DNA of 64,000 nucleotides from contig NZ_JAIWPR010000005.1 in NCBI RefSeq assembly GCF_021191635.1, positions 1 to 64,000 on the forward strand, given 5' to 3'. A model generated the notes under the pieces. It saw nothing but the letters and a program-made list of their open reading frames with translations. It ran no database searches and was not told the origin of the DNA. Within the stretch, counting starts at the first letter, position 1. Each line of letters begins with the position of its first letter. Position numbers and translations under genes: made by a program. Origin of the DNA: Alterluteimonas quercicellularis (GTDB lineage: Bacteria > Pseudomonadota > Gammaproteobacteria > Xanthomonadales > Xanthomonadaceae). Positions 1 through 64,000 of the stretch are shown here, one piece after another.

Positions 1-153
1 CTCCTACCAGCGGCCGAGCGCTGCGGGCACTGTAGGAGCGCGCTCGCGCGCGACCGGGCTTTCCCCGCACACCCCATCGCGCACCGGCGCGCTCCTGCGG
101 GGCTCGCCTTTGCGTCTCTCGCGGCTTCTCGCAGAAGCGCGCTCGCGCGCGAC
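1..153. repeat. GTAG palindromic repeats (SMAG-like REPs) at the left edge
   Basis: The 212 bases before the first gene hold no credible ORF. A full copy of the dispersed palindrome GTAGGAGCGCGCTCGCGCG... lies at 32-54. A decayed copy that begins GCAG instead of GTAG lies at 131-153. The first seven bases, CTCCTAC, look like the tail of an inverted partner cut by the window edge. The same element recurs near 21.2, 29.4, 32.46, 47.75-47.9, 54.5 and 63.3 kb. The 5' GTAG and GC-rich stem match the SMAG-type REPs described in Stenotrophomonas. That link is by resemblance only. Confidence 0.75.
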
Positions 154-212
154 AGACGACGCGGCGTCTGTCGTCGCCCGGGCGCGCCCCGCAATCCGAT
201 CGCCTCTGGGCG

Positions 213-1154
213 CTACCGAGACGCCGGGCCGATCCCCTCCCAACTGCGCAGCGTGTCCACCGGCACGCCCACCCGGCGGCACGCCCGCGGCGCGATGCCG
301 TCAGGCAGCGCGAGCCGGAACGCGGGCGCCATCGCCCGCAGCGCCTGCGCGCAGGCGCGGTGTCGCGCGCGCTGCAGCTGCCCGAAGCCGAGCAGCGCCT
401 CCGCCCAGGGCGGCAACAGCGCCGCGCCGGCGCCCAGGAACAGGCCGCGCACCGGCGTCGCGCCCGGCACCGGCAGCCGCGCGCGCCGCAGCACCGCCAG
501 CACCTCGCGCGAACGCGCGTCGTAGCGCAGCTGCGGCCGTGTCCGCGCGAAGTAGGCGGCCACCTCCGCGGCGCTGGCCGGCACCGCGCGCGCGCCGAGC
601 GCCTCGGCCACCCGCCGCGCCTCGTCGTAGTAGCGATCGTCCGCGCCCGGCGGCAGGCGCAGGCCGGCGTAGGCGCGGAACCCGCGCAGGAACGCGTACG
701 CCTCGGTGACGTGCACCCAGGTCAGCAGCTCCGGGTCGTCGGCGGCGTAGGGCACGCCGTCCGCGGTCTCGCCGCGGACCCGGGCGTGGATCGCGGCCAC
801 CCGCGCGATCAGCCGCTGCGCCTCCGCCGTGCCGGCGAAGGTGGTGCCGGCCACGAACGCGGTGGTGCGGCGCAGGCGGCCGACCAGGTCGTCGCGGAAA
901 TCGGAATGGTCCCAGACCCCGGCCAGCGCGCGCGGATGCAGCGCCTGCAGCATCAGCGCGCACAGGCCGCCGGAGAGCATGCCGGGAAAATCCGCGTGCA
1001 CGCGCCAGGTGACCGCGCCCGGGCCGAACAGGCCGGGATCGCCGGCCGGCGCGTCGTAGTCGATGCCGCTCTGGCCGCGCGGAAACAGGCCCAGCACCCG
1101 GCGGCGGATGGCGGCGGTCAGCGGCGCGGCGAGGCGGGTGCGGGCGGAGTCCAC
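213..1154 (-). CDS. MpaB-like oxygenase (DUF2236 family)
   Basis: This 313-residue protein resembles the DUF2236 / ER-bound oxygenase MpaB family, whose members are thought to be haem-dependent oxygenases related to latex-clearing protein. The natural substrate in bacteria is generally unknown. Visible family features are the N-terminal GVTWRVH-like segment (AVTWRVHADFPGMLSGG, about residues 48-64), the helix LMLQALHPRALAGV and the HVTEAYAFLRGF segment with conserved His residues that could bind haem. I see no signal peptide. It lies 75 bp downstream of the YncE-like gene on the same strand, so the two may be co-transcribed. The stop codon is TAG inside a GTAG tetranucleotide. The family call is fairly firm; the reaction is not known. 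Confidence 0.85.
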   Translation of the reverse strand: MDSARTRLAAPLTAAIRRRVLGLFPRGQSGIDYDAPAGDPGLFGPGAVTWRVHADFPGMLSGGLCALMLQALHPRALAGVWDHSDFRDDLVGRLRRTTAFVAGTTFAGTAEAQRLIARVAAIHARVRGETADGVPYAADDPELLTWVHVTEAYAFLRGFRAYAGLRLPPGADDRYYDEARRVAEALGARAVPASAAEVAAYFARTRPQLRYDARSREVLAVLRRARLPVPGATPVRGLFLGAGAALLPPWAEALLGFGQLQRARHRACAQALRAMAPAFRLALPDGIAPRACRRVGVPVDTLRSWEGIGPASR

Positions 1155-1229
1155 GCCGCCATGCTACGTCGCATCGCCTGGCGCCGACGCGACGATGCCG
1201 CGCGCGCTCCCGCGGCCGGCAGGAACGCG

Positions 1230-2324
1230 CTAGTCGAGCGCGATGCGGACGACGCTTTCGAAGCCGCTCGCGGAGTAGTCCTTGTTGAACGGCGTCTTGA
1301 CGGTGACGTAGAGCACCTGCCCCGTCGGATCCAGTTCCAGGCTGTTGGGATTGGGCGGCAGCGCGATCGTGCGCAGCACACGGTAGTCGCCGGCGTCCAG
1401 CACGCTCAACGTGCCCTGGTCGCGGTGGGTGACGTAGAGCTCGCCGCGCACCGGGTTCAGCAGGATGCCCATGGAATCGCCGACCGGCAGCCGCTGACGC
1501 ACGCGGCCGTCGCGGCTGTCGAGCACCAGCACCGTCTTCAGCTTCGAGTGGTCGGTGACGAACAGGCGATGCGTGCCCGGGTCCAGCGCCAGGTTCAGCA
1601 GCAGCGCCTCCTCGTCGCCGCCGGGCTTCCAGCGCTGCGAGATGGCGTGGGTGGCGGTGTCGATCACCAGCACCTCGCCGTCGCCGTTGGCGGCGTAGAG
1701 GCGCCCCGCGTCGCGGTCGAGCAGCAGCCCGGTGACCCACTTGCCGGCGTTCTGGATCGTCGTGCGCAGGGTCAGCGTGGCGGCGTCCACCACCCAGATC
1801 ACGCCGGGATCGCCCACGCCGCCGACATAGAGCGTGCCGGTGGCCGGATCGTGGATCACCTGCCGCGGCCCGTAGCGCGAGCCGTCGGACGCGCGCTCCT
1901 CGAAGCGCAGGCGGCCCTTCACCTCGCCGGTGGCCGCGTCGAAGGCGGTGATGCCGCTGTCGACGCTGTTGGTCGCGTAGAGCGTGGCGCCGTCCGCATC
2001 CACGGCCAGGCCGAAGTTCCTGCCGTCGGTGTGGGTGAGGCCGGTCGTCTCCAGCGTCTGCGGGTCGAGCCGGTACAGCGCGCCGCCCTTGACGTTGGGG
2101 ACGGCTTCCGAGGACGCCACGAACAGCGCGTTCGCCGCGCGGCTGTAGCGCGCCTCGTACACGCCGCGGGCGAGCTCGCGGCGCTGCACGCCGTCGGGCC
2201 CGTTCTGCACGGCCGTGTCGGGCGCGGCCTGCGGCGCGAGGGCCTGCGCCGAAGCCTGGAGCGGGAGCACGAGCGCCAGCAAGGCGGCGGCGAGCAGGGA
2301 CAGGGAACGGAAAGACGTGCGCAT
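1230..2324 (-). CDS. YncE-like secreted beta-propeller protein
   Basis: The start is the ATG at 2324 (MRTSFRSLSLL), because it opens a clear Sec signal peptide ending ASAQ at about residue 26. The longer upstream reading has no such feature. The 364-residue product is made of YVTN-type blades, for example TLYATNSVDSGITAFD, TLYVGGVGDPGVIWVVD, RLYAANGDGEVLVID and ELYVTHRDQGTLSVLD, which predict a seven-bladed propeller in the periplasm. E. coli YncE has this fold, is iron-regulated through Fur, and its gene is divergent from the TonB receptor gene yncD. The same layout is seen here: a receptor gene runs the other way and a Fur-box-like sequence sits 58 bp upstream. The ligand is unknown. A role in iron or metal homeostasis is inferred from context. 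Confidence 0.85.
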   Translation of the reverse strand: MRTSFRSLSLLAAALLALVLPLQASAQALAPQAAPDTAVQNGPDGVQRRELARGVYEARYSRAANALFVASSEAVPNVKGGALYRLDPQTLETTGLTHTDGRNFGLAVDADGATLYATNSVDSGITAFDAATGEVKGRLRFEERASDGSRYGPRQVIHDPATGTLYVGGVGDPGVIWVVDAATLTLRTTIQNAGKWVTGLLLDRDAGRLYAANGDGEVLVIDTATHAISQRWKPGGDEEALLLNLALDPGTHRLFVTDHSKLKTVLVLDSRDGRVRQRLPVGDSMGILLNPVRGELYVTHRDQGTLSVLDAGDYRVLRTIALPPNPNSLELDPTGQVLYVTVKTPFNKDYSASGFESVVRIALD

Positions 2325-2381
2325 GGGGGCGGTCCGGTGTCGGGCGGTGGGCGGCGCGGGGGGCCGCGCGCGCCGGGACGA

Positions 2382-2400
2382 AGATGATAACGATTCTCGT
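2382..2400 (-). promoter_or_regulatory. Candidate Fur box upstream of the yncE-like gene
   Basis: The 19 bases around AGATGATAACGATTCTCGT resemble the Fur consensus GATAATGATAATCATTATC; I count 11 of 19 matches for the register one base to the right. Read on the minus strand it contains GAGAATCGTTATCATC, a form common in Fur sites. It lies 58 bp from the yncE-like start and about 265 bp from the divergent receptor start, so the beta-propeller gene is the likelier target. The 341-bp divergent interval 2325-2665 shows nothing else I can name. Confidence 0.5.
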
Positions 2401-2665
2401 CGGCAGCGGCGATGCGGACCCTGTCCGCTCGCTGCCCGCCGACGGTCGCGGCGAAGCCGCCCCACCCGCCGCGTGCCCTGCCGAGCGACCGCCGGCACCG
2501 CCCCCGTCGTTCCATGGACGCCATGAATACGTATGCAGCGCGGTCGATGCGGATGCACCCGCGACTACCATGGCCGCGACCTACAACACCCGGCCCGCGG
2601 ACAGATCCAGCAGGACGCCGCCGGCCGCGGCCAATCCGATGTGGCGTGGATCTTCGGGAGGGGAC

Positions 2666-5413
2666 ATGCGCAAGTTCCAACGCAAGCTGCTGTGCGTCGC
2701 GTTGTCGTCGGCGATGTGGACGGGGCTCGTCCACGCGCAGGAAACCGCCGGCGAGGAGCCGCCGCCGCCCGCCGCGGGCGACGCGGTGGAGCTCGACCGG
2801 GTGCAGGTGACCGGCATCCGCCGCGGCATCGAGGGCGCGATCTCGGTCAAGCGCGATGCGACCTCGATCGTCGAAGCGGTCTCCGCCGAGGACATCGGCA
2901 AGCTGCCCGACGTCAGCATCGCCGAATCGATCGCGCGCCTGCCGGGCCTGTCGGCGCAGCGCGTCGCCGGCCGCGCGCAGGTGATCAGCGTGCGCGGCCT
3001 GTCGCCCGACTTCGCGACCACGCTGCTCAACGGCCGCGAAATGGTCAGCACCGGCGACAACCGCAGCGTCGAGTTCGACCAGTACCCCTCGGAACTGGTC
3101 AGCGGCGTCACCGTCTACAAGACGCCGGATGCAGGCCTGTTCGGACAGGGACTGTCGGGCACGCTGGACATGCAGACCGTGCGCCCGCTGAGCTTCGATG
3201 GGTCCGCCATCACGGTCAACGGGCGCTTCCAGCGCAATTCGCTGGGCGAAGCGGCCGATACCGACCCCTATGGCAACCGCCTGAGCGCGAGCTGGATCGG
3301 CCAGTCGGCGGACCGCCGCTTCGGCTTCTCGATCGGCGTTTCGCACAGCGACACGCCGATCCAGGAGAATCAGGTCGGCCTGTACGAGCCCTGGAAGACC
3401 GACGCGCGCCCCGGCCTGGCCGACGGCACCTGGGCGACCGACGGCATGAAGGCGCTGCGCCGCACCGGTTACACCAAGCGCGACGGCATCATGGCGACGC
3501 TGCAGTTCCGCCCGTCGAACGCATGGACCAGCACGCTGGACATGTTCCACTCTCGCGCGGAGCAGGAAGACACCGCGAACCAGTGGGAGCTGAACACCCA
3601 GTACAACGGATCGTCGCCCTGCGACCCGGAATGCGTCTACAGCGACGTGCGCACCCGGGGGAACGACAGCTTCGCCGGCGGCACGATCAGCGGCGTCTAT
3701 CCGCTGGTGCGCGGGATGTACAACCGCCGCGAGGACCGCATTTCGGCCGTCGGATGGAACAACGAGTTCAACTTCGAACGCGCCCGGCTGACCACCGACG
3801 TGAGCTGGTCCAGGGCCAGGCGCTCGGAGCTGAGCCTGGAGAACAACACCCAGCTGCTGCCCAACCCGTCGCTCGACACGGTCGACCTGGACATCCGCAA
3901 CGACGGATTCTCGCAGATGGTCCCGGGCCTCGACTATTCCGACCCGTCCCGCCTGTTCCTGACCAACACCATCTACGGCTCCGGCTACGGCAAGACGCCA
4001 GAAGTCGAGGACGAGCTCAAGGGCGCGCGCGTCGGCCTCAATCTGCCCGCGCCCGGATCGATCCCGTGGCTGTCCGACCTCGATTTCGGCCTCAACCACA
4101 CCGACCGCGAGAAGTCCAAGCGGCAGCCCGAGGGCAACATCAACCTCGGCGCGCAGGGCGACACCGCCATCGCGGACGACCTGCAATACGGCCTCGTCGA
4201 CCTGGGATTCGCCGGCATCGGCCACATCCCGGCATGGAACGTGCCGGCAGCGGTCGCGCGCTACATGACCTTCGAGCCGACCGAGGACGAGAGCTATCTC
4301 GTTTCCAAGGCCTGGACGGTGAACGAGAAGATCACGACCGCGTTCGCGCGCGCCAACATCAGCACCGGCTGGGGCGACACCACGGTGACCGGCAACGCCG
4401 GCGTGCAGATCCAGCGCGTCGACCAGTCGTCCTCCTCCAACTACTGGGACGCCACCCAGCCGGATGGCAGCAACGTGCAGCCCTTCGAATCGGGCAAGAC
4501 CTACACGGAAGTGCTGCCGAGCGCGAACCTGGCGTTCCAGCTGCCGGGCGAGCACACCGTGCGCATCGGCCTGGCCAAGCAGGTGGCGCGCCCGCGCGTG
4601 GACCAGTTGCGTTCCTCGCTCGAATTCGGCGTGGACGAGAGCAATGGCCGGCCCGGCGGAAGCGGCGGCAATCCGCTGCTCGACCCCTGGCGCGCCTATG
4701 CGTTCGACGTCTCGTGGGAGAAGTACTTCGGCGACCGCGCCTACGTCGCGGCCGCGTTCTTCTACAAGGACCTGCGCACCTACATCTACACGCAGACCCG
4801 CGACGACTACGACTTCTCCGGATTCCTCGGCGATTACGTGCCACCGGAAGGCGTCGACTGGGAACTGCAGACGACCGGCAACTTCACCGCGCCGCAGAAC
4901 GGCGAGGGCGGCACCTTGCGCGGCCTGGAGCTCACCGCGTCCCTGCCCCTGGACCTGTGGACCGAATCGCTGCGCGGCTTCGGCATCGTCGCCAGCGCCA
5001 GCTTCAACGACAGCGACATCCAGATCCTCGACCCGGAAAGCGCGAACAGCGTCGGCAACGAACCGATCGACCTGCCCGGCCTGTCGAGGCGCGTCTACAA
5101 CCTCACCGCCTACTTCGAGCGCGACGGCTTCGAGGCGCGCCTGAGCCAGCGCCGGCGCTCGGACTTCATCGGCGAGATCGGCAACTTCGACGGCGCACGC
5201 ACGCTGCGCTACGTCGTCGGCGAGAACATCACCGACGCACAGATCAGCTACAGCTTCGGGGACGGTTCGTCGCTGGAGGGCCTCACGCTGCTGCTGCAGG
5301 CCAACAACCTGACCAACGAGTCCTACCGCACCTACGCCGGCACCCAGGACCGGCCGCTGGAGCGGATCGAATGGGGCCGCACCTACCTGCTCGGCCTGAA
5401 CTACCGGTTCTGA
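2666..5413 (+). CDS. TonB-dependent receptor, Xanthomonas/Caulobacter type
   Basis: The product is a 915-residue outer-membrane active transporter of the TonB-Xanth-Caul type. The start ATG at 2666 follows GGGAGGGG and opens a signal peptide (MRKFQRKLLCVALSSAMWTG...VHAQ). The plug domain follows at about residues 45-170 with the family hallmarks VQVTGIRRGI, EAVSAEDIGKLPDVSIAESI and RLPGLSAQRV. The 22-strand barrel ends in the aromatic signature TYLLGLNYRF. Members of this type often import plant-derived oligosaccharides or other organics, and many sit beside the catabolic enzymes for their substrate. No such enzymes are adjacent here, only the divergent YncE-like gene, so the ligand cannot be told. 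A G/C homopolymer block begins 14 bp after the stop. Confidence 0.93.
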   Translation: MRKFQRKLLCVALSSAMWTGLVHAQETAGEEPPPPAAGDAVELDRVQVTGIRRGIEGAISVKRDATSIVEAVSAEDIGKLPDVSIAESIARLPGLSAQRVAGRAQVISVRGLSPDFATTLLNGREMVSTGDNRSVEFDQYPSELVSGVTVYKTPDAGLFGQGLSGTLDMQTVRPLSFDGSAITVNGRFQRNSLGEAADTDPYGNRLSASWIGQSADRRFGFSIGVSHSDTPIQENQVGLYEPWKTDARPGLADGTWATDGMKALRRTGYTKRDGIMATLQFRPSNAWTSTLDMFHSRAEQEDTANQWELNTQYNGSSPCDPECVYSDVRTRGNDSFAGGTISGVYPLVRGMYNRREDRISAVGWNNEFNFERARLTTDVSWSRARRSELSLENNTQLLPNPSLDTVDLDIRNDGFSQMVPGLDYSDPSRLFLTNTIYGSGYGKTPEVEDELKGARVGLNLPAPGSIPWLSDLDFGLNHTDREKSKRQPEGNINLGAQGDTAIADDLQYGLVDLGFAGIGHIPAWNVPAAVARYMTFEPTEDESYLVSKAWTVNEKITTAFARANISTGWGDTTVTGNAGVQIQRVDQSSSSNYWDATQPDGSNVQPFESGKTYTEVLPSANLAFQLPGEHTVRIGLAKQVARPRVDQLRSSLEFGVDESNGRPGGSGGNPLLDPWRAYAFDVSWEKYFGDRAYVAAAFFYKDLRTYIYTQTRDDYDFSGFLGDYVPPEGVDWELQTTGNFTAPQNGEGGTLRGLELTASLPLDLWTESLRGFGIVASASFNDSDIQILDPESANSVGNEPIDLPGLSRRVYNLTAYFERDGFEARLSQRRRSDFIGEIGNFDGARTLRYVVGENITDAQISYSFGDGSSLEGLTLLLQANNLTNESYRTYAGTQDRPLERIEWGRTYLLGLNYRF

Positions 5414-5427
5414 TCGCCCATGGCCGT

Positions 5428-5526
5428 GGGGGGGGGGGGGGGGGCCGGGCCGCCCCCCCCCCCCCGGGGGGGGCCCCCCCGCCCCGGACGCCAGCGGCGG
5501 GGGGGGGGGGGGGGGCCCCCCCCCCC
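5428..5526. other. G/C homopolymer block, probable assembly artefact
   Basis: This block is a chain of pure G and pure C runs: 17 G at 5428-5444, 13 C at 5453-5465, 8 G, 7 C, 17 G at 5499-5515 and 11 C at 5516-5526. Such runs are unlike anything else in the window except the similar block near 56.84-56.90 kb. It lies between the receptor stop and the tRNA-Val promoter. A strong GC hairpin or REP cluster that was misread is the simplest explanation. No coding function is claimed. Confidence 0.7.
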
Positions 5527-5543
5527 ACGGCCGCGAAGGCGGC

Positions 5544-5572
5544 TTGTCTGCCCACGGCCGCTGGGCTAGAAT
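5544..5572 (+). promoter_or_regulatory. Promoter of tRNA-Val
   Basis: A sigma70-like promoter is visible: -35 TTGTCT (5544-5549), a 17-nt spacer and -10 TAGAAT (5567-5572). Transcription would begin near 5579, about 25 nt before the mature tRNA 5' end, which fits a short leader removed by RNase P. Confidence 0.7.
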
Positions 5573-5603
5573 GCGCGGCTTCGCCGGCCACGCCGGGACG
5601 AAC

Positions 5604-5678
5604 GGGCGGTTAGCTCAGCGGTAGAGCACTACCTTGACATGGTAGGGGTCACAGGTTCGAACCCTGTACCGCCCACCA
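5604..5678 (+). tRNA. tRNA-Val (GAC)
   Basis: The sequence folds as a complete cloverleaf. The acceptor arm GGGCGGT pairs with ACCGCCC, the D arm is GCTC...GAGC, the anticodon stem is CTACC/GGTAG with loop TTGACAT (anticodon GAC), and the T arm is ACAGG-TTCGAAC-CCTGT. The discriminator A and the 3' CCA are encoded. A hairpin terminator follows about 45 nt downstream, so this looks like a single-gene unit. Confidence 0.97.
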
Positions 5679-5722
5679 CGATCTCCCGGCATCGGCCGGA
5701 GCGCGTGGACCCTCGAGACACA

Positions 5723-5742
5723 GCCGGCGCGCCGGGTTTTTT
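5723..5742 (+). terminator. Rho-independent terminator after tRNA-Val
   Basis: The palindrome CCGGCGCGCCGG at 5724-5735 is followed by G and six T. It lies 45 nt beyond the tRNA-Val CCA end. The remaining stretch to 6089 (about 350 bp) shows no credible ORF, RNA or promoter. Confidence 0.75.
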
Positions 5743-6089
5743 CGTAAGCGCAGGACGGGACCGAAGCGCACTTCGGGTGAGCCCGGCCGCTTGGCCGGAC
5801 AGCTCCTTCATCTGCGGAAGCCTGCCCCTGAACGGGAGACCGGGCGTCGGCCCGGGGCCGGTCATGCGGGGAACGCAAGGCTGGCACGCCCGGCCGCCGA
5901 CGGCGGCGGGCTCGTGCGGGGATTTCAGCAGCGACCGCCGATTCCGGCCTCGTGACACCGGCTTCGCGGGCTCGGCCTGGACGGCGCCGCGGTCGCCGGC
6001 CGCTCGCCATGCAGGCGATCGCCTTCGAACCGGCATCACCGCACGCCGCGACATGCGCCGCCTGCGGCCGCGTCCCGTGCCGCAGGGGC

Positions 6090-6983
6090 TCAGGACATCG
6101 CCGGCGCGGGTGGCGCCGGGTCGTCCGGCAGGGGAATGAACTCGGCGTCGTCGGCGTCCGGCAGCTTCATCCGCCCCGCCTTCCAGTCCGCCGCGGCCTG
6201 CGCGAGCCGGTCCTTCGACGAGGACACGAAGTTCCAGTAGACGAAGCGCTCGCCGACCGGCTCTCCGCCGAGCACCATCACCGTCGAACGCTCGACGGCA
6301 CGCAGCCGCGACGCGTTCCGGCCGAACACCAGCATCCTGCCGGCGCCGTAGGCGACGCCGCCGACCTCCACCGCCCCGGTCGCAACGTATGCGGCGCGCT
6401 CGGCGTACCCGGCGGGGATTTCCGCCGTCGCGCCGGGCGCCATGTCGAGATGCGCGTAGAACTGCGGCGAATGCGTCGCGGCACCCGCGGTCAGGCCGTA
6501 GGCGTTGCCGGCGATGAGCTGCCCGTGTACCCCGCCCTCGCTCCACTGCGGCAGGTCGTCGCCGGCATGGTGCGAGAAGCTGGGGGCCACTTCCTCGTAC
6601 TCGCTCGGCAGCGCGACCCAGGCCTGGATGCCGTGCAGGCGATCGCCCTGCGCCCGCGCCCGCTCGAGACGTTCGCTGTGGGTGATGCCGCGGCCGGCGG
6701 TCATCCAGTTGACCTCGCGCGGACGGATCGCCTGCGCATGGCCCAGGCTGTCGCGATGCATGATCTCGCCGGCGAACAGGTAGGTGACGGTCGACAGGCC
6801 GATGTGCGGGTGCGGCCGCACGTCGACGCCACGGCCCACGCCGGGCGCGAGGTCGAGCGGCCCCATGTGGTCGAAGAAGACGTAGGGCCCGACCATGCGG
6901 CGCTTCGCGAAGGGCAGCATGCGGCCGACGTCCATGCCGCCACCGAGGCTGCGGCGGCGCTGTTCGATGACGAGTTCGATCAT
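6090..6983 (-). CDS. Pirin family protein
   Basis: This 297-residue bicupin protein belongs to the pirin family, iron-binding proteins with quercetinase-like activity in some members and regulatory roles in others. The metal-site motifs are present in the N-terminal cupin: RPHPHIGLSTVTYLF (two His) and GRGITHSERL (His and Glu). The second cupin is the Pirin_C-type half, about residues 170-270 (QFYAHLDMAPGATAEIP...). The start at 6983 overlaps the stop of the upstream MoaF/SnoaL-like gene as ATGA, so translation is probably coupled. With the isochorismatase-like gene and the divergent LysR gene it forms a small accessory cluster that may handle an aromatic or quinone compound; that role is inference. 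Confidence 0.92.
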   Translation of the reverse strand: MIELVIEQRRRSLGGGMDVGRMLPFAKRRMVGPYVFFDHMGPLDLAPGVGRGVDVRPHPHIGLSTVTYLFAGEIMHRDSLGHAQAIRPREVNWMTAGRGITHSERLERARAQGDRLHGIQAWVALPSEYEEVAPSFSHHAGDDLPQWSEGGVHGQLIAGNAYGLTAGAATHSPQFYAHLDMAPGATAEIPAGYAERAAYVATGAVEVGGVAYGAGRMLVFGRNASRLRAVERSTVMVLGGEPVGERFVYWNFVSSSKDRLAQAAADWKAGRMKLPDADDAEFIPLPDDPAPPAPAMS

Positions 6984-7756
6984 GTCGTCTCCTCCGACCG
7001 GTTCCAGCCGCCGGCGACCTCGGGATCGGCGCGATGGCGCGCGCCTTCCGCGGGATCGAACATCGCGACGCCGCCCAGGGCCGCGGTCGCAGGCGCCTCG
7101 TCCTGCAGCACGTCCCAGTGCTCGGCCAGCCTGCCGTCCTCGATCCGGAACAGGTCGACCACCACCTGCGGGACCTCCGCCCAGCCGCGGATGCGGCCGT
7201 GGATGGCGACGAAATCGCCTTCGGCGACGACCAGGCCCGGTTCGTAGTGGACGTCCCCGGACAGGCCGGCGACCAGCGCCCGCAGCGCATCGCGGCCCTG
7301 GGGAATGGCGGGATTGTGCTGGATGTAGTCCGGCGCATAGAGGCGGTCCACCGCCGATGCGTCGCGACGCTGGAACAGCGAGGTCATCGCATCGAGCACC
7401 AGCGCCTTGTTGCGCCGGGGGCGATCGTCGAATGCGCGGTCGGCGGGCCGGGTGACCGCGATCGTCCCCACCATCCGCAGCAGGCGGCCGCCGGGCGGCG
7501 TCACGCACGAGTAGACCACGCCGCGATCGTAGTCCTGCACGTTGGTGACCGTGGCGCCGTCGCGTTCCTGCCAGCTCACGGCGAAGAGGCCGTTGCCGAG
7601 CGAGACCGCCTGGATCTCGACGGTCTCGGTCCGGGCGAAGGGACCTTCCCGGATCTCGAACCGCAGCCTCGTCTCGGACAGCAGCGTCAGGCTGACCCGG
7701 AACTCGGGATAGGAGACGTCCATCTCCAGCCCGACGGGAAACTCGCCCATCGACAT
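6980..7756 (-). CDS. MoaF-like / SnoaL-like (ester cyclase) two-part protein
   Basis: The 258-residue product seems to have two parts. Residues 1 to about 110 (FPVGLEMDVSYPEFRVSLTLLS..., then SWQERDGATVTNVQDYDRGVV) look like a MoaF/calycin-type beta barrel. Residues about 125-245 are an NTF2-like SnoaL domain (MTSLFQRRDASAVDRLYAPDYIQHNPAIPQGRDAL, shown here split: DYIQHNPAIPQGRDAL is the ester-cyclase hallmark). Both are small-molecule-binding folds. The ATG at 7756 is chosen because the MoaF-like fold starts directly after it. The stop overlaps the pirin start (ATGA). The upstream isochorismatase-like gene ends 86 bp away on the same strand. The substrate is not known. Confidence 0.75.
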   Translation of the reverse strand: MSMGEFPVGLEMDVSYPEFRVSLTLLSETRLRFEIREGPFARTETVEIQAVSLGNGLFAVSWQERDGATVTNVQDYDRGVVYSCVTPPGGRLLRMVGTIAVTRPADRAFDDRPRRNKALVLDAMTSLFQRRDASAVDRLYAPDYIQHNPAIPQGRDALRALVAGLSGDVHYEPGLVVAEGDFVAIHGRIRGWAEVPQVVVDLFRIEDGRLAEHWDVLQDEAPATAALGGVAMFDPAEGARHRADPEVAGGWNRSEETT

Positions 7757-7842
7757 CTTCAGGGTTCCTGTCGTGGAATCGCGCCCGGCCTGCCGGCGCC
7801 GGGCATGTGCGGTCGGTCTCAAGGCGCGCGAGCCTGCTCGGA

Positions 7843-8496
7843 TCAGCCCGCGCCGCTCGGCACCGGGGTGTTGAGCAGTTGCTGTTCCCACAGGAACGCG
7901 CTGCCAGCTGCGCCGCCATGCTCCGCCAATACCTGAGCGAACTTGATGTCGGATTCGACGCGCACGTGGTCGCGCTGCCACTCTCCGCCCACGGCCATCC
8001 AGGTCATGACGTTGGCGCCGGCGCCGATCATGCGTTGGATAGCGACCTGATGCGCTTCCAGCGAAACGCCGCCGCAGGCGTCGGTCACGACGGTCACATC
8101 CCAGCCCTCGCCTAGCGCCTGAATCGTGGGCATCGCAACGCAGACTTCCGTATACAGTCCGGCAATGATCAGCTGCTTGCGACCCGTTGCCTTGACAGCG
8201 TCCACGACCTTCGAATCTTGCCAGGTGTTGATCAACGTCCGGTCGATCACCTCCTGATTCGGAAACACGTCCGTGATCTGCGGAAACAGGCGGCCGCCTT
8301 GGCTGGCGATCACGGTCGTCAGGATGGTTGGGACATCGAAGGCTTTGGCAAGCTTCGCCAGAGCCGCCACGTTGTTGATCACCACTTGCGGGTCGTGGCT
8401 GTTGAGCGACAGAAGCTGGAAGGGCTGGTGATCGATCAGCACCAGCACCGAGTCCTCGGGGCGGAGCAGCGAATCGAGACCGTTGCGAAACGTCAT
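7843..8496 (-). CDS. Isochorismatase-like cysteine hydrolase (YcaC type)
   Basis: The protein (217 residues) is an isochorismatase-fold cysteine hydrolase closest in form to YcaC. Asp22 in LVLIDHQPF and the nucleophile Cys119 in GLYTEVCVAMP are in the family positions. The basic partner is less clear, probably in the DRTLINTWQDSK segment. The start at 8496 is preferred to one seven codons upstream because GAAAGGA lies 7 nt before it. Most YcaC-like proteins have no known substrate. The gene is less GC-rich than its neighbours (34 of 60 in 8161-8220), which hints at later acquisition. It is transcribed away from the LysR gene, a layout typical of a LysR regulator and its target. Confidence 0.9.
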   Translation of the reverse strand: MTFRNGLDSLLRPEDSVLVLIDHQPFQLLSLNSHDPQVVINNVAALAKLAKAFDVPTILTTVIASQGGRLFPQITDVFPNQEVIDRTLINTWQDSKVVDAVKATGRKQLIIAGLYTEVCVAMPTIQALGEGWDVTVVTDACGGVSLEAHQVAIQRMIGAGANVMTWMAVGGEWQRDHVRVESDIKFAQVLAEHGGAAGSAFLWEQQLLNTPVPSGAG

Positions 8497-8695
8497 GGAG
8501 ACATCCTTTCGTTGCATTCGGGGGAATGGGGGACGCGGCGGGACGTGTGCTCGGGTGCGCCGTCGCGTTCATGCACCTTGTCATCCGCATCCTTCACGCG
8601 GTAGTACCGTCTCGTGTCGATCTGTGTCGCGCCACGGGGAACGTCGGGCCGTCGACTTTTGTGCCAAGCTGCGTCGCGGAACCGGGAACGCCGAA

Positions 8696-9589
8696 TTGGA
8701 CATCGAAGAACTGCGGACGTTTGTGGAAGTGGCCGATGCCGGCGGGGTCTCGCCCGCCGCGCGGCGGCTCGGCGTCTCCAAGTCGATCGTCAGCCGGCGG
8801 CTCGGCCGGGTCGAGGCCGAACTCGGCGTCCAGCTGCTCGCGCGGACCACCCGGGGCGCGGCGCTCACCGAGGCCGGCGCCACCTTCCGCGACCACGCGG
8901 CCAGGGCGTGCGCCGAGATCGACGCGGCCCGGGAAGCGATCCTGCCCGCCGGGGACCTCCGCGGCCGCCTGCGGGTCGCCGTGCCCCTCTCCTTCGGGCC
9001 GGCGCACTTCGCCCCGGTGCTCGCGCAGATGGCCCAACGCCACCCGCAGCTCCACCTCCACGCCGCCTACAGCGACCGCTTCGTCGATCTCGTCGCGGAG
9101 GGCTTCGACTGCGCGATCCGGGTCGGCTACCTGCAGGATTCCAACCTGATCGCCAGGCGGGTCGGGCCGATCCACGGGAAGCTGGTCGCGAGCCCGGACT
9201 ACATCGCCGCGCACGGCGCCCCCGAGAAGCCGGAGGACGTGCTCGACCACCAGGCGCTCATGCAGGGCACCGAGGCCTGGCAGTTCGTGGAAGGCGACAG
9301 GGTCGTCTCGGTCCGCCCGCAGGGGCGCTTCAAGGCCGACAACGCCACGGCGCTCGCCGCCGCCGCGCTGGCGGGGCTCGGGATCGCCTGGCTGCCGGAC
9401 GGCGTGATCCACGAGCACGTGGAGACCGGCGCGCTGGTGTCCCTCATGACGCGGCATCCGCCGCCGCCGGCCGGCATCTACGTCGTCCGCCCGCCGAGCC
9501 CGCACCCCTCGCGGAAGGTGCGGGCCCTCACCGAGCTGCTGATCGATTGCTTCGGGCGGAACGGGGACCCCGCCGCGGGCGGTCGCTGA
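8696..9589 (+). CDS. LysR-family transcriptional regulator
   Basis: The 297-residue protein is a LysR-type regulator. Its N-terminal winged helix-turn-helix is residues 1-60 (LDIEELRTFVEVADAGGVSP... with the recognition helix in GVSKSIVSRRLGRVEAEL). The effector-binding domain follows at about 90-295 (LRVAVPLSFGPAHFAPVL, DCAIRVGYLQDS). TTG at 8696 is used as start, because the HTH begins immediately and no ATG precedes it in a sensible place; the ribosome site is weak. The 199-bp divergent gap to the isochorismatase-like gene should hold its operator, but I could not settle on one T-N11-A box. Autoregulation and control of the divergent cluster are inferred from layout. Confidence 0.9.
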   Translation: MDIEELRTFVEVADAGGVSPAARRLGVSKSIVSRRLGRVEAELGVQLLARTTRGAALTEAGATFRDHAARACAEIDAAREAILPAGDLRGRLRVAVPLSFGPAHFAPVLAQMAQRHPQLHLHAAYSDRFVDLVAEGFDCAIRVGYLQDSNLIARRVGPIHGKLVASPDYIAAHGAPEKPEDVLDHQALMQGTEAWQFVEGDRVVSVRPQGRFKADNATALAAAALAGLGIAWLPDGVIHEHVETGALVSLMTRHPPPPAGIYVVRPPSPHPSRKVRALTELLIDCFGRNGDPAAGGR

Positions 9590-9634
9590 GGCACGGAACG
9601 GCGTGACGCCGCAGCGCCCCCCCGGCGGCGTCTC

Positions 9635-11662
9635 TCAGCCCAGCGTGGCCTCCTTCAGCCGCCGGATCTGGTCGCGCACCTGCGCCGCCTCCTCGAACTC
9701 CAGGTCGCGCGCATGCTGGTACATCTTCTGCTCCAGCTCGCGCAGCCGGGCCGCGGCCTGGCCGGCGTCGAGCGCGGCGTAGTCCTCGGCCGGCTCCGCC
9801 ACCCGGCGGCCGCGCCCGCGGCCCCTCTTCTCCAGCGCCGGCTCCGCGCGCGCGCCCTCCATGATGTCGACGATCGCCCGCTCCACCGACTTCGGCGTGA
9901 TCCCGTGCGCGGCGTTGTACTCGACCTGCTTCTGCCGGCGCCGGTCGGTCTCGTCCAGCGCGGCCCGCATCGAGCGGGTCACGGTGTCGGCGTACAGGAT
10001 CGCCTTGCCGCGCAGGTTGCGCGCGGCGCGGCCGATGGTCTGGATCAGCGAGCCGGACGAGCGCAGGAAGCCTTCCTTGTCGGCGTCGAGGATCGCCACC
10101 AGCGAGACCTCGGGCATGTCCAGGCCCTCGCGCAGCAGGTTGATGCCCACCAGCACGTCGAACTTGCCCAGGCGCAGGTCGCGGATGATCTCCACCCGCT
10201 CGACCGTGTCGATGTCCGAGTGCAGGTAGCGCACCCGCACGCCGTGCTCGGCGAGGTACTCGGTGAGGTTCTCGGACATGCGCTTGGTCAGCGTGGTGAC
10301 CAGGACCCGGTCGCCCATGGCCACGCGCAGGTTGATCTCGCCCAGCAGGTCGTCGACCTGGGTCGCCACGGGACGGATCTCGACCTCGGGATCGATCAGC
10401 CCGGTCGGCCGCACCACCAGTTCCACCACCTCGCCCTCGGACTTCTCCAGCTCGTACTTGCCCGGCGTGGCCGAGACGAACACCATGCGCGGCGCGCGCT
10501 CCTCCCATTCCTCGAAGCGCAGCGGCCGGTTGTCGAGCGCCGACGGCAGGCGGAAGCCGAACTCGACCAGCGTTTCCTTGCGCGCGCGGTCGCCCCGGTA
10601 CATGCCGCCGATCTGCGGTACCGTGACGTGCGACTCGTCCAGCACCAGCAGCGCGTCGGGCGGCAGGTAGTCGAACAGCGTCGGCGGCGGCTCGCCGGGC
10701 GCGCGCCGGGTCATGTGGCGGGAGTAGTTCTCGATGCCGTTGCAGAAGCCCACCTCGGCCATCATCTCCACGTCGAACTGGGTGCGCTGGGCCAGGCGCT
10801 GCGCCTCCACCAGCTTGTTCTGCGCGTAGAGCTGCTCCAGCCGCTCCTTCAGCTCCGCCTTGATGGTCTCGATGGCGCCGAGCACGCTCTCGCGGGTGCT
10901 GGCGTAGTGGGTCTTGGGGTACACCGTGAAGCGCGGGATCCTGCGCTGCACCTCGCCGGTCAGCGGGTCGAACAGGCTCAGGTTCTCGATCTCGCCGTCG
11001 AACAGCTCGATGCGCAGCGCCTCGGCGTCGGATTCCGCCGGGTGCACGTCGATCACCTCGCCGCGCACGCGGTAGGCGCCGCGGCGCAGCTCGGTGTCGT
11101 TGCGGGTGTACTGCAGCTCGGTGAGGTGGCGGATCAGCGCGCGCTGCTCGATGCGCTCGCCGCGCGCCAGGATCAGCCGCAGCTTCAGGTAGTCCTCGGG
11201 ATCGCCCAGGCCGTAGATCGCCGACACCGTGGCCACGATCAGCGCGTCCGGCCGCGACAGCAGCGCCTTGGTCGCCGACAGCCGCATCTGCTCGATGTGT
11301 TCGTTGATCGAGCTGTCCTTCTCGATGTAGGTGTCCGAGGACGGCACGTAGGCCTCGGGCTGGTAGTAGTCGTAGTAGCTGACGAAGTACTCCACCGCGG
11401 CGTGCGGGAAGAACGCCTTGAACTCGCCGTAGAGCTGCGCGGCCAGCGTCTTGTTCGGCGCCATCACCAGGGTCGGCTTCTGCACCTGCTGGATCACGTT
11501 GGCCATGGTGTAGGTCTTGCCCGAACCGGTCACGCCCAGCAGCGTCTGCCGCGCCAGGCCCGACTCGAACCCCTCCACCAGCTTCGCGATCGCCTGCGGC
11601 TGGTCGCCCGCCGGCGAGTACGGGGAAACGAGCTGGAACGGGGCGTCGCGGCGGTCGCTCAT
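9635..11662 (-). CDS. uvrB: UvrABC system protein B (excinuclease subunit)
   Basis: UvrB (675 residues, normal length) is the damage-verification helicase of nucleotide excision repair. It is loaded by UvrA and hands the lesion to UvrC. Visible are the Walker A motif [10 protein letters not shown] near residue 40, the damage-clamping beta-hairpin region [22 protein letters not shown]-box-like VLDESH (in [13 protein letters not shown]) and the helicase motif QTIGRAARN. The C-terminal UVR domain that contacts UvrC is [19 protein letters not shown], residues about 640-670. An 8-bp stem at 9605-9612/9625-9632 lies between its stop and the convergent LysR gene, without a clear U tract. The 198 bp to the divergent pseudopilin gene should hold its promoter. 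Confidence 0.98.
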
Positions 11663-11860
11663 AGGGGGCGGGCTTCCTCAAAAAGACAGTTTAGTCGCCG
11701 CCGTCGCAGGCGGCGTGACCGCGCACCGAACGCCCGCCCGAGGCGTTCTCCCAATCGGGCGCGCGGCGTTTTCCGACAGCCGCGCCGGGACCGGGCCGAT
11801 GGCCCGGGACCGGGCCTGGCGGCATCCTGCCCGCCCGGACAGGACCAGGAGGGTCGGACG

Positions 11861-12394
11861 ATGCGACAGGGAAGCGCGGGATTCACGCTGGCCGAGGCGC
11901 TGACGGCGATGGCGGTGCTGGCGGTATCCGTCGCCGTGGGCCTGCCGGCGTTCGCCGAAACCGTACAGCGGCAGCGCACGCGCACGGCCATGCACCAGCT
12001 CGGCGCCGACTTCGCGCTGGCGCGCAGCAGCGCGATCTCGCGGCGCGTGGAGGTGGTGGTGTGCGCCGACGACGGCCGGCGGCGCTGCGCCGGCGGCCTG
12101 GACTGGAGCGGCGGCTGGATCGTGTTCCTGGACCCGGACGGGGACCGGCAGCCCACCGCCGCCGCGGACCTGCTGCGCACCGGCGAGGCCCCGCCGGGCC
12201 ACCGCCTGCTGGCCAGCCGGCCGCTGCTGCGCTTCCAGCGCGACGGCCGCGCCGCCGGCACCAACCTGAGCGTGCATGTGTGCCGCGGCGCGTCCGAGGC
12301 GGCCGGCAGCGTGGTCGTCAACAACCTGGGGCGGGTGCGCAACGCGCGCCCCGGGCCGGCGGAGGCCTGCGCGCCCGACCGGCCCGGCGCTTGA
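11861..12394 (+). CDS. GspH/FimT-family pseudopilin (orphan copy)
   Basis: This 177-residue protein is a minor pseudopilin. The class III leader ends at Gly7 (MRQGSAG), processing would leave FTLAEAL with Glu at +5, and the first hydrophobic helix AMAVLAVSVAVGLPAF follows. The C-terminal part, with LARSSAISRRVEVVVC and DWSGGWIVFLD, is the GspH/FimT globular domain. AGGAGGG lies 8 nt before the ATG. It is a second FimT-like gene, about 8 kb away from the one that heads the pilV operon and on the other strand. In that position it could add a variant minor pilin for adhesion or DNA uptake. The downstream tRNA-Asn promoter overlaps its stop codon. Confidence 0.9.
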   Translation: MRQGSAGFTLAEALTAMAVLAVSVAVGLPAFAETVQRQRTRTAMHQLGADFALARSSAISRRVEVVVCADDGRRRCAGGLDWSGGWIVFLDPDGDRQPTAAADLLRTGEAPPGHRLLASRPLLRFQRDGRAAGTNLSVHVCRGASEAAGSVVVNNLGRVRNARPGPAEACAPDRPGA

Positions 12395-12418
12395 CCCGCG
12401 CCGGCAAGCCACTAAAAT
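12391..12418 (+). promoter_or_regulatory. Promoter of tRNA-Asn
   Basis: The -35 TTGACC (12391-12396), a 16-nt spacer and the -10 TAAAAT (12413-12418) form a good sigma70 promoter 12 nt before the tRNA. The -35 hexamer contains the TGA stop codon of the pseudopilin gene (12392-12394). Confidence 0.7.
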
Positions 12419-12429
12419 GGCCGTCCCCC

Positions 12430-12506
12430 GCCCGAATAGCTCAGCCGGTTAGAGCACTTGACTGTTAATCAGGGGGTCGTTGGTTCGAGTCCAACTTCGG
12501 GCGCCA
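12430..12506 (+). tRNA. tRNA-Asn (GTT)
   Basis: A full cloverleaf is present. The acceptor GCCCGAA pairs with TTCGGGC, the D arm is GCTC...GAGC, the anticodon stem is CTTGA/TCAGG with loop CTGTTAA (anticodon GTT), and the T arm is GTTGG-TTCGAGT-CCAAC. Discriminator G and CCA are encoded. A strong terminator follows 12 nt later. Confidence 0.97.
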
Positions 12507-12518
12507 TCTTCTAGCGGA

Positions 12519-12544
12519 AAACCGCGGCCCGGCCGCGGTTTTTT
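12519..12544 (+). terminator. Terminator between tRNA-Asn and pilE
   Basis: The near-perfect palindrome AACCGCGGCC-C-GGCCGCGGTT is followed by TTTTTT (12539-12544). It lies downstream of tRNA-Asn and, on the other strand with a weaker tail of four T, downstream of pilE. Confidence 0.85.
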
Positions 12545-12590
12545 CGTTTCCGGGATGGCGTCCCCGCCCGGCCCCGGGCGACGGCGCGCA

Positions 12591-13052
12591 TCATGGCGGG
12601 CCGACCGTCCCGAACTCGCAGCGGTCGTCGCCCTTCTCGTGCCACTTGGTGCCCGCGGCGTTCAGCGCGAGGGCGCCGCAGGTGTCGTTCGCCTGGTCGG
12701 AGCCCGCCACCGGCGTGGCGGTGGCGATGAACGTGGTGCCGTCCTCCTCCACGTCGACTTCGATGTCGTAGTACGCGTCGCCCGTCTGCGGCGAGGCCTC
12801 GATCGGCGACGCGAAGCCCGTGAACGTCCCGTTGACGGTGCGGTAGCGCTCGGCGAGCTGCGCGACCTGCGCCAGGTCGGCCTTGGCCTGGCCGCGGCGT
12901 CCCTTCCTGACCGAGTCCTGGTAGGACGGCAGGGCGATGGCCGCCAGGATCGCGAGCACCGCCACCACCACCATCAGCTCGATCAGGGTGAACCCCGCCG
13001 CGCCCCGTCGGGCGGGCGCTGCCGCCCGTGTCGCTGGCTTCGATCCGTTCAC
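12591..13052 (-). CDS. pilE: Type IV pilin PilE-like (minor pilin)
   Basis: The product (153 residues) is a type IVa pilin-like protein. The prepilin leader ends at Gly (ARRGAAG) and is followed by FTLIELMVVVAVLAILAAIA, with Glu at +5. The globular part has a C-terminal disulfide-bounded loop (Cys in NDTCGALALN and in GDDRCEFG). GTG at 13052 is chosen because GGAGGTG sits 5 nt upstream; an ATG eight codons earlier, overlapping the pilY1 stop as ATGA, is the alternative. It is the last gene of the fimT-pilV-pilW-pilX-pilY1-pilE operon, the usual place for PilE in this group, where it is a minor pilin priming pilus assembly rather than the major PilA subunit. Confidence 0.93.
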   Translation of the reverse strand: MNGSKPATRAAAPARRGAAGFTLIELMVVVAVLAILAAIALPSYQDSVRKGRRGQAKADLAQVAQLAERYRTVNGTFTGFASPIEASPQTGDAYYDIEVDVEEDGTTFIATATPVAGSDQANDTCGALALNAAGTKWHEKGDDRCEFGTVGPP

Positions 13053-13072
13053 GCGCGCACCTCCGGGTCGTC

Positions 13073-16000
13073 TCATCGCAACTGCCGCCAGGACTGCCGG
13101 CCGCATGGCCGCGGCAGGACGAACCCGCCCGGATAGATCACCACCGAGCATTCCTCGTAGGTCGCGCAGTCGGGGCCTACGCAGTCGGGATCGATCGGCT
13201 TGAGCGTGTCGAGGGCGCCCAGGTTGAGGTTGGTGATCGGCGGGCTGGTCGGCGGACCGCCGTCCCCGCCGCCGCCGCCGTTTTCGCCGTCGATCGAGAC
13301 CGCGCCGCAGTCGCCGCCGGTGCACACGGACTCGCCGCCGGGCAGCACGCCGAGATCGGACAGGCCGCCCGCGCCCGAGAGGAGATCGAGGCCGTAGACG
13401 AAGTTGCGGCCGCCCGGGTTGCAGCTGTCCTCCATCGGCGTGTAGGTGGTGAAGAACACCCGGCCGCTCTGGATCAGCGGCGTGGCGATGAAGCGCTCGC
13501 CGCGCCTGGCCAGGCGGGTCTGGTCCGGGTTCTGCGGGTCGGACTCCCGTACCGCCAGGTCGATGTACCAGCCGCGCCGCGCTGCGTCGCCGAAGTAGCG
13601 CACGAGGTTGCGCGAGAGATTGCGCACCAGCTGGCCGCCCGTGGTCGTGGTCTCCCCGGTGATCGCCTGCTGCTCGAGCGCGCTGCGCCCCCCGGACACG
13701 GCGCTGCCGTTGTCGAAGATGCCGTAGAGCGACTGCAGGTCCGGGTCTTCCGGCACCGTGTTGTCCGAGGCGAACAGGTAGCGGCCGGTGCCGAAGAACA
13801 CCATCACCCCGGTGCCGGGGCCGGCCGCCACGCGGATGCCGCCGGTGATGGGCTGGCGGACGCCGTCCACCTCCGCCACGAACAGCGGGCTGCCGCTGTT
13901 GGCCACCGCCCATGCCGAGGCGTTCGTGCCCGACAGGTCGAACTTCCACAGGTTGCCCTGCAGATCGCCGCCGTAGATGGTGTCGACCTTGCCGTTGCCG
14001 TTGCGGTCGATCGCGGTGATCTGGCCCAGGCCGTTGAACGGATCGGTCTTCTTCGCGCACAGGATTCCCGTCACCGAGCAGATCCACTCGGTGATGGTCG
14101 CGGCCACGACTCGCGTCGCGGGCTCCCGATCGGCCGCGGTGATCCTGGCGATCTCCGCGCCGGTGAAGGCGTCGAGCACGTACAGCGACGGATCGCTGGT
14201 GTTGCCGCCGTAGCCGTTGCCGAACAGCACGCCCCAGCTGCCGTTCTCGAGCGGCACGATCAGCGGCTTGCCGTAGGTATTGCCCAGGTCGTTGTCGATC
14301 GATCCGTTGCGTTCCCAGAGCACGTTGCTCGCGGAGAAGTTCCCCGGGTTGGTGACGTCGAGGACGAACACGGAACGCCCGCCGCCGCCGGTCGTGCCGG
14401 CCAGAAGGGTCCGCCAGTTCCGGCCCTGCCGCGCGTCGGTCACGGTGATCTGCCCGTCGACGTAGTAGCGGTGCTGGTAGAGGTCGTCGGGCAGCGCCAG
14501 CGCGCCCAGGCCGGAGAGCACGCCGTTGGGCACGAACCCGAACAGCTCCTGCCCGGCGCCGTCGGCCCGGCAGGCGGTGCTGCTGTCGTTGGTGCAGGGC
14601 CGGGTGCTGGCGTCGAAGGCGTGCAGCATGCCGTCGTTCGCGCCCACGTACACGTAGGTCTTGTCCGCCTCGCGCTTGCCGGTCAGGAACGCCTGGTATC
14701 CGTCGAACATCGCGTCCTCGTACATCGCGTAGCCGAAGTCGGCTCTCGGCGAGGCCACCACCGGCTCGGAGTTGACGATGCTGCCGAGCACGGAGGAGCG
14801 CGCGCGCAGCGTGCCGCCCGCGGCCTGCCCGGCCTCCAGCGTCTGGTCGCCGGCGATGTACTCGACGATCTGGTCGGCCGTATAGGCGCGGCCGTAGCGG
14901 GAGGCGATCAGCGCCGGATTCACGCCGAGCCGGGCGAGCACCGCCAGGTCTGCTCCGGGCATTTCCACGAACCGGCTGGCCTCGCGGCTGCTCCGCTGCC
15001 CCGTGCCCAGCGTATGGATCGTCCAGATGTTCTGCCTCGGCCCCGACGCGATCGCCTGCTGGGCGGTCCACAGCGTGCTGCCCAGCGTGCCGTCGCTGCG
15101 GATGGCGGTGGCGGTCAGGTTGCCGGTCCAGTCCTTGCCGTTCCTCGCCCGGCGGAAGGACGGCTCCACGGTGAACGACGCGCTGCCGATGCGGGCGCCG
15201 CTGAAGCCCGCGCTGCCCGGCTCGATCCCGAGGTCGAGCGCGCTGTCGAACGCCTTGGCCAGCTGCGCGCGCAGGTTGAGCGGGTTGGTCACCAGGAAGT
15301 AGTTGCTGGGCTCGCCATCCGGCTCGACCTGCGGCGTGGGCGTACCGTACTTCGCCGCGTACCACAGCGGGTCGCGCAACTGGATGCCGACCCCGGCCGA
15401 GCCCGCGGTGAAGGTGCGCGTGGCCTCGGTCCCCAACCCCTGGTTGCAGGGCGAGCTTCCGGTCTGCCCCACGCATTCGCCGGCCCAGCGCCCCTGGGGC
15501 GTGTTGAGCTCGTAGACGGAATTGGCCTGCTGGCTGTCGCTGTCGCGCACCTCCAGGTACACGCCGTCGCGGGTGGTGCCGGAGATCACGTAGCCGATGT
15601 TCTGGTTCGCCGAGCCCGCGGCGTACTCCGAGGTCAATCTCACGGTCAACGAGTTGGTGCCCGCCGAGATCTCGTAGCGCACGATCGCGTCCATGTCGTG
15701 ATCGTTGCCCTGCTCGACGTCCTCGTAGTTGATCCTGAAGACGGCGTGCGCGCGCCCCGAGTTGACGTTCGAGTTCGGCGTCTGGCCGGGGAAATTGGCC
15801 ATGCTCTCGACGAAGAAATCGACGATCGTGTTGGTCGGCTTCCTCGCATGCTCGCCGAACGTGCCGCTGACCGTCTTGGCGAACGGGATCAACTCCACCG
15901 TGCGGCCACCTACCGGGATCGACATCCGCGGCAACGGGGAGGCCAGCGCGATCGCATAGGTGGTGAGGTAGGGGAAGTCGGCACGGGAGTTCAGCCTGTT

Positions 16001-18304
16001 GGTCGCGGCGTAGCGCGCGACCGAGGCCGAGTAATAGGTGCCCTCCTTGGTCGGCTCCTCCGGCGCCAGTCCCCGGATGTCGCCGAAACTGGACGCCGCC
16101 TTCGGGGTGGGCGCGCCGTCGCTGATGCCCCCGGCCTCGCCGATGAAGACGTTGCGTGGCCCGGATCCGAACTCGTCGTTCCAGATCGCCTGGCCCAGGC
16201 CCGCCGCGTCGAAGTTCTCGAGCGCGGAGTCGGAGCTGCCGCCGAAGGCGCTGCCGGGCAAGTCGCCGTCGTAGCTCGGGTTGATGTCGCTGATGACCGT
16301 CATGACCGGACGCGAGCAACTGGCGTAGCCGCCGCCATCCCGGCCCGCCGGCCTGTAGGGGTCCCGCCATGCCGGTTCGGCCAACCCCAGGTGCGTGTCC
16401 TCGCGCGTGCCGTCGGCGTTGCCTTCGCTGACGAAGGCGTCCGTGGCGCCGCCCGCCCCCGCGAAGTATCTCACCGCCTCGAACATCATCTCGGCGATCG
16501 GATTGCCCCACATGCGGCACTCGCCGTTGGCGAGCGCGCGGCCGCCCTGGGATTCGCAGTTGCCGCCGAGATTGCTCTCCGCGTTCGCCCAGTTCCAGTT
16601 CTTCTGCTGACCGACGTTGTCGCCGCCCCCGTTATATCCGCCGCCGATCATGCGCAGACGGTCGATGCTGCGCACGATGCCCTCCACGTCGGCGCTGAAC
16701 ACGCCCGTCGAGGCGTCCACCTCGTCCGCGAAGTTCTCGATGTTCCGGCGCAGCACGCCGCCCTGCAGATTGTTCCGCTGGGTGCCGGTGATCAGGCCGA
16801 AGTACATGCGCTGTTCCTCGCCGTACTCGTGCAGGATTCCCGTCGGCTTGTGCGCTCCGGAGGGATAGGCGCGACAGCTGGAATCACGCAGCGCTTCCGT
16901 ATCCGGGCAGGCCTCGACCCGCACGAAGCGGTCGGTGTCCAGCGTCGCGCCGCCCACTGCGAGGTTGTAGAAGGTGGCGGAGGCCGTCTGGATGCTCGCA
17001 TCGGTGTTGCGGCCAAGTGTCTGCCATGGGGTCCAGAGGAGACCGACTCTTCGCGTGAACTGGAGGCGATAACCGTCGCCGCCGGTCGCTTCCTCGTGCC
17101 TGAACTTAAAGGTGTAGCGGGCACCCGGCGTCAGCGAGACCACGGCGCTCTCCTGCGTGCCGCAGGTGGCGTCGAAGCCGCGCCCGCCATAGCAGCCGGC
17201 TGTAGCGAGCACCTGGCCATTGGCGCCGTAGAGCGCGAAATCGATCGCGTCGTCGCCATGCACCCTGAACTGGTAGGGCACGCTCGTCCCGAACAGGTTG
17301 CGATCGATGTCGATCGTGCCGGTGACGATGGTCAGGTAGTTGTCGTCGGGACCATGCGGGTTGCAATTGTTGTCCCGGCAGTTGATCTCGGCGAGCGCGG
17401 TGGTGCCCTGGCGGTACTCGGCGACGGCATAGGTGGCCTCGAGCCGGTCGAACTCGGTCCTGCTCGTCGGGTGCCCAGGATGCGTGCCGCCGCCCTCGCA
17501 CGAGGTGCCCTGGTTGAAGCAGCGGTCGCCGGCGACCGGGCCCTCGATGGCGACCCAGTTCCACACGCGCGCGGTCGTGTTGCGCAGCACCCTGAAGCGC
17601 GGCGCGTGGTAGTTCGGGAACGAGGTGAAGTTGCCGGAGAACGTCGTCACCGCGAACAGGTGGTAGCGGCCGCTGGCGGGCAGTCCCAGCGGTGTGTAGT
17701 GGCGGATGTCGTAGCCGTCGCGCGCGACGCTGAAGTACTCCTTGCCCCAGCTGTGGGCGTCCTGCGGGAAGAAGGCGCCCTGCAGGACGGTGCTCCGCGC
17801 GGTATCGGTCGCGCGCCAGCCGCCGTAGAGGACCCGGCGCAGCACGTCCATGCGCGACATCGTGGCGTAGTTGAGGAAATCGCCGCTCCAGTTCCCGGAG
17901 CACCGCTTGTTGGTCGTGCGGGTGCGGGGAACGAACTTGTCGCCGTCCCAGTCGTAGCAGATGTAGGAATCGAAGTAGCCGTAGTAGTCGATCTTGAAGA
18001 GCGAGCTGCCGTCGGTGGGCGCCGTCGACTTCGGCTCCCAGCCGCGGTAGCCCACGTCGACCAGCCCGTCCCCGTCCAGGTCCGAAGCGTCGTTGTAGGC
18101 TTCGTAGTAGATCTTGTGGTCCTTGCCCATGACCAGCATGTTGAGCGGCGGCACCGAGTCGCGCAGGTACAACGGCACCTGGGCGATCGCGGGCGGCGTG
18201 CCGGCGAAGAACACCGGATCGGAGTGGACGCCTGCGCTTCGGAAGCTCAGCACCAGGATCGCCAGGGCGACCAGGCCGATGCGGGCGAGAACGGAAGGAT
18301 TCAC
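13073..18304 (-). CDS. pilY1: PilY1/PilC type IV pilus tip adhesin
   Basis: PilY1 (1743 residues) is the tip-located adhesin and assembly factor of type IV pili, which also acts in surface sensing. A signal peptide covers the first 28 residues (ending AGVHS). An aspartate-rich loop DLDGDGLVD lies near residue 75. A PA14-like insert seems to occupy about residues 325-425 (VHGDDAIDFALYGANGQ, YGGRGFDATC, FKFRHEEATGGDGYRLQF). The C-terminal PilC-type beta-propeller spans about 1180-1625 (YVGANDGMLHAFDAST, FVLDVTNPGNF, PLIVPLENGSWGVLFGNG). It carries the calcium loop DRNGNGKVD at about 1431-1439, as in Pseudomonas PilY1, where calcium controls retraction. The gene starts 23 bp after the pilX stop and ends at the pilE start region. 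Confidence 0.95.
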   Translation of the reverse strand: MNPSVLARIGLVALAILVLSFRSAGVHSDPVFFAGTPPAIAQVPLYLRDSVPPLNMLVMGKDHKIYYEAYNDASDLDGDGLVDVGYRGWEPKSTAPTDGSSLFKIDYYGYFDSYICYDWDGDKFVPRTRTTNKRCSGNWSGDFLNYATMSRMDVLRRVLYGGWRATDTARSTVLQGAFFPQDAHSWGKEYFSVARDGYDIRHYTPLGLPASGRYHLFAVTTFSGNFTSFPNYHAPRFRVLRNTTARVWNWVAIEGPVAGDRCFNQGTSCEGGGTHPGHPTSRTEFDRLEATYAVAEYRQGTTALAEINCRDNNCNPHGPDDNYLTIVTGTIDIDRNLFGTSVPYQFRVHGDDAIDFALYGANGQVLATAGCYGGRGFDATCGTQESAVVSLTPGARYTFKFRHEEATGGDGYRLQFTRRVGLLWTPWQTLGRNTDASIQTASATFYNLAVGGATLDTDRFVRVEACPDTEALRDSSCRAYPSGAHKPTGILHEYGEEQRMYFGLITGTQRNNLQGGVLRRNIENFADEVDASTGVFSADVEGIVRSIDRLRMIGGGYNGGGDNVGQQKNWNWANAESNLGGNCESQGGRALANGECRMWGNPIAEMMFEAVRYFAGAGGATDAFVSEGNADGTREDTHLGLAEPAWRDPYRPAGRDGGGYASCSRPVMTVISDINPSYDGDLPGSAFGGSSDSALENFDAAGLGQAIWNDEFGSGPRNVFIGEAGGISDGAPTPKAASSFGDIRGLAPEEPTKEGTYYSASVARYAATNRLNSRADFPYLTTYAIALASPLPRMSIPVGGRTVELIPFAKTVSGTFGEHARKPTNTIVDFFVESMANFPGQTPNSNVNSGRAHAVFRINYEDVEQGNDHDMDAIVRYEISAGTNSLTVRLTSEYAAGSANQNIGYVISGTTRDGVYLEVRDSDSQQANSVYELNTPQGRWAGECVGQTGSSPCNQGLGTEATRTFTAGSAGVGIQLRDPLWYAAKYGTPTPQVEPDGEPSNYFLVTNPLNLRAQLAKAFDSALDLGIEPGSAGFSGARIGSASFTVEPSFRRARNGKDWTGNLTATAIRSDGTLGSTLWTAQQAIASGPRQNIWTIHTLGTGQRSSREASRFVEMPGADLAVLARLGVNPALIASRYGRAYTADQIVEYIAGDQTLEAGQAAGGTLRARSSVLGSIVNSEPVVASPRADFGYAMYEDAMFDGYQAFLTGKREADKTYVYVGANDGMLHAFDASTRPCTNDSSTACRADGAGQELFGFVPNGVLSGLGALALPDDLYQHRYYVDGQITVTDARQGRNWRTLLAGTTGGGGRSVFVLDVTNPGNFSASNVLWERNGSIDNDLGNTYGKPLIVPLENGSWGVLFGNGYGGNTSDPSLYVLDAFTGAEIARITAADREPATRVVAATITEWICSVTGILCAKKTDPFNGLGQITAIDRNGNGKVDTIYGGDLQGNLWKFDLSGTNASAWAVANSGSPLFVAEVDGVRQPITGGIRVAAGPGTGVMVFFGTGRYLFASDNTVPEDPDLQSLYGIFDNGSAVSGGRSALEQQAITGETTTTGGQLVRNLSRNLVRYFGDAARRGWYIDLAVRESDPQNPDQTRLARRGERFIATPLIQSGRVFFTTYTPMEDSCNPGGRNFVYGLDLLSGAGGLSDLGVLPGGESVCTGGDCGAVSIDGENGGGGGDGGPPTSPPITNLNLGALDTLKPIDPDCVGPDCATYEECSVVIYPGGFVLPRPCGRQSWRQLR

Positions 18305-18327
18305 TCGAGGGCTCCGGGATCAGGGCG

Positions 18328-18795
18328 TCACGGGATGAAGACGGTGTCGATCACCGCCTCGGAACTCGCGAAGACGCCGTCGCGATCGCGCGCGTGCGCG
18401 GTGACCTGGTAGATCTGGTCGGTACGTTCCGACTGGTCGCTCGGGTAGTCGAGTCCGCCCCAGGAGAAGCACAGGTCGAGCCGGCGGACGTGCGGCACCC
18501 TGTCGGTCCAGCCCGCGGCGTCGTGGGGCGTCGCGCAATCGGTCGGCGGCAGGTTGGTGGGCGGCAGGGTCCCGGCGCGCACCTGGTCGGCGAGCGCGAT
18601 CTCGTGCGTGCGCACCACGCCCTCCGCGTTCTGGAACGCCATGCTCGCGGCCTGGTAGTTCGCCGACATGCGTTCCTGCAGGCCGGCCACCTGCATGGCG
18701 ACCACGCCCAGCAGCGCCAGCAGCACGAGCATGATCAGCGCGACGTACAGCACGGCGCCGGTCTGCCGGCCGCGGGAACTCGGGGGTCGTCTCAT
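18328..18795 (-). CDS. pilX: Minor pilin PilX
   Basis: The 155-residue product has a short basic leader ending RQTG and then AVLYVALIMLVLLALLGVVA. It lacks Glu at +5, the hallmark of PilX and its GspK-like counterparts, which cap the pseudopilin tip. The following MQVAGLQERMSANYQAASMA and FQNAEGVVR match the PilX N-terminal domain. It lies between pilW (10 bp gap) and pilY1 (23 bp gap). With PilV, PilW and FimT it should form the priming complex that presents PilY1. Confidence 0.93.
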   Translation of the reverse strand: MRRPPSSRGRQTGAVLYVALIMLVLLALLGVVAMQVAGLQERMSANYQAASMAFQNAEGVVRTHEIALADQVRAGTLPPTNLPPTDCATPHDAAGWTDRVPHVRRLDLCFSWGGLDYPSDQSERTDQIYQVTAHARDRDGVFASSEAVIDTVFIP

Positions 18796-18805
18796 GGCGT
18801 GTCCC

Positions 18806-20029
18806 TCAGTTGCCGAACAGTCGGTTGCGCAGGGCGATCGCGTCCTCGTAGCTCGCCCGGTAGTAGCCGTCGTCCGACGGCGTCACCGTGAGCCCGAGCA
18901 GCGACAGCGGCGGAGCGACCCCGGTATCGCGCTGTTCCGCCGCGGCGCGCTCCGGGCTGCGCGCGACCACGCCGACCTGGATCATCCCGACGCGCCGCCA
19001 GGCGTTCTCGTCGCCGCCGCCGATCAGCGCACCGGCATGCGCGCTGCTGCCGATGTTGCCGGTGGGCCGGGTGAGCGCGTCCACGTTGCTGTCCTGGCCG
19101 AACAGCACCTGCAGCGATTCGATGCCCTCGACCAGTTCCTCGTTGTCGAAGGCCACGGCGCCGCCGACCAGCGTGTGGCGCAGGCGGTAGAGCGCGGGAT
19201 TGCCCTGCGCGTTGAGGCCGACGTAGTACACCACGCTGTCGGCGCGATGCAGCGTGGCCTGCCCATCGACGAACGGCTGCTCGGTCAGGCTGCGCAGGTT
19301 GCCGCCGCCGACGGGTACCGTGAGCGTGCCCGACGTCAGGTCGGCGGTGGCCCCGAAGACTGCGGCGGTCATGCAGTCGGCGATGCCGAAGATCGTGGGC
19401 GTGCCGACGCCCTCGGTCAGGCGTTCGGCATGCGAGGTATTGAAGGCCACGACGGCCGGCTCGCCGAGCGTCACCCCCGCCACGTGGGCGCCCGCCGGGG
19501 AGAAATGCCGCAGCACCAGGATGTCGCTGCCTGCGACCGGCTGCAGGAGTCGGGCGAACAGCGTGGCGGAGATGGCCGGCGCCCACTGGCCGCCGCTCGT
19601 CGCGACGGTCGGCGTGTCGCCGATCTGCAAGGTCTCGCCTGGCGAAGTGCCGGCCGCATTGTGGCCCTGGACCGGAATGTCGAACCGCAGGGCCTCGTCG
19701 GCCACGTGCTGGTACTGGCCGGTGAACTGGTGCTCGTCGGTGAGGAAGGTGGACACCAGCGCCGGCCGCGACGGCGTGACGTTGCCCGGCAGGAACCGCG
19801 CCTGGTCGTTGACGCAGCCGAAGTGCCCGCCCGCGCGCAGGTCGCGCTGCAGCATGTCCAGCGCGAAACGGCCGTTCTCCTGGGTGCGCGCCAGCCCGGT
19901 CGACAGCTGGTAGGCGGCGCGGGAGGCCGAGAAGACCTCGATCAGCCCCAGCACCAGCAGCAGGCCGACCACCAGCGCGACCATCAGCTCGATCAGGGTG
20001 AAGCCGCGCTGTGCGGACCGAACGCTCAT
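18806..20029 (-). CDS. pilW: Minor pilin PilW
   Basis: PilW (407 residues) starts at 20029, where ATG overlaps the pilV stop as ATGA. Its prepilin leader MSVRSAQRG is cut before FTLIELMVALVVGLLLVLGL, with Glu at +5. The large globular domain carries the PilW-type segment RTQENGRFALDMLQRDLRAG and HFGCVNDQARF. The protein is the largest of the minor pilins, as in other GspJ/PilW-like proteins. It works with PilV, PilX and FimT in priming assembly of the pilus and display of PilY1. Confidence 0.94.
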   Translation of the reverse strand: MSVRSAQRGFTLIELMVALVVGLLLVLGLIEVFSASRAAYQLSTGLARTQENGRFALDMLQRDLRAGGHFGCVNDQARFLPGNVTPSRPALVSTFLTDEHQFTGQYQHVADEALRFDIPVQGHNAAGTSPGETLQIGDTPTVATSGGQWAPAISATLFARLLQPVAGSDILVLRHFSPAGAHVAGVTLGEPAVVAFNTSHAERLTEGVGTPTIFGIADCMTAAVFGATADLTSGTLTVPVGGGNLRSLTEQPFVDGQATLHRADSVVYYVGLNAQGNPALYRLRHTLVGGAVAFDNEELVEGIESLQVLFGQDSNVDALTRPTGNIGSSAHAGALIGGGDENAWRRVGMIQVGVVARSPERAAAEQRDTGVAPPLSLLGLTVTPSDDGYYRASYEDAIALRNRLFGN

Positions 20030-20508
20030 AGCACCGTACTCAGTTCCACTTCGCCAGGGCCCAGGAGATCGCCCATCCCCTCCTCCGGCCACTCCAGCAC
20101 GACGCTCGCGACGCCCGTGCCCGCGTTGTAGCTCACCGCCGCTTCCGCGCCGGGCCCCAGCGCCTCGCGCACCTCGCACATCCAGCGCGCGCGGTTGGCC
20201 TCGGCATCGAGCGTCGCGTCGCTCGCGCAACCGCCGGCCGCCGTCACCGAGGCGAAGTCCGCCCGCGTCACCACGTACTGGGCCGCCTGGCTGCGGTTGC
20301 TGCGCATGACGTCCAGCACCGTGCCGGCCAGGTTGACCGCGCGGGTGCGCTGCTCGGCGCTCTTGGTGTAGCGCAGGTTGAGCGTCTGCATCAGCGCGAG
20401 GCCGAGCAGGCCGACCGCGAGTACCACCAGCGCGATCAGCACCTCGAGCAGGGTGAAGCCGCCCTGCCCCGGGCGTCCCGCGCGCCGGATGCGTCCGATC
20501 CGCTTCAT
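20026..20508 (-). CDS. pilV: Minor pilin PilV
   Basis: PilV (160 residues) begins at 20508, where the ATG overlaps the fimT stop as ATGA; an in-frame ATG three codons earlier is possible. The leader ends GRPGQGG and is followed by FTLLEVLIALVVLAVGLLGL with Glu at +5. The conserved helix continuation ALMQTLNLRYTKSAEQRTRA and LAGTVLDVMRSNR match GspI/PilV proteins. It is the second gene of the minor-pilin operon and overlaps both neighbours, so its synthesis should be coupled to theirs. Confidence 0.94.
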   Translation of the reverse strand: MKRIGRIRRAGRPGQGGFTLLEVLIALVVLAVGLLGLALMQTLNLRYTKSAEQRTRAVNLAGTVLDVMRSNRSQAAQYVVTRADFASVTAAGGCASDATLDAEANRARWMCEVREALGPGAEAAVSYNAGTGVASVVLEWPEEGMGDLLGPGEVELSTVL

Positions 20509-21041
20509 GGTGGGCATACCTCGCGCACGCTCTTGACCTGCCCCGCCAGGGTCATCGACACGATCCGCACGAACTCGCCGCCGGCCGGGCACTCCGTCGG
20601 CGTCAGCCTCCAGGTGACCGGCGGCGTGGCGCTCGCGGGCCGGCCGCGCGCGTCGAGGCCGATCCTGTCCACCGCGCCGTCGCCGCTGGACGCCTGGAGT
20701 TCGATCCCAGGCCGGCTGCCGACGTGCCGCACGATCGAATCGGCGTCCGCATCAAATCCCCCGACAGCGCCGCCGGGGCCGTCGGCCCAGACGATCCATC
20801 CGTCGGACCACTCGCCGTCGCAGGACTGCCCATCGGTGCTGGCGCACAGGCCGCCGCCGCGCGCGCTGCGCACCGCCTCGGTGCGGGCCAGCGCCAGGCT
20901 GGCCATCAGTTCGTTGGTGCTGCCGGCCAGCCGGTTGCTGCGGAACGTCGACTGGAAGCTCGGGAACGCGATCGCGGCCAGGATCGCCAGCACGGCGATC
21001 GTGACCAAAAGTTCCACCAGCGTGAATCCCCGGCTGCCCAT
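20505..21041 (-). CDS. fimT: GspH/FimT pseudopilin heading the pilus operon
   Basis: The 178-residue protein starts at 21041 with the very short leader MGSRG, then FTLVELLVTIAVLAILAAIA (Glu at +5). The C-terminal part (LASLALARTEAVRSAR-like helix, DGEWSDGWIVWADGPGG) is the GspH/FimT domain. It is the first gene of the operon fimT-pilV-pilW-pilX-pilY1-pilE. The promoter should lie in 21042-21292, which also contains a GTAG repeat at 21185-21207. In some relatives FimT binds DNA during natural transformation; whether this copy does is unknown. Confidence 0.93.
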   Translation of the reverse strand: MGSRGFTLVELLVTIAVLAILAAIAFPSFQSTFRSNRLAGSTNELMASLALARTEAVRSARGGGLCASTDGQSCDGEWSDGWIVWADGPGGAVGGFDADADSIVRHVGSRPGIELQASSGDGAVDRIGLDARGRPASATPPVTWRLTPTECPAGGEFVRIVSMTLAGQVKSVREVCPP

Positions 21042-21184
21042 CCCGGCTCCCGTGTCCCCCGCCCCCGGCCAGGAGCGCCCGGTGCAGCCTAGCGCGGACG
21101 GCTGCGGGCGCAATCGGCGCCGGACGGGCGGTCGCCCGGGGCGGATGCGCGGCCCCGTCCCGCCCTGGCAAGGCCCCGAAGACC

Positions 21185-21207
21185 GTAGGAGCGCGCTCGC
21201 GCGCGAC
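21185..21207 (+). repeat. GTAG palindromic repeat (REP)
   Basis: A full-length copy of the dispersed GTAGGAGCGCGCTCGCGCG... palindrome. It lies between ppnN and fimT, both on the minus strand. No inverted partner is visible nearby, so it is a solitary copy. Confidence 0.8.
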
Positions 21208-21292
21208 CGGCTTTCCACGAACCCCGGTGTCGCGCGATCCCACGAACGCAGGCCATGGCGCGGTCGGGGGCGCATGGCGCCCCGCCGTGCCC

Positions 21293-22678
21293 TCAGACCA
21301 CCACTTCGTAGCAGGGCCGGTACTGGCCGGAGATCTTCATCCGCCGCTGCTCGACGAAGGCCTGCAGCAGCGCGTCCAGCGCGCGCATGAAGTCGGGATC
21401 GCCGTGGATCTGGAACGGCCCGTACTCCTCGACGCGGCGCATGCCGTCCTCCTTGACGTTGCCCGCGACGATGCCGGAGAACGCGCGGCGCAGGTCCGCG
21501 GCCAGCGCGTGCGGCTTGCGCCCGTGGTGCAGGTCCAGGGCCGCCATCGCCTCGTGGGTGGGCACGAACGGCTGCTGGAAGTCCAGCGGGATGCGCATCG
21601 ACCAGTTGAAGTAGAAGGAATCCTTCTGCTCGATGCGGTGCTCGCGCACGCGCTTGATGCCCTCGGCCATCCGCCGCGCCACGCGCGCCGGATCGGCGAC
21701 GATGATCTCGTAGCGCGAGGTGGCCGCCTCGCCCAGGGTCAGGCGCAGGAACTGGTCGATCTGCTCGAAGTACGGCGCCGAGGCCGTGGGGCCGGTCAGG
21801 ATCAGCGGGAACGGCACCCCGGCGTTCTCCTCGCGCAGCAGCAGCCCGAGCAGGTAGAGGATCTCCTCGGCCGTGCCGACGCCGCCCGGGAACACGATGA
21901 TGCCGTGGCCGAGCCGGACGAAGGCCTCCAGGCGCTTCTCGATGTCCGGCATGATCACCAGGTGGTTGACGATCGGGTTGGGCGATTCCGCCGCGATGAT
22001 CCCCGGCTCGGTGATGCCGATGTAGCGCGAGCGGTAGCGCCGCTGCTTGGCGTGGGCCACGTTGGCGCCCTTCATCGGGCCCTTCATCGCGCCCGGGCCG
22101 CAGCCGGTGCAGATGTCGAAGCCGCGCAGGCCCAGCTCGTAGCCGACCAGCTTGGTGTAGTCGTACTCGTCGCGGTTGATCGAGTGGCCGCCCCAGCACA
22201 CCACCAGGTTGGGGTCGGCGGGCTGCAGCAGGCGCGCGTTGCGCAGCAGGCCGAAGATCTCGTTGGTGATGCCCTCCGAGTCCTCGGCCGCGCCCTCGCC
22301 GGCGTCGAACTCGATCGCGCGGTAGGCCAGGTCGCGCACCACCGCGAACAGCAGCTCGGCGATGCCGCGGATGATCTCGCCGTCGACGAAGGCCATCGCC
22401 GGGGCGTGGATCAGGTCGATACGGACCCCGCGGTCCTGCTGCAGCACCTGGATGTCGAAGCTCGGATACAGCTCTTGCGCGGCGCGCGGATCGTCGCTGG
22501 CGCTGCCGCTGGTCAGGACCGCCAGCGCGCAGCGCCTCAGCAGGTCGTGCATGCCGCCGCTGGAGGCGTCCTTGAGCCGGGCCACCTCTTCGCGGGACAG
22601 CACGTCCAGCCCGCCGCGCGGGTAGATGCGCGCGTTCACCACCGGCATCGTGCTCGATGCCTCGATCCGTTCTGCCAT
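21293..22678 (-). CDS. ppnN: Nucleotide 5'-monophosphate nucleosidase PpnN (LOG-like)
   Basis: The 461-residue product matches PpnN (formerly YgdH), which splits purine and pyrimidine 5'-monophosphates into base and ribose 5-phosphate and in E. coli is stimulated by ppGpp. The central Rossmann domain has the LOG-family signature PGGVGTAEEI, preceded by VVCWGGHSINRDEYDYTK and CTGCGPGAMKGPMKGA. The N-terminal (about 1-140) and C-terminal (about 360-461) extensions that distinguish PpnN from short LOG proteins are present. The start MAERIEASS at 22678 is preferred because AGAAGAAG precedes it. It stands alone between a terminator and the pilus operon. Confidence 0.94.
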   Translation of the reverse strand: MAERIEASSTMPVVNARIYPRGGLDVLSREEVARLKDASSGGMHDLLRRCALAVLTSGSASDDPRAAQELYPSFDIQVLQQDRGVRIDLIHAPAMAFVDGEIIRGIAELLFAVVRDLAYRAIEFDAGEGAAEDSEGITNEIFGLLRNARLLQPADPNLVVCWGGHSINRDEYDYTKLVGYELGLRGFDICTGCGPGAMKGPMKGANVAHAKQRRYRSRYIGITEPGIIAAESPNPIVNHLVIMPDIEKRLEAFVRLGHGIIVFPGGVGTAEEILYLLGLLLREENAGVPFPLILTGPTASAPYFEQIDQFLRLTLGEAATSRYEIIVADPARVARRMAEGIKRVREHRIEQKDSFYFNWSMRIPLDFQQPFVPTHEAMAALDLHHGRKPHALAADLRRAFSGIVAGNVKEDGMRRVEEYGPFQIHGDPDFMRALDALLQAFVEQRRMKISGQYRPCYEVVV

Positions 22679-22733
22679 CTGTATCTTCTTCTCTAGTCGT
22701 CTGAGCGGGCGAACTGTAGCGCAGCATTCCGTC

Positions 22734-22763
22734 CAAAAGAAACGGCCGGGCAAGCCCGGCCGC
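22734..22763 (-). terminator. Terminator of the AT-rich ORFan gene
   Basis: Read on the minus strand, CGGCCGGGC-TT-GCCCGGCCG (9-bp perfect stem, 22743-22762) is followed by TTTCTTTT. It lies 18 bp beyond the stop of the gene at 22781-23242 and just before ppnN on the same strand. Confidence 0.8.
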
Positions 22764-22780
22764 TCGATGAGCAATAGTGA

Positions 22781-23242
22781 CTAACTCGTGTAACACTCGA
22801 AATTAAGCCCCACCGACCCCCATGGCCCATCGGGAAGACCCTCATCTATAGGATGAGTCCACAGGGGGTCTTCCACGTTAAATTCTTCGCTCCCATACGG
22901 CTCGTTAACCCCGCTGCTATATACAAACCTATAGTAACCAGGAGTCATGTAGATCTTCATCTCAGGACTGATCTGCTGCACAAAGGCTATATTAGCCAGT
23001 GCCCGCCTCTCAGCCATGGTCGTTAAATCACAACGAAGATACACATGGACGTCGGGAACGATAACAGGCCCCGTGGGCTCGCGCCCACAATGGTAGGGAT
23101 CATAGCGACATGGGCATCCGCCATCCAACCAGCACCTGATGTTCTGATCCATCGGTGGAAGCTGAGCACTAACCTTTGAACTCCATGAAGCCGCTACCGA
23201 GATCGATACCATAAAAAGAAACTTGAATACATATAGTCTCAC
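22781..23242 (-). CDS. Unrecognised secreted Cys-rich protein in an AT-rich island
   Basis: I do not recognise this 153-residue protein. It has a credible Sec signal peptide (MRLYVFKFLFMVSISVAASW...KVSA) and a mature part with six cysteines (CWLDGGCPCRYDPYHCG, YLRCDLT, FECYTS), so disulfides in the periplasm or outside are likely. GTG at 23242 is used because AAGGGGAG lies 5 nt upstream; another GTG two codons earlier overlaps that site. The gene is far less GC-rich than the rest of the window (25 of 60 in 22921-22980), and its codon use is correspondingly different, which points to horizontal origin. It has its own terminator. No mobile element, toxin or immunity partner is visible beside it. 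Confidence 0.7.
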   Translation of the reverse strand: MRLYVFKFLFMVSISVAASWSSKVSAQLPPMDQNIRCWLDGGCPCRYDPYHCGREPTGPVIVPDVHVYLRCDLTTMAERRALANIAFVQQISPEMKIYMTPGYYRFVYSSGVNEPYGSEEFNVEDPLWTHPIDEGLPDGPWGSVGLNFECYTS

Positions 23243-23248
23243 AGTCAC

Positions 23249-23401
23249 TCCCCTTCAGGCTGCGCCGTGCGCCAACCGCTCTGTTGGCAGAACGATCTTA
23301 ACGCCACCTACCTAGAACCAATTGTGCCCCTTGTCGCAAACTAATATTTTCTAACGCAGCGCATCGAGTGCTTTTTAAGAAAGAAAGATACGCAACAAAT
23401 T
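23249..23401. other. AT-rich non-coding stretch upstream of the ORFan gene
   Basis: This stretch holds no credible ORF and is strikingly AT-rich for the window (21 G+C of 60 in 23341-23400). It should contain the promoter of the minus-strand gene at 23242. No terminal repeats or integrase remnants are visible. Confidence 0.5.
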
Positions 23402-23436
23402 AAAAAAATGGCCGGGATACCCCGGCCATTTTTATG
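23402..23436 (-). terminator. Bidirectional terminator after the Oar-like receptor
   Basis: The stem AAAATGGCCGGG / CCCGGCCATTTT has a 4-nt loop (ATAC) and is flanked by a run of seven A on one side and five T on the other. It therefore works on either strand. It lies 16 bp beyond the receptor stop at 23452. Confidence 0.88.
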
Positions 23437-23451
23437 CAACCACAAGCGAGA

Positions 23452-26400
23452 TCAGAATTTGTAGCGGAAGCCCACCTGCAATGCCCAGCGCGACTGGCCG
23501 CGGTCGTCGTACAGGACCGGCGACCAGACGCGGTTGGGGTCGAAGTTGTAGACGTACTTGCCATCCTGGACGCCGGCGAAAGTCACCGCACGCAGGTCGC
23601 TGTACGGGGACTGGTCGACGATCTGCCCCCAGTCCTTGTTGAGCAGGTTGCCCACGTTCATGACGTCCAGCCAGATCTCGCTCTTGTGGCCGTCGAAGAA
23701 GCCGGGCAGTTCCTGGCTGATGCGCAGGTCGAAGGTGTTGATCCAGCCCGAGCGGCTCGCGTTGCGCTCGGCCGCACCGCCCGCGTACCGCTGCAGATCG
23801 GGATGGCCGGACAGCCACTCGAAGAAGGCCTGCTCCATCGCCGCGCCACCGGTGAACACCACGTCGCCCGGGCCGGTGGGAATGTAGAGCAGATCGTTCG
23901 TGTAGCCGTCGCCGTTCGCATCGTTGAGGAACCGCCAGCTGTGCGGACGTCCGCTACGCCCTTCGTAGACCAGGGTGAAGTTGGTGTTGTAGTCGCCGAA
24001 GAACGCCTTTTCGAAGGTCAGCGTGCCGATCACGCGGTCGCGGATCTCGTAGTTGGAGCGCGCGGCCACGTCCTCGTTGGGATCGAAGATCGCCTTGTTG
24101 CTCCAGTTGGAGATCGCGCGCGAGGACGTCAGCGGGCTCACCTCGGTGGCGCGGGTATAGGTGTAGCCCAGCGACCAGGCCCAGTTCTCGATCAGCGGCT
24201 TGCTCAGGCTGAAGGTGAACTGCTGGCCACTGCCCTTGTCGGTGTTCTTCATCAGGATGACACCGTCGTTGTGCCATCCGGTGACGTTCTCGTAACCCGG
24301 CAGTGTGTCTGCGGTACCCGCCACGCCCGTGTTGCCGTTGGCGCGCCGGCCAGTTCCCGCCGCGATGTTGCTCCAGTAAAGCGGACGCCCGTCAGGCCCG
24401 TAGCCGGTGGGCGTGCCCAGGTCCAGGCGCTCGAAGTGCAGCGCGTCCTTGACACGGGTGAACAGCGCCTCGGCGGACGCCACGATGCCGTACCACGGCA
24501 GTTCGTGGTCGAAGGCGAGGTTGGCTTTCCACACGGAGGGCTGCTGGATGCCGTCCTCCATCAGGTTGACCATCATCTGGTAGCCCGCGGCCGGCGCCGG
24601 CGTGGTCGGGTTGTCCGGGTCCGGCACGAACGGCAACGACGCCCAGATCGCATCGCGCTGATCGACCGGCACGTTCTCCATCAGCTGGTTGTAGCCGATC
24701 AGGCCAAAGCCGCTGTTCTGGTAGGAGTTGCCCACCCACACGTTGGCGGCCGCGCCCTGGAACAGGCCCACGCCGCCGCGCAGCTGGGTCGGACGGTCGC
24801 TGTCGAAGGTGTAGTTGAAGCCGAAGCGCGGCTGCCACAGCTTGGCGTCGAGCACGTTGCGATTGTCGAGCCCGTAGATTTCCTGCACCAGCAGGTTATG
24901 GTCGGCGACGTCGTCCAGGTCCGGAATGTCGACGCGCAGGCCGAACATCAGGCTCAGGTTGTAGTTCACCGCCCAGGTGTCCTGCACGAACAGGCCCAGG
25001 TTCTTGTGCTCGTAGTTCATCGCCACGCTGTCGAGGCCACGGCCCGGCACCGGAGCGTTGAGGGTGTACTGCCAGTACTCGCCATCGCGGAAATGGTCGA
25101 GGCTGGCGAACTGGTACGAGCCCCAGATGTTCTGGGCGTACAGGTTGTAGACGTCGTTGCGCTCCCAGTCGAAGCCGAACTTGACCGTGTGGTCACCGGC
25201 GTACCAGGTTGCGGCGCCGAACAGCGTGTCGGTGGTGGTCTCGACCTGGTTGCCGTGGCGGAACTCGTCGGTACCGAAGTTCAGGTACGGCGACGACGGC
25301 TCGTCCGGGCGGTTCTCGGGGCCGAAGCCGATCGACATCTGCGGCAGGCGCGCGTAGACCGAGCTGAGCGAGTCGTAGTTGCGGCGCGAGCCCTTGAACT
25401 CGGTGGAGAAGTTCGGCGACCAGTCGCTGAAGAACTGCACCGAGTGGCTGTCGAAGGTCTTGGTGATGTCGTACCAGCGGCTGTTGAGGCTGAGCGAGTT
25501 CTCGCCCGAGCCGGCCAGCACCGGGTCGACCTGCTCGGTCTCGGAGTAGCGGTAGGACAGGCGGTGGTTGTCGCTGATGTTCCAGTCGAACTTGACCGCC
25601 TTCTCCTCGAGCTCGGTCTTGATGCCGTCCGGGGTCTCGAGCGAGCCGATGTCGATGCCGTAGACGTCGCGCGCGATCTGCTGCGCCTGGGCGATCTCCT
25701 CCTGGGTGATGCCGACGATGTTCGAGGCGCTGGAGCCGATCGGGCCGAAGCTGGGCGACGGCGAGTTGCGGGTGAACTTCTCGTAGTTGGCGAAGAAGAA
25801 CAGCCGGTCCTTGACGATCGGGCCGCCGAAGGTCAGGCCGTAGGTCTCCTCGTCCTCGAAGCCGGAGAACGGCGAGCCGTCCTCGTTGTCGCGCACCCAG
25901 TCCTGGTCGCGGTAGACGTAGTAGACCGAGCCGCTGAAGTTGTTGGTGCCCGACTTGGTCACCGCGTCGATCACCGCGCCGGTGGCGCCGGTGATGGTGG
26001 TGTCGTAGTTGGACAGGTCGACGTTGATCGCCTCGATCGCGTCCATCGACACCGGCTGGCGCAGCAGCGGGAAGTTGCTGGCCTCGAGGCCGAAGGTGTC
26101 GCTGGTGTTGACGCCGTCGATGCGGATGGCGTTGTAGCGCGGGTTCTGGCCGCCGGCGCTGATCTCCAGCCGGCCCTTGTCGGTCTGGGCGACGCGCGGG
26201 TCGAGGCGGACGAAGTCCTGCAGGTTGCGCTGGATGGTCGGCAGCGCCTCGATCTGCTCGAGGCCGAGGTTGGTGCCCGCGCCCATCTTGGCGGAACTGA
26301 AGACCTCCGAGCCGGCGGTCGCGGTGGCGTAGACGGTGCCCAGGGTGGTCATGTCGCCGCTGAGCTGGGCGTCGACCTGGCCGGTCTGGTTCAGCGAGAG

Positions 26401-26706
26401 GTAGACGTCGTCGCGGGTCGAGGTGCCGGCGCCGGCCTTGTTGATGGTGACGGTGTAGGGACCGCCCACGCGCAGGCCGCGCGCGTTGTAGCGGCCGCTG
26501 GCGTCGGTGGTGGCGCGGCTGACCGTGCCCGACTCGACGTGGACGATGGTGACTTCCGCACCGGAGACCGGCTGCCCGTCGTTGCCCATGACGGTACCGG
26601 CGAGACCGGAGGACGTGGTGCTCTGCGCGAACGCGGGCGCGGCGGCCAGGGCCGCGATCAGGCCGAGCGACAACCGGGAAAGGCGGACGCGATGCTTGGG
26701 AGTCAT
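23452..26706 (-). CDS. TonB-dependent receptor, Oar-like (carboxypeptidase-regulatory-like N-domain)
   Basis: The 1084-residue product is an Oar-type outer-membrane transporter. A signal peptide covers residues 1-27 (ending AFAQ). A carboxypeptidase-regulatory-like domain follows at about 35-110 (LAGTVMGNDGQPVSGAEVTI, DASGRYNARGLRVGG). The plug comes next (SGGQNPRYNAIRIDGVNTSD, GATGAVIDAVTKSGTNNFSG) and then a large barrel ending WALQVGFRYKF. Oar proteins in Myxococcus and relatives are linked to development and to protease or outer-membrane-vesicle transport; in xanthomonads their ligands are mostly unknown. It is a single-gene unit with its own terminator. Upstream, 26707-26964 (258 bp) contains only AT-rich promoter-like patches such as GGTTAACAACAGATTAAC. 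Confidence 0.93.
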   Translation of the reverse strand: MTPKHRVRLSRLSLGLIAALAAAPAFAQSTTSSGLAGTVMGNDGQPVSGAEVTIVHVESGTVSRATTDASGRYNARGLRVGGPYTVTINKAGAGTSTRDDVYLSLNQTGQVDAQLSGDMTTLGTVYATATAGSEVFSSAKMGAGTNLGLEQIEALPTIQRNLQDFVRLDPRVAQTDKGRLEISAGGQNPRYNAIRIDGVNTSDTFGLEASNFPLLRQPVSMDAIEAINVDLSNYDTTITGATGAVIDAVTKSGTNNFSGSVYYVYRDQDWVRDNEDGSPFSGFEDEETYGLTFGGPIVKDRLFFFANYEKFTRNSPSPSFGPIGSSASNIVGITQEEIAQAQQIARDVYGIDIGSLETPDGIKTELEEKAVKFDWNISDNHRLSYRYSETEQVDPVLAGSGENSLSLNSRWYDITKTFDSHSVQFFSDWSPNFSTEFKGSRRNYDSLSSVYARLPQMSIGFGPENRPDEPSSPYLNFGTDEFRHGNQVETTTDTLFGAATWYAGDHTVKFGFDWERNDVYNLYAQNIWGSYQFASLDHFRDGEYWQYTLNAPVPGRGLDSVAMNYEHKNLGLFVQDTWAVNYNLSLMFGLRVDIPDLDDVADHNLLVQEIYGLDNRNVLDAKLWQPRFGFNYTFDSDRPTQLRGGVGLFQGAAANVWVGNSYQNSGFGLIGYNQLMENVPVDQRDAIWASLPFVPDPDNPTTPAPAAGYQMMVNLMEDGIQQPSVWKANLAFDHELPWYGIVASAEALFTRVKDALHFERLDLGTPTGYGPDGRPLYWSNIAAGTGRRANGNTGVAGTADTLPGYENVTGWHNDGVILMKNTDKGSGQQFTFSLSKPLIENWAWSLGYTYTRATEVSPLTSSRAISNWSNKAIFDPNEDVAARSNYEIRDRVIGTLTFEKAFFGDYNTNFTLVYEGRSGRPHSWRFLNDANGDGYTNDLLYIPTGPGDVVFTGGAAMEQAFFEWLSGHPDLQRYAGGAAERNASRSGWINTFDLRISQELPGFFDGHKSEIWLDVMNVGNLLNKDWGQIVDQSPYSDLRAVTFAGVQDGKYVYNFDPNRVWSPVLYDDRGQSRWALQVGFRYKF

Positions 26707-26964
26707 GGTGTTGGGCCTCGGAGATGCTGGGAAAGACGGGACCGCTCGCGCAGGAACTCGCGGACGGGCAGACGAATGCGGTGTTGTGGAGGATTCCCCT
26801 GTACGCCGCGACGGCTTCGCCCCGCTGCGGTTAACAACAGATTAACATGGTAGACGGCCCAGATGACAGCGCGATGACGCCTGCGGGCGTGCGCAAACCA
26901 CTGACTTCGCTTGGGTTTTGCGGCCGGATCGAGAAAGGACCGCTAAGTCCTTGTCACACCGTCA

Positions 26965-27570
26965 TCACGGCCCCGGCACGCCCGCGTTCGCGAGGTATCC
27001 GGCAATGCCGTCGAGCAGCATCTGCACCGAGATCGCCACCAGCAGCATGCCCATCAGGCGTTCCAGCGCGGTCAGCGCGCGGGCCCCGAGCAGCTTGTAG
27101 AGATAGGTGGAGGAGAACAGGATCGCCGCGGTCGCGCCCCAGGCGATCAGCAGCGCCAGGCTCCACTCGCCCAGACGGTCGGGCTCGGAACTGCCCATCA
27201 GCATCACCGCGGCCATGCCGGAGGGGCCGGCCACCAGCGGGATCGCCATCGGCACGATGAAGGGCTCGCCGTCCGGGATCTCCCCCATCAGCCCCTGCGG
27301 GCTGGGGAAGATCATCCGGATGCCGATCAGGAACAGGATGATGCCGCCGGCGATGGACACCGATTCCTGGCGCAGGTGCATCAGCTCCAGCGCGTAGCGG
27401 CCGCCCCACAGGAACAGCATCAGCACCGCCAGCGCGATCAGCATCTCGCGCGCGAGCACGATCCGCTGCCGCTGCGGCGGCAGCCGGCGCAGCATGCTCA
27501 GGAACACCGGCACGTTGCCGAGCGGGTCCAGGATCAGGAACAGCAGCAGGGCCGCCGAGGCGATGGTCAC
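26965..27570 (-). CDS. MarC family membrane protein
   Basis: The 201-residue integral membrane protein has the six-helix pattern of the MarC/UPF0056 family. Characteristic segments are LFLILDPLGNVPVFLSML near the N-terminus, GGIILFLIGIRMIF in the middle and the loop PFIVPMAIPLVAGPSGMAAV. Despite its name the family has no proven role in multiple antibiotic resistance. GTG at 27570 overlaps the SDR stop as GTGA, so it is the last gene of a coupled grxD-SDR-marC operon. A transport role is plausible, but the substrate is unknown. Confidence 0.9.
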   Translation of the reverse strand: MTIASAALLLFLILDPLGNVPVFLSMLRRLPPQRQRIVLAREMLIALAVLMLFLWGGRYALELMHLRQESVSIAGGIILFLIGIRMIFPSPQGLMGEIPDGEPFIVPMAIPLVAGPSGMAAVMLMGSSEPDRLGEWSLALLIAWGATAAILFSSTYLYKLLGARALTALERLMGMLLVAISVQMLLDGIAGYLANAGVPGP

Positions 27571-28322
27571 GCCGACGGCTCCCGGATGCGGCCGCGCCAG
27601 GCGGCGCCGTCGGCCGACAGCAGTTCGACGCAGACCTGCGCGTAGGCGGCCGGATCGACCGCCAGCCCGTCCTCGCCGTCCACGTAGGCCTGCGCGCGCA
27701 GCGGCGTGCGCATGGGACCGGGCCGCAGGCCGCAGACCCGCACCGGGGTCGTGGCGAGCTCGGCCGCCAGCATCGGCACCATCGCTTCCAGCCCGGCCTG
27801 GGACACGCCGTAGCCGCCCCAGAAGGCCTGCGCGCTGCGGGCCGGGTCGTCGAGCACGAACACCACCGCGCTGTCCTCGGCGCGCCGCAGCCAGGGCATG
27901 CACGCCTGGGTGAGCCACCAGCGCGCGGTCAGGTTGACGTGCAGCGCCCGCGCGAACACCGCCGGATCGGTGTGCTCGAGCGGAGTGAGCCCGCGGAACT
28001 CGGCGGCGCAGTGCAGCACGCCGTCCAAGCGGCCGTAGGCGTCGCCGACGCGGGCGGCCAGTTCGGCGTAGTCGTCGGCGCCGGCGCCTTCCAGGTCGAG
28101 CGGGTACAGCGCCGCGTCGCCGCCGCCGGCGACGATCGCGTCGTGCACCCGGCTCAGCCGCGGCACCTTGCGGCCCAGCAGCACCAGCCGCGCGCCGGCC
28201 CCGGCGCACGCCAGCGCGGCGGCCCGGCCCAGCCCGCCGTAGGCGCCGGAGACCAGGACCACCCGGTCGCGCAGCGCAAGCGCGCCCGGCAGCGGGAGCG
28301 GCGTCGGCAGGGTCGCGCTCAC
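27567..28322 (-). CDS. Short-chain dehydrogenase/reductase (YciK-like)
   Basis: The 251-residue product is an SDR oxidoreductase with the cofactor motif VSGAYGGLGRAAAL near residue 25 and an NADP-type basic residue after strand 2 (LLGRKVPRL). The usual catalytic YxxxK is altered: the expected region reads FWGGYGVSQAGLEAM, that is Y-G-V-S-Q, so Lys is replaced by Gln. The expected Ser before it is also not obvious (VVFVLDDPARSAQAF). Catalysis may therefore be impaired or atypical. It starts with GTG overlapping the grxD stop (GTGA) and overlaps marC in the same way. Confidence 0.88.
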   Translation of the reverse strand: MSATLPTPLPLPGALALRDRVVLVSGAYGGLGRAAALACAGAGARLVLLGRKVPRLSRVHDAIVAGGGDAALYPLDLEGAGADDYAELAARVGDAYGRLDGVLHCAAEFRGLTPLEHTDPAVFARALHVNLTARWWLTQACMPWLRRAEDSAVVFVLDDPARSAQAFWGGYGVSQAGLEAMVPMLAAELATTPVRVCGLRPGPMRTPLRAQAYVDGEDGLAVDPAAYAQVCVELLSADGAAWRGRIREPSA

Positions 28323-28645
28323 GCCCGCTGCACCTCCGCCACCATGCGCGCCAGTTCGCCGGACTCGTGCAGCTCCACGGTGATGTCGCAGCCGCCGATC
28401 AGCTCGCCGTGGATGAACAGCTGCGGGAAGGTCGGCCAGTTGGAATAGCGCGGCAGGTTGGCGCGCACCTCGGGGTCCTGCATGACGTTGACCGTGTGCA
28501 GCTGCTCGGGATCGAGCCCGGCCGCGCGCAGGGTCTCGACCGCGCGGCTGGAGAAGCCGCACATCGGGTACTCGGGCGTCCCCTTCATGAAGAGCACGAT
28601 GGGATGCGCTTCGACCTCGGCCTGGATGCGCTGCATGACCGCCAT
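28319..28645 (-). CDS. grxD: Monothiol glutaredoxin Grx4 (GrxD)
   Basis: The 108-residue protein is a CGFS-type monothiol glutaredoxin (FMKGTPEYPMCGFSSRAVE, active Cys near residue 30), with GSH-binding segments WPTFPQLFIHGELIGGCD. Such proteins bind a [2Fe-2S] cluster as a glutathione-bridged dimer and carry clusters from the assembly machinery to targets, often with BolA. The start at 28645 is preferred because GGAG lies 8 nt upstream; a longer reading exists. It heads an operon with an SDR and a MarC protein by 4-nt overlaps. The SOD-like gene starts divergently 131 bp away. Confidence 0.96.
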   Translation of the reverse strand: MAVMQRIQAEVEAHPIVLFMKGTPEYPMCGFSSRAVETLRAAGLDPEQLHTVNVMQDPEVRANLPRYSNWPTFPQLFIHGELIGGCDITVELHESGELARMVAEVQRA

Positions 28646-28776
28646 GATCAGCTCCTGCGTCGCGCGGCGGCGGCGGGCGCGAAGGACGCGCGAAGACCGG
28701 CCGCTGGGCGTGGGATTAGAATCCGCCATTGTAAGCGCTCGCGCCCTCGCGCACCTTTTCCCGGTCCAGCCCAAGC

Positions 28777-29364
28777 ATGCCCATCGAACTCGCCGCACTC
28801 CCCTACGACCGCACCGCGCTCGAGCCGCACCTGTCCGGCGACACCGTCGAGCAGCACCACGGGCACCACCAGCGGGCCGACGTCGAGCGGGTCAACGCGC
28901 TGGTCGCCGGCACCCCGCTGGCGGAGGCCAGCCTGGGCGACATCGTGCGCCGCGCCCAGGGCGCGCTGTTCGAGCACGCCGCGCAGGCCTGGAACACCGA
29001 GCTGTACTGGCGCTGCCTGCAGCCGGCGGCCGCCGGCGGCGGCGGCGAGCCCGGACCGAAGCTGGCGCAGGCCATGGACGCGGCGTTCGGCGGCTATGCG
29101 GCGTTCCGGGAACGCTTCGAGCAGGCGGCGCTGCGCGGCTTCGGCGCCGGCTGGGCCTGGCTGCTGCAGCGTCCCGACGGACGCCTGGCGATCGCCGCGA
29201 CCCCCAACGCGGTCACCCCGATCGTCGGCCGCGACCATCCCCTGCTCGCCTGCTGCCTGTGGCAGCACGCCTACTACCTCGACTACCGCGACCAGCGCGA
29301 GAAGTACCTCGCCGCCTGGTGGCAACTGGTGAACTGGAGCTACGTCGCCTCGCGGATGCGGTAG
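28777..29364 (+). CDS. Degenerate Fe/Mn superoxide dismutase homologue
   Basis: The 195-residue protein aligns over its full length with SodB (MPIELAALPYDRTALEPHLS...NWSYVASRMR), without indels up to residue 80. Of the four metal ligands, His27 (EQHHG) and His164 (WQHAYYLDY) remain. The ligand His74 is Thr in AWNTELYW, and the ligand Asp (157 in SodB) is Cys160 in ACCLWQHAYY. The second-sphere Tyr near residue 35 is Asp (QRADVERVN) and the Glu of WEHAYY is Gln. The outer-sphere Gln70 is kept. Standard SOD activity is therefore unlikely. The intact fold and clean frame argue against a decaying pseudogene. It is divergent from Grx4. TAGAAT at 28717-28722 may be its -10. The stop TAG lies in a GTAG. 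Confidence 0.9.
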   Translation: MPIELAALPYDRTALEPHLSGDTVEQHHGHHQRADVERVNALVAGTPLAEASLGDIVRRAQGALFEHAAQAWNTELYWRCLQPAAAGGGGEPGPKLAQAMDAAFGGYAAFRERFEQAALRGFGAGWAWLLQRPDGRLAIAATPNAVTPIVGRDHPLLACCLWQHAYYLDYRDQREKYLAAWWQLVNWSYVASRMR

Positions 29365-29384
29365 GCGCGCCGGACCGGTAAGCG

Positions 29385-29483
29385 GTCGCGCGCAGGCGCG
29401 CTCCTACAGCGCTTCCGCGGCCCTTCGTAGGAGCGCGCTCGCGCGCGACGGCTCTCCCCGCGAAGCGCGCAGCGCGCTTCTAC
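29385..29483. repeat. Cluster of three GTAG REPs between the SOD-like gene and purK
   Basis: Copies lie at 29385-29407 (minus), 29427-29449 (plus) and 29462-29483 (minus, GTAGAAGCGCGC type). The first two form an inverted pair and could fold as one large hairpin between these convergent genes. The third supplies the stop codon of purK: the TAG at 29482-29480 is the last three bases of its GTAG. Confidence 0.8.
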
Positions 29484-30622
29484 GCCGACAACGCCGCGAC
29501 CGCGGGCGCCACCTGGGCCTCCCGCGACAGCGCTGCGCCGACCCGTTCCAGCGCCGCTGCCAGCACCGCGGCATCGTCGGCGCGCAGCGTGGCGTGGCCG
29601 ACCTTGCGGCCTTCGCGCGGCGCCTTGCCGTAGTCGTGCCAGTGCCCGCCCGGCTCGGCGAGGACGGGCAGCGGGTCGGGCATCGCCCCCACCCAGTTGA
29701 GCATGCAGGCGTGGCCGCGCATGGCGGTGGCGCCCAGCGGCAGCCCCAGCACGGCGCGCAGGTGGTTCTCGAACTGGGAGGTCTCGGCGCCCTCGATGGT
29801 CCAGTGCCCCGAGTTGTGCACACGCGGCGCCATCTCGTTGGCCAGCAGCCTTCCGTCGCGGCAGAACAGCTCCAGCGCGAACGCGCCCACGTAGTCCAGG
29901 CGTTCGGCCAGCGCGCGCGCATGCGCCTGCGCCTCGCGCGCCAGCGCCTCGGGCGCCGCGGCCGGCGCCAGGCTGGCCGAGAGCACGCCGTCCACGTGCC
30001 AGTTCGCGGTCAGCGGCCAGGCGCGGAAGGCGCCGTCGCGCCCGCGCACCGCCACCACCGAGTACTCGCGCTCGAAGGGCACGAAGGCCTCGGCGATCAG
30101 CCCCACCGTGCCGGCCTGCGCGCCCAGCGCCTCCCAGGCGCGGTCGAGGTCGGCGGGCCCGTGCAGGCGGAACTGCCCCTTGCCGTCGTAGCCCAGCCGC
30201 CGGGTCTTCAGGATGCACGGCAGGCCCACCCGGACCACGGCGGCGTCCAGGCCGGCGCGCGATTCCACGTCGGCGAACTCCGGCACCGGGATGCCGAGGT
30301 CGCGGAACAGGGTCTTCTCCGCCAGCCGGTCCTGCGCCATCGCCAGCGCGTGCGGGCTCGGGAACACCGGCACCCGCTCGCCCAGCCAGCGCGCGCTCTC
30401 GGCGGGCACGTTCTCGAAGTCGAAGGTGGCCACGTCCACGCGCGATGCGAACTCGGCCAGCGCCGCCTCGTCGCGGTAGTCGCCCACCAGCAGCGGGGCG
30501 AACTGGCCCGCGCAGGCGTCGGCCACGGTGTCCATGACCAGGAAGCGCAGCCCGAGCGGGGCGCCGGCCAGCGCCAGCATGCGCGCCAGCTGGCCGCCGC
30601 CCAGAATACCGACGGTGGTCAT
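29480..30622 (-). CDS. purK: N5-carboxyaminoimidazole ribonucleotide synthase PurK
   Basis: PurK (380 residues) is the ATP-grasp enzyme that carboxylates AIR to N5-CAIR in purine synthesis. The N-terminal Rossmann-like part has [17 protein letters not shown]. The ATP-grasp core shows [18 protein letters not shown] and [18 protein letters not shown], and the metal/substrate segment is [19 protein letters not shown]. The start at 30622 overlaps the purE stop as ATGA. The stop TAG is part of a GTAG repeat. The product is passed to PurE, encoded just upstream. Confidence 0.97.
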
Positions 30623-31143
30623 GCGAAGCCCGGCGGACGCACGTCGGCGCGCGGGTCGTCGTTGCCGGCCACGTCCTCGGTCTGGCGCGCGCGGAACGCC
30701 GCCAGCGCCCGCGCGATCTCGGGGCGGTCGCCCAGCATCGCCGCGGCGAACAGCGCCGCGTTGGCGGCCCCCGCCTTGCCGATGGCGAAGGTCGCCACCG
30801 GGATCCCCGCCGGCATCTGCACGATCGACAGCAGCGAGTCCAGGCCGTTGAGCGCCTTCGACTGCACCGGCACGCCGAGCACCGGCACCGGCGTCTTGGC
30901 CGCGAGCATGCCCGGCAGGTGCGCGGCGCCGCCGGCGCCGGCGATGATGGCGCGCAGGCCGCGGGCCTGCGCCTGCTCGGCATAGGCGAACATGGCGTCG
31001 GGCGTGCGGTGCGCCGAGACCACGCGCACTTCGTGCGCGACGCCCAGCGCGTCGAGCCGCTCGGCCGCGTGCTGCATGGTGTCCCAGTCGGACCTGGAGC
31101 CCATGACGATGCCGACGAGCGGGCTGGCGGAATTGGCGGACAT
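30619..31143 (-). CDS. purE: N5-carboxyaminoimidazole ribonucleotide mutase PurE
   Basis: PurE (174 residues, class I) converts N5-CAIR to CAIR. The signature [13 protein letters not shown] binds the phosphate, and [10 protein letters not shown] carries the catalytic His. The C-terminal half [20 protein letters not shown] and [19 protein letters not shown] is typical. ATG at 31143 is used; a longer reading six codons upstream is possible. It overlaps purK by 4 nt. The divergent Trm112 gene starts 128 bp away. Confidence 0.97.
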
Positions 31144-31271
31144 GGCGGACCCCGGCCTCAAACCGACATTTTAATGCGTTTCGCGCCGCGGCGACGGGAT
31201 CGGGCACGTCGCCGGCCGGGCGCCGCCGGCCGAGGTGGTACGCTCTTGCCACCTTTCCAGCCCCGCCCCCC

Positions 31272-31547
31272 ATGGATCGCAAGCTCCTCGACATCCTCGT
31301 CTGCCCGGCCACGCGCCAGCCGCTGTCGCTGCTCGACCGCGCGGGCCTGGACGCGCTCAACCGCGCCGTCGAGTCCGGCGCCCTGCGCCGCGCCGACGAC
31401 GGCCCGCAGGCCGAGCCGTTGCGCGAGGCGCTGGTCACGCACGACCGCAAGCGGGTCTACCGGGTCGACGACGGCATCCCGGTGCTGCTGGTCGAGGAAG
31501 GCATTCCGACCGCGCAAGTCGAGGATTTCCCGGCCGCCGCGCGATGA
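31272..31547 (+). CDS. Trm112/YcaR family protein
   Basis: The 91-residue protein begins MDRKLLDILVCPATRQPLSL, the family's hallmark start, and ends with VYRVDDGIPVLLVEEG, which is the conserved C-terminal Trm112 strand. Between them is an insert of about 25 residues not found in the 60-residue E. coli YcaR. Eukaryotic Trm112 activates methyltransferases. Bacterial members are small, mostly unassigned partners. It overlaps nadC (ATGA, 31544-31547). Confidence 0.9.
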   Translation: MDRKLLDILVCPATRQPLSLLDRAGLDALNRAVESGALRRADDGPQAEPLREALVTHDRKRVYRVDDGIPVLLVEEGIPTAQVEDFPAAAR

Positions 31548-32410
31548 GCCTGCCGGCGCCGCCGCCGGCGGAAGCGGTCGAGGCCGACGTCGCCCGCGCG
31601 CTCGCGGAGGACGTGGGCCCGGGCGATGCCACCGCGGCGCTGCTGCCCGACGGCGACGACGTCGCCTACCTGCTGTGCAAGCAGGACGCGGTGATCTGCG
31701 GCCGGCCCTGGTTCGACGCCTGCCTGCGCGCGCTGGACCCGCAGGCGCGCATCGAATGGCGCATCGCCGAGGGCGAGGCGGCCGCGGCCGGCACCGTGCT
31801 CGCCACCGTGGCCGGGCGCTCGCGCGCCCTGGTGACCGCCGAGCGCACCGCGCTGAACTTCCTGCAGACGCTCAGCGCCACCGCGACCGCCACCGCCGCC
31901 TACGTGCGCGCGGTCGCGGGCACCGGCGCGCGCATCCTCGACACCCGCAAGACCCTGCCCGGGCTGCGCCTGGCGCAGAAGTACGCCGTGCGCGCCGGCG
32001 GCGGCGAGAACCACCGCCTGGGCCTGTTCGACGCGGTGATGCTGAAGGAGAACCACGTGCGCATGGCCGGCTCGGTCGCCGGCGCGATCGCCGCCGCCCG
32101 CGCGCAGCGGCCGGAGCTGCCGCTGATCGTCGAGGTCGAGACGCTGGCGCAGCTGCGCGAGGCGCTGGACGCGGGATGCGAGCGCATCCTGATCGACGAT
32201 TTCGATGCCCGCACGCGGCGCGAGGCGGTGCGGATCGCGCGCGGCGCGCCCTACGGCGGCCGGATCCCGCTGGAGGTGTCCGGCGGCGTCGAGCTCGACA
32301 CCGTGCGCGCGGTGGCCGAGGACGGCGTGGACTGCATCTCGGTCGGCGCGCTCACCAAGCACGTGCGCGCGGTGGACCTGTCGCTGAAGCTGGGCCCGCC
32401 GCCGGCCTGA
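31544..32410 (+). CDS. nadC: Quinolinate phosphoribosyltransferase (carboxylating)
   Basis: NadC (288 residues) makes nicotinate mononucleotide from quinolinate and PRPP in de novo NAD synthesis. Typical segments are EDVGPGDATAALLP at the start, TAERTALNFLQTLSATATAT, ILDTRKTLPGLRLAQKYAV, RAGGGENHRLGLFDAVMLKE and LEVSGGVELDTVRAVAEDG, ending ISVGALTKHVRAVDLSLK. The length is normal. The start overlaps the Trm112 stop. The FHA gene converges on it from the other side, with a GTAG repeat between. Confidence 0.97.
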   Translation: MSLPAPPPAEAVEADVARALAEDVGPGDATAALLPDGDDVAYLLCKQDAVICGRPWFDACLRALDPQARIEWRIAEGEAAAAGTVLATVAGRSRALVTAERTALNFLQTLSATATATAAYVRAVAGTGARILDTRKTLPGLRLAQKYAVRAGGGENHRLGLFDAVMLKENHVRMAGSVAGAIAAARAQRPELPLIVEVETLAQLREALDAGCERILIDDFDARTRREAVRIARGAPYGGRIPLEVSGGVELDTVRAVAEDGVDCISVGALTKHVRAVDLSLKLGPPPA

Positions 32411-32422
32411 GGCGGCGGCGCC

Positions 32423-32469
32423 GCGCGCTCGCGCGACGCCCGAAAGCACGTTCGCGCGCGCGCTCCTAC
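32423..32469. repeat. GTAG REP pair between nadC and the FHA gene
   Basis: A partial plus-oriented copy (GCGCGCTCGCGCGAC, 32423-32437) faces a minus-oriented copy ending CGCGCGCGCTCCTAC at 32469. The minus copy's GTAG contains the TAG stop codon of the FHA gene (32468-32466). Confidence 0.75.
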
Positions 32470-33242
32470 AGGAGCCGCCAGGCCAGCGCGCCGGCGGCGA
32501 GCGCCAGCAGGACCGCCACGAGCAGCCCGAGACGGCTACGGCGCGGCGGGACGGCTGCCGGCGCGGCCGGCGCATCGGCCTGGCCCGGCGCCAGCACCCG
32601 GAAGCGCAGGCGATCGAAGCCCAGTTCGTCGCCCGGCCGCGCCAGCGCCGTGCGCACCCGGCGCCCGTTGAGGTAGCAGCCGTTCACCGAGCCCAGGTCC
32701 TGCACGCGGATGCCATCGGCCTCGGGCAGGAGCCGCGCGTGCAGGCGCGAGAGCCCGGCGTCCTCGAAGCGCAGCGAGCACTCGATGGCGCGCCCGACCA
32801 CGCTCTCCCCGGCCAGGGGGAAGCTGCGCCCGAGCACCGGGCCGGCCATGCCGCGCAGCACGTAGCGCGGCAGCGCCGGGCGCACCATCGTCGCGGCGAG
32901 GGGCGCGCGGCCGCGAGGTCCCGCGGCCTCGCCGTCCGGTCCGGCGGCGCCGGGCGCGGCCAGCTGCGCCGCGAGCCCGGCCAGGGCGATCGCATCGCCG
33001 GGGCGCAGGGCGATCAGGCCCTCGACCGGCCGGCCGTTGACCTCGACCGGACTGCCGGCGGGCACGTGCAGGCTCACGCCGTGGCGGCCCACGCGCAGCG
33101 TGCAGTGCGTGGGCCGCATGCCGGCGTGGCCGAGCACGACGTCGGCGGACGGGTCGCTGCCGACGCGGTTCAGCCCCGGGCCCAGCGCGGCCGGCGCGCG
33201 GTCGCCGCCGGGAAAGACCAGCTCGAGCCGGTCCCCGCTCAT
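32466..33242 (-). CDS. Double FHA-domain protein with C-terminal membrane anchor
   Basis: The 258-residue protein has two forkhead-associated domains that would bind phosphothreonine peptides. The first is degenerate (about 1-80: LNRVGSDPSADVVLGHAG, RPTHCTLRVGRHGVSLH). The second is canonical (about 125-205: VVGRAIECSLRFEDAGLSRLH, VQDLGSVNGCYLNGRRV), with Arg, Ser, His and the Gly-x-x-x-Asn motif. A proline/alanine linker leads to one C-terminal membrane helix (LGLLVAVLLALAAGALAWRLL) with no tail, so the FHA part should face the cytosol. No Ser/Thr kinase or secretion genes are nearby, so the partner is unknown. A DUF3301 gene is divergent. Confidence 0.88.
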   Translation of the reverse strand: MSGDRLELVFPGGDRAPAALGPGLNRVGSDPSADVVLGHAGMRPTHCTLRVGRHGVSLHVPAGSPVEVNGRPVEGLIALRPGDAIALAGLAAQLAAPGAAGPDGEAAGPRGRAPLAATMVRPALPRYVLRGMAGPVLGRSFPLAGESVVGRAIECSLRFEDAGLSRLHARLLPEADGIRVQDLGSVNGCYLNGRRVRTALARPGDELGFDRLRFRVLAPGQADAPAAPAAVPPRRSRLGLLVAVLLALAAGALAWRLL

Positions 33243-33395
33243 GGCGCCGCCCCCGCGGCGGGGCGGCCGCACACGGCGCCGCGCCGGACCGGGCCGGCGC
33301 CGCCGGCCCGCTCCGGGGGCGGCGGGTTCGCGGACGTTCGAGACACTGGCTCCATCTCCCTTGCGGTCGCGCACCGCGGTCGCCACATTAACGGC

Positions 33396-33725
33396 ATGTC
33401 CGGTCCGATCTTGCTGATGATTGTCGCCGCCGCGGTCGCCGCCTGGTGGAGCGCCTCGCGTGCGGCCGCCGAACGCGCCGAGCGGATCGGCCGCGAGGCC
33501 TGCCGCGCGGCCGGCGTGCAGTGGCTGGACCAGACCGTGCACGCCAGCGGCCTGCGGCTGCGCCGGCGCGAGGACGGCCGGCTCGGGGTCGAGCGCAGCT
33601 TCCGCTTCGAGTACTCCGCCGACGGCGTCGAACGCTCGGTCGGCAAGCTGGTGCTGCGCGGCGACGAACTGGTCGGCTTCGTCGGCCCGGTCGGCGCCGA
33701 AGGCGTGCCGGACGCGATGCGGTAG
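33396..33725 (+). CDS. DUF3301 family membrane-anchored protein
   Basis: The 109-residue product has one N-terminal helix (ILLMIVAAAVAAWWSA), then a soluble part matching DUF3301: RAERIGREACRAAGVQWLDQ, HASGLRLRRREDGRL, RSFRFEYSADGVERSVG and GKLVLRGDELVGF. The function of the family is unknown; it is widespread in gammaproteobacteria as a small inner-membrane protein. It is divergent from the FHA gene with a 153-bp gap. The stop TAG lies in a GTAG followed by a GC-rich stretch. Confidence 0.85.
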   Translation: MSGPILLMIVAAAVAAWWSASRAAAERAERIGREACRAAGVQWLDQTVHASGLRLRRREDGRLGVERSFRFEYSADGVERSVGKLVLRGDELVGFVGPVGAEGVPDAMR

Positions 33726-33792
33726 CGCCCGGCGCGCGCGGTCCGCTGCGCGGCGACGGCGCGGCCCCGGCCCGGGGGGCCGCCGGCAGGCG

Positions 33793-34239
33793 CTACTTGA
33801 CCACCCTGAGGTGGCCACGCTTCGGCGGCGCCTCGTCGCCGGCCTCCGCCCCGTCGTCCGGCGGCGAGGTCGGCGGATCGTCGTCCGGGTCCGGCGCGTC
33901 GCCGACCGGGTCGTCCGGCAGCACCATGCCCTGCCCGGTCTCGCGCGCGTACACCGCCAGCACCGCCGAGATCGGCACGTCCACCGGCTGGCTGACGCCG
34001 CCGAAGCGCGCGGTGAAGCGCACGCCGTCGTTGTCCATCTCCAGGCGCGCGACGGCGCGCTCGGCGATGTTGAGCACCACGCGGCCCTCCTTGACGGTAT
34101 GCGGCGGCACCCGCACGCCGGGCCGGGTGGCGTCGACCAGGATGTGCGGCGTCATCGCGTTGTCGGCGATCCATTCGTACAGCGCCCGCAGCAGGTACGG
34201 GCGATGGCTGGTCATGCGGGGCGTGGAGGGCTCGCTCAT
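33793..34239 (-). CDS. sspB: ClpXP protease specificity-enhancing factor SspB
   Basis: SspB (148 residues) delivers ssrA-tagged proteins to ClpXP. The folded domain is residues about 10-110 (RPYLLRALYEWIADNAMTPH, VVLNIAERAVARLEMDNDGV, RFTARFGGVSQPVDVPI). A disordered acidic linker rich in Asp and Pro leads to the ClpX-binding tail RGHLRVVK, which matches the known XB motif (RGGRPALRVVK in E. coli). It is the last gene of the petABC-sspA-sspB run, 116 bp after sspA. Confidence 0.96.
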   Translation of the reverse strand: MSEPSTPRMTSHRPYLLRALYEWIADNAMTPHILVDATRPGVRVPPHTVKEGRVVLNIAERAVARLEMDNDGVRFTARFGGVSQPVDVPISAVLAVYARETGQGMVLPDDPVGDAPDPDDDPPTSPPDDGAEAGDEAPPKRGHLRVVK

Positions 34240-34355
34240 GCGGTCAGTCTAGGGCCTGGCGCCGCCGATGGAAGTCGCCGCGCCGCCTCGCGGGCGCCGG
34301 CGGTTTCGTCGAACGCCCGGCGCGCCCGCGCTCGCCGGCGGCTCGCGCCGCGGCC

Positions 34356-34994
34356 TCAGGCCGGCAGCTCGCGCAGGTTCTTCTCCTGCGGCGTCAGGCT
34401 GCGCACGAAGCCCGGGTTGCGGAAGATGCGGTTGCCGTAGTCCTCGATCACCTTGCCGTCCTTGGGCAGCGGGATGTCGAGCGCCTGCAGGCGCCAGATG
34501 ATCGGCGCCATCGCGCAGTCGGCCAGGCTCATCTCGGCGCTGAGGAAGAACTTGCTGGCCTTGAACAGCGGCACCGAGGCGGTCAGCAGCTCGCGCAGGC
34601 GCTTGCGGCCGGCCTCGGCCTGCTGCCTGTTGCCGAACTGGATGGCCTGGATCTGCGGCACCCAGTCGTGCTCGAGCCGCAGCATCGCCAGGCGCAGGCG
34701 CGCCCGCGACAGCGGGTCGACCGGCATCAGCGGCGGATGCGGATAGCGCTCGTCGATGTACTCGCTGACCACCGAGGCGGCGTAGAGCACCAGCTCGCGC
34801 TCGACCAGGGTCGGCACGGAATGGTAGGGGTTGAGGTCGACCAGGTCCTCGGGCGGGTCCTGCGGATCGACGGCGATCAGGTCGTAGGTGACGCCCTTCG
34901 CGGCCAGGACCAGGCGCACCCGGTGGCACAGCACATCGTCGACTGCGGAGAACAGGGTCAGTGCATTACGCATACGCGGACTCGACGCCATCAT
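34356..34994 (-). CDS. sspA: Stringent starvation protein A (GST-like)
   Basis: SspA (212 residues) is a GST-fold protein that binds RNA polymerase holoenzyme and alters transcription in stationary phase and stress. The thioredoxin-like part is residues about 10-90 (MRNALTLFSAVDDVLCHRVR, DLNPYHSVPTLVERELVLYA, VVSEYIDERYPHPPLMPVDP). The conserved PHPPLMPVDP surface motif is the RNA polymerase contact. The helical domain follows. ATG 34994 is chosen because GGGAG lies 9 nt upstream; a TTG five codons earlier is unlikely. Its place right after petC and before sspB is widely conserved in gammaproteobacteria. Confidence 0.96.
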   Translation of the reverse strand: MMASSPRMRNALTLFSAVDDVLCHRVRLVLAAKGVTYDLIAVDPQDPPEDLVDLNPYHSVPTLVERELVLYAASVVSEYIDERYPHPPLMPVDPLSRARLRLAMLRLEHDWVPQIQAIQFGNRQQAEAGRKRLRELLTASVPLFKASKFFLSAEMSLADCAMAPIIWRLQALDIPLPKDGKVIEDYGNRIFRNPGFVRSLTPQEKNLRELPA

Positions 34995-35151
34995 CAGGTT
35001 TTCTCCCAACGACCGGAATCCGCCGGCCGTATCGACGCCACCCGCCCTGTGCGAACGGTCGTCACGGTTCCCCGGTTGTCCATGCCCGGCGGGCGCCCTC
35101 CGGCGACTCGGCGGGAGGCCCGCGTCGGGGCGGGCCGGCGCGCGTCTGCGC

Positions 35152-35913
35152 TCAATGCACGTCGCGCCAGTACTCCTTCTTCAGCAGCCAGGCGAGGAAG
35201 GTGAAGAACGCCAGGAACAGGATCACCCAGACGCCCATGCCCTGGCGCTTGAGGGCGGCCGGCTCGGCGGCGTACTCGAGGAATGCGGCGATGTCGCGGG
35301 CGGAGCGGTCGAACTCCTCCGCCGACAGCCGGCCCGGCTGCGCGATCTGCAGGCTCTCCACGGTCGGGTCGCCGATCTCGTCGGGCTCGCCGTAGACCGG
35401 CCGCTGCAGGCCCTGCAGCTCCCAGAGCGGGTTGGGCATGGAGACGTTCGGGTACAGGGTGTTGTTCCAGCCCAGCGCCGCGTCCTCGTCCTGGTAGAAG
35501 GACTTGAGGAAGGTGTAGACCCAGTCCGGCCCGCCGATCTTGGTGCGCACGATCAGCGAGAGGTCCGGCGGCGGCTTGCCGAACCAGCCCTCGGCGTGCG
35601 CGGCCGGCATCGCCGAGACGATGTGCTGGCCGTAGTCCGCGCCGGTGAAGTTGAGGTTCTGCATCACCTCGTCCTCGGTCAGGCCGAGGTCGTCGGCCAG
35701 GCGCGAGTAGCGCAGGTACTTGAGGGAGTGGCAGCCCGAGCAGTAGTTCATGAACAGCTGCGCGCCGCGCTGCAGGGAGGCGCGGTCGGCGATGTCGGTG
35801 CCCGACTGCTGCAGCGCCGAGCCCGGCCCGGCCGCCATGGCGGTGCACGACAGCAGCAGGCCGCCGATCGCCGCCGCCGCGTTGCGCACCAGGCGCCGAT
35901 ACCCGTTCTTCAC
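35152..35913 (-). CDS. petC: Cytochrome c1 of the bc1 complex
   Basis: Cytochrome c1 (253 residues from GTG 35913) passes electrons from the Rieske protein to soluble cytochrome c. The haem site is CSGCH in MNYCSGCHSLKYLRYSRLAD. A C-terminal helix (MGVWVILFLAFFTFLAWLLK) anchors it, with the haem domain in the periplasm. The start is uncertain. An ATG at 35955 overlaps petB by 8 bp, but the segment between, MTEQPAIGNREARI, is coded by a GGGAATC-type heptad repeat. GTG 35913 opens a clean signal peptide (MKNGYRRLVRNAAAAIGG...AMAAG), so I prefer it. Confidence 0.95.
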   Translation of the reverse strand: MKNGYRRLVRNAAAAIGGLLLSCTAMAAGPGSALQQSGTDIADRASLQRGAQLFMNYCSGCHSLKYLRYSRLADDLGLTEDEVMQNLNFTGADYGQHIVSAMPAAHAEGWFGKPPPDLSLIVRTKIGGPDWVYTFLKSFYQDEDAALGWNNTLYPNVSMPNPLWELQGLQRPVYGEPDEIGDPTVESLQIAQPGRLSAEEFDRSARDIAAFLEYAAEPAALKRQGMGVWVILFLAFFTFLAWLLKKEYWRDVH

Positions 35914-35947
35914 GATTCGCGCTTCCCGATTCCCGATCGCCGGCTGC
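35914..35947 (-). repeat. GGGAATC heptad repeat at the petB-petC junction
   Basis: On the minus strand the junction reads GATCGGGAATCGGGAAGCGCG, a short direct array of the same TCGGGAA heptad that builds the long hairpin between sufB and sufC. It lies between the petB stop and the preferred petC start. Confidence 0.6.
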
Positions 35948-37219
35948 TCAGTCATGGGTCGTCACCCTCTCCGGCACGGGCTTGGTCCTGTCCAGCTTGG
36001 TCCACAGCGGCATGGTGATGAAGAACGCGAAGTAGTAGAAGGTCAGGAAGCGGCCGACGATGGTCTCCGTCGGGTCCGTGCCCGGGCCGGCGCCGATCTT
36101 GCCCAGCCAGACGAAGCTGATCGCGAACAGGCCCAGCAGCACCTTCGAGAGCAGGCCGCGGTAGCGGTAGGACTTCACCTTCGCGCGGTCCAGCCAGGGC
36201 ACCAAGAACAGGATCGCGATCGCCCCGAACATGACCAGCACGCCGGCCAGCTTGTCCGGCACCACGCGCAGCATCGCGTAGTACGGGGTGTAGTACCACA
36301 CCGGCTTGATGTGCTCCGGGGTGACCAGCGGGTTGGCCTCGACGAAGTTGTCGTGCTCGAGGAACCAGCCGCCGAACTCGGGGGTGAAGAAGATGATGAA
36401 CGCGGCCAGCATCAGCAGGAAGCCGACGCCCACGAGGTCCTTGACCGTGTAGTACGGGTGGAAGGGGATGCCGTCGGCCGGCCTCGAAGGGTCCCAGCGG
36501 TTGCCCTTCGGGCCCTTCTTGATCTCCACGCCGTCGGGATTGTTCGACCCGACCTCGTGCAGCGCGCCCAGGTGCAGCACCACCAGCAGCAGCAGCACCA
36601 GCGGCAGCGCGATCACGTGCAGGGCGAAGAAGCGGTTGAGGGTGGCGTCGGAGGGCAGGTAGTCGCCCATGATCCACTCGGTCAGGCCGGTGCCGATCAC
36701 CGGGAACGCGCCGAACAGCGAGATGATCACCTTCGCGCCCCAGAACGACATCTGGCCCCAGGGCAGCACGTAGCCCAGGAAGGCCTCGGCCATCAGCACC
36801 AGGTAGATCAGCATGCCCAGGATCCACACCAGCTCGCGCGGCTTCTGGTAGCTGCCGTACATCAGCCCGCGGAACATGTGCAGGTAGACGACGATGAAGA
36901 ACAGCGACGCGCCGGTGGAGTGCATGTACCGGATCAGCCAGCCCCACTCCACGTCGCGCATGATGTACTCGACGGAGGAGAACGCCTCGGCGGCGCTGGG
37001 CTTGTAGTGCATCGTGAGGAAGATGCCCGTCACGATCTGGTTCACCAGCACCACCAGCGCCAGCGAGCCGAAGTAGTACATGACGTTGAAGTTCTTCGGC
37101 GCGTAGTACTCGGTCATGTGCTTGCGGTACGCCGGCATCATGCCGGGCGCGCGCGCGTTGACCCAGTCCATCACCCCGTCCGAGACGCGCACCGCGGTGC
37201 GTGTGAGGATGTTCGCCAT
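35948..37219 (-). CDS. petB: Cytochrome b of the bc1 complex
   Basis: Cytochrome b (423 residues) holds the two b-type haems and the Qo and Qi quinone sites. The haem-ligand helices are visible: YMHSTGASLFFIVVYLHMFR (two His, 14 residues apart) and ALHVIALPLVLLLLVVLHL. The Qo motif is PVWY (HIKPVWYYTPYYAMLR), the usual beta/gamma-proteobacterial variant of PEWY. Eight membrane helices are expected. The gene starts directly after petA (1-bp separation of coordinates) and ends before petC, giving a tight petABC operon. Confidence 0.98.
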   Translation of the reverse strand: MANILTRTAVRVSDGVMDWVNARAPGMMPAYRKHMTEYYAPKNFNVMYYFGSLALVVLVNQIVTGIFLTMHYKPSAAEAFSSVEYIMRDVEWGWLIRYMHSTGASLFFIVVYLHMFRGLMYGSYQKPRELVWILGMLIYLVLMAEAFLGYVLPWGQMSFWGAKVIISLFGAFPVIGTGLTEWIMGDYLPSDATLNRFFALHVIALPLVLLLLVVLHLGALHEVGSNNPDGVEIKKGPKGNRWDPSRPADGIPFHPYYTVKDLVGVGFLLMLAAFIIFFTPEFGGWFLEHDNFVEANPLVTPEHIKPVWYYTPYYAMLRVVPDKLAGVLVMFGAIAILFLVPWLDRAKVKSYRYRGLLSKVLLGLFAISFVWLGKIGAGPGTDPTETIVGRFLTFYYFAFFITMPLWTKLDRTKPVPERVTTHD

Positions 37220-37858
37220 TTATGCGGCCCCCTGCGGATCGACGCCGATGACGATGGTGTCGTCGTCGGCGTAGTAGTGCGGCGGCACGACCAGGTTGGT
37301 CGGGGCCGGCACGCCCTGGTAGACGCGGCCGGCCATGTCGAACTTGGACTTGTGGCAGGGGCAGAAGTAGCCGCCCTTCCAGTTCGGGTCGAACGGCTCG
37401 GGCCGGATCTCGGCGACCATCTCCGGCGAGCAGCCCAGGTGCGTGCACAGCCCCACCAGCACCGAGATCTCGGGCTTGATCGAGCGCAGCTCCGGGTTGG
37501 CCTCGCGCACGTAGGCCGGCTGCTGGTCGGCGTTCTCCGAGGTCGGGTCGCGCAGGTCGCCGTCCAGGGTCGGCAGCGCGTCGAGGATCGCCTTGGAGCG
37601 CTTGACGATCCAGATCGGCTGGCCGCGCCACTCCAGGATCAGGCGCTGTCCCTCCTGCAGGGCGCTGATGTCCACGGTGACGGGGGCGCCCGCCAGCAGG
37701 GCCCGCGCGCTCGGGTTCCAGGACTTGATGAACGGCACCGCCGCTCCCACCACCCCGACCGCGCCCACCACCGCCGTGGTGGCGGTCAGGAAGCGGCGAC
37801 GCCCCGTGTTGACTGAATCCTCGCCGTCGACGGGATTGATCACCGTTTCATTAGCCAT
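37220..37858 (-). CDS. petA: Rieske iron-sulfur protein of the bc1 complex
   Basis: The Rieske protein (212 residues) takes electrons from quinol at the Qo site. The twin-arginine region TGRRRFLTATTAVVGAVGVV is also its membrane anchor. The [2Fe-2S] ligands are in LCTHLGCSP and FCPCHKSKFD, with the two extra cysteines of the bc1-type disulfide. The linker and Pro loop are normal. It is the first gene of petABC. The 159 bp upstream, to the lytic transglycosylase stop, should hold the promoter; no further element is evident. Confidence 0.97.
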   Translation of the reverse strand: MANETVINPVDGEDSVNTGRRRFLTATTAVVGAVGVVGAAVPFIKSWNPSARALLAGAPVTVDISALQEGQRLILEWRGQPIWIVKRSKAILDALPTLDGDLRDPTSENADQQPAYVREANPELRSIKPEISVLVGLCTHLGCSPEMVAEIRPEPFDPNWKGGYFCPCHKSKFDMAGRVYQGVPAPTNLVVPPHYYADDDTIVIGVDPQGAA

Positions 37859-38017
37859 CCGGCACTCCGCGAACCTTTCATCGGTAGCTGGTGAAAAAAC
37901 TGGCTGCCGCGCGCGTCTTCCGTCGCTGGAAGCGCACGCAAAAGACGGTCAAGTGTAACGGAACGCTGAATCGGCCGACAATCTCTGGGACATGTCGCCC
38001 AGGGCCGGCGCTCCGGC

Positions 38018-38950
38018 TCAGCGTCCGCCGGCGCTGGCCAGGTGGCCGCGGTAGCGCTCGGACAGCACGTTCACCCGCTCCACGTAGCGGCGGGTCTCGC
38101 TGTAGGGGGGCACGCCGCCGTGGCGGTCCACGGCGCCCTCGCCGGCGTTGTAGCCGGCCGCGGCCAGGGTCAGGTCGCCGTTGAAGCGGCGCAGCAGCCA
38201 GGCCAGGTACTCCACCCCGCCGCGGATGTTCTGCGCCGGGTCGAAGGGGTTGGCGACGCCGAAACGGCTGGCGGTGGCCGGCATCAGCTGCATCAGGCCC
38301 TGGGCGCCGGCGCGCGAGAGCGCGTTCGGATTGAACGCGGACTCGGCGTGCATGATCGCCCGCACGATCGCCTCCTCCACCCCGAACTCGCGGGCCGCGT
38401 TCCGGACCTCGGCGGCGTAGGCGTCCGTGTTCAGGCGCACCGTCCCGAAGTTCACCCCCGGCCGCGCGGCGCAGGCGTGGCAGGTCTCGATGAAGCTGTA
38501 GCGGATCGTGCGCAGGGCCGTGGCGCCGGACCCGCCCGCCGGCGGCCGGCTGGTGTAGTGGCGGATGCCGTCCTTGACGTAGGAATAGAGCTGGCCCTGC
38601 ACCTGCCGGGTGCCGGGTGCGGCGGCCGGGGCGGCGCGCGCCGGCGCGGCCGCGGCGGCCTGGCGCGACATGAAGGTGGCCGGCGCGCCGGCGTTCACCG
38701 TCGCCGGCGACCCTTCGACGCGCCCGGGCTCGACCACCCGGCCGGCGGCGGCGGGCGCCGGGGCCTGCACGGCGGCGGGCGGGCGGCTGGAGGCGGTGTG
38801 GCGGCTGATCACCCGGCACTGGGCGCCCGCCACGCGCTTGCTGACGTACTGCGGCACGCCGTCGCCGGTGTCGCACCGGTACAGCGTGCCCGCCGCGGCC
38901 GGAGCGGCCGCGAGCGCGCACAGTACGGCGATGATCCCCTTGAGCCCCAT
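38018..38950 (-). CDS. Lytic transglycosylase with DUF4124 N-domain
   Basis: The 310-residue secreted protein has a signal peptide ([21 protein letters not shown]) and then a DUF4124-like module ([19 protein letters not shown]). A Pro/Ala linker with a second DUF4124-like patch ([18 protein letters not shown]) comes next. The C-terminal SLT domain spans about 195-295: [20 protein letters not shown] with catalytic Glu, [15 protein letters not shown], and [20 protein letters not shown]. It should cleave peptidoglycan with anhydro-muramic product. It stands alone between petA and divergent miaB. Confidence 0.93.
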
Positions 38951-39154
38951 CGCGCGCAGTCTCCCTCCAAATCCCCCGCTTGCCAAGTGGGCACGCGCCC
39001 CCGGGAGACCGCAATCCCCCGGGGCCGGCCACCGAGGGGCCCGCGCGGCGCCACCCGCTCCGGCGGCCCGCCGCCCGCTGCGGGTACACTGCGCGCCGTT
39101 CCGCCCGTCACCCGCCATCCGGCCCGGATTCGCCGCCGCGCCCCCGGACATGCC

Positions 39155-40612
39155 ATGACCGCCCAGCCCCGTTCCCCCGCCGCCGTCGGCGACATCCTGC
39201 CGCTGGCCGCCCCCGCCGCCCCCGCGCACCGGACATCCGGCGCCGGCGCGCCGGCGCGCGGCAAGCTGTTCATCCAGACCCACGGCTGCCAGATGAACGT
39301 GTACGACTCCGACCGCATGGCCGACGTGCTCGCGGCCGCCGAGGGTCTGGAGCTGACCGACCGCGCCGAGGAGGCCGACGTCATCCTGGTCAACACCTGC
39401 TCGATCCGCGAGAAGGCGCAGGAAAAGGTGTTCAGCCAGCTCGGGCGCTGGAAGGCCCTGAAGCAGGGCGGCCGCCCGGTGCTGATCGGGGTCGGGGGCT
39501 GCGTGGCCTCGCAGGAGGGCGAGGCGATCGTCAAGCGCGCCCCGTTCGTGGACCTGGTGTTCGGGCCGCAGACCCTGCACCGCCTGCCGGAACTGATCCG
39601 CGCCCGCCGCGAGCAGGGCCGGCCGCAGGTGGACATCAGCTTCCCGGAGATCGAGAAGTTCGACGCGATGCCCGAGCCGCGCGCCGAGGGCCCCACCGCC
39701 TTCGTCTCGATCATGGAAGGCTGCAGCAAGTACTGCAGCTTCTGCGTGGTGCCCTACACCCGCGGCGAGGAGGTCAGCCGGCCGTTCGAGGACGTGCTGG
39801 TGGAGATCGTCCAGCTCGCCGGCCAGGGCGTGCGCGAGATCACCCTGCTGGGCCAGAACGTCAACGCCTACCGCGGGCCCATGGACAGCGGTGGCAGCGG
39901 CGGCGACGCGGGCGAGGCGCAGCACGCCGACCTCGGCCTGCTGATCCGCACCATGGCCGAGATCGAGGGCATCGAGCGCATCCGCTTCACCACCTCGCAT
40001 CCGCTGGAGTTCTCGGACTCGCTGGTGGAGGCCTACCGCGACGTGCCGCAGCTGGCGGACTTCCTGCACCTGCCGGTGCAGTCCGGCAGCGACCGCATCC
40101 TGGCGGCGATGAAGCGCGGCTACACGGCGCTGGAGTTCAAGCAGAAGGTGCGCAGGCTGCGCGCGGTGCGCCCCGGCATCTGCCTGTCCTCGGACTTCAT
40201 CGTCGGCTTCCCCGGCGAGACCGACGCCGACTTCGAGAAGACCATGCGGCTCATCGAGGAGGTCGGCTTCGACCAGAGCTTCTCCTTCATCTATTCCCGC
40301 CGTCCCGGCACCCCGGCCGCCGACCTGCCAGACGACATCCCGGCCGCGGTCAAGCACGCCCGGCTGGAACGGCTGCAGGCCGCGATCAACGCCAACGCGC
40401 GCCGCATCGGCGAGGCGATGGTGGGCAGCACCCAGCGGGTGCTGGTCGAGGGCGTCTCGCGCAAGAGCGAGCGCGAGCTCACCGGGCGCACGGAGAACAT
40501 GCGCTTCGTGAACTTCCCGGCGCCGGCGCGGCTGATCGGGCGCTTCGTCGACGTGACGATCACCGAGGCGATGAGCAACTCGCTGCGCGGCCGCCTGGCC
40601 GCCGACGCCTGA
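39155..40612 (+). CDS. miaB: tRNA-2-methylthio-N6-isopentenyladenosine synthase MiaB
   Basis: MiaB (485 residues) is the radical-SAM enzyme that adds a methylthio group to i6A37 of tRNAs. The N-terminal UPF0004 domain carries the auxiliary cluster cysteines ([29 protein letters not shown]). The radical-SAM cluster is [10 protein letters not shown]-terminal TRAM domain follows ([19 protein letters not shown]). The loop [19 protein letters not shown], about residues 245-265, is a flexible insert. An N-terminal Pro/Ala extension of about 35 residues is longer than in E. coli. The protein needs two [4Fe-4S] clusters, so it depends on the Suf system nearby. Confidence 0.97.
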
Positions 40613-40702
40613 CCGGTCCGACCGCGGCCGCCGTCGCGCCGCCGGCCCGCAGGCTTCCCCGGAGCGGGCGGACCGGGACCGCCGGGCGGGACCGGCCCGG
40701 CC

Positions 40703-41179
40703 TCAGCGCTTGGGCTGCAGCATGGTCCCGGTGCAGTCGGGCTTGCCGCAGCGGCAGCCCCAGAGCTTCTTCAGCTTCGGGGTGTGGCGCTCGTCGAGGG
40801 TGATCCCGTAGTTGTAGGTCAGCTCCTCGCCGCGGGCGATGTCGCGCAGCGCCTCGATGAACACCTTGTCCTTCTCCGGGCGCCCCTTGTCGTCCTCCTC
40901 CACCACCGCCTCGCAGTTGGGATCGCAGCTGTGGTTGATCCAGCGCGCGATGTTGCCGCGCACGTTGGCGTCGATGACGTAGTCGTCGTTGAGGGTGAAC
41001 AGGAACGTATGCCCGTTCTCCTCGACCTCGCCGTAGGCCTCGTCCACGTCCTCGTGGGTGCGCAGCGCGCCGACGTAGCGGACGATGCGCTCGCCCTTGC
41101 GGATCTTGCGCGTGGCGAACACGCCATTGCCGTGGATCGGGGACTTGCGGGCTTCGATCTTCAGGGGCTGCTTCGGCAT
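40703..41179 (-). CDS. SET-domain protein lysine methyltransferase-like
   Basis: The 158-residue protein is a compact SET domain of eukaryotic-like type. The SAM-binding start is [20 protein letters not shown], the cofactor/knot motif is [12 protein letters not shown], and the catalytic Tyr motif is ELTYNYGI. A post-SET-like Cys patch ([12 protein letters not shown]), together with the Cys of NHSCDPN, should form the zinc site. All key residues appear intact, so activity is likely. Bacterial members are known in several lineages; substrates are mostly unknown. It converges on miaB. The start at 41179 is the first that keeps the SET core compact. Confidence 0.92.
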
Positions 41180-41355
41180 CGGTCTGTGCGGAGTGGAGAA
41201 CCCGCATTGTGTGGCATGCGGCGACGCGACGCCATGCGCCGGCACCCCGTCGCTTCCGGCGGGCAGCCTCTTCGCCCATCGGTCCGGCGCGGATCGCGGC
41301 GCGCGCCGCGGCACCGGCTGAATCGATGCGCGCGAGCGGGCTGGCCGCCGCGCGC

Positions 41356-41375
41356 CCGAAAGAGTACAATTTCGG
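41356..41375 (+). promoter_or_regulatory. suf operon promoter with an inverted repeat over the -10
   Basis: CCGAAA-N8-TTTCGG at 41356-41375 is a perfect inverted repeat. It encloses the -10-like hexamer TACAAT (41365-41370), 30 bp before the Rrf2 gene start. A dimeric Rrf2-type regulator bound here would block the promoter. No strong -35 is seen. Confidence 0.6.
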
Positions 41376-41399
41376 TCCGATTTGACGGATCCCGGCTCC

Positions 41400-41864
41400 A
41401 TGCTCCGCGTCACCAAGCTCACCGACTACGCCACCGTCGTCCTGACCGCGCTTGCCGCGCGGCCGGACGCGGTGCTGTGCGCGGCGGAGCTCGCCGAGCG
41501 CGCGGGCCTGGAGGCGCCCACCGTCAGCAAGGTGCTCAAGCCGCTGGCCCAGGCCGGCCTGGTCGAGGGCTTCCGCGGCGCCAACGGCGGCTACCGCCTG
41601 GCGCGCCCGGCGTCCGCGATCAGCCTGATCGAGATCGTCGAGGCGATGGAAGGCCCGCTGGCGATGACCGAGTGCAGCCTGGACGACGGCCAGTGCGGCA
41701 TCTCCCACCAGTGCGGGGTGCGCGCCAACTGGCGCCGCATCAACGACGTGGTCGCCGATGCGCTGCGCGGCGTGAGCCTGGCGCAGATGCTGGGCGACGC
41801 GTCCCCGCCCCCCTCCCCCGCTTCGCCCGCGCGCCGCATCGAGGCGCGCCTGGCGGGCCCCTGA
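41400..41864 (+). CDS. Rrf2-family SUF operon regulator
   Basis: The 154-residue protein is the gammaproteobacterial Rrf2-type SUF regulator, related to IscR. The winged HTH is residues about 1-80 ([51 protein letters not shown]). The cluster-binding loop holds three cysteines ([18 protein letters not shown], about residues 91-105), which should ligate a [2Fe-2S] or [4Fe-4S] cluster so that DNA binding follows cluster status. It is the first gene of the suf operon, 17 bp before sufB, so autoregulation is likely. The Pro/Ser-rich tail is unusual and probably disordered. Confidence 0.94.
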
Positions 41865-41881
41865 CAGTAGGCAGCCCCCCC

Positions 41882-43342
<1,461 letters not shown>

Positions 43343-43353
43343 CGCCAACGCTT

Positions 43354-43452
43354 CCGGGAATCGGGAATGGAGAATCGGGAATCGATCCTCCGCACCCGAT
43401 CCCACGCGCGTCCTGCACGTTCGATTCCCCATTCCCTATTCCCCATTCCCGG
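43354..43452 (+). promoter_or_regulatory. Long GGGAATC-heptad hairpin between sufB and sufC
   Basis: Arm 1 (43354-43385, built from GGGAATC/G heptads) and arm 2 (43421-43452) are inverted copies. By hand alignment 28 of 32 positions pair, with a loop of 35 nt. Arm 2 ends 6 nt before the sufC ATG and covers the place where a ribosome site should be; none is obvious. The repeat itself looks like a dispersed xanthomonad element. Its use as a control element (processing site, mRNA stability or translation gate) is inference. Confidence 0.7.
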
Positions 43453-43458
43453 CTTCCC

Positions 43459-44219
<761 letters not shown>

Positions 44220-44220
<1 letters not shown>

Positions 44221-45488
44221 TGGGACCGCTGCTCGAATCCCTGGCCGCCGGCTTCCGCGGCGACTCCTCGCGGCGCGCCGCGCTCGACGAGGCGCTGCGC
44301 GACGGCCTGCCCGGCCCGCGCAGCGAGGCCTGGAAGTACACCCCGCTGCGCGCCCTGGAGCGGCGCCGCTTCGGCGTGGCCGCCGCCGAGCCCGCCGCCA
44401 TCGACGAGGCCCTGCTGGCCCACATCCCCTCGCCGCGCCTGGTGTTCGTCAACGGCCGCCATGCGCCGGCGCTGTCGCGGCTCGACGGGCTGCCGCAAGG
44501 TGTTTCGTTGCGACCGCTGTCGAGCGCGCTGGCCGGCGGCGGCGAGGCGCTGCGCTTCCTGTCGCGGCGCTTCGAGCGCAGCGACGAGGTGTTCGCTCGC
44601 CTCAACGCGGCCCTGGCCGACGAGGGCGTGCTGCTGCAGGCCGACGCCGGCGTCGAGGCGGAGACGCCGCTGCACCTGGTCTTCGTCGGCGCGCCCGCCG
44701 ACGGCGACCTCGCCTGGCACCTGCGCCACCGCATCGAACTGCGCCGCGGCGCCTCCCTGCGCCTGGTCGAGCACCGCCTGCGCGCAGGCGCGGACGCGCG
44801 CCATCTCGACAACACCCTGGCCCACGTCCACCTCGCCCAGGGCGCCCGCCTGGCCCACGCCCGCATCCAGGACGACGACCCCGGCGCCACCGCACTGCTG
44901 CGCACCGACGCGGTGCTGGCCGAGGACGCGGAGTACCGCCGCGTCGACGTCGAGCTGGGCGCCGCGCTCTCCCGGCACGAACTGAACGTGCGCCTGGAGG
45001 GCGACCGCGCGCGCCTGGTCGCCAACGGCGTGCTGCTCGGCACCGGGCGCCGGCACCTCGACACCCGCCTCGGCATCGACCACGTCGCCCGCGACACCTC
45101 GGCCGAGCTGCTGTGGCGCGGCGCGGCCGCCGACCGCAGCCGCGCGGTCTTCCACGGCGGCATCCTGATCCGCGAGGGCGCCGACGGCACCGACGCCCGG
45201 CTGTCCAACAAGAACCTGCTGCTGTCGGCCGACGCCGAGATCGACACCCAGCCGGTGCTGGTCATCCATGCCGACGAGGTGCAGGCCGCGCACGGCGCCA
45301 CGGTCGGCCGCCTCGATCCCGACGCCCTGTTCTACCTGCGCGCCCGCGGCCTGCCGGAAGCGCAGGCGCGCGCCCTGCTGACCGGCGCGTTCGCGCGCGA
45401 GCCGCTGGCGGCGATCGGCGCCGGGCCGCTGCACGCGGCGCTCGACGCCGCGCTGGCGCGCGCGCTCGAAGGCGTGGTGGCGCCATGA
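44220..45488 (+). CDS. sufD: Fe-S assembly protein SufD
   Basis: SufD (422 residues) pairs with SufB in the SufBC2D scaffold and is needed for iron entry. Recognisable are the N-terminal segment PGPRSEAWKYTPLRALERR, the beta-helix core (FHGGILIREGADGTDARLSN) and the C-terminal helical domain with VIHADEVQAAHGATVGRLDP and conserved His. The start overlaps sufC as TGATG and the stop overlaps sufS as ATGA, so sufC-D-S form a translationally coupled block. Confidence 0.96.
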
Positions 45489-46744
45489 ACGCCCCCCGCG
45501 CCGCGTCCGCCCCGCAGGAAGCGCCCGGCGCCGTCGACTGGGCGCGGGTGCGCGCGGACTTCCCGCTGCTGCACCGCGCGGTGCACGACAAGCCGCTGAT
45601 CTACTTCGACAACGCCAACACCGCGCAGAAGCCGACCGCGGTCATCGAGGCCGTCGACGGCTACTACCGCCGCTTCAACGCCAACGTCAGCCGCGCCGTG
45701 CACCAGCTCGGCACCGAGGCCACCGAGGCCTACGAGGGCGCGCGCAAGCGGCTGGCCCGCCTGCTCAACGTGCGCGCCGACGAACTCGTGCTGTGCAGCG
45801 GCACCACTTTCGCGATCAACCTGGTGGCCTATTCGTGGGCGCTGCCGCGGCTCGGGCCCGGCGACACGATCCTGGTCTCGCGCATGGAGCACCACGCCAA
45901 CATCGTGCCCTGGCAGCTGGTGGCCGAGCGCACCGGCGCCGCGATCCGGGTCGCCGAGATCCACGAGGACGGCACCCTGGACCGCGAGGCGCTGGCGCGC
46001 GCGATGACGCCCGACGTCAGGCTGTTCGCGGTGGCCCACGTCTCCAACCTGCTCGGCACGGTCAACCCGGTGCGCGAGCTGTGCCGCGAGGCGCGCAGGC
46101 GCGGCATCGTCACCGTGGTCGACGGCTCGCAGGCGGTGCCGCACCGGCCCGTCGACGTCGCCGCCATCGGCTGCGACTTCTACGCCTTCACCGGCCACAA
46201 GATGCTGGGGCCCACCGGCACCGGCGCGCTGTGGGCGCGCCGCGAGCACCTGGAGACGATGCCGCCGTTCATCGGCGGCGGCGAGATGATCAGGGAGGTC
46301 AGCTTCGAGGGCACCGTCTACAACGACCCGCCGCACCGATTCGAGGCCGGCACGCCGAACATCGCCGGCTTCGTCGGCCTGACCGCGGCCGCCGACTACC
46401 TGGACGCGATCGGCCTGGAGCGGATCGAGGCCCGCGAGGCCGAGCTGCTGGCGCACCTGACCGAGGCGCTGGACGCCGAGGACGGCGTGCGGATCCTCGG
46501 CCGCGCGCCGGACAAGGCGGCGGTGGTCTCGTTCCTGGTCGACGGCGCCCACGCCCACGACCTGGCGACCCTGCTCGACCTGGAGGGCGTGGCGATCCGG
46601 TCGGGCCAGCACTGCGCGCACCCGCTGCTGCAGTTCTACGGCGTCGCCGCCACCTGCCGCGCCTCGCTGGCCTTCTACAACACCCACGAGGAGATCGACG
46701 CCTTCATGGCCGCGCTGCGCAAGGTGCGCCGCCTGCTGGGCTGA
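45485..46744 (+). CDS. sufS: Cysteine desulfurase SufS
   Basis: SufS (419 residues) is the group II PLP cysteine desulfurase that supplies sulfur. The PLP Lys is in FYAFTGHKMLGPTGTGALW, His in MEHHANIVPWQ stacks on PLP, and the persulfide Cys is in RSGQHCAHPLLQFYG. Group II desulfurases need a partner such as SufE or SufU to take the persulfide. No such gene is in this operon. The start overlaps sufD (ATGA). A 111-bp gap follows before the GNAT gene. Confidence 0.97.
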   Translation: MNAPRAASAPQEAPGAVDWARVRADFPLLHRAVHDKPLIYFDNANTAQKPTAVIEAVDGYYRRFNANVSRAVHQLGTEATEAYEGARKRLARLLNVRADELVLCSGTTFAINLVAYSWALPRLGPGDTILVSRMEHHANIVPWQLVAERTGAAIRVAEIHEDGTLDREALARAMTPDVRLFAVAHVSNLLGTVNPVRELCREARRRGIVTVVDGSQAVPHRPVDVAAIGCDFYAFTGHKMLGPTGTGALWARREHLETMPPFIGGGEMIREVSFEGTVYNDPPHRFEAGTPNIAGFVGLTAAADYLDAIGLERIEAREAELLAHLTEALDAEDGVRILGRAPDKAAVVSFLVDGAHAHDLATLLDLEGVAIRSGQHCAHPLLQFYGVAATCRASLAFYNTHEEIDAFMAALRKVRRLLG

Positions 46745-46855
46745 CCTTCCGGCGCACCGGCGACACCATCCGCTCCCGGACGCTGCCGCCGCGACGGCTT
46801 GCGCCGCGGCCGCGAACGCGCGAGAACACCGCATCCCCCGTCCCCGATCCGCCCG

Positions 46856-47389
46856 ATGACCCCAGCCCCGCTCCGCTTCCGCGCCGCCGCCGCCGAGGAC
46901 GTGCCGGCGCTCGTCGTCCTCGTGACCTCCGCCTACCGCGGCGAGGTCAGCCGCACCGGCTGGACCACCGAGGCCGACCTGCTCGACGGCGATCGCATCG
47001 CCCCCGACGTGCTGCTGGCCGACATCCGCCGCCCGCGCAGCCGGGTCGTGCTGGGCGAGGACGCCGCCGGCCTGGTCGCCTGCGCCCACGTCGCCGAGGA
47101 CGACGGCGCGGGCTACTTCGGCATGTTCGCGGTGGCGCCGGGCCGCCAGGGCGGCGGCATCGGCCGCGCGGTGCTGGACGAGTGCGAGCGCGTCGCCCGC
47201 GAGGAATGGCGCCTGCCGCTGATGCGCATGACCGTGATCGACGTGCGCGAGGAACTCATCGCCTGGTACGAGCGCCGCGGCTACCGGCGCACCGGCCGCC
47301 ACCGGCCGTTCCCCTACGGCGACGCGCGCTACGGCATCCCGCGCCGGGACGACCTGCGCTTCGAGGTGCTGGAGAAGCCGCTGGCCTGA
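46856..47389 (+). CDS. GNAT family N-acetyltransferase
   Basis: The 177-residue protein has a GNAT fold with the acetyl-CoA P-loop in FAVAPGRQGGGIGRAVL (motif A) and the C-terminal ELIAWYERRGYRRTG segment (motif B). The substrate cannot be read from sequence. It sits between sufS and the Rieske ferredoxin gene, 23 bp from the latter. The same placement occurs in related genomes as far as I know, but a functional link to cluster assembly is not established. Confidence 0.9.
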   Translation: MTPAPLRFRAAAAEDVPALVVLVTSAYRGEVSRTGWTTEADLLDGDRIAPDVLLADIRRPRSRVVLGEDAAGLVACAHVAEDDGAGYFGMFAVAPGRQGGGIGRAVLDECERVAREEWRLPLMRMTVIDVREELIAWYERRGYRRTGRHRPFPYGDARYGIPRRDDLRFEVLEKPLA

Positions 47390-47412
47390 CGCCCGCCGCC
47401 TACAATGGCGCC

Positions 47413-47736
47413 ATGGGCCGGGACTGGATCTTCGTGTGCGCCACCTCCGAGCTGCTGCCGGGCGAGAGCCGGGTGGCCTGGGACGGCGACACGCCCATCC
47501 TGGTCGTCAACCTCGACGGCGACTACTACGCGCTCGAGGACCGCTGCAGCCACGAGGACTTCGAGCTGTCCGCCGGCGCGCTCGACCCGGCGGAGGGCAG
47601 CATCGAGTGCGTGCTGCACGGCGCGCGCTTCGACGTGCGCGACGGGCGCGCGCTGTGCGCCCCGGCCTACGCGCCGGTGGCGAAGTTCCCGGTCGAGGTG
47701 CGCGACGACGGGGTCTGGACCCGCGACGACCGCTAG
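47413..47736 (+). CDS. Rieske-type [2Fe-2S] ferredoxin at the end of the suf operon
   Basis: The 107-residue soluble protein is a Rieske ferredoxin of the non-haem oxygenase type. The ligands are RCSHEDFELSAG (Cys-x-His) and IECVLHGARFDVRDG (Cys-x2-His). It lacks the disulfide cysteines of bc1-type Rieske proteins and has no export signal. No oxygenase is adjacent, so a general electron-donor role, possibly to the Suf machinery, is more likely. TACAAT at 47401-47406, 7 nt before the ATG, could drive an extra, leaderless transcript. Confidence 0.93.
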   Translation: MGRDWIFVCATSELLPGESRVAWDGDTPILVVNLDGDYYALEDRCSHEDFELSAGALDPAEGSIECVLHGARFDVRDGRALCAPAYAPVAKFPVEVRDDGVWTRDDR

Positions 47737-47750
47737 CCGGGCGACGCCCT

Positions 47751-47899
47751 GCAGGAGCGCGCTCGCGCGACCTGGCCAGGTGCCCCCGGACCTGCGGCAG
47801 AAGAAGAACGCGTCCCCGCGCGCGGACGCGGGCGGACGGCGGCCGGCACCGCTGCTTCCGGCGCCCGCAGCAAGGCGTCGCGCGCGAACGCGCTCCTAC
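47751..47899. repeat. Inverted GTAG REP pair downstream of the suf operon
   Basis: A plus copy starting GCAGGAGCGCGCTCGCGCG lies at 47751-47771 and a minus copy at 47877-47899, facing each other over about 105 bp. The pair fills the non-coding stretch after the Rieske ferredoxin gene. It could end suf operon transcription or protect its 3' end. Confidence 0.7.
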
Positions 47900-48024
47900 G
47901 CGCCGCGTCGGGAACGGCCCGACACACGCCGGTACGCGGGGATGGCATAGTGCGCGAAGCTGCGGCGCAGGCGTTCCCAGGACGGGGCGCGGCCGTCGGC
48001 GATGCGCCAGGGAGGCGGCACGGC

Positions 48025-48237
48025 ATGGAACGCGTACTCGTGGAGGTGATGGCGAGGGACAGGATGTGGGAGGTGCGCTTCAGAGGCGAACTGATCGCCC
48101 GCGAGGCCGACCCCGTGCGCGCGTTCGACCGCGCCGACTCGCTGGCCCGCCTCCACCACCGCATCCACCGCGTGCCGACCGGCGTGCGCATGCTCGACGA
48201 GCGCGGCGCGCCCTTCATCCATTCCGACTGGGACTGA
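48025..48237 (+). CDS. Small DUF2188-like protein
   Basis: The 70-residue protein (MERVLVEVMARDRMWEVRFR...FIHSDWD) resembles the DUF2188 group: a short beta hairpin (WEVRFRGELIAREADPVRAF), a helix (DRADSLARLHHRIHRVP) and a strand (TGVRMLDERGAPF). Function is unknown. ATG 48025 is chosen because GGGAGG lies 9 nt upstream; a longer reading from 47950 lacks support. It stands alone. Confidence 0.65.
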   Translation: MERVLVEVMARDRMWEVRFRGELIAREADPVRAFDRADSLARLHHRIHRVPTGVRMLDERGAPFIHSDWD

Positions 48238-48370
48238 CGATCGCACCGGCGCGATCGCGGGCGCACGGTCGTCGATCCAACCGGTCTTGCGCGCCCCGTG
48301 GAGCGAGCCGTCTCCGGCGGTCGCCTCCGCGGGCGGCGGCAGGGGCCGATCGCCGATCAAGCTGAATGGA

Positions 48371-48398
48371 TTGAATCAATAACAATTCTCATTATAAT
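48371..48398 (+). promoter_or_regulatory. Fur-controlled promoter of the siderophore receptor
   Basis: The -35 TTGAAT (48371-48376), a 16-nt spacer and the perfect -10 TATAAT (48393-48398) form the promoter. A Fur box lies across it: AATAACAATTCTCATTATA (48378-48396), whose reverse complement matches 14 of 19 bases of the Fur consensus. Iron-loaded Fur bound here would cover the spacer and -10. The transcript would have a leader of about 120 nt. Confidence 0.85.
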
Positions 48399-48523
48399 TA
48401 CGATCTCGATGCGCGTCGGCTCCGACCCGCACCCGATCAACCCACGGGTCCCCCGCCTGCCCCAGCCTGCCACGCCGCGCAGGCGCGGTGCCCCGTGCCT
48501 GCCACTTTTGCCGGAGTTACCGG

Positions 48524-50944
48524 ATGTCCGACCGCCACCTGCCGCACCGCCCCTCCCGCCCCACCGCCCTCGCGGCGGCGCTGGCCCTGGCCGTCGCCGC
48601 CCCGGCCTTCGCCGAGACCCGCGGCGGCCCGAAGGCCACCGATCTCGACGCCGTGGTGGTCACCGCCGCCGGCTTCGAGCAGAAGCTCACCGAGGCACCG
48701 GCGAGCATCACCCTGGTGACCCGCGACGAGCTGGCCAGGCGGCCCTACGCGAACCTCATCGACGCCCTGCGCGACATCGAGGGCATCGACGTGGGCATGG
48801 AGAGCACCGACAAGAACGGCGAGGCCACGATCAGCATGCGCGGCCTCGGCTCCGAGTACACCCTGGTGCTGATCGACGGCCGCCGGCAGAGCAACGTCGG
48901 CGACCTGTATCCCAACAACTTCGGCGGCGGCCAGTTCTCGTTCGTGCCGCCGCTCGACGCGATCGAGCGCATCGAGGTCGTGCGCGGCCCGATGTCGACC
49001 CTCTACGGCTCCGACGCGATGGGCGGCGTGGTCAACATCATCACCCGCAAGGTCGGCGACCGCTGGCACGGCGCGGTGACCCAGGCCTTCACCTTCCAGC
49101 AGGACGACGAGTTCGGCGACGACCGCAAGACCGATCTCTACGTGGGCGGCCCGCTGGTCGCCGACCGCCTCGGCCTGGCGGTGCGCGGCAGCTGGTACGA
49201 CCGCGACGAGTCGATGCCCGAGTGGGACCCGCTGCCCCTGCCCGACGGCTCGATGTGGGAGCGCACGCTCGGCTTCGGCGGCGGCGGCAAGCAGGTCGCC
49301 GCGACGAACTGGAACGCCGGCGTGCGGCTGTCCTTCACCCCCAACGACGACCACGACTTCATCCTCGACTACGACATCGCCCGGCTGAAGTACGACAATT
49401 CCGAGGGCCAGACCGGCACCCTCGACAGTATCGAGAGCCTGTGGCGCAGCGGCAACGCGACCTTCCCGAACCCCGACGGCGGCGGCACGGTCACCCGGCG
49501 CGTGGTGCAGCCCCGCGTGGGCTACACCGCCTACCAGCGCTACGAGCGCGACCAGCTCGCGCTGACCCACATCGGCCGCTGGGACTTCGGCACCAGCACC
49601 ACCAGCCTGATGCACCACAAGACCACCAATCTCGGCCGCTCGCTGCCGCTCACGGTGGAGGAGCGCGACGAACTGCAGACGCTGTGGAACGACGTCTGCG
49701 CGCGCCGCGGCCTGGCCGCGTACTGCAACAACGGCACCGGCCTGGCCGGCATCGAGTCCAGCGGCCTCACCGCCGACGAGCTGGCCCGGCTGGAGGCCTT
49801 CCTGCCGCGCCAGCTGCGCACGCTGGAGCTGGAGGGCATCATCCTCGACACCATGCTGGAGATGCAGTTCGGCGAGCACCTGGTCACCGTCGGCGGCCAG
49901 TACAACGACACCGACATGGAGGATGGCGTGTTCGGCATGGACGGCGCCGGCTTCCGCCCCGGCACGACGCAGACCCACAAGCAGTGGGCGGTGTTCGCCG
50001 AGGACAACTGGGGCTTCACCGACAGCCTGACCGCCACTTTCGGCGTGCGCTACGACCACCACAACATCTTCGGCAGCCATATCAGCCCCCGCGCCTACCT
50101 GGTGTGGGACGCCTCGGAAGCCTGGACGCTGAAGGGCGGCGTGAGCACCGGCTACAAGGCGCCTAAGCCGAACTACCTGTTCCCGGGCATCACCGGCTTC
50201 GGCGGCCAGGGCGTCTCGCCGATGGTCGGCACCCCCGACCTGCAGCCCGAGACCAGCACCAACTTCGAGATCGCCGCCTACTACGAAGGCGACGCCTGGG
50301 GCTTCAACGCCACCGCCTTCTACAACCGCTTCAAGGACAAGATCGCCACCGGCGACAACTTCCCCAACTGCGAGGTCGCGCCGGCCGGGAGCGAGTACTG
50401 CGTCGACATCGGCCCGGGCTGGGCCGCGCTGGGGTACACCACCTTCAGCCAGCGCATCAACATCGACCGCGCCGAGACCCGCGGCGTCGAACTGGCCGCC
50501 CACGTCGACCTGCCCGCCGGCTTCGCGCTGCGCGGCAACTACACCTGGACCAAGTCCGAGCAGAAGAGCGGCGCCGACGAGGGCCGGCCGATCACCGGCA
50601 ATCCCGCCGAGCACATCGCCAACGCGACCCTGGAGTGGGCCGCCACGCCGTCGATCAACCTGTCGCTGATCGCGGAGGGCCGCTACGACCGCTACCGCGA
50701 GTACGACGCGGCCGCCGATCGCGAGCTCTACTACGGCGACTACACCGTGTTCCACCTCGGCGCCTCGTGGCGGATCAACGACGCCTTCAGCCTCAACGCG
50801 CGGGTGAACAACCTGTTCGACAAGGACTTCATCTCCCAGACCTGCACCCTGGCCGAGACCCAGGACAGCTACCTCTGCGTGGACGACTACCTGATCAAGG
50901 ACCAGCGCCGCAGCTTCTGGGTGTCGGCGAACTACCGCTTCTGA
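48524..50944 (+). CDS. TonB-dependent siderophore receptor
   Basis: The 806-residue receptor has a signal peptide (ending APAFAE), a TonB-box-like VVVTAAG at about residue 42, a plug (FEQKLTEAPASITLVTRDEL, LIDALRDIEGIDVG, RIEVVRGPMSTLYGSDAMGG) and a barrel ending RSFWVSANYRF. The plug and the spacing resemble FepA/CirA/BfrA-type catecholate siderophore receptors. The Fur-box promoter upstream supports ferric-siderophore import. GGAG lies 9 nt before the ATG. No siderophore biosynthesis or periplasmic-binding genes are adjacent, so use of foreign siderophores is likely. Confidence 0.92.
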   Translation: MSDRHLPHRPSRPTALAAALALAVAAPAFAETRGGPKATDLDAVVVTAAGFEQKLTEAPASITLVTRDELARRPYANLIDALRDIEGIDVGMESTDKNGEATISMRGLGSEYTLVLIDGRRQSNVGDLYPNNFGGGQFSFVPPLDAIERIEVVRGPMSTLYGSDAMGGVVNIITRKVGDRWHGAVTQAFTFQQDDEFGDDRKTDLYVGGPLVADRLGLAVRGSWYDRDESMPEWDPLPLPDGSMWERTLGFGGGGKQVAATNWNAGVRLSFTPNDDHDFILDYDIARLKYDNSEGQTGTLDSIESLWRSGNATFPNPDGGGTVTRRVVQPRVGYTAYQRYERDQLALTHIGRWDFGTSTTSLMHHKTTNLGRSLPLTVEERDELQTLWNDVCARRGLAAYCNNGTGLAGIESSGLTADELARLEAFLPRQLRTLELEGIILDTMLEMQFGEHLVTVGGQYNDTDMEDGVFGMDGAGFRPGTTQTHKQWAVFAEDNWGFTDSLTATFGVRYDHHNIFGSHISPRAYLVWDASEAWTLKGGVSTGYKAPKPNYLFPGITGFGGQGVSPMVGTPDLQPETSTNFEIAAYYEGDAWGFNATAFYNRFKDKIATGDNFPNCEVAPAGSEYCVDIGPGWAALGYTTFSQRINIDRAETRGVELAAHVDLPAGFALRGNYTWTKSEQKSGADEGRPITGNPAEHIANATLEWAATPSINLSLIAEGRYDRYREYDAAADRELYYGDYTVFHLGASWRINDAFSLNARVNNLFDKDFISQTCTLAETQDSYLCVDDYLIKDQRRSFWVSANYRF

Positions 50945-51047
50945 GCGACCGGTGCGGGGCCGCCGGGCGCGCCGCCCGGCGGTCCTGGCCGTCGCGATCC
51001 GTCCGCCCCTACCGGGGCGCCGCCTGGCCAGGGGGCGCCGCCGCCGC

Positions 51048-51632
51048 TCAGGCCCGGTCGCGCACCGCGATCGCCAGCAGTTCGCCCTGCCCCTCCAGCA
51101 GGAAGCGCCGGCGCACCTGCGACGACAGCAGCGCCGTATCCCCGGCTTCCAGCGGCGGCAGGCCGGCATCTGCGGCGAAGGCGGCCCGGCCGGCCAGCAG
51201 GTGCAGCGCCCAAGTCTCGCCGGGTGCGGGGAAGCACACCATCGCGCCCACCAGGGGCCGGTGCCGCGCTTCGACCTCGGCCGCCTCCGGCCGCCACATC
51301 AGGTTGAACACCGTCGCCCGTCCGTCGTCGGGTTCGGCCGCGGGCGCGCGGCCGCCCTCGAAGCGGACGCTGCCGTGCGGCGGCACGAGCCGCGCGCGCT
51401 CGCCGTCGGGAAAGGCCAGCGCCAGGCCCTCGCCGTGCAGCAGCCACTGCTGGCGCATGACGCCCGGGTACGGCGAGTACGGCGCCGCCCGCTCGATCTC
51501 GGCGATCGACAGCCGCCAGTGCCAGTCCTCCGGAACGGGCCAGGCGCCGATCTCGCGCGTCCAGCCCGCGCCGTTGCGCCAGCGCACGCGGGTGTACTCG
51601 TTGGCGGGAATGACGCGGCTGGCGGCGGCCAT
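51048..51632 (-). CDS. HutD/Ves family cupin-like protein
   Basis: The 194-residue protein matches HutD/Ves: IPANEYTRVRWRNGAGWTRE and WRLSIAEIERAAPYSPYPGV at the start, then LHGEGLALAF, TVFNLMWRPEA and PLEAGDTALLSS in the double-cupin barrel. In histidine-utilising bacteria HutD is thought to govern flux in the Hut pathway; the biochemical role is unclear. No hut genes are near, so it is an isolated copy. It converges on the receptor gene. Confidence 0.93.
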   Translation of the reverse strand: MAAASRVIPANEYTRVRWRNGAGWTREIGAWPVPEDWHWRLSIAEIERAAPYSPYPGVMRQQWLLHGEGLALAFPDGERARLVPPHGSVRFEGGRAPAAEPDDGRATVFNLMWRPEAAEVEARHRPLVGAMVCFPAPGETWALHLLAGRAAFAADAGLPPLEAGDTALLSSQVRRRFLLEGQGELLAIAVRDRA

Positions 51633-51820
51633 GCGTCCCAGTCTAGCGGAGCCGCGACGCGGGCCGGGCCGGGCGGGCCTGCCCGGACGCGCTCCGGCAA
51701 CGCGGGCGATCGCGGGCGTTGCTTCTCACCAGCCGCGCGGCCGGCGCATGCCCGGCGCCGCGAACCCGCGCGGGCGGCGGCCACCGGGTCCAGCGGCGAC
51801 GGCCCGGCATCCCGCTCCCC

Positions 51821-51865
51821 AAAAAAGTCGCCGCCCGCCCGCGCTTCCTGCACGGGCGGGCGGCG
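51821..51865 (-). terminator. Terminator after the ComEA-like gene
   Basis: On the minus strand a 13-bp GC stem (CGCCGCCCGCCCG with its complement, 51829-51865) is followed by ACTTTTTT. It lies about 100 bp beyond the ComEA-like stop. The rest of 51633-51963 shows no gene. Confidence 0.8.
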
Positions 51866-51963
51866 GATGACCTCCCTGTCGTCGGCGTCCTGCCGATTCC
51901 TGATGGAGCGTCCTGCTCCCGGCCGGCGGCACGCGCGTCCGTGCGCGGCGCCGGAAGTCGCGG

Positions 51964-52302
51964 TCAGCGCTGCATGGTCGCCGGGCCGGCCGCGGCGCCG
52001 GCGGGGCGCGGCGCGGGCGTGCGGGTCGGCGCCGAACCCAGCTCGATGCGGTCGCGGTTGAGCTCGACGGTGCGCAGGCCCACGCCCTTGACCATGGCGA
52101 GCTGCTCGACGCTGCGGAACGCGCCGTGCTCGCGGCGGTGGGCGATGATGGCGTCGGCCTTCGCCGGTCCGATGTTGACCAGCACGCGGTCCAGCGTGGC
52201 CGCGTCGGCGGTGTTGATGTTGACCGTCTCGTTGGCCCAGGCCGCTCCGGCGAGCAGCATCGACAGCAACGAGGCGGCGGCGAACTTGTTGAACATCTTC
52301 AT
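51964..52302 (-). CDS. ComEA-like helix-hairpin-helix DNA-binding protein
   Basis: The 112-residue secreted protein has a signal peptide (MKMFNKFAAASLLSMLLAG...WAN), then a ComEA-type double helix-hairpin-helix (VNINTADAATLDRVLVNIGP, FRSVEQLAMVKGVGLRTVEL), which binds DNA without sequence preference. A short Pro/Ala tail follows. In competent bacteria ComEA pulls incoming DNA through the outer membrane. With type IV pilus genes in the window, natural transformation is plausible but not shown. The 310 bp to the divergent M20 gene contain no other gene. Confidence 0.93.
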   Translation of the reverse strand: MKMFNKFAAASLLSMLLAGAAWANETVNINTADAATLDRVLVNIGPAKADAIIAHRREHGAFRSVEQLAMVKGVGLRTVELNRDRIELGSAPTRTPAPRPAGAAAGPATMQR

Positions 52303-52612
52303 CGTGGTCTCTCCATGAGATCGGTGGGGACTTCCTGCCGGCGTGTCGGCCGGTGTGGACAGTATTCCGCCCGCCCCGCACGCAGCCTATCGCCCGATTT
52401 CCCGCGTGCCGACAGGCATTGCCGCGTCCGCGCGTAGGATTTTTCCGAATTCGCGCACCGTCCCTCACCGCCGCTCACCGCGCCGGCGGCGCTTCCGCTG
52501 AACGGGCGCATGGCCCGGCGGCGGCCCCGCCCTGGGGCACGCCGGCGCGAGGGCAGGACCTGTCGGCGCCCAGGGCCTAGAATGGCCGCCTTCTCAAGCG
52601 CCAGGAGTCGCC

Positions 52613-54106
<1,494 letters not shown>

Positions 54107-54217
54107 CGCCCCGCCTGCGGCAGGCGGGCGGCCGGCATCGCGTCCGCCGCCGCTTGCGCGCGGCGGCGACGCGGCTATCCTGCCGACCATCCCACACCAC
54201 ATCCCGGATCGCGGCGC

Positions 54218-54484
54218 ATGGAACCGTTCGGCAGCAGCAACTGGCTGTACATCGCCCTCGTCGGCCTGGTGGTCGGCGTGCTGGCGCGCTTCGTCACCCC
54301 CGGCCGCCGCCGCATGGGCATCATCCTGACCGCCCTGCTCGGCATCGGCGGCGCCCTGCTCGGGACCTGGGCCGGACAGCAGTTCGGCTGGTACGAGGCC
54401 GGCGAGGCGGCGGGCTTCCTCGGCGCGCTGCTCGGCGCGGTCGTGATCCTGGGCCTGCTGCAGCTGCTGCGGCCCGGACGGTAG
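54218..54484 (+). CDS. GlsB/YeaQ/YmgE family membrane protein
   Basis: The 88-residue protein has three membrane helices with the family's glycine pattern: WLYIALVGLVVGVLARFVTP, then MGIILTALLGIGGALLGTWAG and a last AAGFLGALLGAVVILGLLQL. The family is called transglycosylase-associated but its role is not known; members are often stress-induced. The TAG stop codon is the end of a GTAG that begins a repeat. It converges on xanB. Confidence 0.88.
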   Translation: MEPFGSSNWLYIALVGLVVGVLARFVTPGRRRMGIILTALLGIGGALLGTWAGQQFGWYEAGEAAGFLGALLGAVVILGLLQLLRPGR

Positions 54485-54555
54485 GCACGCGCTCGCGCGC
54501 GGCGCTTCCCGCTTCCGGCACGGCAAGAAAAAGCATCGCGCGAGCGCGCTCCTAC
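54481..54555. repeat. Inverted GTAG REP pair between yeaQ-like gene and xanB
   Basis: A plus copy starting GTAGGCACGCGCTCGCGCG (54481-54502) faces a minus copy at 54536-54555. The GTAG of the first supplies the stop codon of the upstream gene (TAG at 54482-54484). The pair could fold into a hairpin and act as a boundary between the two convergent genes. Confidence 0.75.
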
Positions 54556-54572
54556 GAGGGACGGCGCCGGGG

Positions 54573-55970
54573 TCAGGAGCGCCCGTAGACGTCGTCGTAG
54601 CGGACGATGTCGTCCTCGCCCAGGTAGCCGCCGGACTGCACCTCGATCAGCTCCAGCGTCTCGGTGCCCGGGTTCTCCAGCCGGTGCTTCGCGCCCAGCG
54701 GGATGTAGGTGGACTGGTTGGCGTACAGCTCGAAGACGTCGTTGTCGCGGGTCACCCGCGCGGTGCCCCGCACCACGATCCAGTGCTCGGCGCGGTGCCG
54801 GTGCGACTGCAGCGACAGCCGGCCGCCGGGCTTGACCTTGATGCGCTTGACCTGGAAGCCCTCGTCGGCGTCGATGGAGTCGTAGCTGCCCCAGGGCCGG
54901 TGCACCTCGCGATGCAGCACCGCATGGCTGCGCCGGTCGGCCTTGAGCCGCGCCACCACCTCGCGCACCTGCTGCACGCGGTCCTTGCGCGCCACCAGCA
55001 CCGCGTCGTCGGTCTCCACCACGACCAGGTCGTCCACGCCGACCAGCGCCACCAGGCGCCGGGCGTAGGCGTAGCTGTTGCGGGTGTCGACCGCGATGAC
55101 GTCGCCATGGTGCGCGTTGCCGTCGGCGTCCTGCTCGCTCACCGACCACAGCGCCGACCACGAGCCGACGTCGCTCCAGCCGATGTCCACCGGCAGCACG
55201 CGCGCCTGCCCGGTGCGCTCCATCACCGCGTAGTCGATCGAGTCCGCCGGCGAGGCGGCGAAGGCCTCGCGCCCGAGGCGGACGAAGTCGCCGTCGCGGG
55301 TCGCGTCCTCGAACGCGCGCCGCACCGCGTCCAGGATGTCGGGGCGGAAGCGGCCGAGCTCCTCCAGGTAGCGCGAGGCGCGGAACAGGAACATGCCGCT
55401 GTTCCAGTAGTAGTCGCCGCTGTCGAGGTAGGCGCGCGCGGTGGCCTCGTCCGGTTTCTCGACGAAGCGCCGCACCGCGCGCACGCCTTCGCCGGGCTCG
55501 GCCTGGATGTAGCCGAAGCCGGTCTCGGGCGCGTCGGCGCGGATGCCGAAGGTCACCAGCGCGCCGGCCTCGGCGGCCGGCTGCGCCTCGCGCACGGCGG
55601 CGCGGAAGGCCCCGGCGTCGCGCACCACGTGGTCGGAGGGCAGCACCAGCAGCACCGGGTCCTCGCCCTGCGCGCCGGCCTGCAGCGCGGCCGCGGCGAT
55701 CGCCGGGGCGGTGTTGCGGCCCGCGGGCTCCAGGACGATGGCCGGCGACGGCGCGCCCGCCTGGCGCAGCTGCTCGGCGACGAGGAAGCGGTGCTCCTCG
55801 TTGGCGACCACGATCGGCGGGCGCCCGGACAGCGCCGCCACCCGCGCCCAGGTGTCCTGCACCAGGGTGGCCTCGCCGACCAGCGGCAGGAACTGCTTGG
55901 GATACGCCTCGCGCGAGAGCGGCCACAGCCGCGTGCCGGAGCCGCCGGACAGCAACACTACCTGCAACAT
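54573..55970 (-). CDS. xanB: Mannose-1-phosphate guanylyltransferase / mannose-6-phosphate isomerase
   Basis: The bifunctional enzyme (465 residues) makes GDP-mannose for surface polysaccharides. The N-terminal nucleotidyltransferase (about 1-290) has [31 protein letters not shown] and GFGYIQAE. The C-terminal type II isomerase cupin (about 350-460) has [37 protein letters not shown] and [19 protein letters not shown]. The start at 55970 opens [10 protein letters not shown] directly. In Xanthomonas the same enzyme (XanB) serves xanthan and LPS synthesis. It stands alone, divergent from murU. Confidence 0.96.
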
Positions 55971-56073
55971 GCGCGATTCTCGCTCGGTCGTTCGCTCGGA
56001 CGGGGCCGGCAGTTTACCCTTGGCGCGGTCGCCGCCCCCTGACCCGTCCCATGTCCCGTCCGCTCCCCACGCC

Positions 56074-56796
56074 ATGAAGGCGCTGATCTTCGCCGCCGGC
56101 CTCGGCGAACGCATGCGGCCGCTGACCGACGCCGTCCCCAAGCCGCTGCTGGCGGCCGGCGGCAGGCCGCTGATCGCCTGGCACCTGGCGCGGCTGGCCG
56201 CGGCCGGGGTGGACGAGGTGGTGATCAACACCTCCTGGCTCGCGCCGCAGTTCCCCGCGGCGCTGGGCGACGGCGCGCGCTGGGGACTGCGGATCCGCTA
56301 CGTGCACGAGGGCGACACCCCGCTGGAGACCGGCGGCGGCATGTGGAACGCGCTGCCGCGCCTGGGCAACGCGCCGTTCCTGGCCGTCAACGGCGACATC
56401 TGGACCGATTTCGACTTCGCCGCCCTGCCCGCCGAGCCGCCGGGCGACGCCCACCTGGTGCTGGTCGACAACCCTGAGCACCACCCGGACGGCGATTTCG
56501 TGCTGGACGCGAAAGGCGACGTGCACGCCGCGGGCGAGCCGAGGCTCACCTTCGCCGGCATCGGCGTCTACCGCGCCTCGCTGTTCGACGACTGGCCGCG
56601 CATCTTCGGCGACGCGCCGGGCGCGCAGGCCGATCCGCCGCGCTTCCGCCTCGCCCCGCTGCTGCGCGCGGCGATGCGCGAGGGGCAGGTCACCGGCACC
56701 CACCACCGCGGCCGCTGGACCGACGTGGGTACGCCGGCGCGCCTCGAGCGGCTGGAGCGCGAGCTGGCGGAAGGCGCCGAAGCGCCGCAGGCGTAG
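56074..56796 (+). CDS. murU: N-acetylmuramate alpha-1-phosphate uridylyltransferase MurU
   Basis: The 240-residue nucleotidyltransferase fits MurU, which makes UDP-MurNAc in a peptidoglycan recycling route that bypasses de novo synthesis and lowers fosfomycin sensitivity. The nucleotide loop is [20 protein letters not shown], the metal Asp is in [14 protein letters not shown], and [16 protein letters not shown] is the usual end. The upstream partner AmgK, often adjacent in pseudomonads, is not here. A glucose/other-sugar nucleotidyltransferase is the alternative, but length and motifs favour MurU. Confidence 0.9.
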
Positions 56797-56835
56797 TCCG
56801 CCGTCGGACTCAGCCGGCGCCGGCGCTGCGGTCGC

Positions 56836-56896
56836 GGGGGGGGGGGGGCGGGCGCCCCCCCCCCCCCCCCCCCCCCCCCGGGCCGCGCCCCCCCCC
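56836..56896. other. Second G/C homopolymer block, probable assembly artefact
   Basis: The block contains 13 G (56836-56848), 25 C (56855-56879) and 9 C (56888-56896), separated by a few mixed bases. It lies between convergent murU and hda, just where other convergent junctions in the window carry GTAG hairpins. Misreading or mis-assembly of such a hairpin is a likely cause. Confidence 0.7.
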
Positions 56897-56923
56897 GCAA
56901 CCGCTCGCCCCGCGCCTGCGCGG

Positions 56924-57655
56924 TCACCCGCGCGGCGGCGCGTCCTGCGACAGCACCTGGCGCAGGAAGGGCACGGTGAGCCGGCGCTGCGCGGCGAGCG
57001 AGGCGCGGTCGAGGCGGTCGAGCAGCCCGGTCAGGCCGGCGATGTCGCGGCCCACGCGGCGCAGCAGCCAGTCGATGGCCGCGTCCTCCAGCGCCAGGCC
57101 GCGGCGCTGCGCTCGCACGCGCAGCAGTTCGCGGCGGCCGGCGTCGTCCAGCGGCGCCAGCGCGACCTGGGCGCAGGCCGCCAGCCGCGAGCGCAGGTCG
57201 GGAAGGCCGATGCCCAGCGCGGCGACCGGCTCGCGCGCGGCGTAGAGCACGTCGCGGCCGGCGTCGCGGGCGCGGTTGTGGAAGTGGAACAGGGCCACTT
57301 CGTCTTCGCGGTCGCCGGCGATCGCGTCCAGCCCGTCGAGGGCGATCAGGTCGTGCTCGTGCAGCGCGCCGAGCGCGTCGGCGAGGCGGCCGGCGGCGCT
57401 GGCCAGCGGCAGGAAGGCGCTGCGGCGCCCGTGCGCTTCGGCGTGCGCGCAGGCGGCCAGCGCGAGATGGGTCTTGCCCGAGCCGGCCGGCCCCTGCAGC
57501 AGCAGCCAGCCGGCGCCCGCCCCCGCGGCCAGCGCGCGCACCTGCTCGAGCGCGCCCGGCGGCGCGCCGACGAAGGTCTCGAAGCGCTGGTCCGGCGGGT
57601 AGCGCAGCGCCAGCGGCAGCTGGGCCGCGGCGCCGGGGGATGCGGGATCGGTCAC
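56924..57655 (-). CDS. hda: DnaA regulatory inactivator Hda
   Basis: Hda (243 residues) is the DnaA-related AAA+ protein that, with the DNA-loaded sliding clamp, stimulates DnaA-ATP hydrolysis after initiation. The clamp-binding motif near the N-terminus is QLPLALRYP (residues 12-20). The AAA+ core has GPAGSGKTHLALAAC, LIALDGLDAIAGDREDEVAL and sensor-like DLRSRLAACAQV. It lacks the DnaA domain IV, as expected. It is the last gene of DUF2066 / AI-2E / hda, 16 bp after the transporter gene. Confidence 0.95.
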   Translation of the reverse strand: MTDPASPGAAAQLPLALRYPPDQRFETFVGAPPGALEQVRALAAGAGAGWLLLQGPAGSGKTHLALAACAHAEAHGRRSAFLPLASAAGRLADALGALHEHDLIALDGLDAIAGDREDEVALFHFHNRARDAGRDVLYAAREPVAALGIGLPDLRSRLAACAQVALAPLDDAGRRELLRVRAQRRGLALEDAAIDWLLRRVGRDIAGLTGLLDRLDRASLAAQRRLTVPFLRQVLSQDAPPRG

Positions 57656-57671
57656 GGCGTCGCGCGGGCGC

Positions 57672-58844
57672 TCAGGCGTCGCCCTTGCCCTCGCCCCTGG
57701 CCGCCGCCTCGGGCACGATCAGGGGCCCGCGCTCGCCCACCACGAGGCCGCTCGGCTCGCCGGCGTAGAGCCGGCTGGCCTGGTAGCGCTCGTGCACGAA
57801 GCGCAGCAGCACGTTGGCCACCGCCGCCACCGGCAGCGCGATCAGCATGCCGACGAAGCCGAACAGCTGGCCGCCGGCCATCACCGCGAAGATCACCGCC
57901 ACCGGGTGCAGGCCGATGCGGTCGCCGACCAGGCGCGGGGTGAGCACGTAGCTCTCCAGCAGCTGGCCCGCGGTGAACACCACGCCGCCCAGGATCAGCA
58001 GCTGCCAGTTGAAGCCCTGCTCCTGCACCAGCGCGGCCAGCAGCATCAGGATCGCGCCGACGGTGGCGCCCAGGTAGGGCACGAAGCTGATCAGGCCGGC
58101 CACCAGGCCCACCAGCACGCCCAGCCGCAGGCCGACCAGCTGCAGGCCGACCGCGTAGAACGCGCCCTGCCCCAGCATCACCAGGAACTGGCCGCGCAGG
58201 AAGCCGCCGAGCGATTCGTCGGATTCCTTCGCCAGCCGGGTCACGGTGGCCAGGTGCTTGCGCGGGACCAGCTGCGCGACGCGCTCGACCAGCACGTCCC
58301 AGTCGCGCAGGAAGTAGAAGGTCAGGATCGGCAGCAGCACCAGGTTGATCACGAACGCGATCACCGCGAACCCGGAGCGCGAGACGTAGGAGAAGAACGT
58401 CGCCGCGGCGCCGCCGGCCTGCTGCCAGTGGCCGCGGACCAGCTCGATCAGGCGCTGCGGGTCCAGCCAGTCGGAGACCTCGACCCCGAAGCGGCCTTCT
58501 ATCCAGGGGATCGCGGTCTGCATGATCCAGTCGCGGTAGGCCGGCAGGCTGTCGATGAGGGTCCGCACCTGGCGCTCGATCATCGGCACCAGGATCAGCA
58601 GCACCAGCACCAGCAGCAGCACCATGAAGAGGAAGACCAGCGAGACCGCCACCGGCCGCGAGCGGCCGGCGCGCTCCAGGCGGTCCACCAGCGGGTCGCC
58701 GAGCCAGCCCAGCAGCGCGGCGAGCACGAACGGGGTGAGGATCGGCCCCAGCGCGCCGATGACCCACAGCGCCGCGAAGAAGAGCAGTCCCCACTGCAGC
58801 CGCCTCAGGAAGGTCGCGATCGCCTCGTCCGCCGTCTCTCGCAT
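57672..58844 (-). CDS. AI-2E family transporter (PerM-like)
   Basis: The 390-residue integral membrane protein belongs to the AI-2E/PerM family. About eight helices are seen, among them LGPILTPFVLAALLGWLGDP at the N-terminus, VFLFMVLLLVLVLLILVPMI and, in the second half, VGLVAGLISFVPYLGATVGA and FGFVGMLIALPVAAVANVLL. Some members export autoinducer-2 or act as Na+/H+ antiporters. For this PerM-like group the substrate is unknown. It begins 6 bp after the DUF2066 gene and lies 16 bp before hda; this order is conserved in many gammaproteobacteria. Confidence 0.93.
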   Translation of the reverse strand: MRETADEAIATFLRRLQWGLLFFAALWVIGALGPILTPFVLAALLGWLGDPLVDRLERAGRSRPVAVSLVFLFMVLLLVLVLLILVPMIERQVRTLIDSLPAYRDWIMQTAIPWIEGRFGVEVSDWLDPQRLIELVRGHWQQAGGAAATFFSYVSRSGFAVIAFVINLVLLPILTFYFLRDWDVLVERVAQLVPRKHLATVTRLAKESDESLGGFLRGQFLVMLGQGAFYAVGLQLVGLRLGVLVGLVAGLISFVPYLGATVGAILMLLAALVQEQGFNWQLLILGGVVFTAGQLLESYVLTPRLVGDRIGLHPVAVIFAVMAGGQLFGFVGMLIALPVAAVANVLLRFVHERYQASRLYAGEPSGLVVGERGPLIVPEAAARGEGKGDA

Positions 58845-58850
58845 GCGCGC

Positions 58851-59939
58851 CTACCTGACCATCCGGAAGATGGGCGTGCCGGTGTCGACGAGGCCTTCGA
58901 CCTCGACCAGCACGTCGTCGTTGAGCAGCCGGCGGAAGCCGGGCAGGCCGGTCACCAGCTCCAGCTCGTACTCCAGGCCGTCGGCGGTGGCGCGCACCGG
59001 CGCGATCCGCCGCACCACCGGCATGCCCTGCAGCGTCGAGGCCAGGCGGATGAAGTCGTCGCTGCTGCCGAGGCCGGTGAACACCACGCGGTAATTGCCG
59101 GGCGCACCGACCGGGACCGTGCGCGCGTAGCGCTTGACCAGGGCGTCGGCGGCGCCGTCCGCGCCCGCGCTCATCGCCTGGCGGGCGTCGGGCTCCTCGC
59201 TGGTCCACTGCGAGAGTACGCGGCCGTTGTCGACGAAGGTCCAGTCCGCGCGCCAGCCTGAGCCCTCGCGCTGCAGCTTGCCGATGAGCTGCATCGGCGG
59301 CTGGTACTGCGCCGATAGGCGGGCGATCGCGGCGGCGTCGCCGCGCCAGATCGCGCCCACGGCGGCCTGCTCGGCGGCGCTGCCGCGCGGCAGGCCGAGC
59401 CGGTAGCCGCGCTGGACCGCGCGCTGCAGCACCGGGCGCGCGACGTTGTTGTGGTTGAGGCCGACCAGGCGCGGGCCCGAGCCGTCGTCGATCGCCAGCC
59501 ACAGCACCGGCTTGGGCCGCGGGTCCGGCCACACCGGCAGGCCCAGCGCGGCGGCGATGCCGTCCACCGCCTCGCGGTCGAAGCGCACCACCAGCGTGGT
59601 CTGGAAGGTCGGCGCGCCCGAGCCCGAGACGCCCTCGTCCTGGCGGTAGTCGTAGCCGGACACGTACTGCGCCGCGCGGCGCAGCTCCTGGCTCACCCCG
59701 GGCCGGCTGGCGGCGGCGCGGTCGCCGGACACCTTGCCCAACACCTGCGCCAGCGCGCGCCCGAACGCCGAGTTGCGATCGCCCTCGCGCTGGCTGCCGA
59801 CCGGCACCTCCGCCTCGTAGAGGCCCTGCGCCTGGGCGGTCTCGCCTTCCACGCGCTGCGCGTGGGCCAGCCCGGGCAGCAGCGCGCCCGCCAGCAGAAG
59901 CCCCGTGATCCAGCGCGCCCATCGACCTGCCAACGCCAT
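58851..59939 (-). CDS. DUF2066 family secreted protein
   Basis: The 362-residue product has a signal peptide ([28 protein letters not shown]) and the DUF2066 pattern: [48 protein letters not shown] and then [15 protein letters not shown]. The second half, with [19 protein letters not shown] and [20 protein letters not shown], resembles repeat domains of the same family. The function is unknown. It is divergent from purM and starts the run that ends with hda, as in pseudomonads. Confidence 0.9.
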
Positions 59940-60102
59940 GCTCTTCCCTACGCGATGCGAGAAACGCCGGAATGGTGCCACAAGCGGGCGCATGCGACAC
60001 GGCAAGACGCCCGCCCGGCCCGGCGGCCGGCGCCCGGCCGGGGGCCGCGACGGCCGGACCGATGCTGCTAGAATTCCGGCCCGCCCGTCTCCGGCCGTCG
60101 AC

Positions 60103-61146
60103 GTGACCCGCCCCTCACCGCTCACCTACCGCGACGCCGGCGTCGACATCGACGCGGGCAACGCCCTCGTCGAACGCATCAAGCCGCTGGTCAGGCGCAC
60201 GGCCCGGCCCGAGGTGATGGGCGGGCTCGGCGGCTTCGGCGCGCTGTTCGACCTGTCCGGCCGCTACCGCGAGCCGGTGCTGGTCTCGGGTACCGACGGG
60301 GTGGGCACCAAGCTGAAGCTGGCCCAGCAGCTCGGACGGCACGACACCATCGGCATCGACCTGGTCGGCATGTGCGTCAACGACGTGCTGGTCCAGGGCG
60401 CCGAGCCGCTGTTCTTCCTCGACTACTTCGCCACCGGCCGTCTCGACGTGGACACCGCCGCCGCCGTGGTCGGCGGCATCGCGCGCGGCTGCGAGCTGGC
60501 CGGCTGCGCGCTGATCGGCGGCGAGACCGCCGAGATGCCCGACATGTACCCGCCGGGCGAGTACGACCTGGCCGGCTTCACCGTGGGCGCGGTGGAGAAG
60601 TCGCGCCTGCTGGACGGCTCGGCCGTGCGCGAGGGCGACGTGCTGCTGGGCATCGCCTCCTCCGGCCCGCACTCCAACGGCTACTCGCTGATCCGGCGCA
60701 TCTACGACCGCGCCGGCCGCCCGGACGATCTCGACCTGGACGGCACCCGCCTGATCGACGCGCTGATGGCGCCGACCACGCTGTACGTGAAACCGGTGCT
60801 GGCGCTGCTCGACGAGGCCTCCGGCGCCGGGATCCACGCGATGGCCCACATCACCGGCGGCGGCCTCACCGAGAACATCGTGCGGGTGATCCCCGAGGGC
60901 CTGGGGCTGGCGATCGATGCCGGCGCCTGGACCCCGCCGCCGGTCTTCGACTGGCTGCAGCGCGAAGGCGCGGTGGCGCGCGAGGAGATGTGGCGCACCT
61001 TCAACTGCGGCATCGGCTTCGTGCTGGTGCTGCCGGACGCCTCGGTGGCGGCCGCCGAGCGCGGGCTGGACGCGGCCGGCCTCGGCCACTGGCGGATCGG
61101 CGAGGTGGTCGCCGCCGCGGGCGACGAGCGCGTGCGCATCGGCTGA
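60103..61146 (+). CDS. purM: Phosphoribosylformylglycinamidine cyclo-ligase PurM
   Basis: PurM (347 residues) converts FGAM to AIR in purine synthesis. Conserved features are [20 protein letters not shown] at the start, [60 protein letters not shown] and [19 protein letters not shown] at 60103 is used, since TYRDAG should lie near the N-terminus and no ATG fits. TAGAAT at 60069-60074 is a good -10. purN follows after 8 bp. Confidence 0.98.
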
Positions 61147-61154
61147 GACGGCCC

Positions 61155-61838
61155 TTGTCCGGCCCGCCCCCGGCCCCCGGCCGCCGCTGCCGCATCGCCG
61201 TGCTCGCCTCCGGGCGCGGCAGCAACCTGCAGGCGCTGCTGGACGCCATCGCCGCCGGCGCGCTGGCGGCCGAGATCGTCGGCGTGCTGTCGGACCGCGC
61301 GGGCGCGCAGGCGCTGGCCCGCGCCCGCGAGGCGGGCGTGCCGGCGCGGGCGCTGGCGCCCGCCGACCACCCCTCGCGCGCGGCCTTCGACGCGGCGCTG
61401 TTCGACGCGGTGGACGCCCTGTCCCCGGACCTCGTCGTCTGCGCCGGCTACATGCGCCTGATCGACGCCGCGGCGGTCGCGCCGCGCAGCGCGCGCACGA
61501 TCAACATCCATCCCTCGCTGCTGCCCGCCTTCAAGGGGCTGCGCACCCACCGCCAGGCGCTGGCGGCCGGCGCGACGGTCCACGGCGCCAGCGTCCACTT
61601 CGTCACCCCCGACCTCGACGGCGGGCCGGTCATCGCCCAGGCCGCGGTGCCGGTGCTGCCCGGCGACGACGAGGCCGCGCTGGCCGCGCGGGTGCTGGCG
61701 CGCGAGCACCCCCTGCTGGTGGAGACGGTGCGCCGGCTGGCGGCCGGGCGCATCCGCCTGGCCGCGGGGGGCGTGGAATCCGACGGCCGCCCGCTGCCCG
61801 CACCGCTTCAGCTGGGAGCCAACAACCGCTTAGCATGA
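61155..61838 (+). CDS. purN: Phosphoribosylglycinamide formyltransferase PurN
   Basis: PurN (227 residues) transfers a formyl group from 10-formyl-THF to GAR. The core starts IAVLASGRGSNLQALLDAI. The catalytic triad is Asn and His in INIHPSLLPAFKGLRTH and Asp in HFVTPDLDGGPVIAQ. TTG at 61155, 8 bp after purM, is taken as start; a GTG at 61200 would cut into the first strand. The DUF3108 gene begins 10 bp after its stop. Confidence 0.96.
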   Translation: MSGPPPAPGRRCRIAVLASGRGSNLQALLDAIAAGALAAEIVGVLSDRAGAQALARAREAGVPARALAPADHPSRAAFDAALFDAVDALSPDLVVCAGYMRLIDAAAVAPRSARTINIHPSLLPAFKGLRTHRQALAAGATVHGASVHFVTPDLDGGPVIAQAAVPVLPGDDEAALAARVLAREHPLLVETVRRLAAGRIRLAAGGVESDGRPLPAPLQLGANNRLA

Positions 61839-61848
61839 TGGCGCCCTC

Positions 61849-62562
61849 ATGAAAGCCTTCCTCCTGCTGTGCGCGTTGCTGACCGGACTGCTGCCCGCCG
61901 CGCGCGCGGCGGAGCTGGCGCCGTTCGTGGCCAGCTACGAGGCCTGGTACCGCGGCAAGCACGCAGGCGACGCCACCATGCAGGTGGAGCCGCAGGGCCC
62001 CGCGCAGTGGAAGGTCGGCCTGGGCATCCGCGGCCGCCACGGCTTCGCCGGCCTGGCGCGGGTGAACATCGACCAGAGCACCGAGTTCGACGTGCAGGGC
62101 GCCAACTTCCGCCCGCTGCGGCAGGAGACGCTGCGCAAGGCGCTGGTGTTCACCCGCCGCGCCACCGGGGTCTACGACTGGGAGTCTCGCAGCGCGCGAT
62201 GGACCGGCGACATCAGCAAGCGGCGGCGCGACCCGGTGCCGCTGCAGGACGGCGACATGAGCGCGCTGCTGATCAACCTCGCGATCATCCGCGACGCCCG
62301 CCCGGGCGCCACCCTGCGCTACCGCTTCGTCGACGGCGGCCGCGCGCGCGACCACGTCTACCAGGTGGCGCCGGAACCCGAGATCGTCGAGGTCGGCGAG
62401 CTCAGCTACAACGCGCTGCGCGTTTCACGGGTGGAGGATGGCCGCGATGAGATGATCGTGTGGGTCGCCGACGGCGTGCCGACGCCGGTGCGCATCCTCC
62501 AGCTCGACGAAGGCGAGGACGGCATCGACCTGCGCCTGACCGAATACCAGGGAGTCCAATGA
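61849..62562 (+). CDS. DUF3108 family secreted protein (first copy)
   Basis: The 237-residue protein has a signal peptide (MKAFLLLCALLTGLLPAARA) and then the DUF3108 fold: FVASYEAWYRGKHAGDATMQ, STEFDVQGANFRPLRQETLR, and the C-terminal half with VADGVPTPVRILQLDEGEDG. The fold is a lipocalin-like beta barrel of unknown ligand. It lies 10 bp after purN and its stop overlaps the second copy's start (ATGA), so purM-purN-DUF3108-DUF3108 look like one transcript. Confidence 0.92.
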   Translation: MKAFLLLCALLTGLLPAARAAELAPFVASYEAWYRGKHAGDATMQVEPQGPAQWKVGLGIRGRHGFAGLARVNIDQSTEFDVQGANFRPLRQETLRKALVFTRRATGVYDWESRSARWTGDISKRRRDPVPLQDGDMSALLINLAIIRDARPGATLRYRFVDGGRARDHVYQVAPEPEIVEVGELSYNALRVSRVEDGRDEMIVWVADGVPTPVRILQLDEGEDGIDLRLTEYQGVQ

Positions 62563-63305
62563 CGATGACGATCCGCCCGACCACCACCGCCAACATCCCC
62601 CCGACCCCGCACCGCTGGGGCCGCCGCGCGGCCGTCGCCGCGCTGCTGCTGGCCGCGACCGGCGCCTCCTGGGCGTTCGAGCCCTTCACCGCGCAGTACC
62701 GTGCCAACTTCATGGGCATGCAGGCCGACGGCACCATGCGCCTGGCCGCGGCCGGCAACAACCGCTGGACCTACAGCCTGGAGGTGTCCGGCATGGGCGC
62801 GCGCCTGGCGCAGAGCACCACCTTCGAGCGCCACGGCAACGGCTACCGCCCGCTGTCGAGCACCGACTCCCAGGGCGGCCAGTCCGGCATGGCCGCGATG
62901 CTGGTCAAGCGCCAGAACATCGAGGCGACCTACGACTGGTCGAAGAACGAGGCGCGCTGGACCGGCGACGTCGACGCCGACAAGGCCGGCCCGGTCGCGC
63001 TGCGCGAGGGCGACCTCGACGGCATGCTGATGAACCTGGTGCTGGTGCAGGACGTCGCCGCCGGCCGCCCGCTCGACTACCGCCTGGTCGACGACGGCCG
63101 CGCCCGCGACCAGAGCTTCAGCGTCCAGGGCAAGGAGTCGATCACCGTCGGCGGGCAGTCGCACCAGGCCACCAAGGTCATGCGCGACGACGGCCGGCGC
63201 CAGATCACCGCCTGGATCGTCGACGGCCTGCCGGTGCCGGCGCGCATCCTGCAGCGCCGCAACGGCCGCGACCACATCGACCTGCAGCTGCAGTCGATCG
63301 ACTGA
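62559..63305 (+). CDS. DUF3108 family secreted protein (second copy)
   Basis: The 248-residue protein is a paralogue of the gene before it. The signal segment is longer (GRRAAVAALLLAATGASWAF at about 22-41) and the body shows the same order: FTAQYRANFMGMQADGTMRL, TTFERHGNGYRPLSS, YRLVDDGRARDQSFSV and VDGLPVPARILQRRNGRDHI. The start overlaps the first copy as ATGA. The two share the C-terminal VDG-PVPRIL pattern, so they arose by tandem duplication and then diverged. Function is unknown. Confidence 0.92.
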   Translation: MTMTIRPTTTANIPPTPHRWGRRAAVAALLLAATGASWAFEPFTAQYRANFMGMQADGTMRLAAAGNNRWTYSLEVSGMGARLAQSTTFERHGNGYRPLSSTDSQGGQSGMAAMLVKRQNIEATYDWSKNEARWTGDVDADKAGPVALREGDLDGMLMNLVLVQDVAAGRPLDYRLVDDGRARDQSFSVQGKESITVGGQSHQATKVMRDDGRRQITAWIVDGLPVPARILQRRNGRDHIDLQLQSID

Positions 63306-63315
63306 CCGAGCCCGT

Positions 63316-63389
63316 GTAGGAGCGCGCTCGCGCGCGATTGCTCTTCTTCTTCGTTCCGGGAAGGCATTCGCGCGCGAGCGCGCTCCTAC
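63316..63389. repeat. Inverted GTAG REP pair between DUF3108 and murA
   Basis: A plus copy (63316-63338) and a minus copy (63367-63389) face each other with 28 bp between. Their arms are fully complementary over more than 20 bases, so a strong hairpin can form. It lies in the convergent gap between the DUF3108 gene and murA, 3 bp before the murA stop codon, and could serve as a two-way terminator. Confidence 0.85.
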
Positions 63390-63392
63390 GGA

Positions 63393-64000
<608 letters not shown>

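Follow-up and report, generated by a model that had tools for sequence, protein, structure and literature searches.

The four metal ligands of Fe/Mn SODs are called universally conserved in SodFM1-5 by the legend of one survey (PMC10172142). Departures elsewhere in the active site have been described in X. citri, whose FeSOD homologue Xac3/XAC2677 is predicted to be inactive from the changes His31Cys and Tyr35Glu, an active-site alteration that the accessible text of that study calls Xanthomonas-specific (PMC6322740). In Stenotrophomonas maltophilia, according to the available part of a further report, cells lacking SodB are hardly less viable and the enzyme is marginal in superoxide defence; its authors suggest another, unidentified function (PMC6479884).

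The gene investigated here lies in the window, that is, the whole stretch of 64,000 nucleotides of DNA that was analyzed, which is located on contig C44 of a Luteimonas genome and has Luteimonas huabeiensis HB2 as its nearest relative in our set (94% identity). The locus comprises the following features:

28319..28645, minus strand: grxD, a Grx4-type monothiol glutaredoxin (CGFS), divergent neighbor, above the TIGR00365 cut-off
28646..28776, no strand: divergent intergenic region, from an alignment of the six-genome subclade that includes the window
28777..29364, plus strand: sodB-like (SodFM2-derived) putative pseudo-SOD gene, from ORF, Pfam, phmmer against 1isa and AF2 model
29480..30622, minus strand: presumably a purK-like gene, convergent flank with approximate start, from the ORF list; it adjoins grxD where the sodB-like gene is deleted

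The sodB-like frame runs from an ATG start to a TAG stop and encodes 195 amino acids with no break. Its product matches both Sod_Fe_N (1.4e-19) and Sod_Fe_C (1.9e-33) above the respective Pfam cut-offs, which places it in the Fe/Mn SOD fold family (SodFM). The phmmer alignment to E. coli FeSOD (PDB 1isa; E 5.3e-60) extends end to end and is ungapped through residue 80, bearing out the intact frame and gapless SodB alignment to residue 80 described in the initial annotation. The AF2 model (pLDDT 93.0, pTM 0.90) superimposes on the FeSODs 2nyb and 1isa with an rmsd of 0.9 Å over 191 residues, and the ten nearest solved structures share 41-47% identity with the protein. The protein scores 225.5 bits against the NCBIfam FeSOD equivalog (cut-off 348), a cut-off that is non-discriminating here since the ligand-complete Luteimonas copy L051 also falls below it (298.2).

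The divergent glutaredoxin is ordinary both by its TIGR00365 score (135.4 bits against a cut-off of 117.1) and by its CGFS motif, and we rejected the idea of an unusual Grx4. Candidate -10 boxes, TAGAAT (plus strand, 28717-28722) and TACAAT (minus strand, 28733-28728), are conserved in the window's six-genome subclade; they may act as promoter elements, and the sodB-like gene is plausibly expressed. Elsewhere in the window, a 1139-aa open frame (23434-26853) lies opposite a 1084-aa gene (23452-26706, minus strand) that we take to be TonB-receptor-like; the open frame is probably a G+C-rich shadow frame.

The active-site positions of the window protein are listed below, with counts referring to the 47 Luteimonas copies that lack both His74 and Asp160 (ligand-less copies):

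28855..28857, plus strand: His27, metal-ligand position 1, retained (1isa alignment); His in 43/47
28879..28881, plus strand: Asp35, replacing E. coli FeSOD Tyr34 (residue reading and 1isa alignment); Tyr in 0/47
28984..28986, plus strand: Gln70, second-sphere Gln typical of SodFM2, retained; Gln in 46/47
28996..28998, plus strand: Thr74, replacing ligand His73 (1isa alignment); N/T/L/D/E/C/Q/I across the genus
29254..29256, plus strand: Cys160, replacing ligand Asp156 (1isa alignment); Ser in 25/47, Cys in 19/47
29263..29265, plus strand: Gln163, replacing the WEH Glu (residue reading); Gln in 6/47
29266..29268, plus strand: His164, metal-ligand position 4, retained (1isa alignment); His in 45/47

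With His26, His73, Asp156 and His160 of 1isa paired to His27, Thr74, Cys160 and His164, the protein reads His/Thr/Cys/His in place of the His/His/Asp/His ligands of a SodFM2 (FeSOD) enzyme. The N-terminal water-coordinating Gln is present as Gln70, while only one half of the pair formed by active-site Tyr34 and His30 is left, His31 being kept and Tyr replaced by Asp35. Alignment to E. coli FeSOD thus reproduces the ligand readings of the initial annotation as well as its Tyr to Asp and WEH Glu to Gln changes and its retained Gln70. Only Cys160 is new in the window protein, as Cys159 is the usual FeSOD residue in the family, carried by 99 of the 100 copies with all four ligands. The His/Thr/Cys/His set recurs in 9/47 ligand-less copies, among them those of L. 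huabeiensis HB2 (L033/L128, 94% identical) and of the independent genome NML91-0213 (L130), and sequencing error, already doubted from the number of changes at the site, is thereby ruled out.

A dismutase that still works, perhaps slowly, on this altered ligand set would fit the predicted fold, the remaining half of the ligands and Gln70. However, Tyr35 is gone, as are two ligands of the first shell, among them the sole carboxylate, and the survey legend holds all four ligands to be universal in SodFM1-5 (PMC10172142), making residual dismutation highly improbable. The genome also encodes a second SOD of Mn type with all four ligands on the same contig, ~52 kb away (G000:C44:81564-82151), whose best NCBIfam score is with the MnSOD model (280.8 bits, below the cut-off of 363), in addition to two Cu/Zn SOD matches.

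The sodB-like gene is divergent from grxD in 49/52 Luteimonas genomes, and 47 of the 49 retained copies miss both His74 and Asp160. Conservation of the altered form next to grxD and the presence of the four-ligand second SOD support the earlier suggestion that this is no ordinary dismutase. Residue 74 of the ligand-less copies is Asn in 15, Thr in 12, Leu in 7, Asp in 5, Glu in 5 and Cys, Gln or Ile in one each, with replacements that differ by clade; residue 160 is Ser in 25, Cys in 19 and Ala, Asn or Pro in one each, hence Ser or Cys in 44/47. No new residue at 74 or 160 is common to all of them. In a midpoint-rooted tree, for which the program warned of long branches and from which the cut fragment L113 was left out, a single branch with support 100/97 separates the 47 ligand-less copies from the 101 other rows, so that ligand loss most simply happened once in their lineage.

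The remaining Luteimonas genomes depart from this pattern in different ways. In three of them (G199, G226, G235) the gene is deleted and grxD directly adjoins purK; the stretch examined there gives no significant SOD match. The site is complete in L051 (G214). L052 (G230) has intact ligands and no second SOD and clusters with another genus in the tree; it probably represents a misplaced genome that belongs to that other genus. Two ligand-less copies on long branches, L073 (G233) and L074 (G221), have lost nearly all active-site residues, their frames still being open; no internal stops occur in sodB-like copies among the matches listed. Some Luteimonas genomes (G204, G220, G236, G198, G221) additionally encode a third Fe/Mn SOD (L078-L082) of 223-238 aa with complete ligands and 39-43% identity to the window protein.

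Conservation of part of the pocket raises the question of whether the site has been re-purposed, with His27, His164 and Ser/Cys160, joined in one clade by Asp/Glu74, holding another metal or a small molecule for a different chemistry. His27 (43/47), His164 (45/47), Gln70 (46/47) and Ser/Cys160 (44/47) are all consistent with this, as are the pairings of Asp/Glu74 with Cys160 (9/10) and of Asn74 with Ser160 (14/15), as if the two positions still packed together, the sequences being related rather than independent. Against it, Leu74 (7/47) and Ser160 (25/47) make a poor ligand set and the new residue at 74 or 160 is never shared by all copies, so we consider a re-purposed site unlikely. The initial annotation had also proposed a redox or peroxide sensor built on the Cys159/Cys160 pair, perhaps working with Grx4. 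Fourteen copies besides the window protein have the pair and grxD is the divergent neighbor, but Cys-Cys is found in just 15/47 copies compared with Ser160 in 25/47, including the close relative L. abyssi (L035), and Cys159 is ancestral and lost in 27/47. We therefore rejected the pair as a general function. Nor does the linkage show a special Grx4 partnership: divergent grxD/sodB is the common layout of the family, canonical SodB included (147/149 loci; for L052 and L113, the SOD match is close to the edge of a contig or grxD is there only in part). A Cys-pair sensor is accordingly extremely unlikely.

Selection on the gene was estimated from disjoint pairs picked for protein identity >80%, which puts the fastest lineages, including the degenerate L073 and L074, outside the count; dS is rough because the eight genes checked have a third-position G+C of 80-96%. 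Thirteen ligand-less pairs gave a dN/dS of 0.013-0.105 (median 0.043), with every pair rejecting equal rates (2*delta lnL 77-171) and substitutions concentrated at third codon positions. The corresponding median is 0.032 (0.005-0.140) for 17 canonical FeSOD pairs and 0.103 (0.048-0.213) for 7 pairs with second-sphere changes. In same-genome comparisons of 16 pairs, from which G178-G194 was dropped because its sodB-like estimate was saturated, SodA ranged from 0.000 to 0.059 and grxD from 0.000 to 0.071, and the sodB-like dN/dS exceeded that of the Mn-type SOD (SodA) in 13/15 usable pairs. Constraint is therefore strong yet looser than on the working enzyme of these genomes, and the close pairs combine loss of catalytic residues with purifying selection, as in a pseudoenzyme.

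These estimates bear on the possibility of a decaying gene heading for loss, the kind of random variation that the initial annotation had named as evidence against its reading. One half of that picture is present, as residue 74 varies between clades; the other is not, as the tested close pairs are under strong purifying selection. Decay would account for the degenerate L073 and L074, the three deletions and a dN/dS that is usually above that of SodA, but not for values near those of intact FeSODs in 13 pairs, the third-position bias or the lack of stops among the matches listed; we disfavor it and regard it as very unlikely. Selection on a conserved antisense gene, with the pseudo-SOD frame as a by-product, has next to no chance of being correct. 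A 225-aa antisense ORF is indeed listed for the window, and 35/47 copies have an open codon-aligned antisense frame, but this frame contains stops in 12/47, and of the two remaining antisense frames one is closed in 47/47 and one in 46/47; with the frame not conserved, this explanation was rejected.

We searched 198 genomes of the family, three of which gave no match, and tabulated 149 SodB loci, of which 148 were classed in an association test across 50 genera (L113 dropped; genera outside Luteimonas sampled). The four ligands or residues 31, 35, 70, 126 or 163 show a change in 73/99 genomes that carry another full Fe/Mn SOD and in 0/49 that do not, where second-SOD presence was scored from match counts and five genomes with only a weak second match (G020, G025, G042, G057, G143) were scored as without. 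By genus, changes occur in 8/15 with a second SOD versus 0/35 without (Fisher p 1.2e-5, kinship uncorrected; in the tree, genera of the former kind group together). A second SOD does not force active-site change, 26/99 genomes being unchanged at the tested positions despite having one. Of the additional SODs encoded away from grxD, the 25 second or third ones that were read by residue (L078-L093, L097, L120-L127; L089 and L092 come from genomes without a sodB-like gene) are all MnSOD-type with four ligands. A distant type of SOD, marked by the motifs HSHWENNYGG or similar, LHE.YFD and MYEHSY, appears in scattered genomes (L076 in G199, L095 in G225, L212 in G057); L076 is outside the 25 and the weak second match of G057 is of this different type.

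Six genera (g2, g7, g11, g18, g19, g53) have intact ligands and a changed second sphere (25 copies), and among the 148 loci ligand loss was found only in Luteimonas and one g29 genome (G145). The copy of the latter, L208, shares its reading Gln/Leu/Asn/His with Luteimonas G232, apparently through an independent loss. Taken together, the active site looks as if it erodes stepwise where a second SOD is present. A Ser/Cys160 pattern search of 398 genomes of the order matched 55, 39 of them outside the family; tblastn revealed no SOD in the pattern matches of the 30 outside genomes examined (0/30), with 9 outside and 14 in-family non-Luteimonas matches left out. Since the pattern, which does not cover serine codons of the TCN type or forms with Pro163, recovered only 5/10 Luteimonas genomes in the set, it permits no inference of absence elsewhere.

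We favor the interpretation that the grxD-linked SodB of Luteimonas is a pseudoenzyme, which is probable on the present evidence: dismutation would have been taken over by the Mn-type SOD and the gene kept for a putative non-catalytic function. According to this model, the grxD-linked iron SOD (SodFM2/SodB) lost two of its four ligands and the active-site Tyr as the MnSOD-type enzyme (SodFM1) of the same genomes presumably made its dismutase activity dispensable, and purifying selection would keep the SOD fold together with some residues of the pocket (His27, Gln70, Trp126, Trp162, His164). The window protein most likely has no SOD activity and acts by binding, perhaps as a stable binding or scaffold protein whose partners might be the Mn-type SOD in a hetero-oligomer, Grx4 or RNA. 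Counting against a pseudoenzyme, the conservation of His27, Gln70 and His164 seems higher than a plain scaffold would require. Nor is the pseudoenzyme indispensable everywhere, given 3/52 deletions and near-complete site loss in L073 and L074. More tentatively, and with somewhat less than even confidence, the FeSOD of the Lysobacteraceae may carry an old metal-independent second function, so that where an Mn-type SOD takes over dismutation the site could erode from the second sphere first to the ligands last and the protein still be retained, with Luteimonas as the end point and a genus-wide bacterial SodFM pseudoenzyme.

SodFM proteins are highly conserved metalloenzymes, and here a ligand-less copy is under selection near that on intact FeSODs. 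Graded intermediates in related genera and the ligand-complete L051 within the same genus belong to the same case, which makes both the route from enzyme to pseudoenzyme and the role of SodB beyond dismutation testable. For annotation it is a warning, as such genes are likely counted as SODs.

Compared with canonical FeSOD (SodB/SodFM2; E. coli 1isa and the Lysobacteraceae SodB by grxD), the window protein shares fold, length, N-terminal Gln and divergent grxD but differs in two of four ligands as well as in the active-site Tyr and the Glu of WEH. Like Xac3/XAC2677, it is an FeSOD homologue beside an MnSOD with an altered active site, predicted inactive or of unassigned function; the changes that the accessible text names for the X. 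citri protein are His31 to Cys and Tyr35 to Glu, and no ligand loss is named there (PMC6322740). We found active-site changes in eight genera, compared with the Xanthomonas-only claim in that text (PMC6322740); the Cys31/Glu35 pattern in 5/7 of its copies suggests that g18 is Xanthomonas. S. maltophilia SodB is likewise an FeSOD marginalized by MnSODs for which another function is proposed, but its metal ligands are conserved according to the available part of that paper (PMC6479884). No report of Luteimonas SodB ligand loss, or of ligand loss across a genus, was found in the open-access literature searched; milder FeSOD active-site erosion is already published for Xanthomonas (PMC6322740), and genus-wide ligand loss is what is added here as far as that literature shows. 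FeSOD homologues are also part of a large complex in the plastid RNA polymerase, as PAP4/PAP9 (FSD3/FSD2; PDB matches 8qma and 9epc). The SOD fold is re-used for binding in the yeast mitoribosomal proteins mS42 and mS43, a eukaryotic, ribosomal case.
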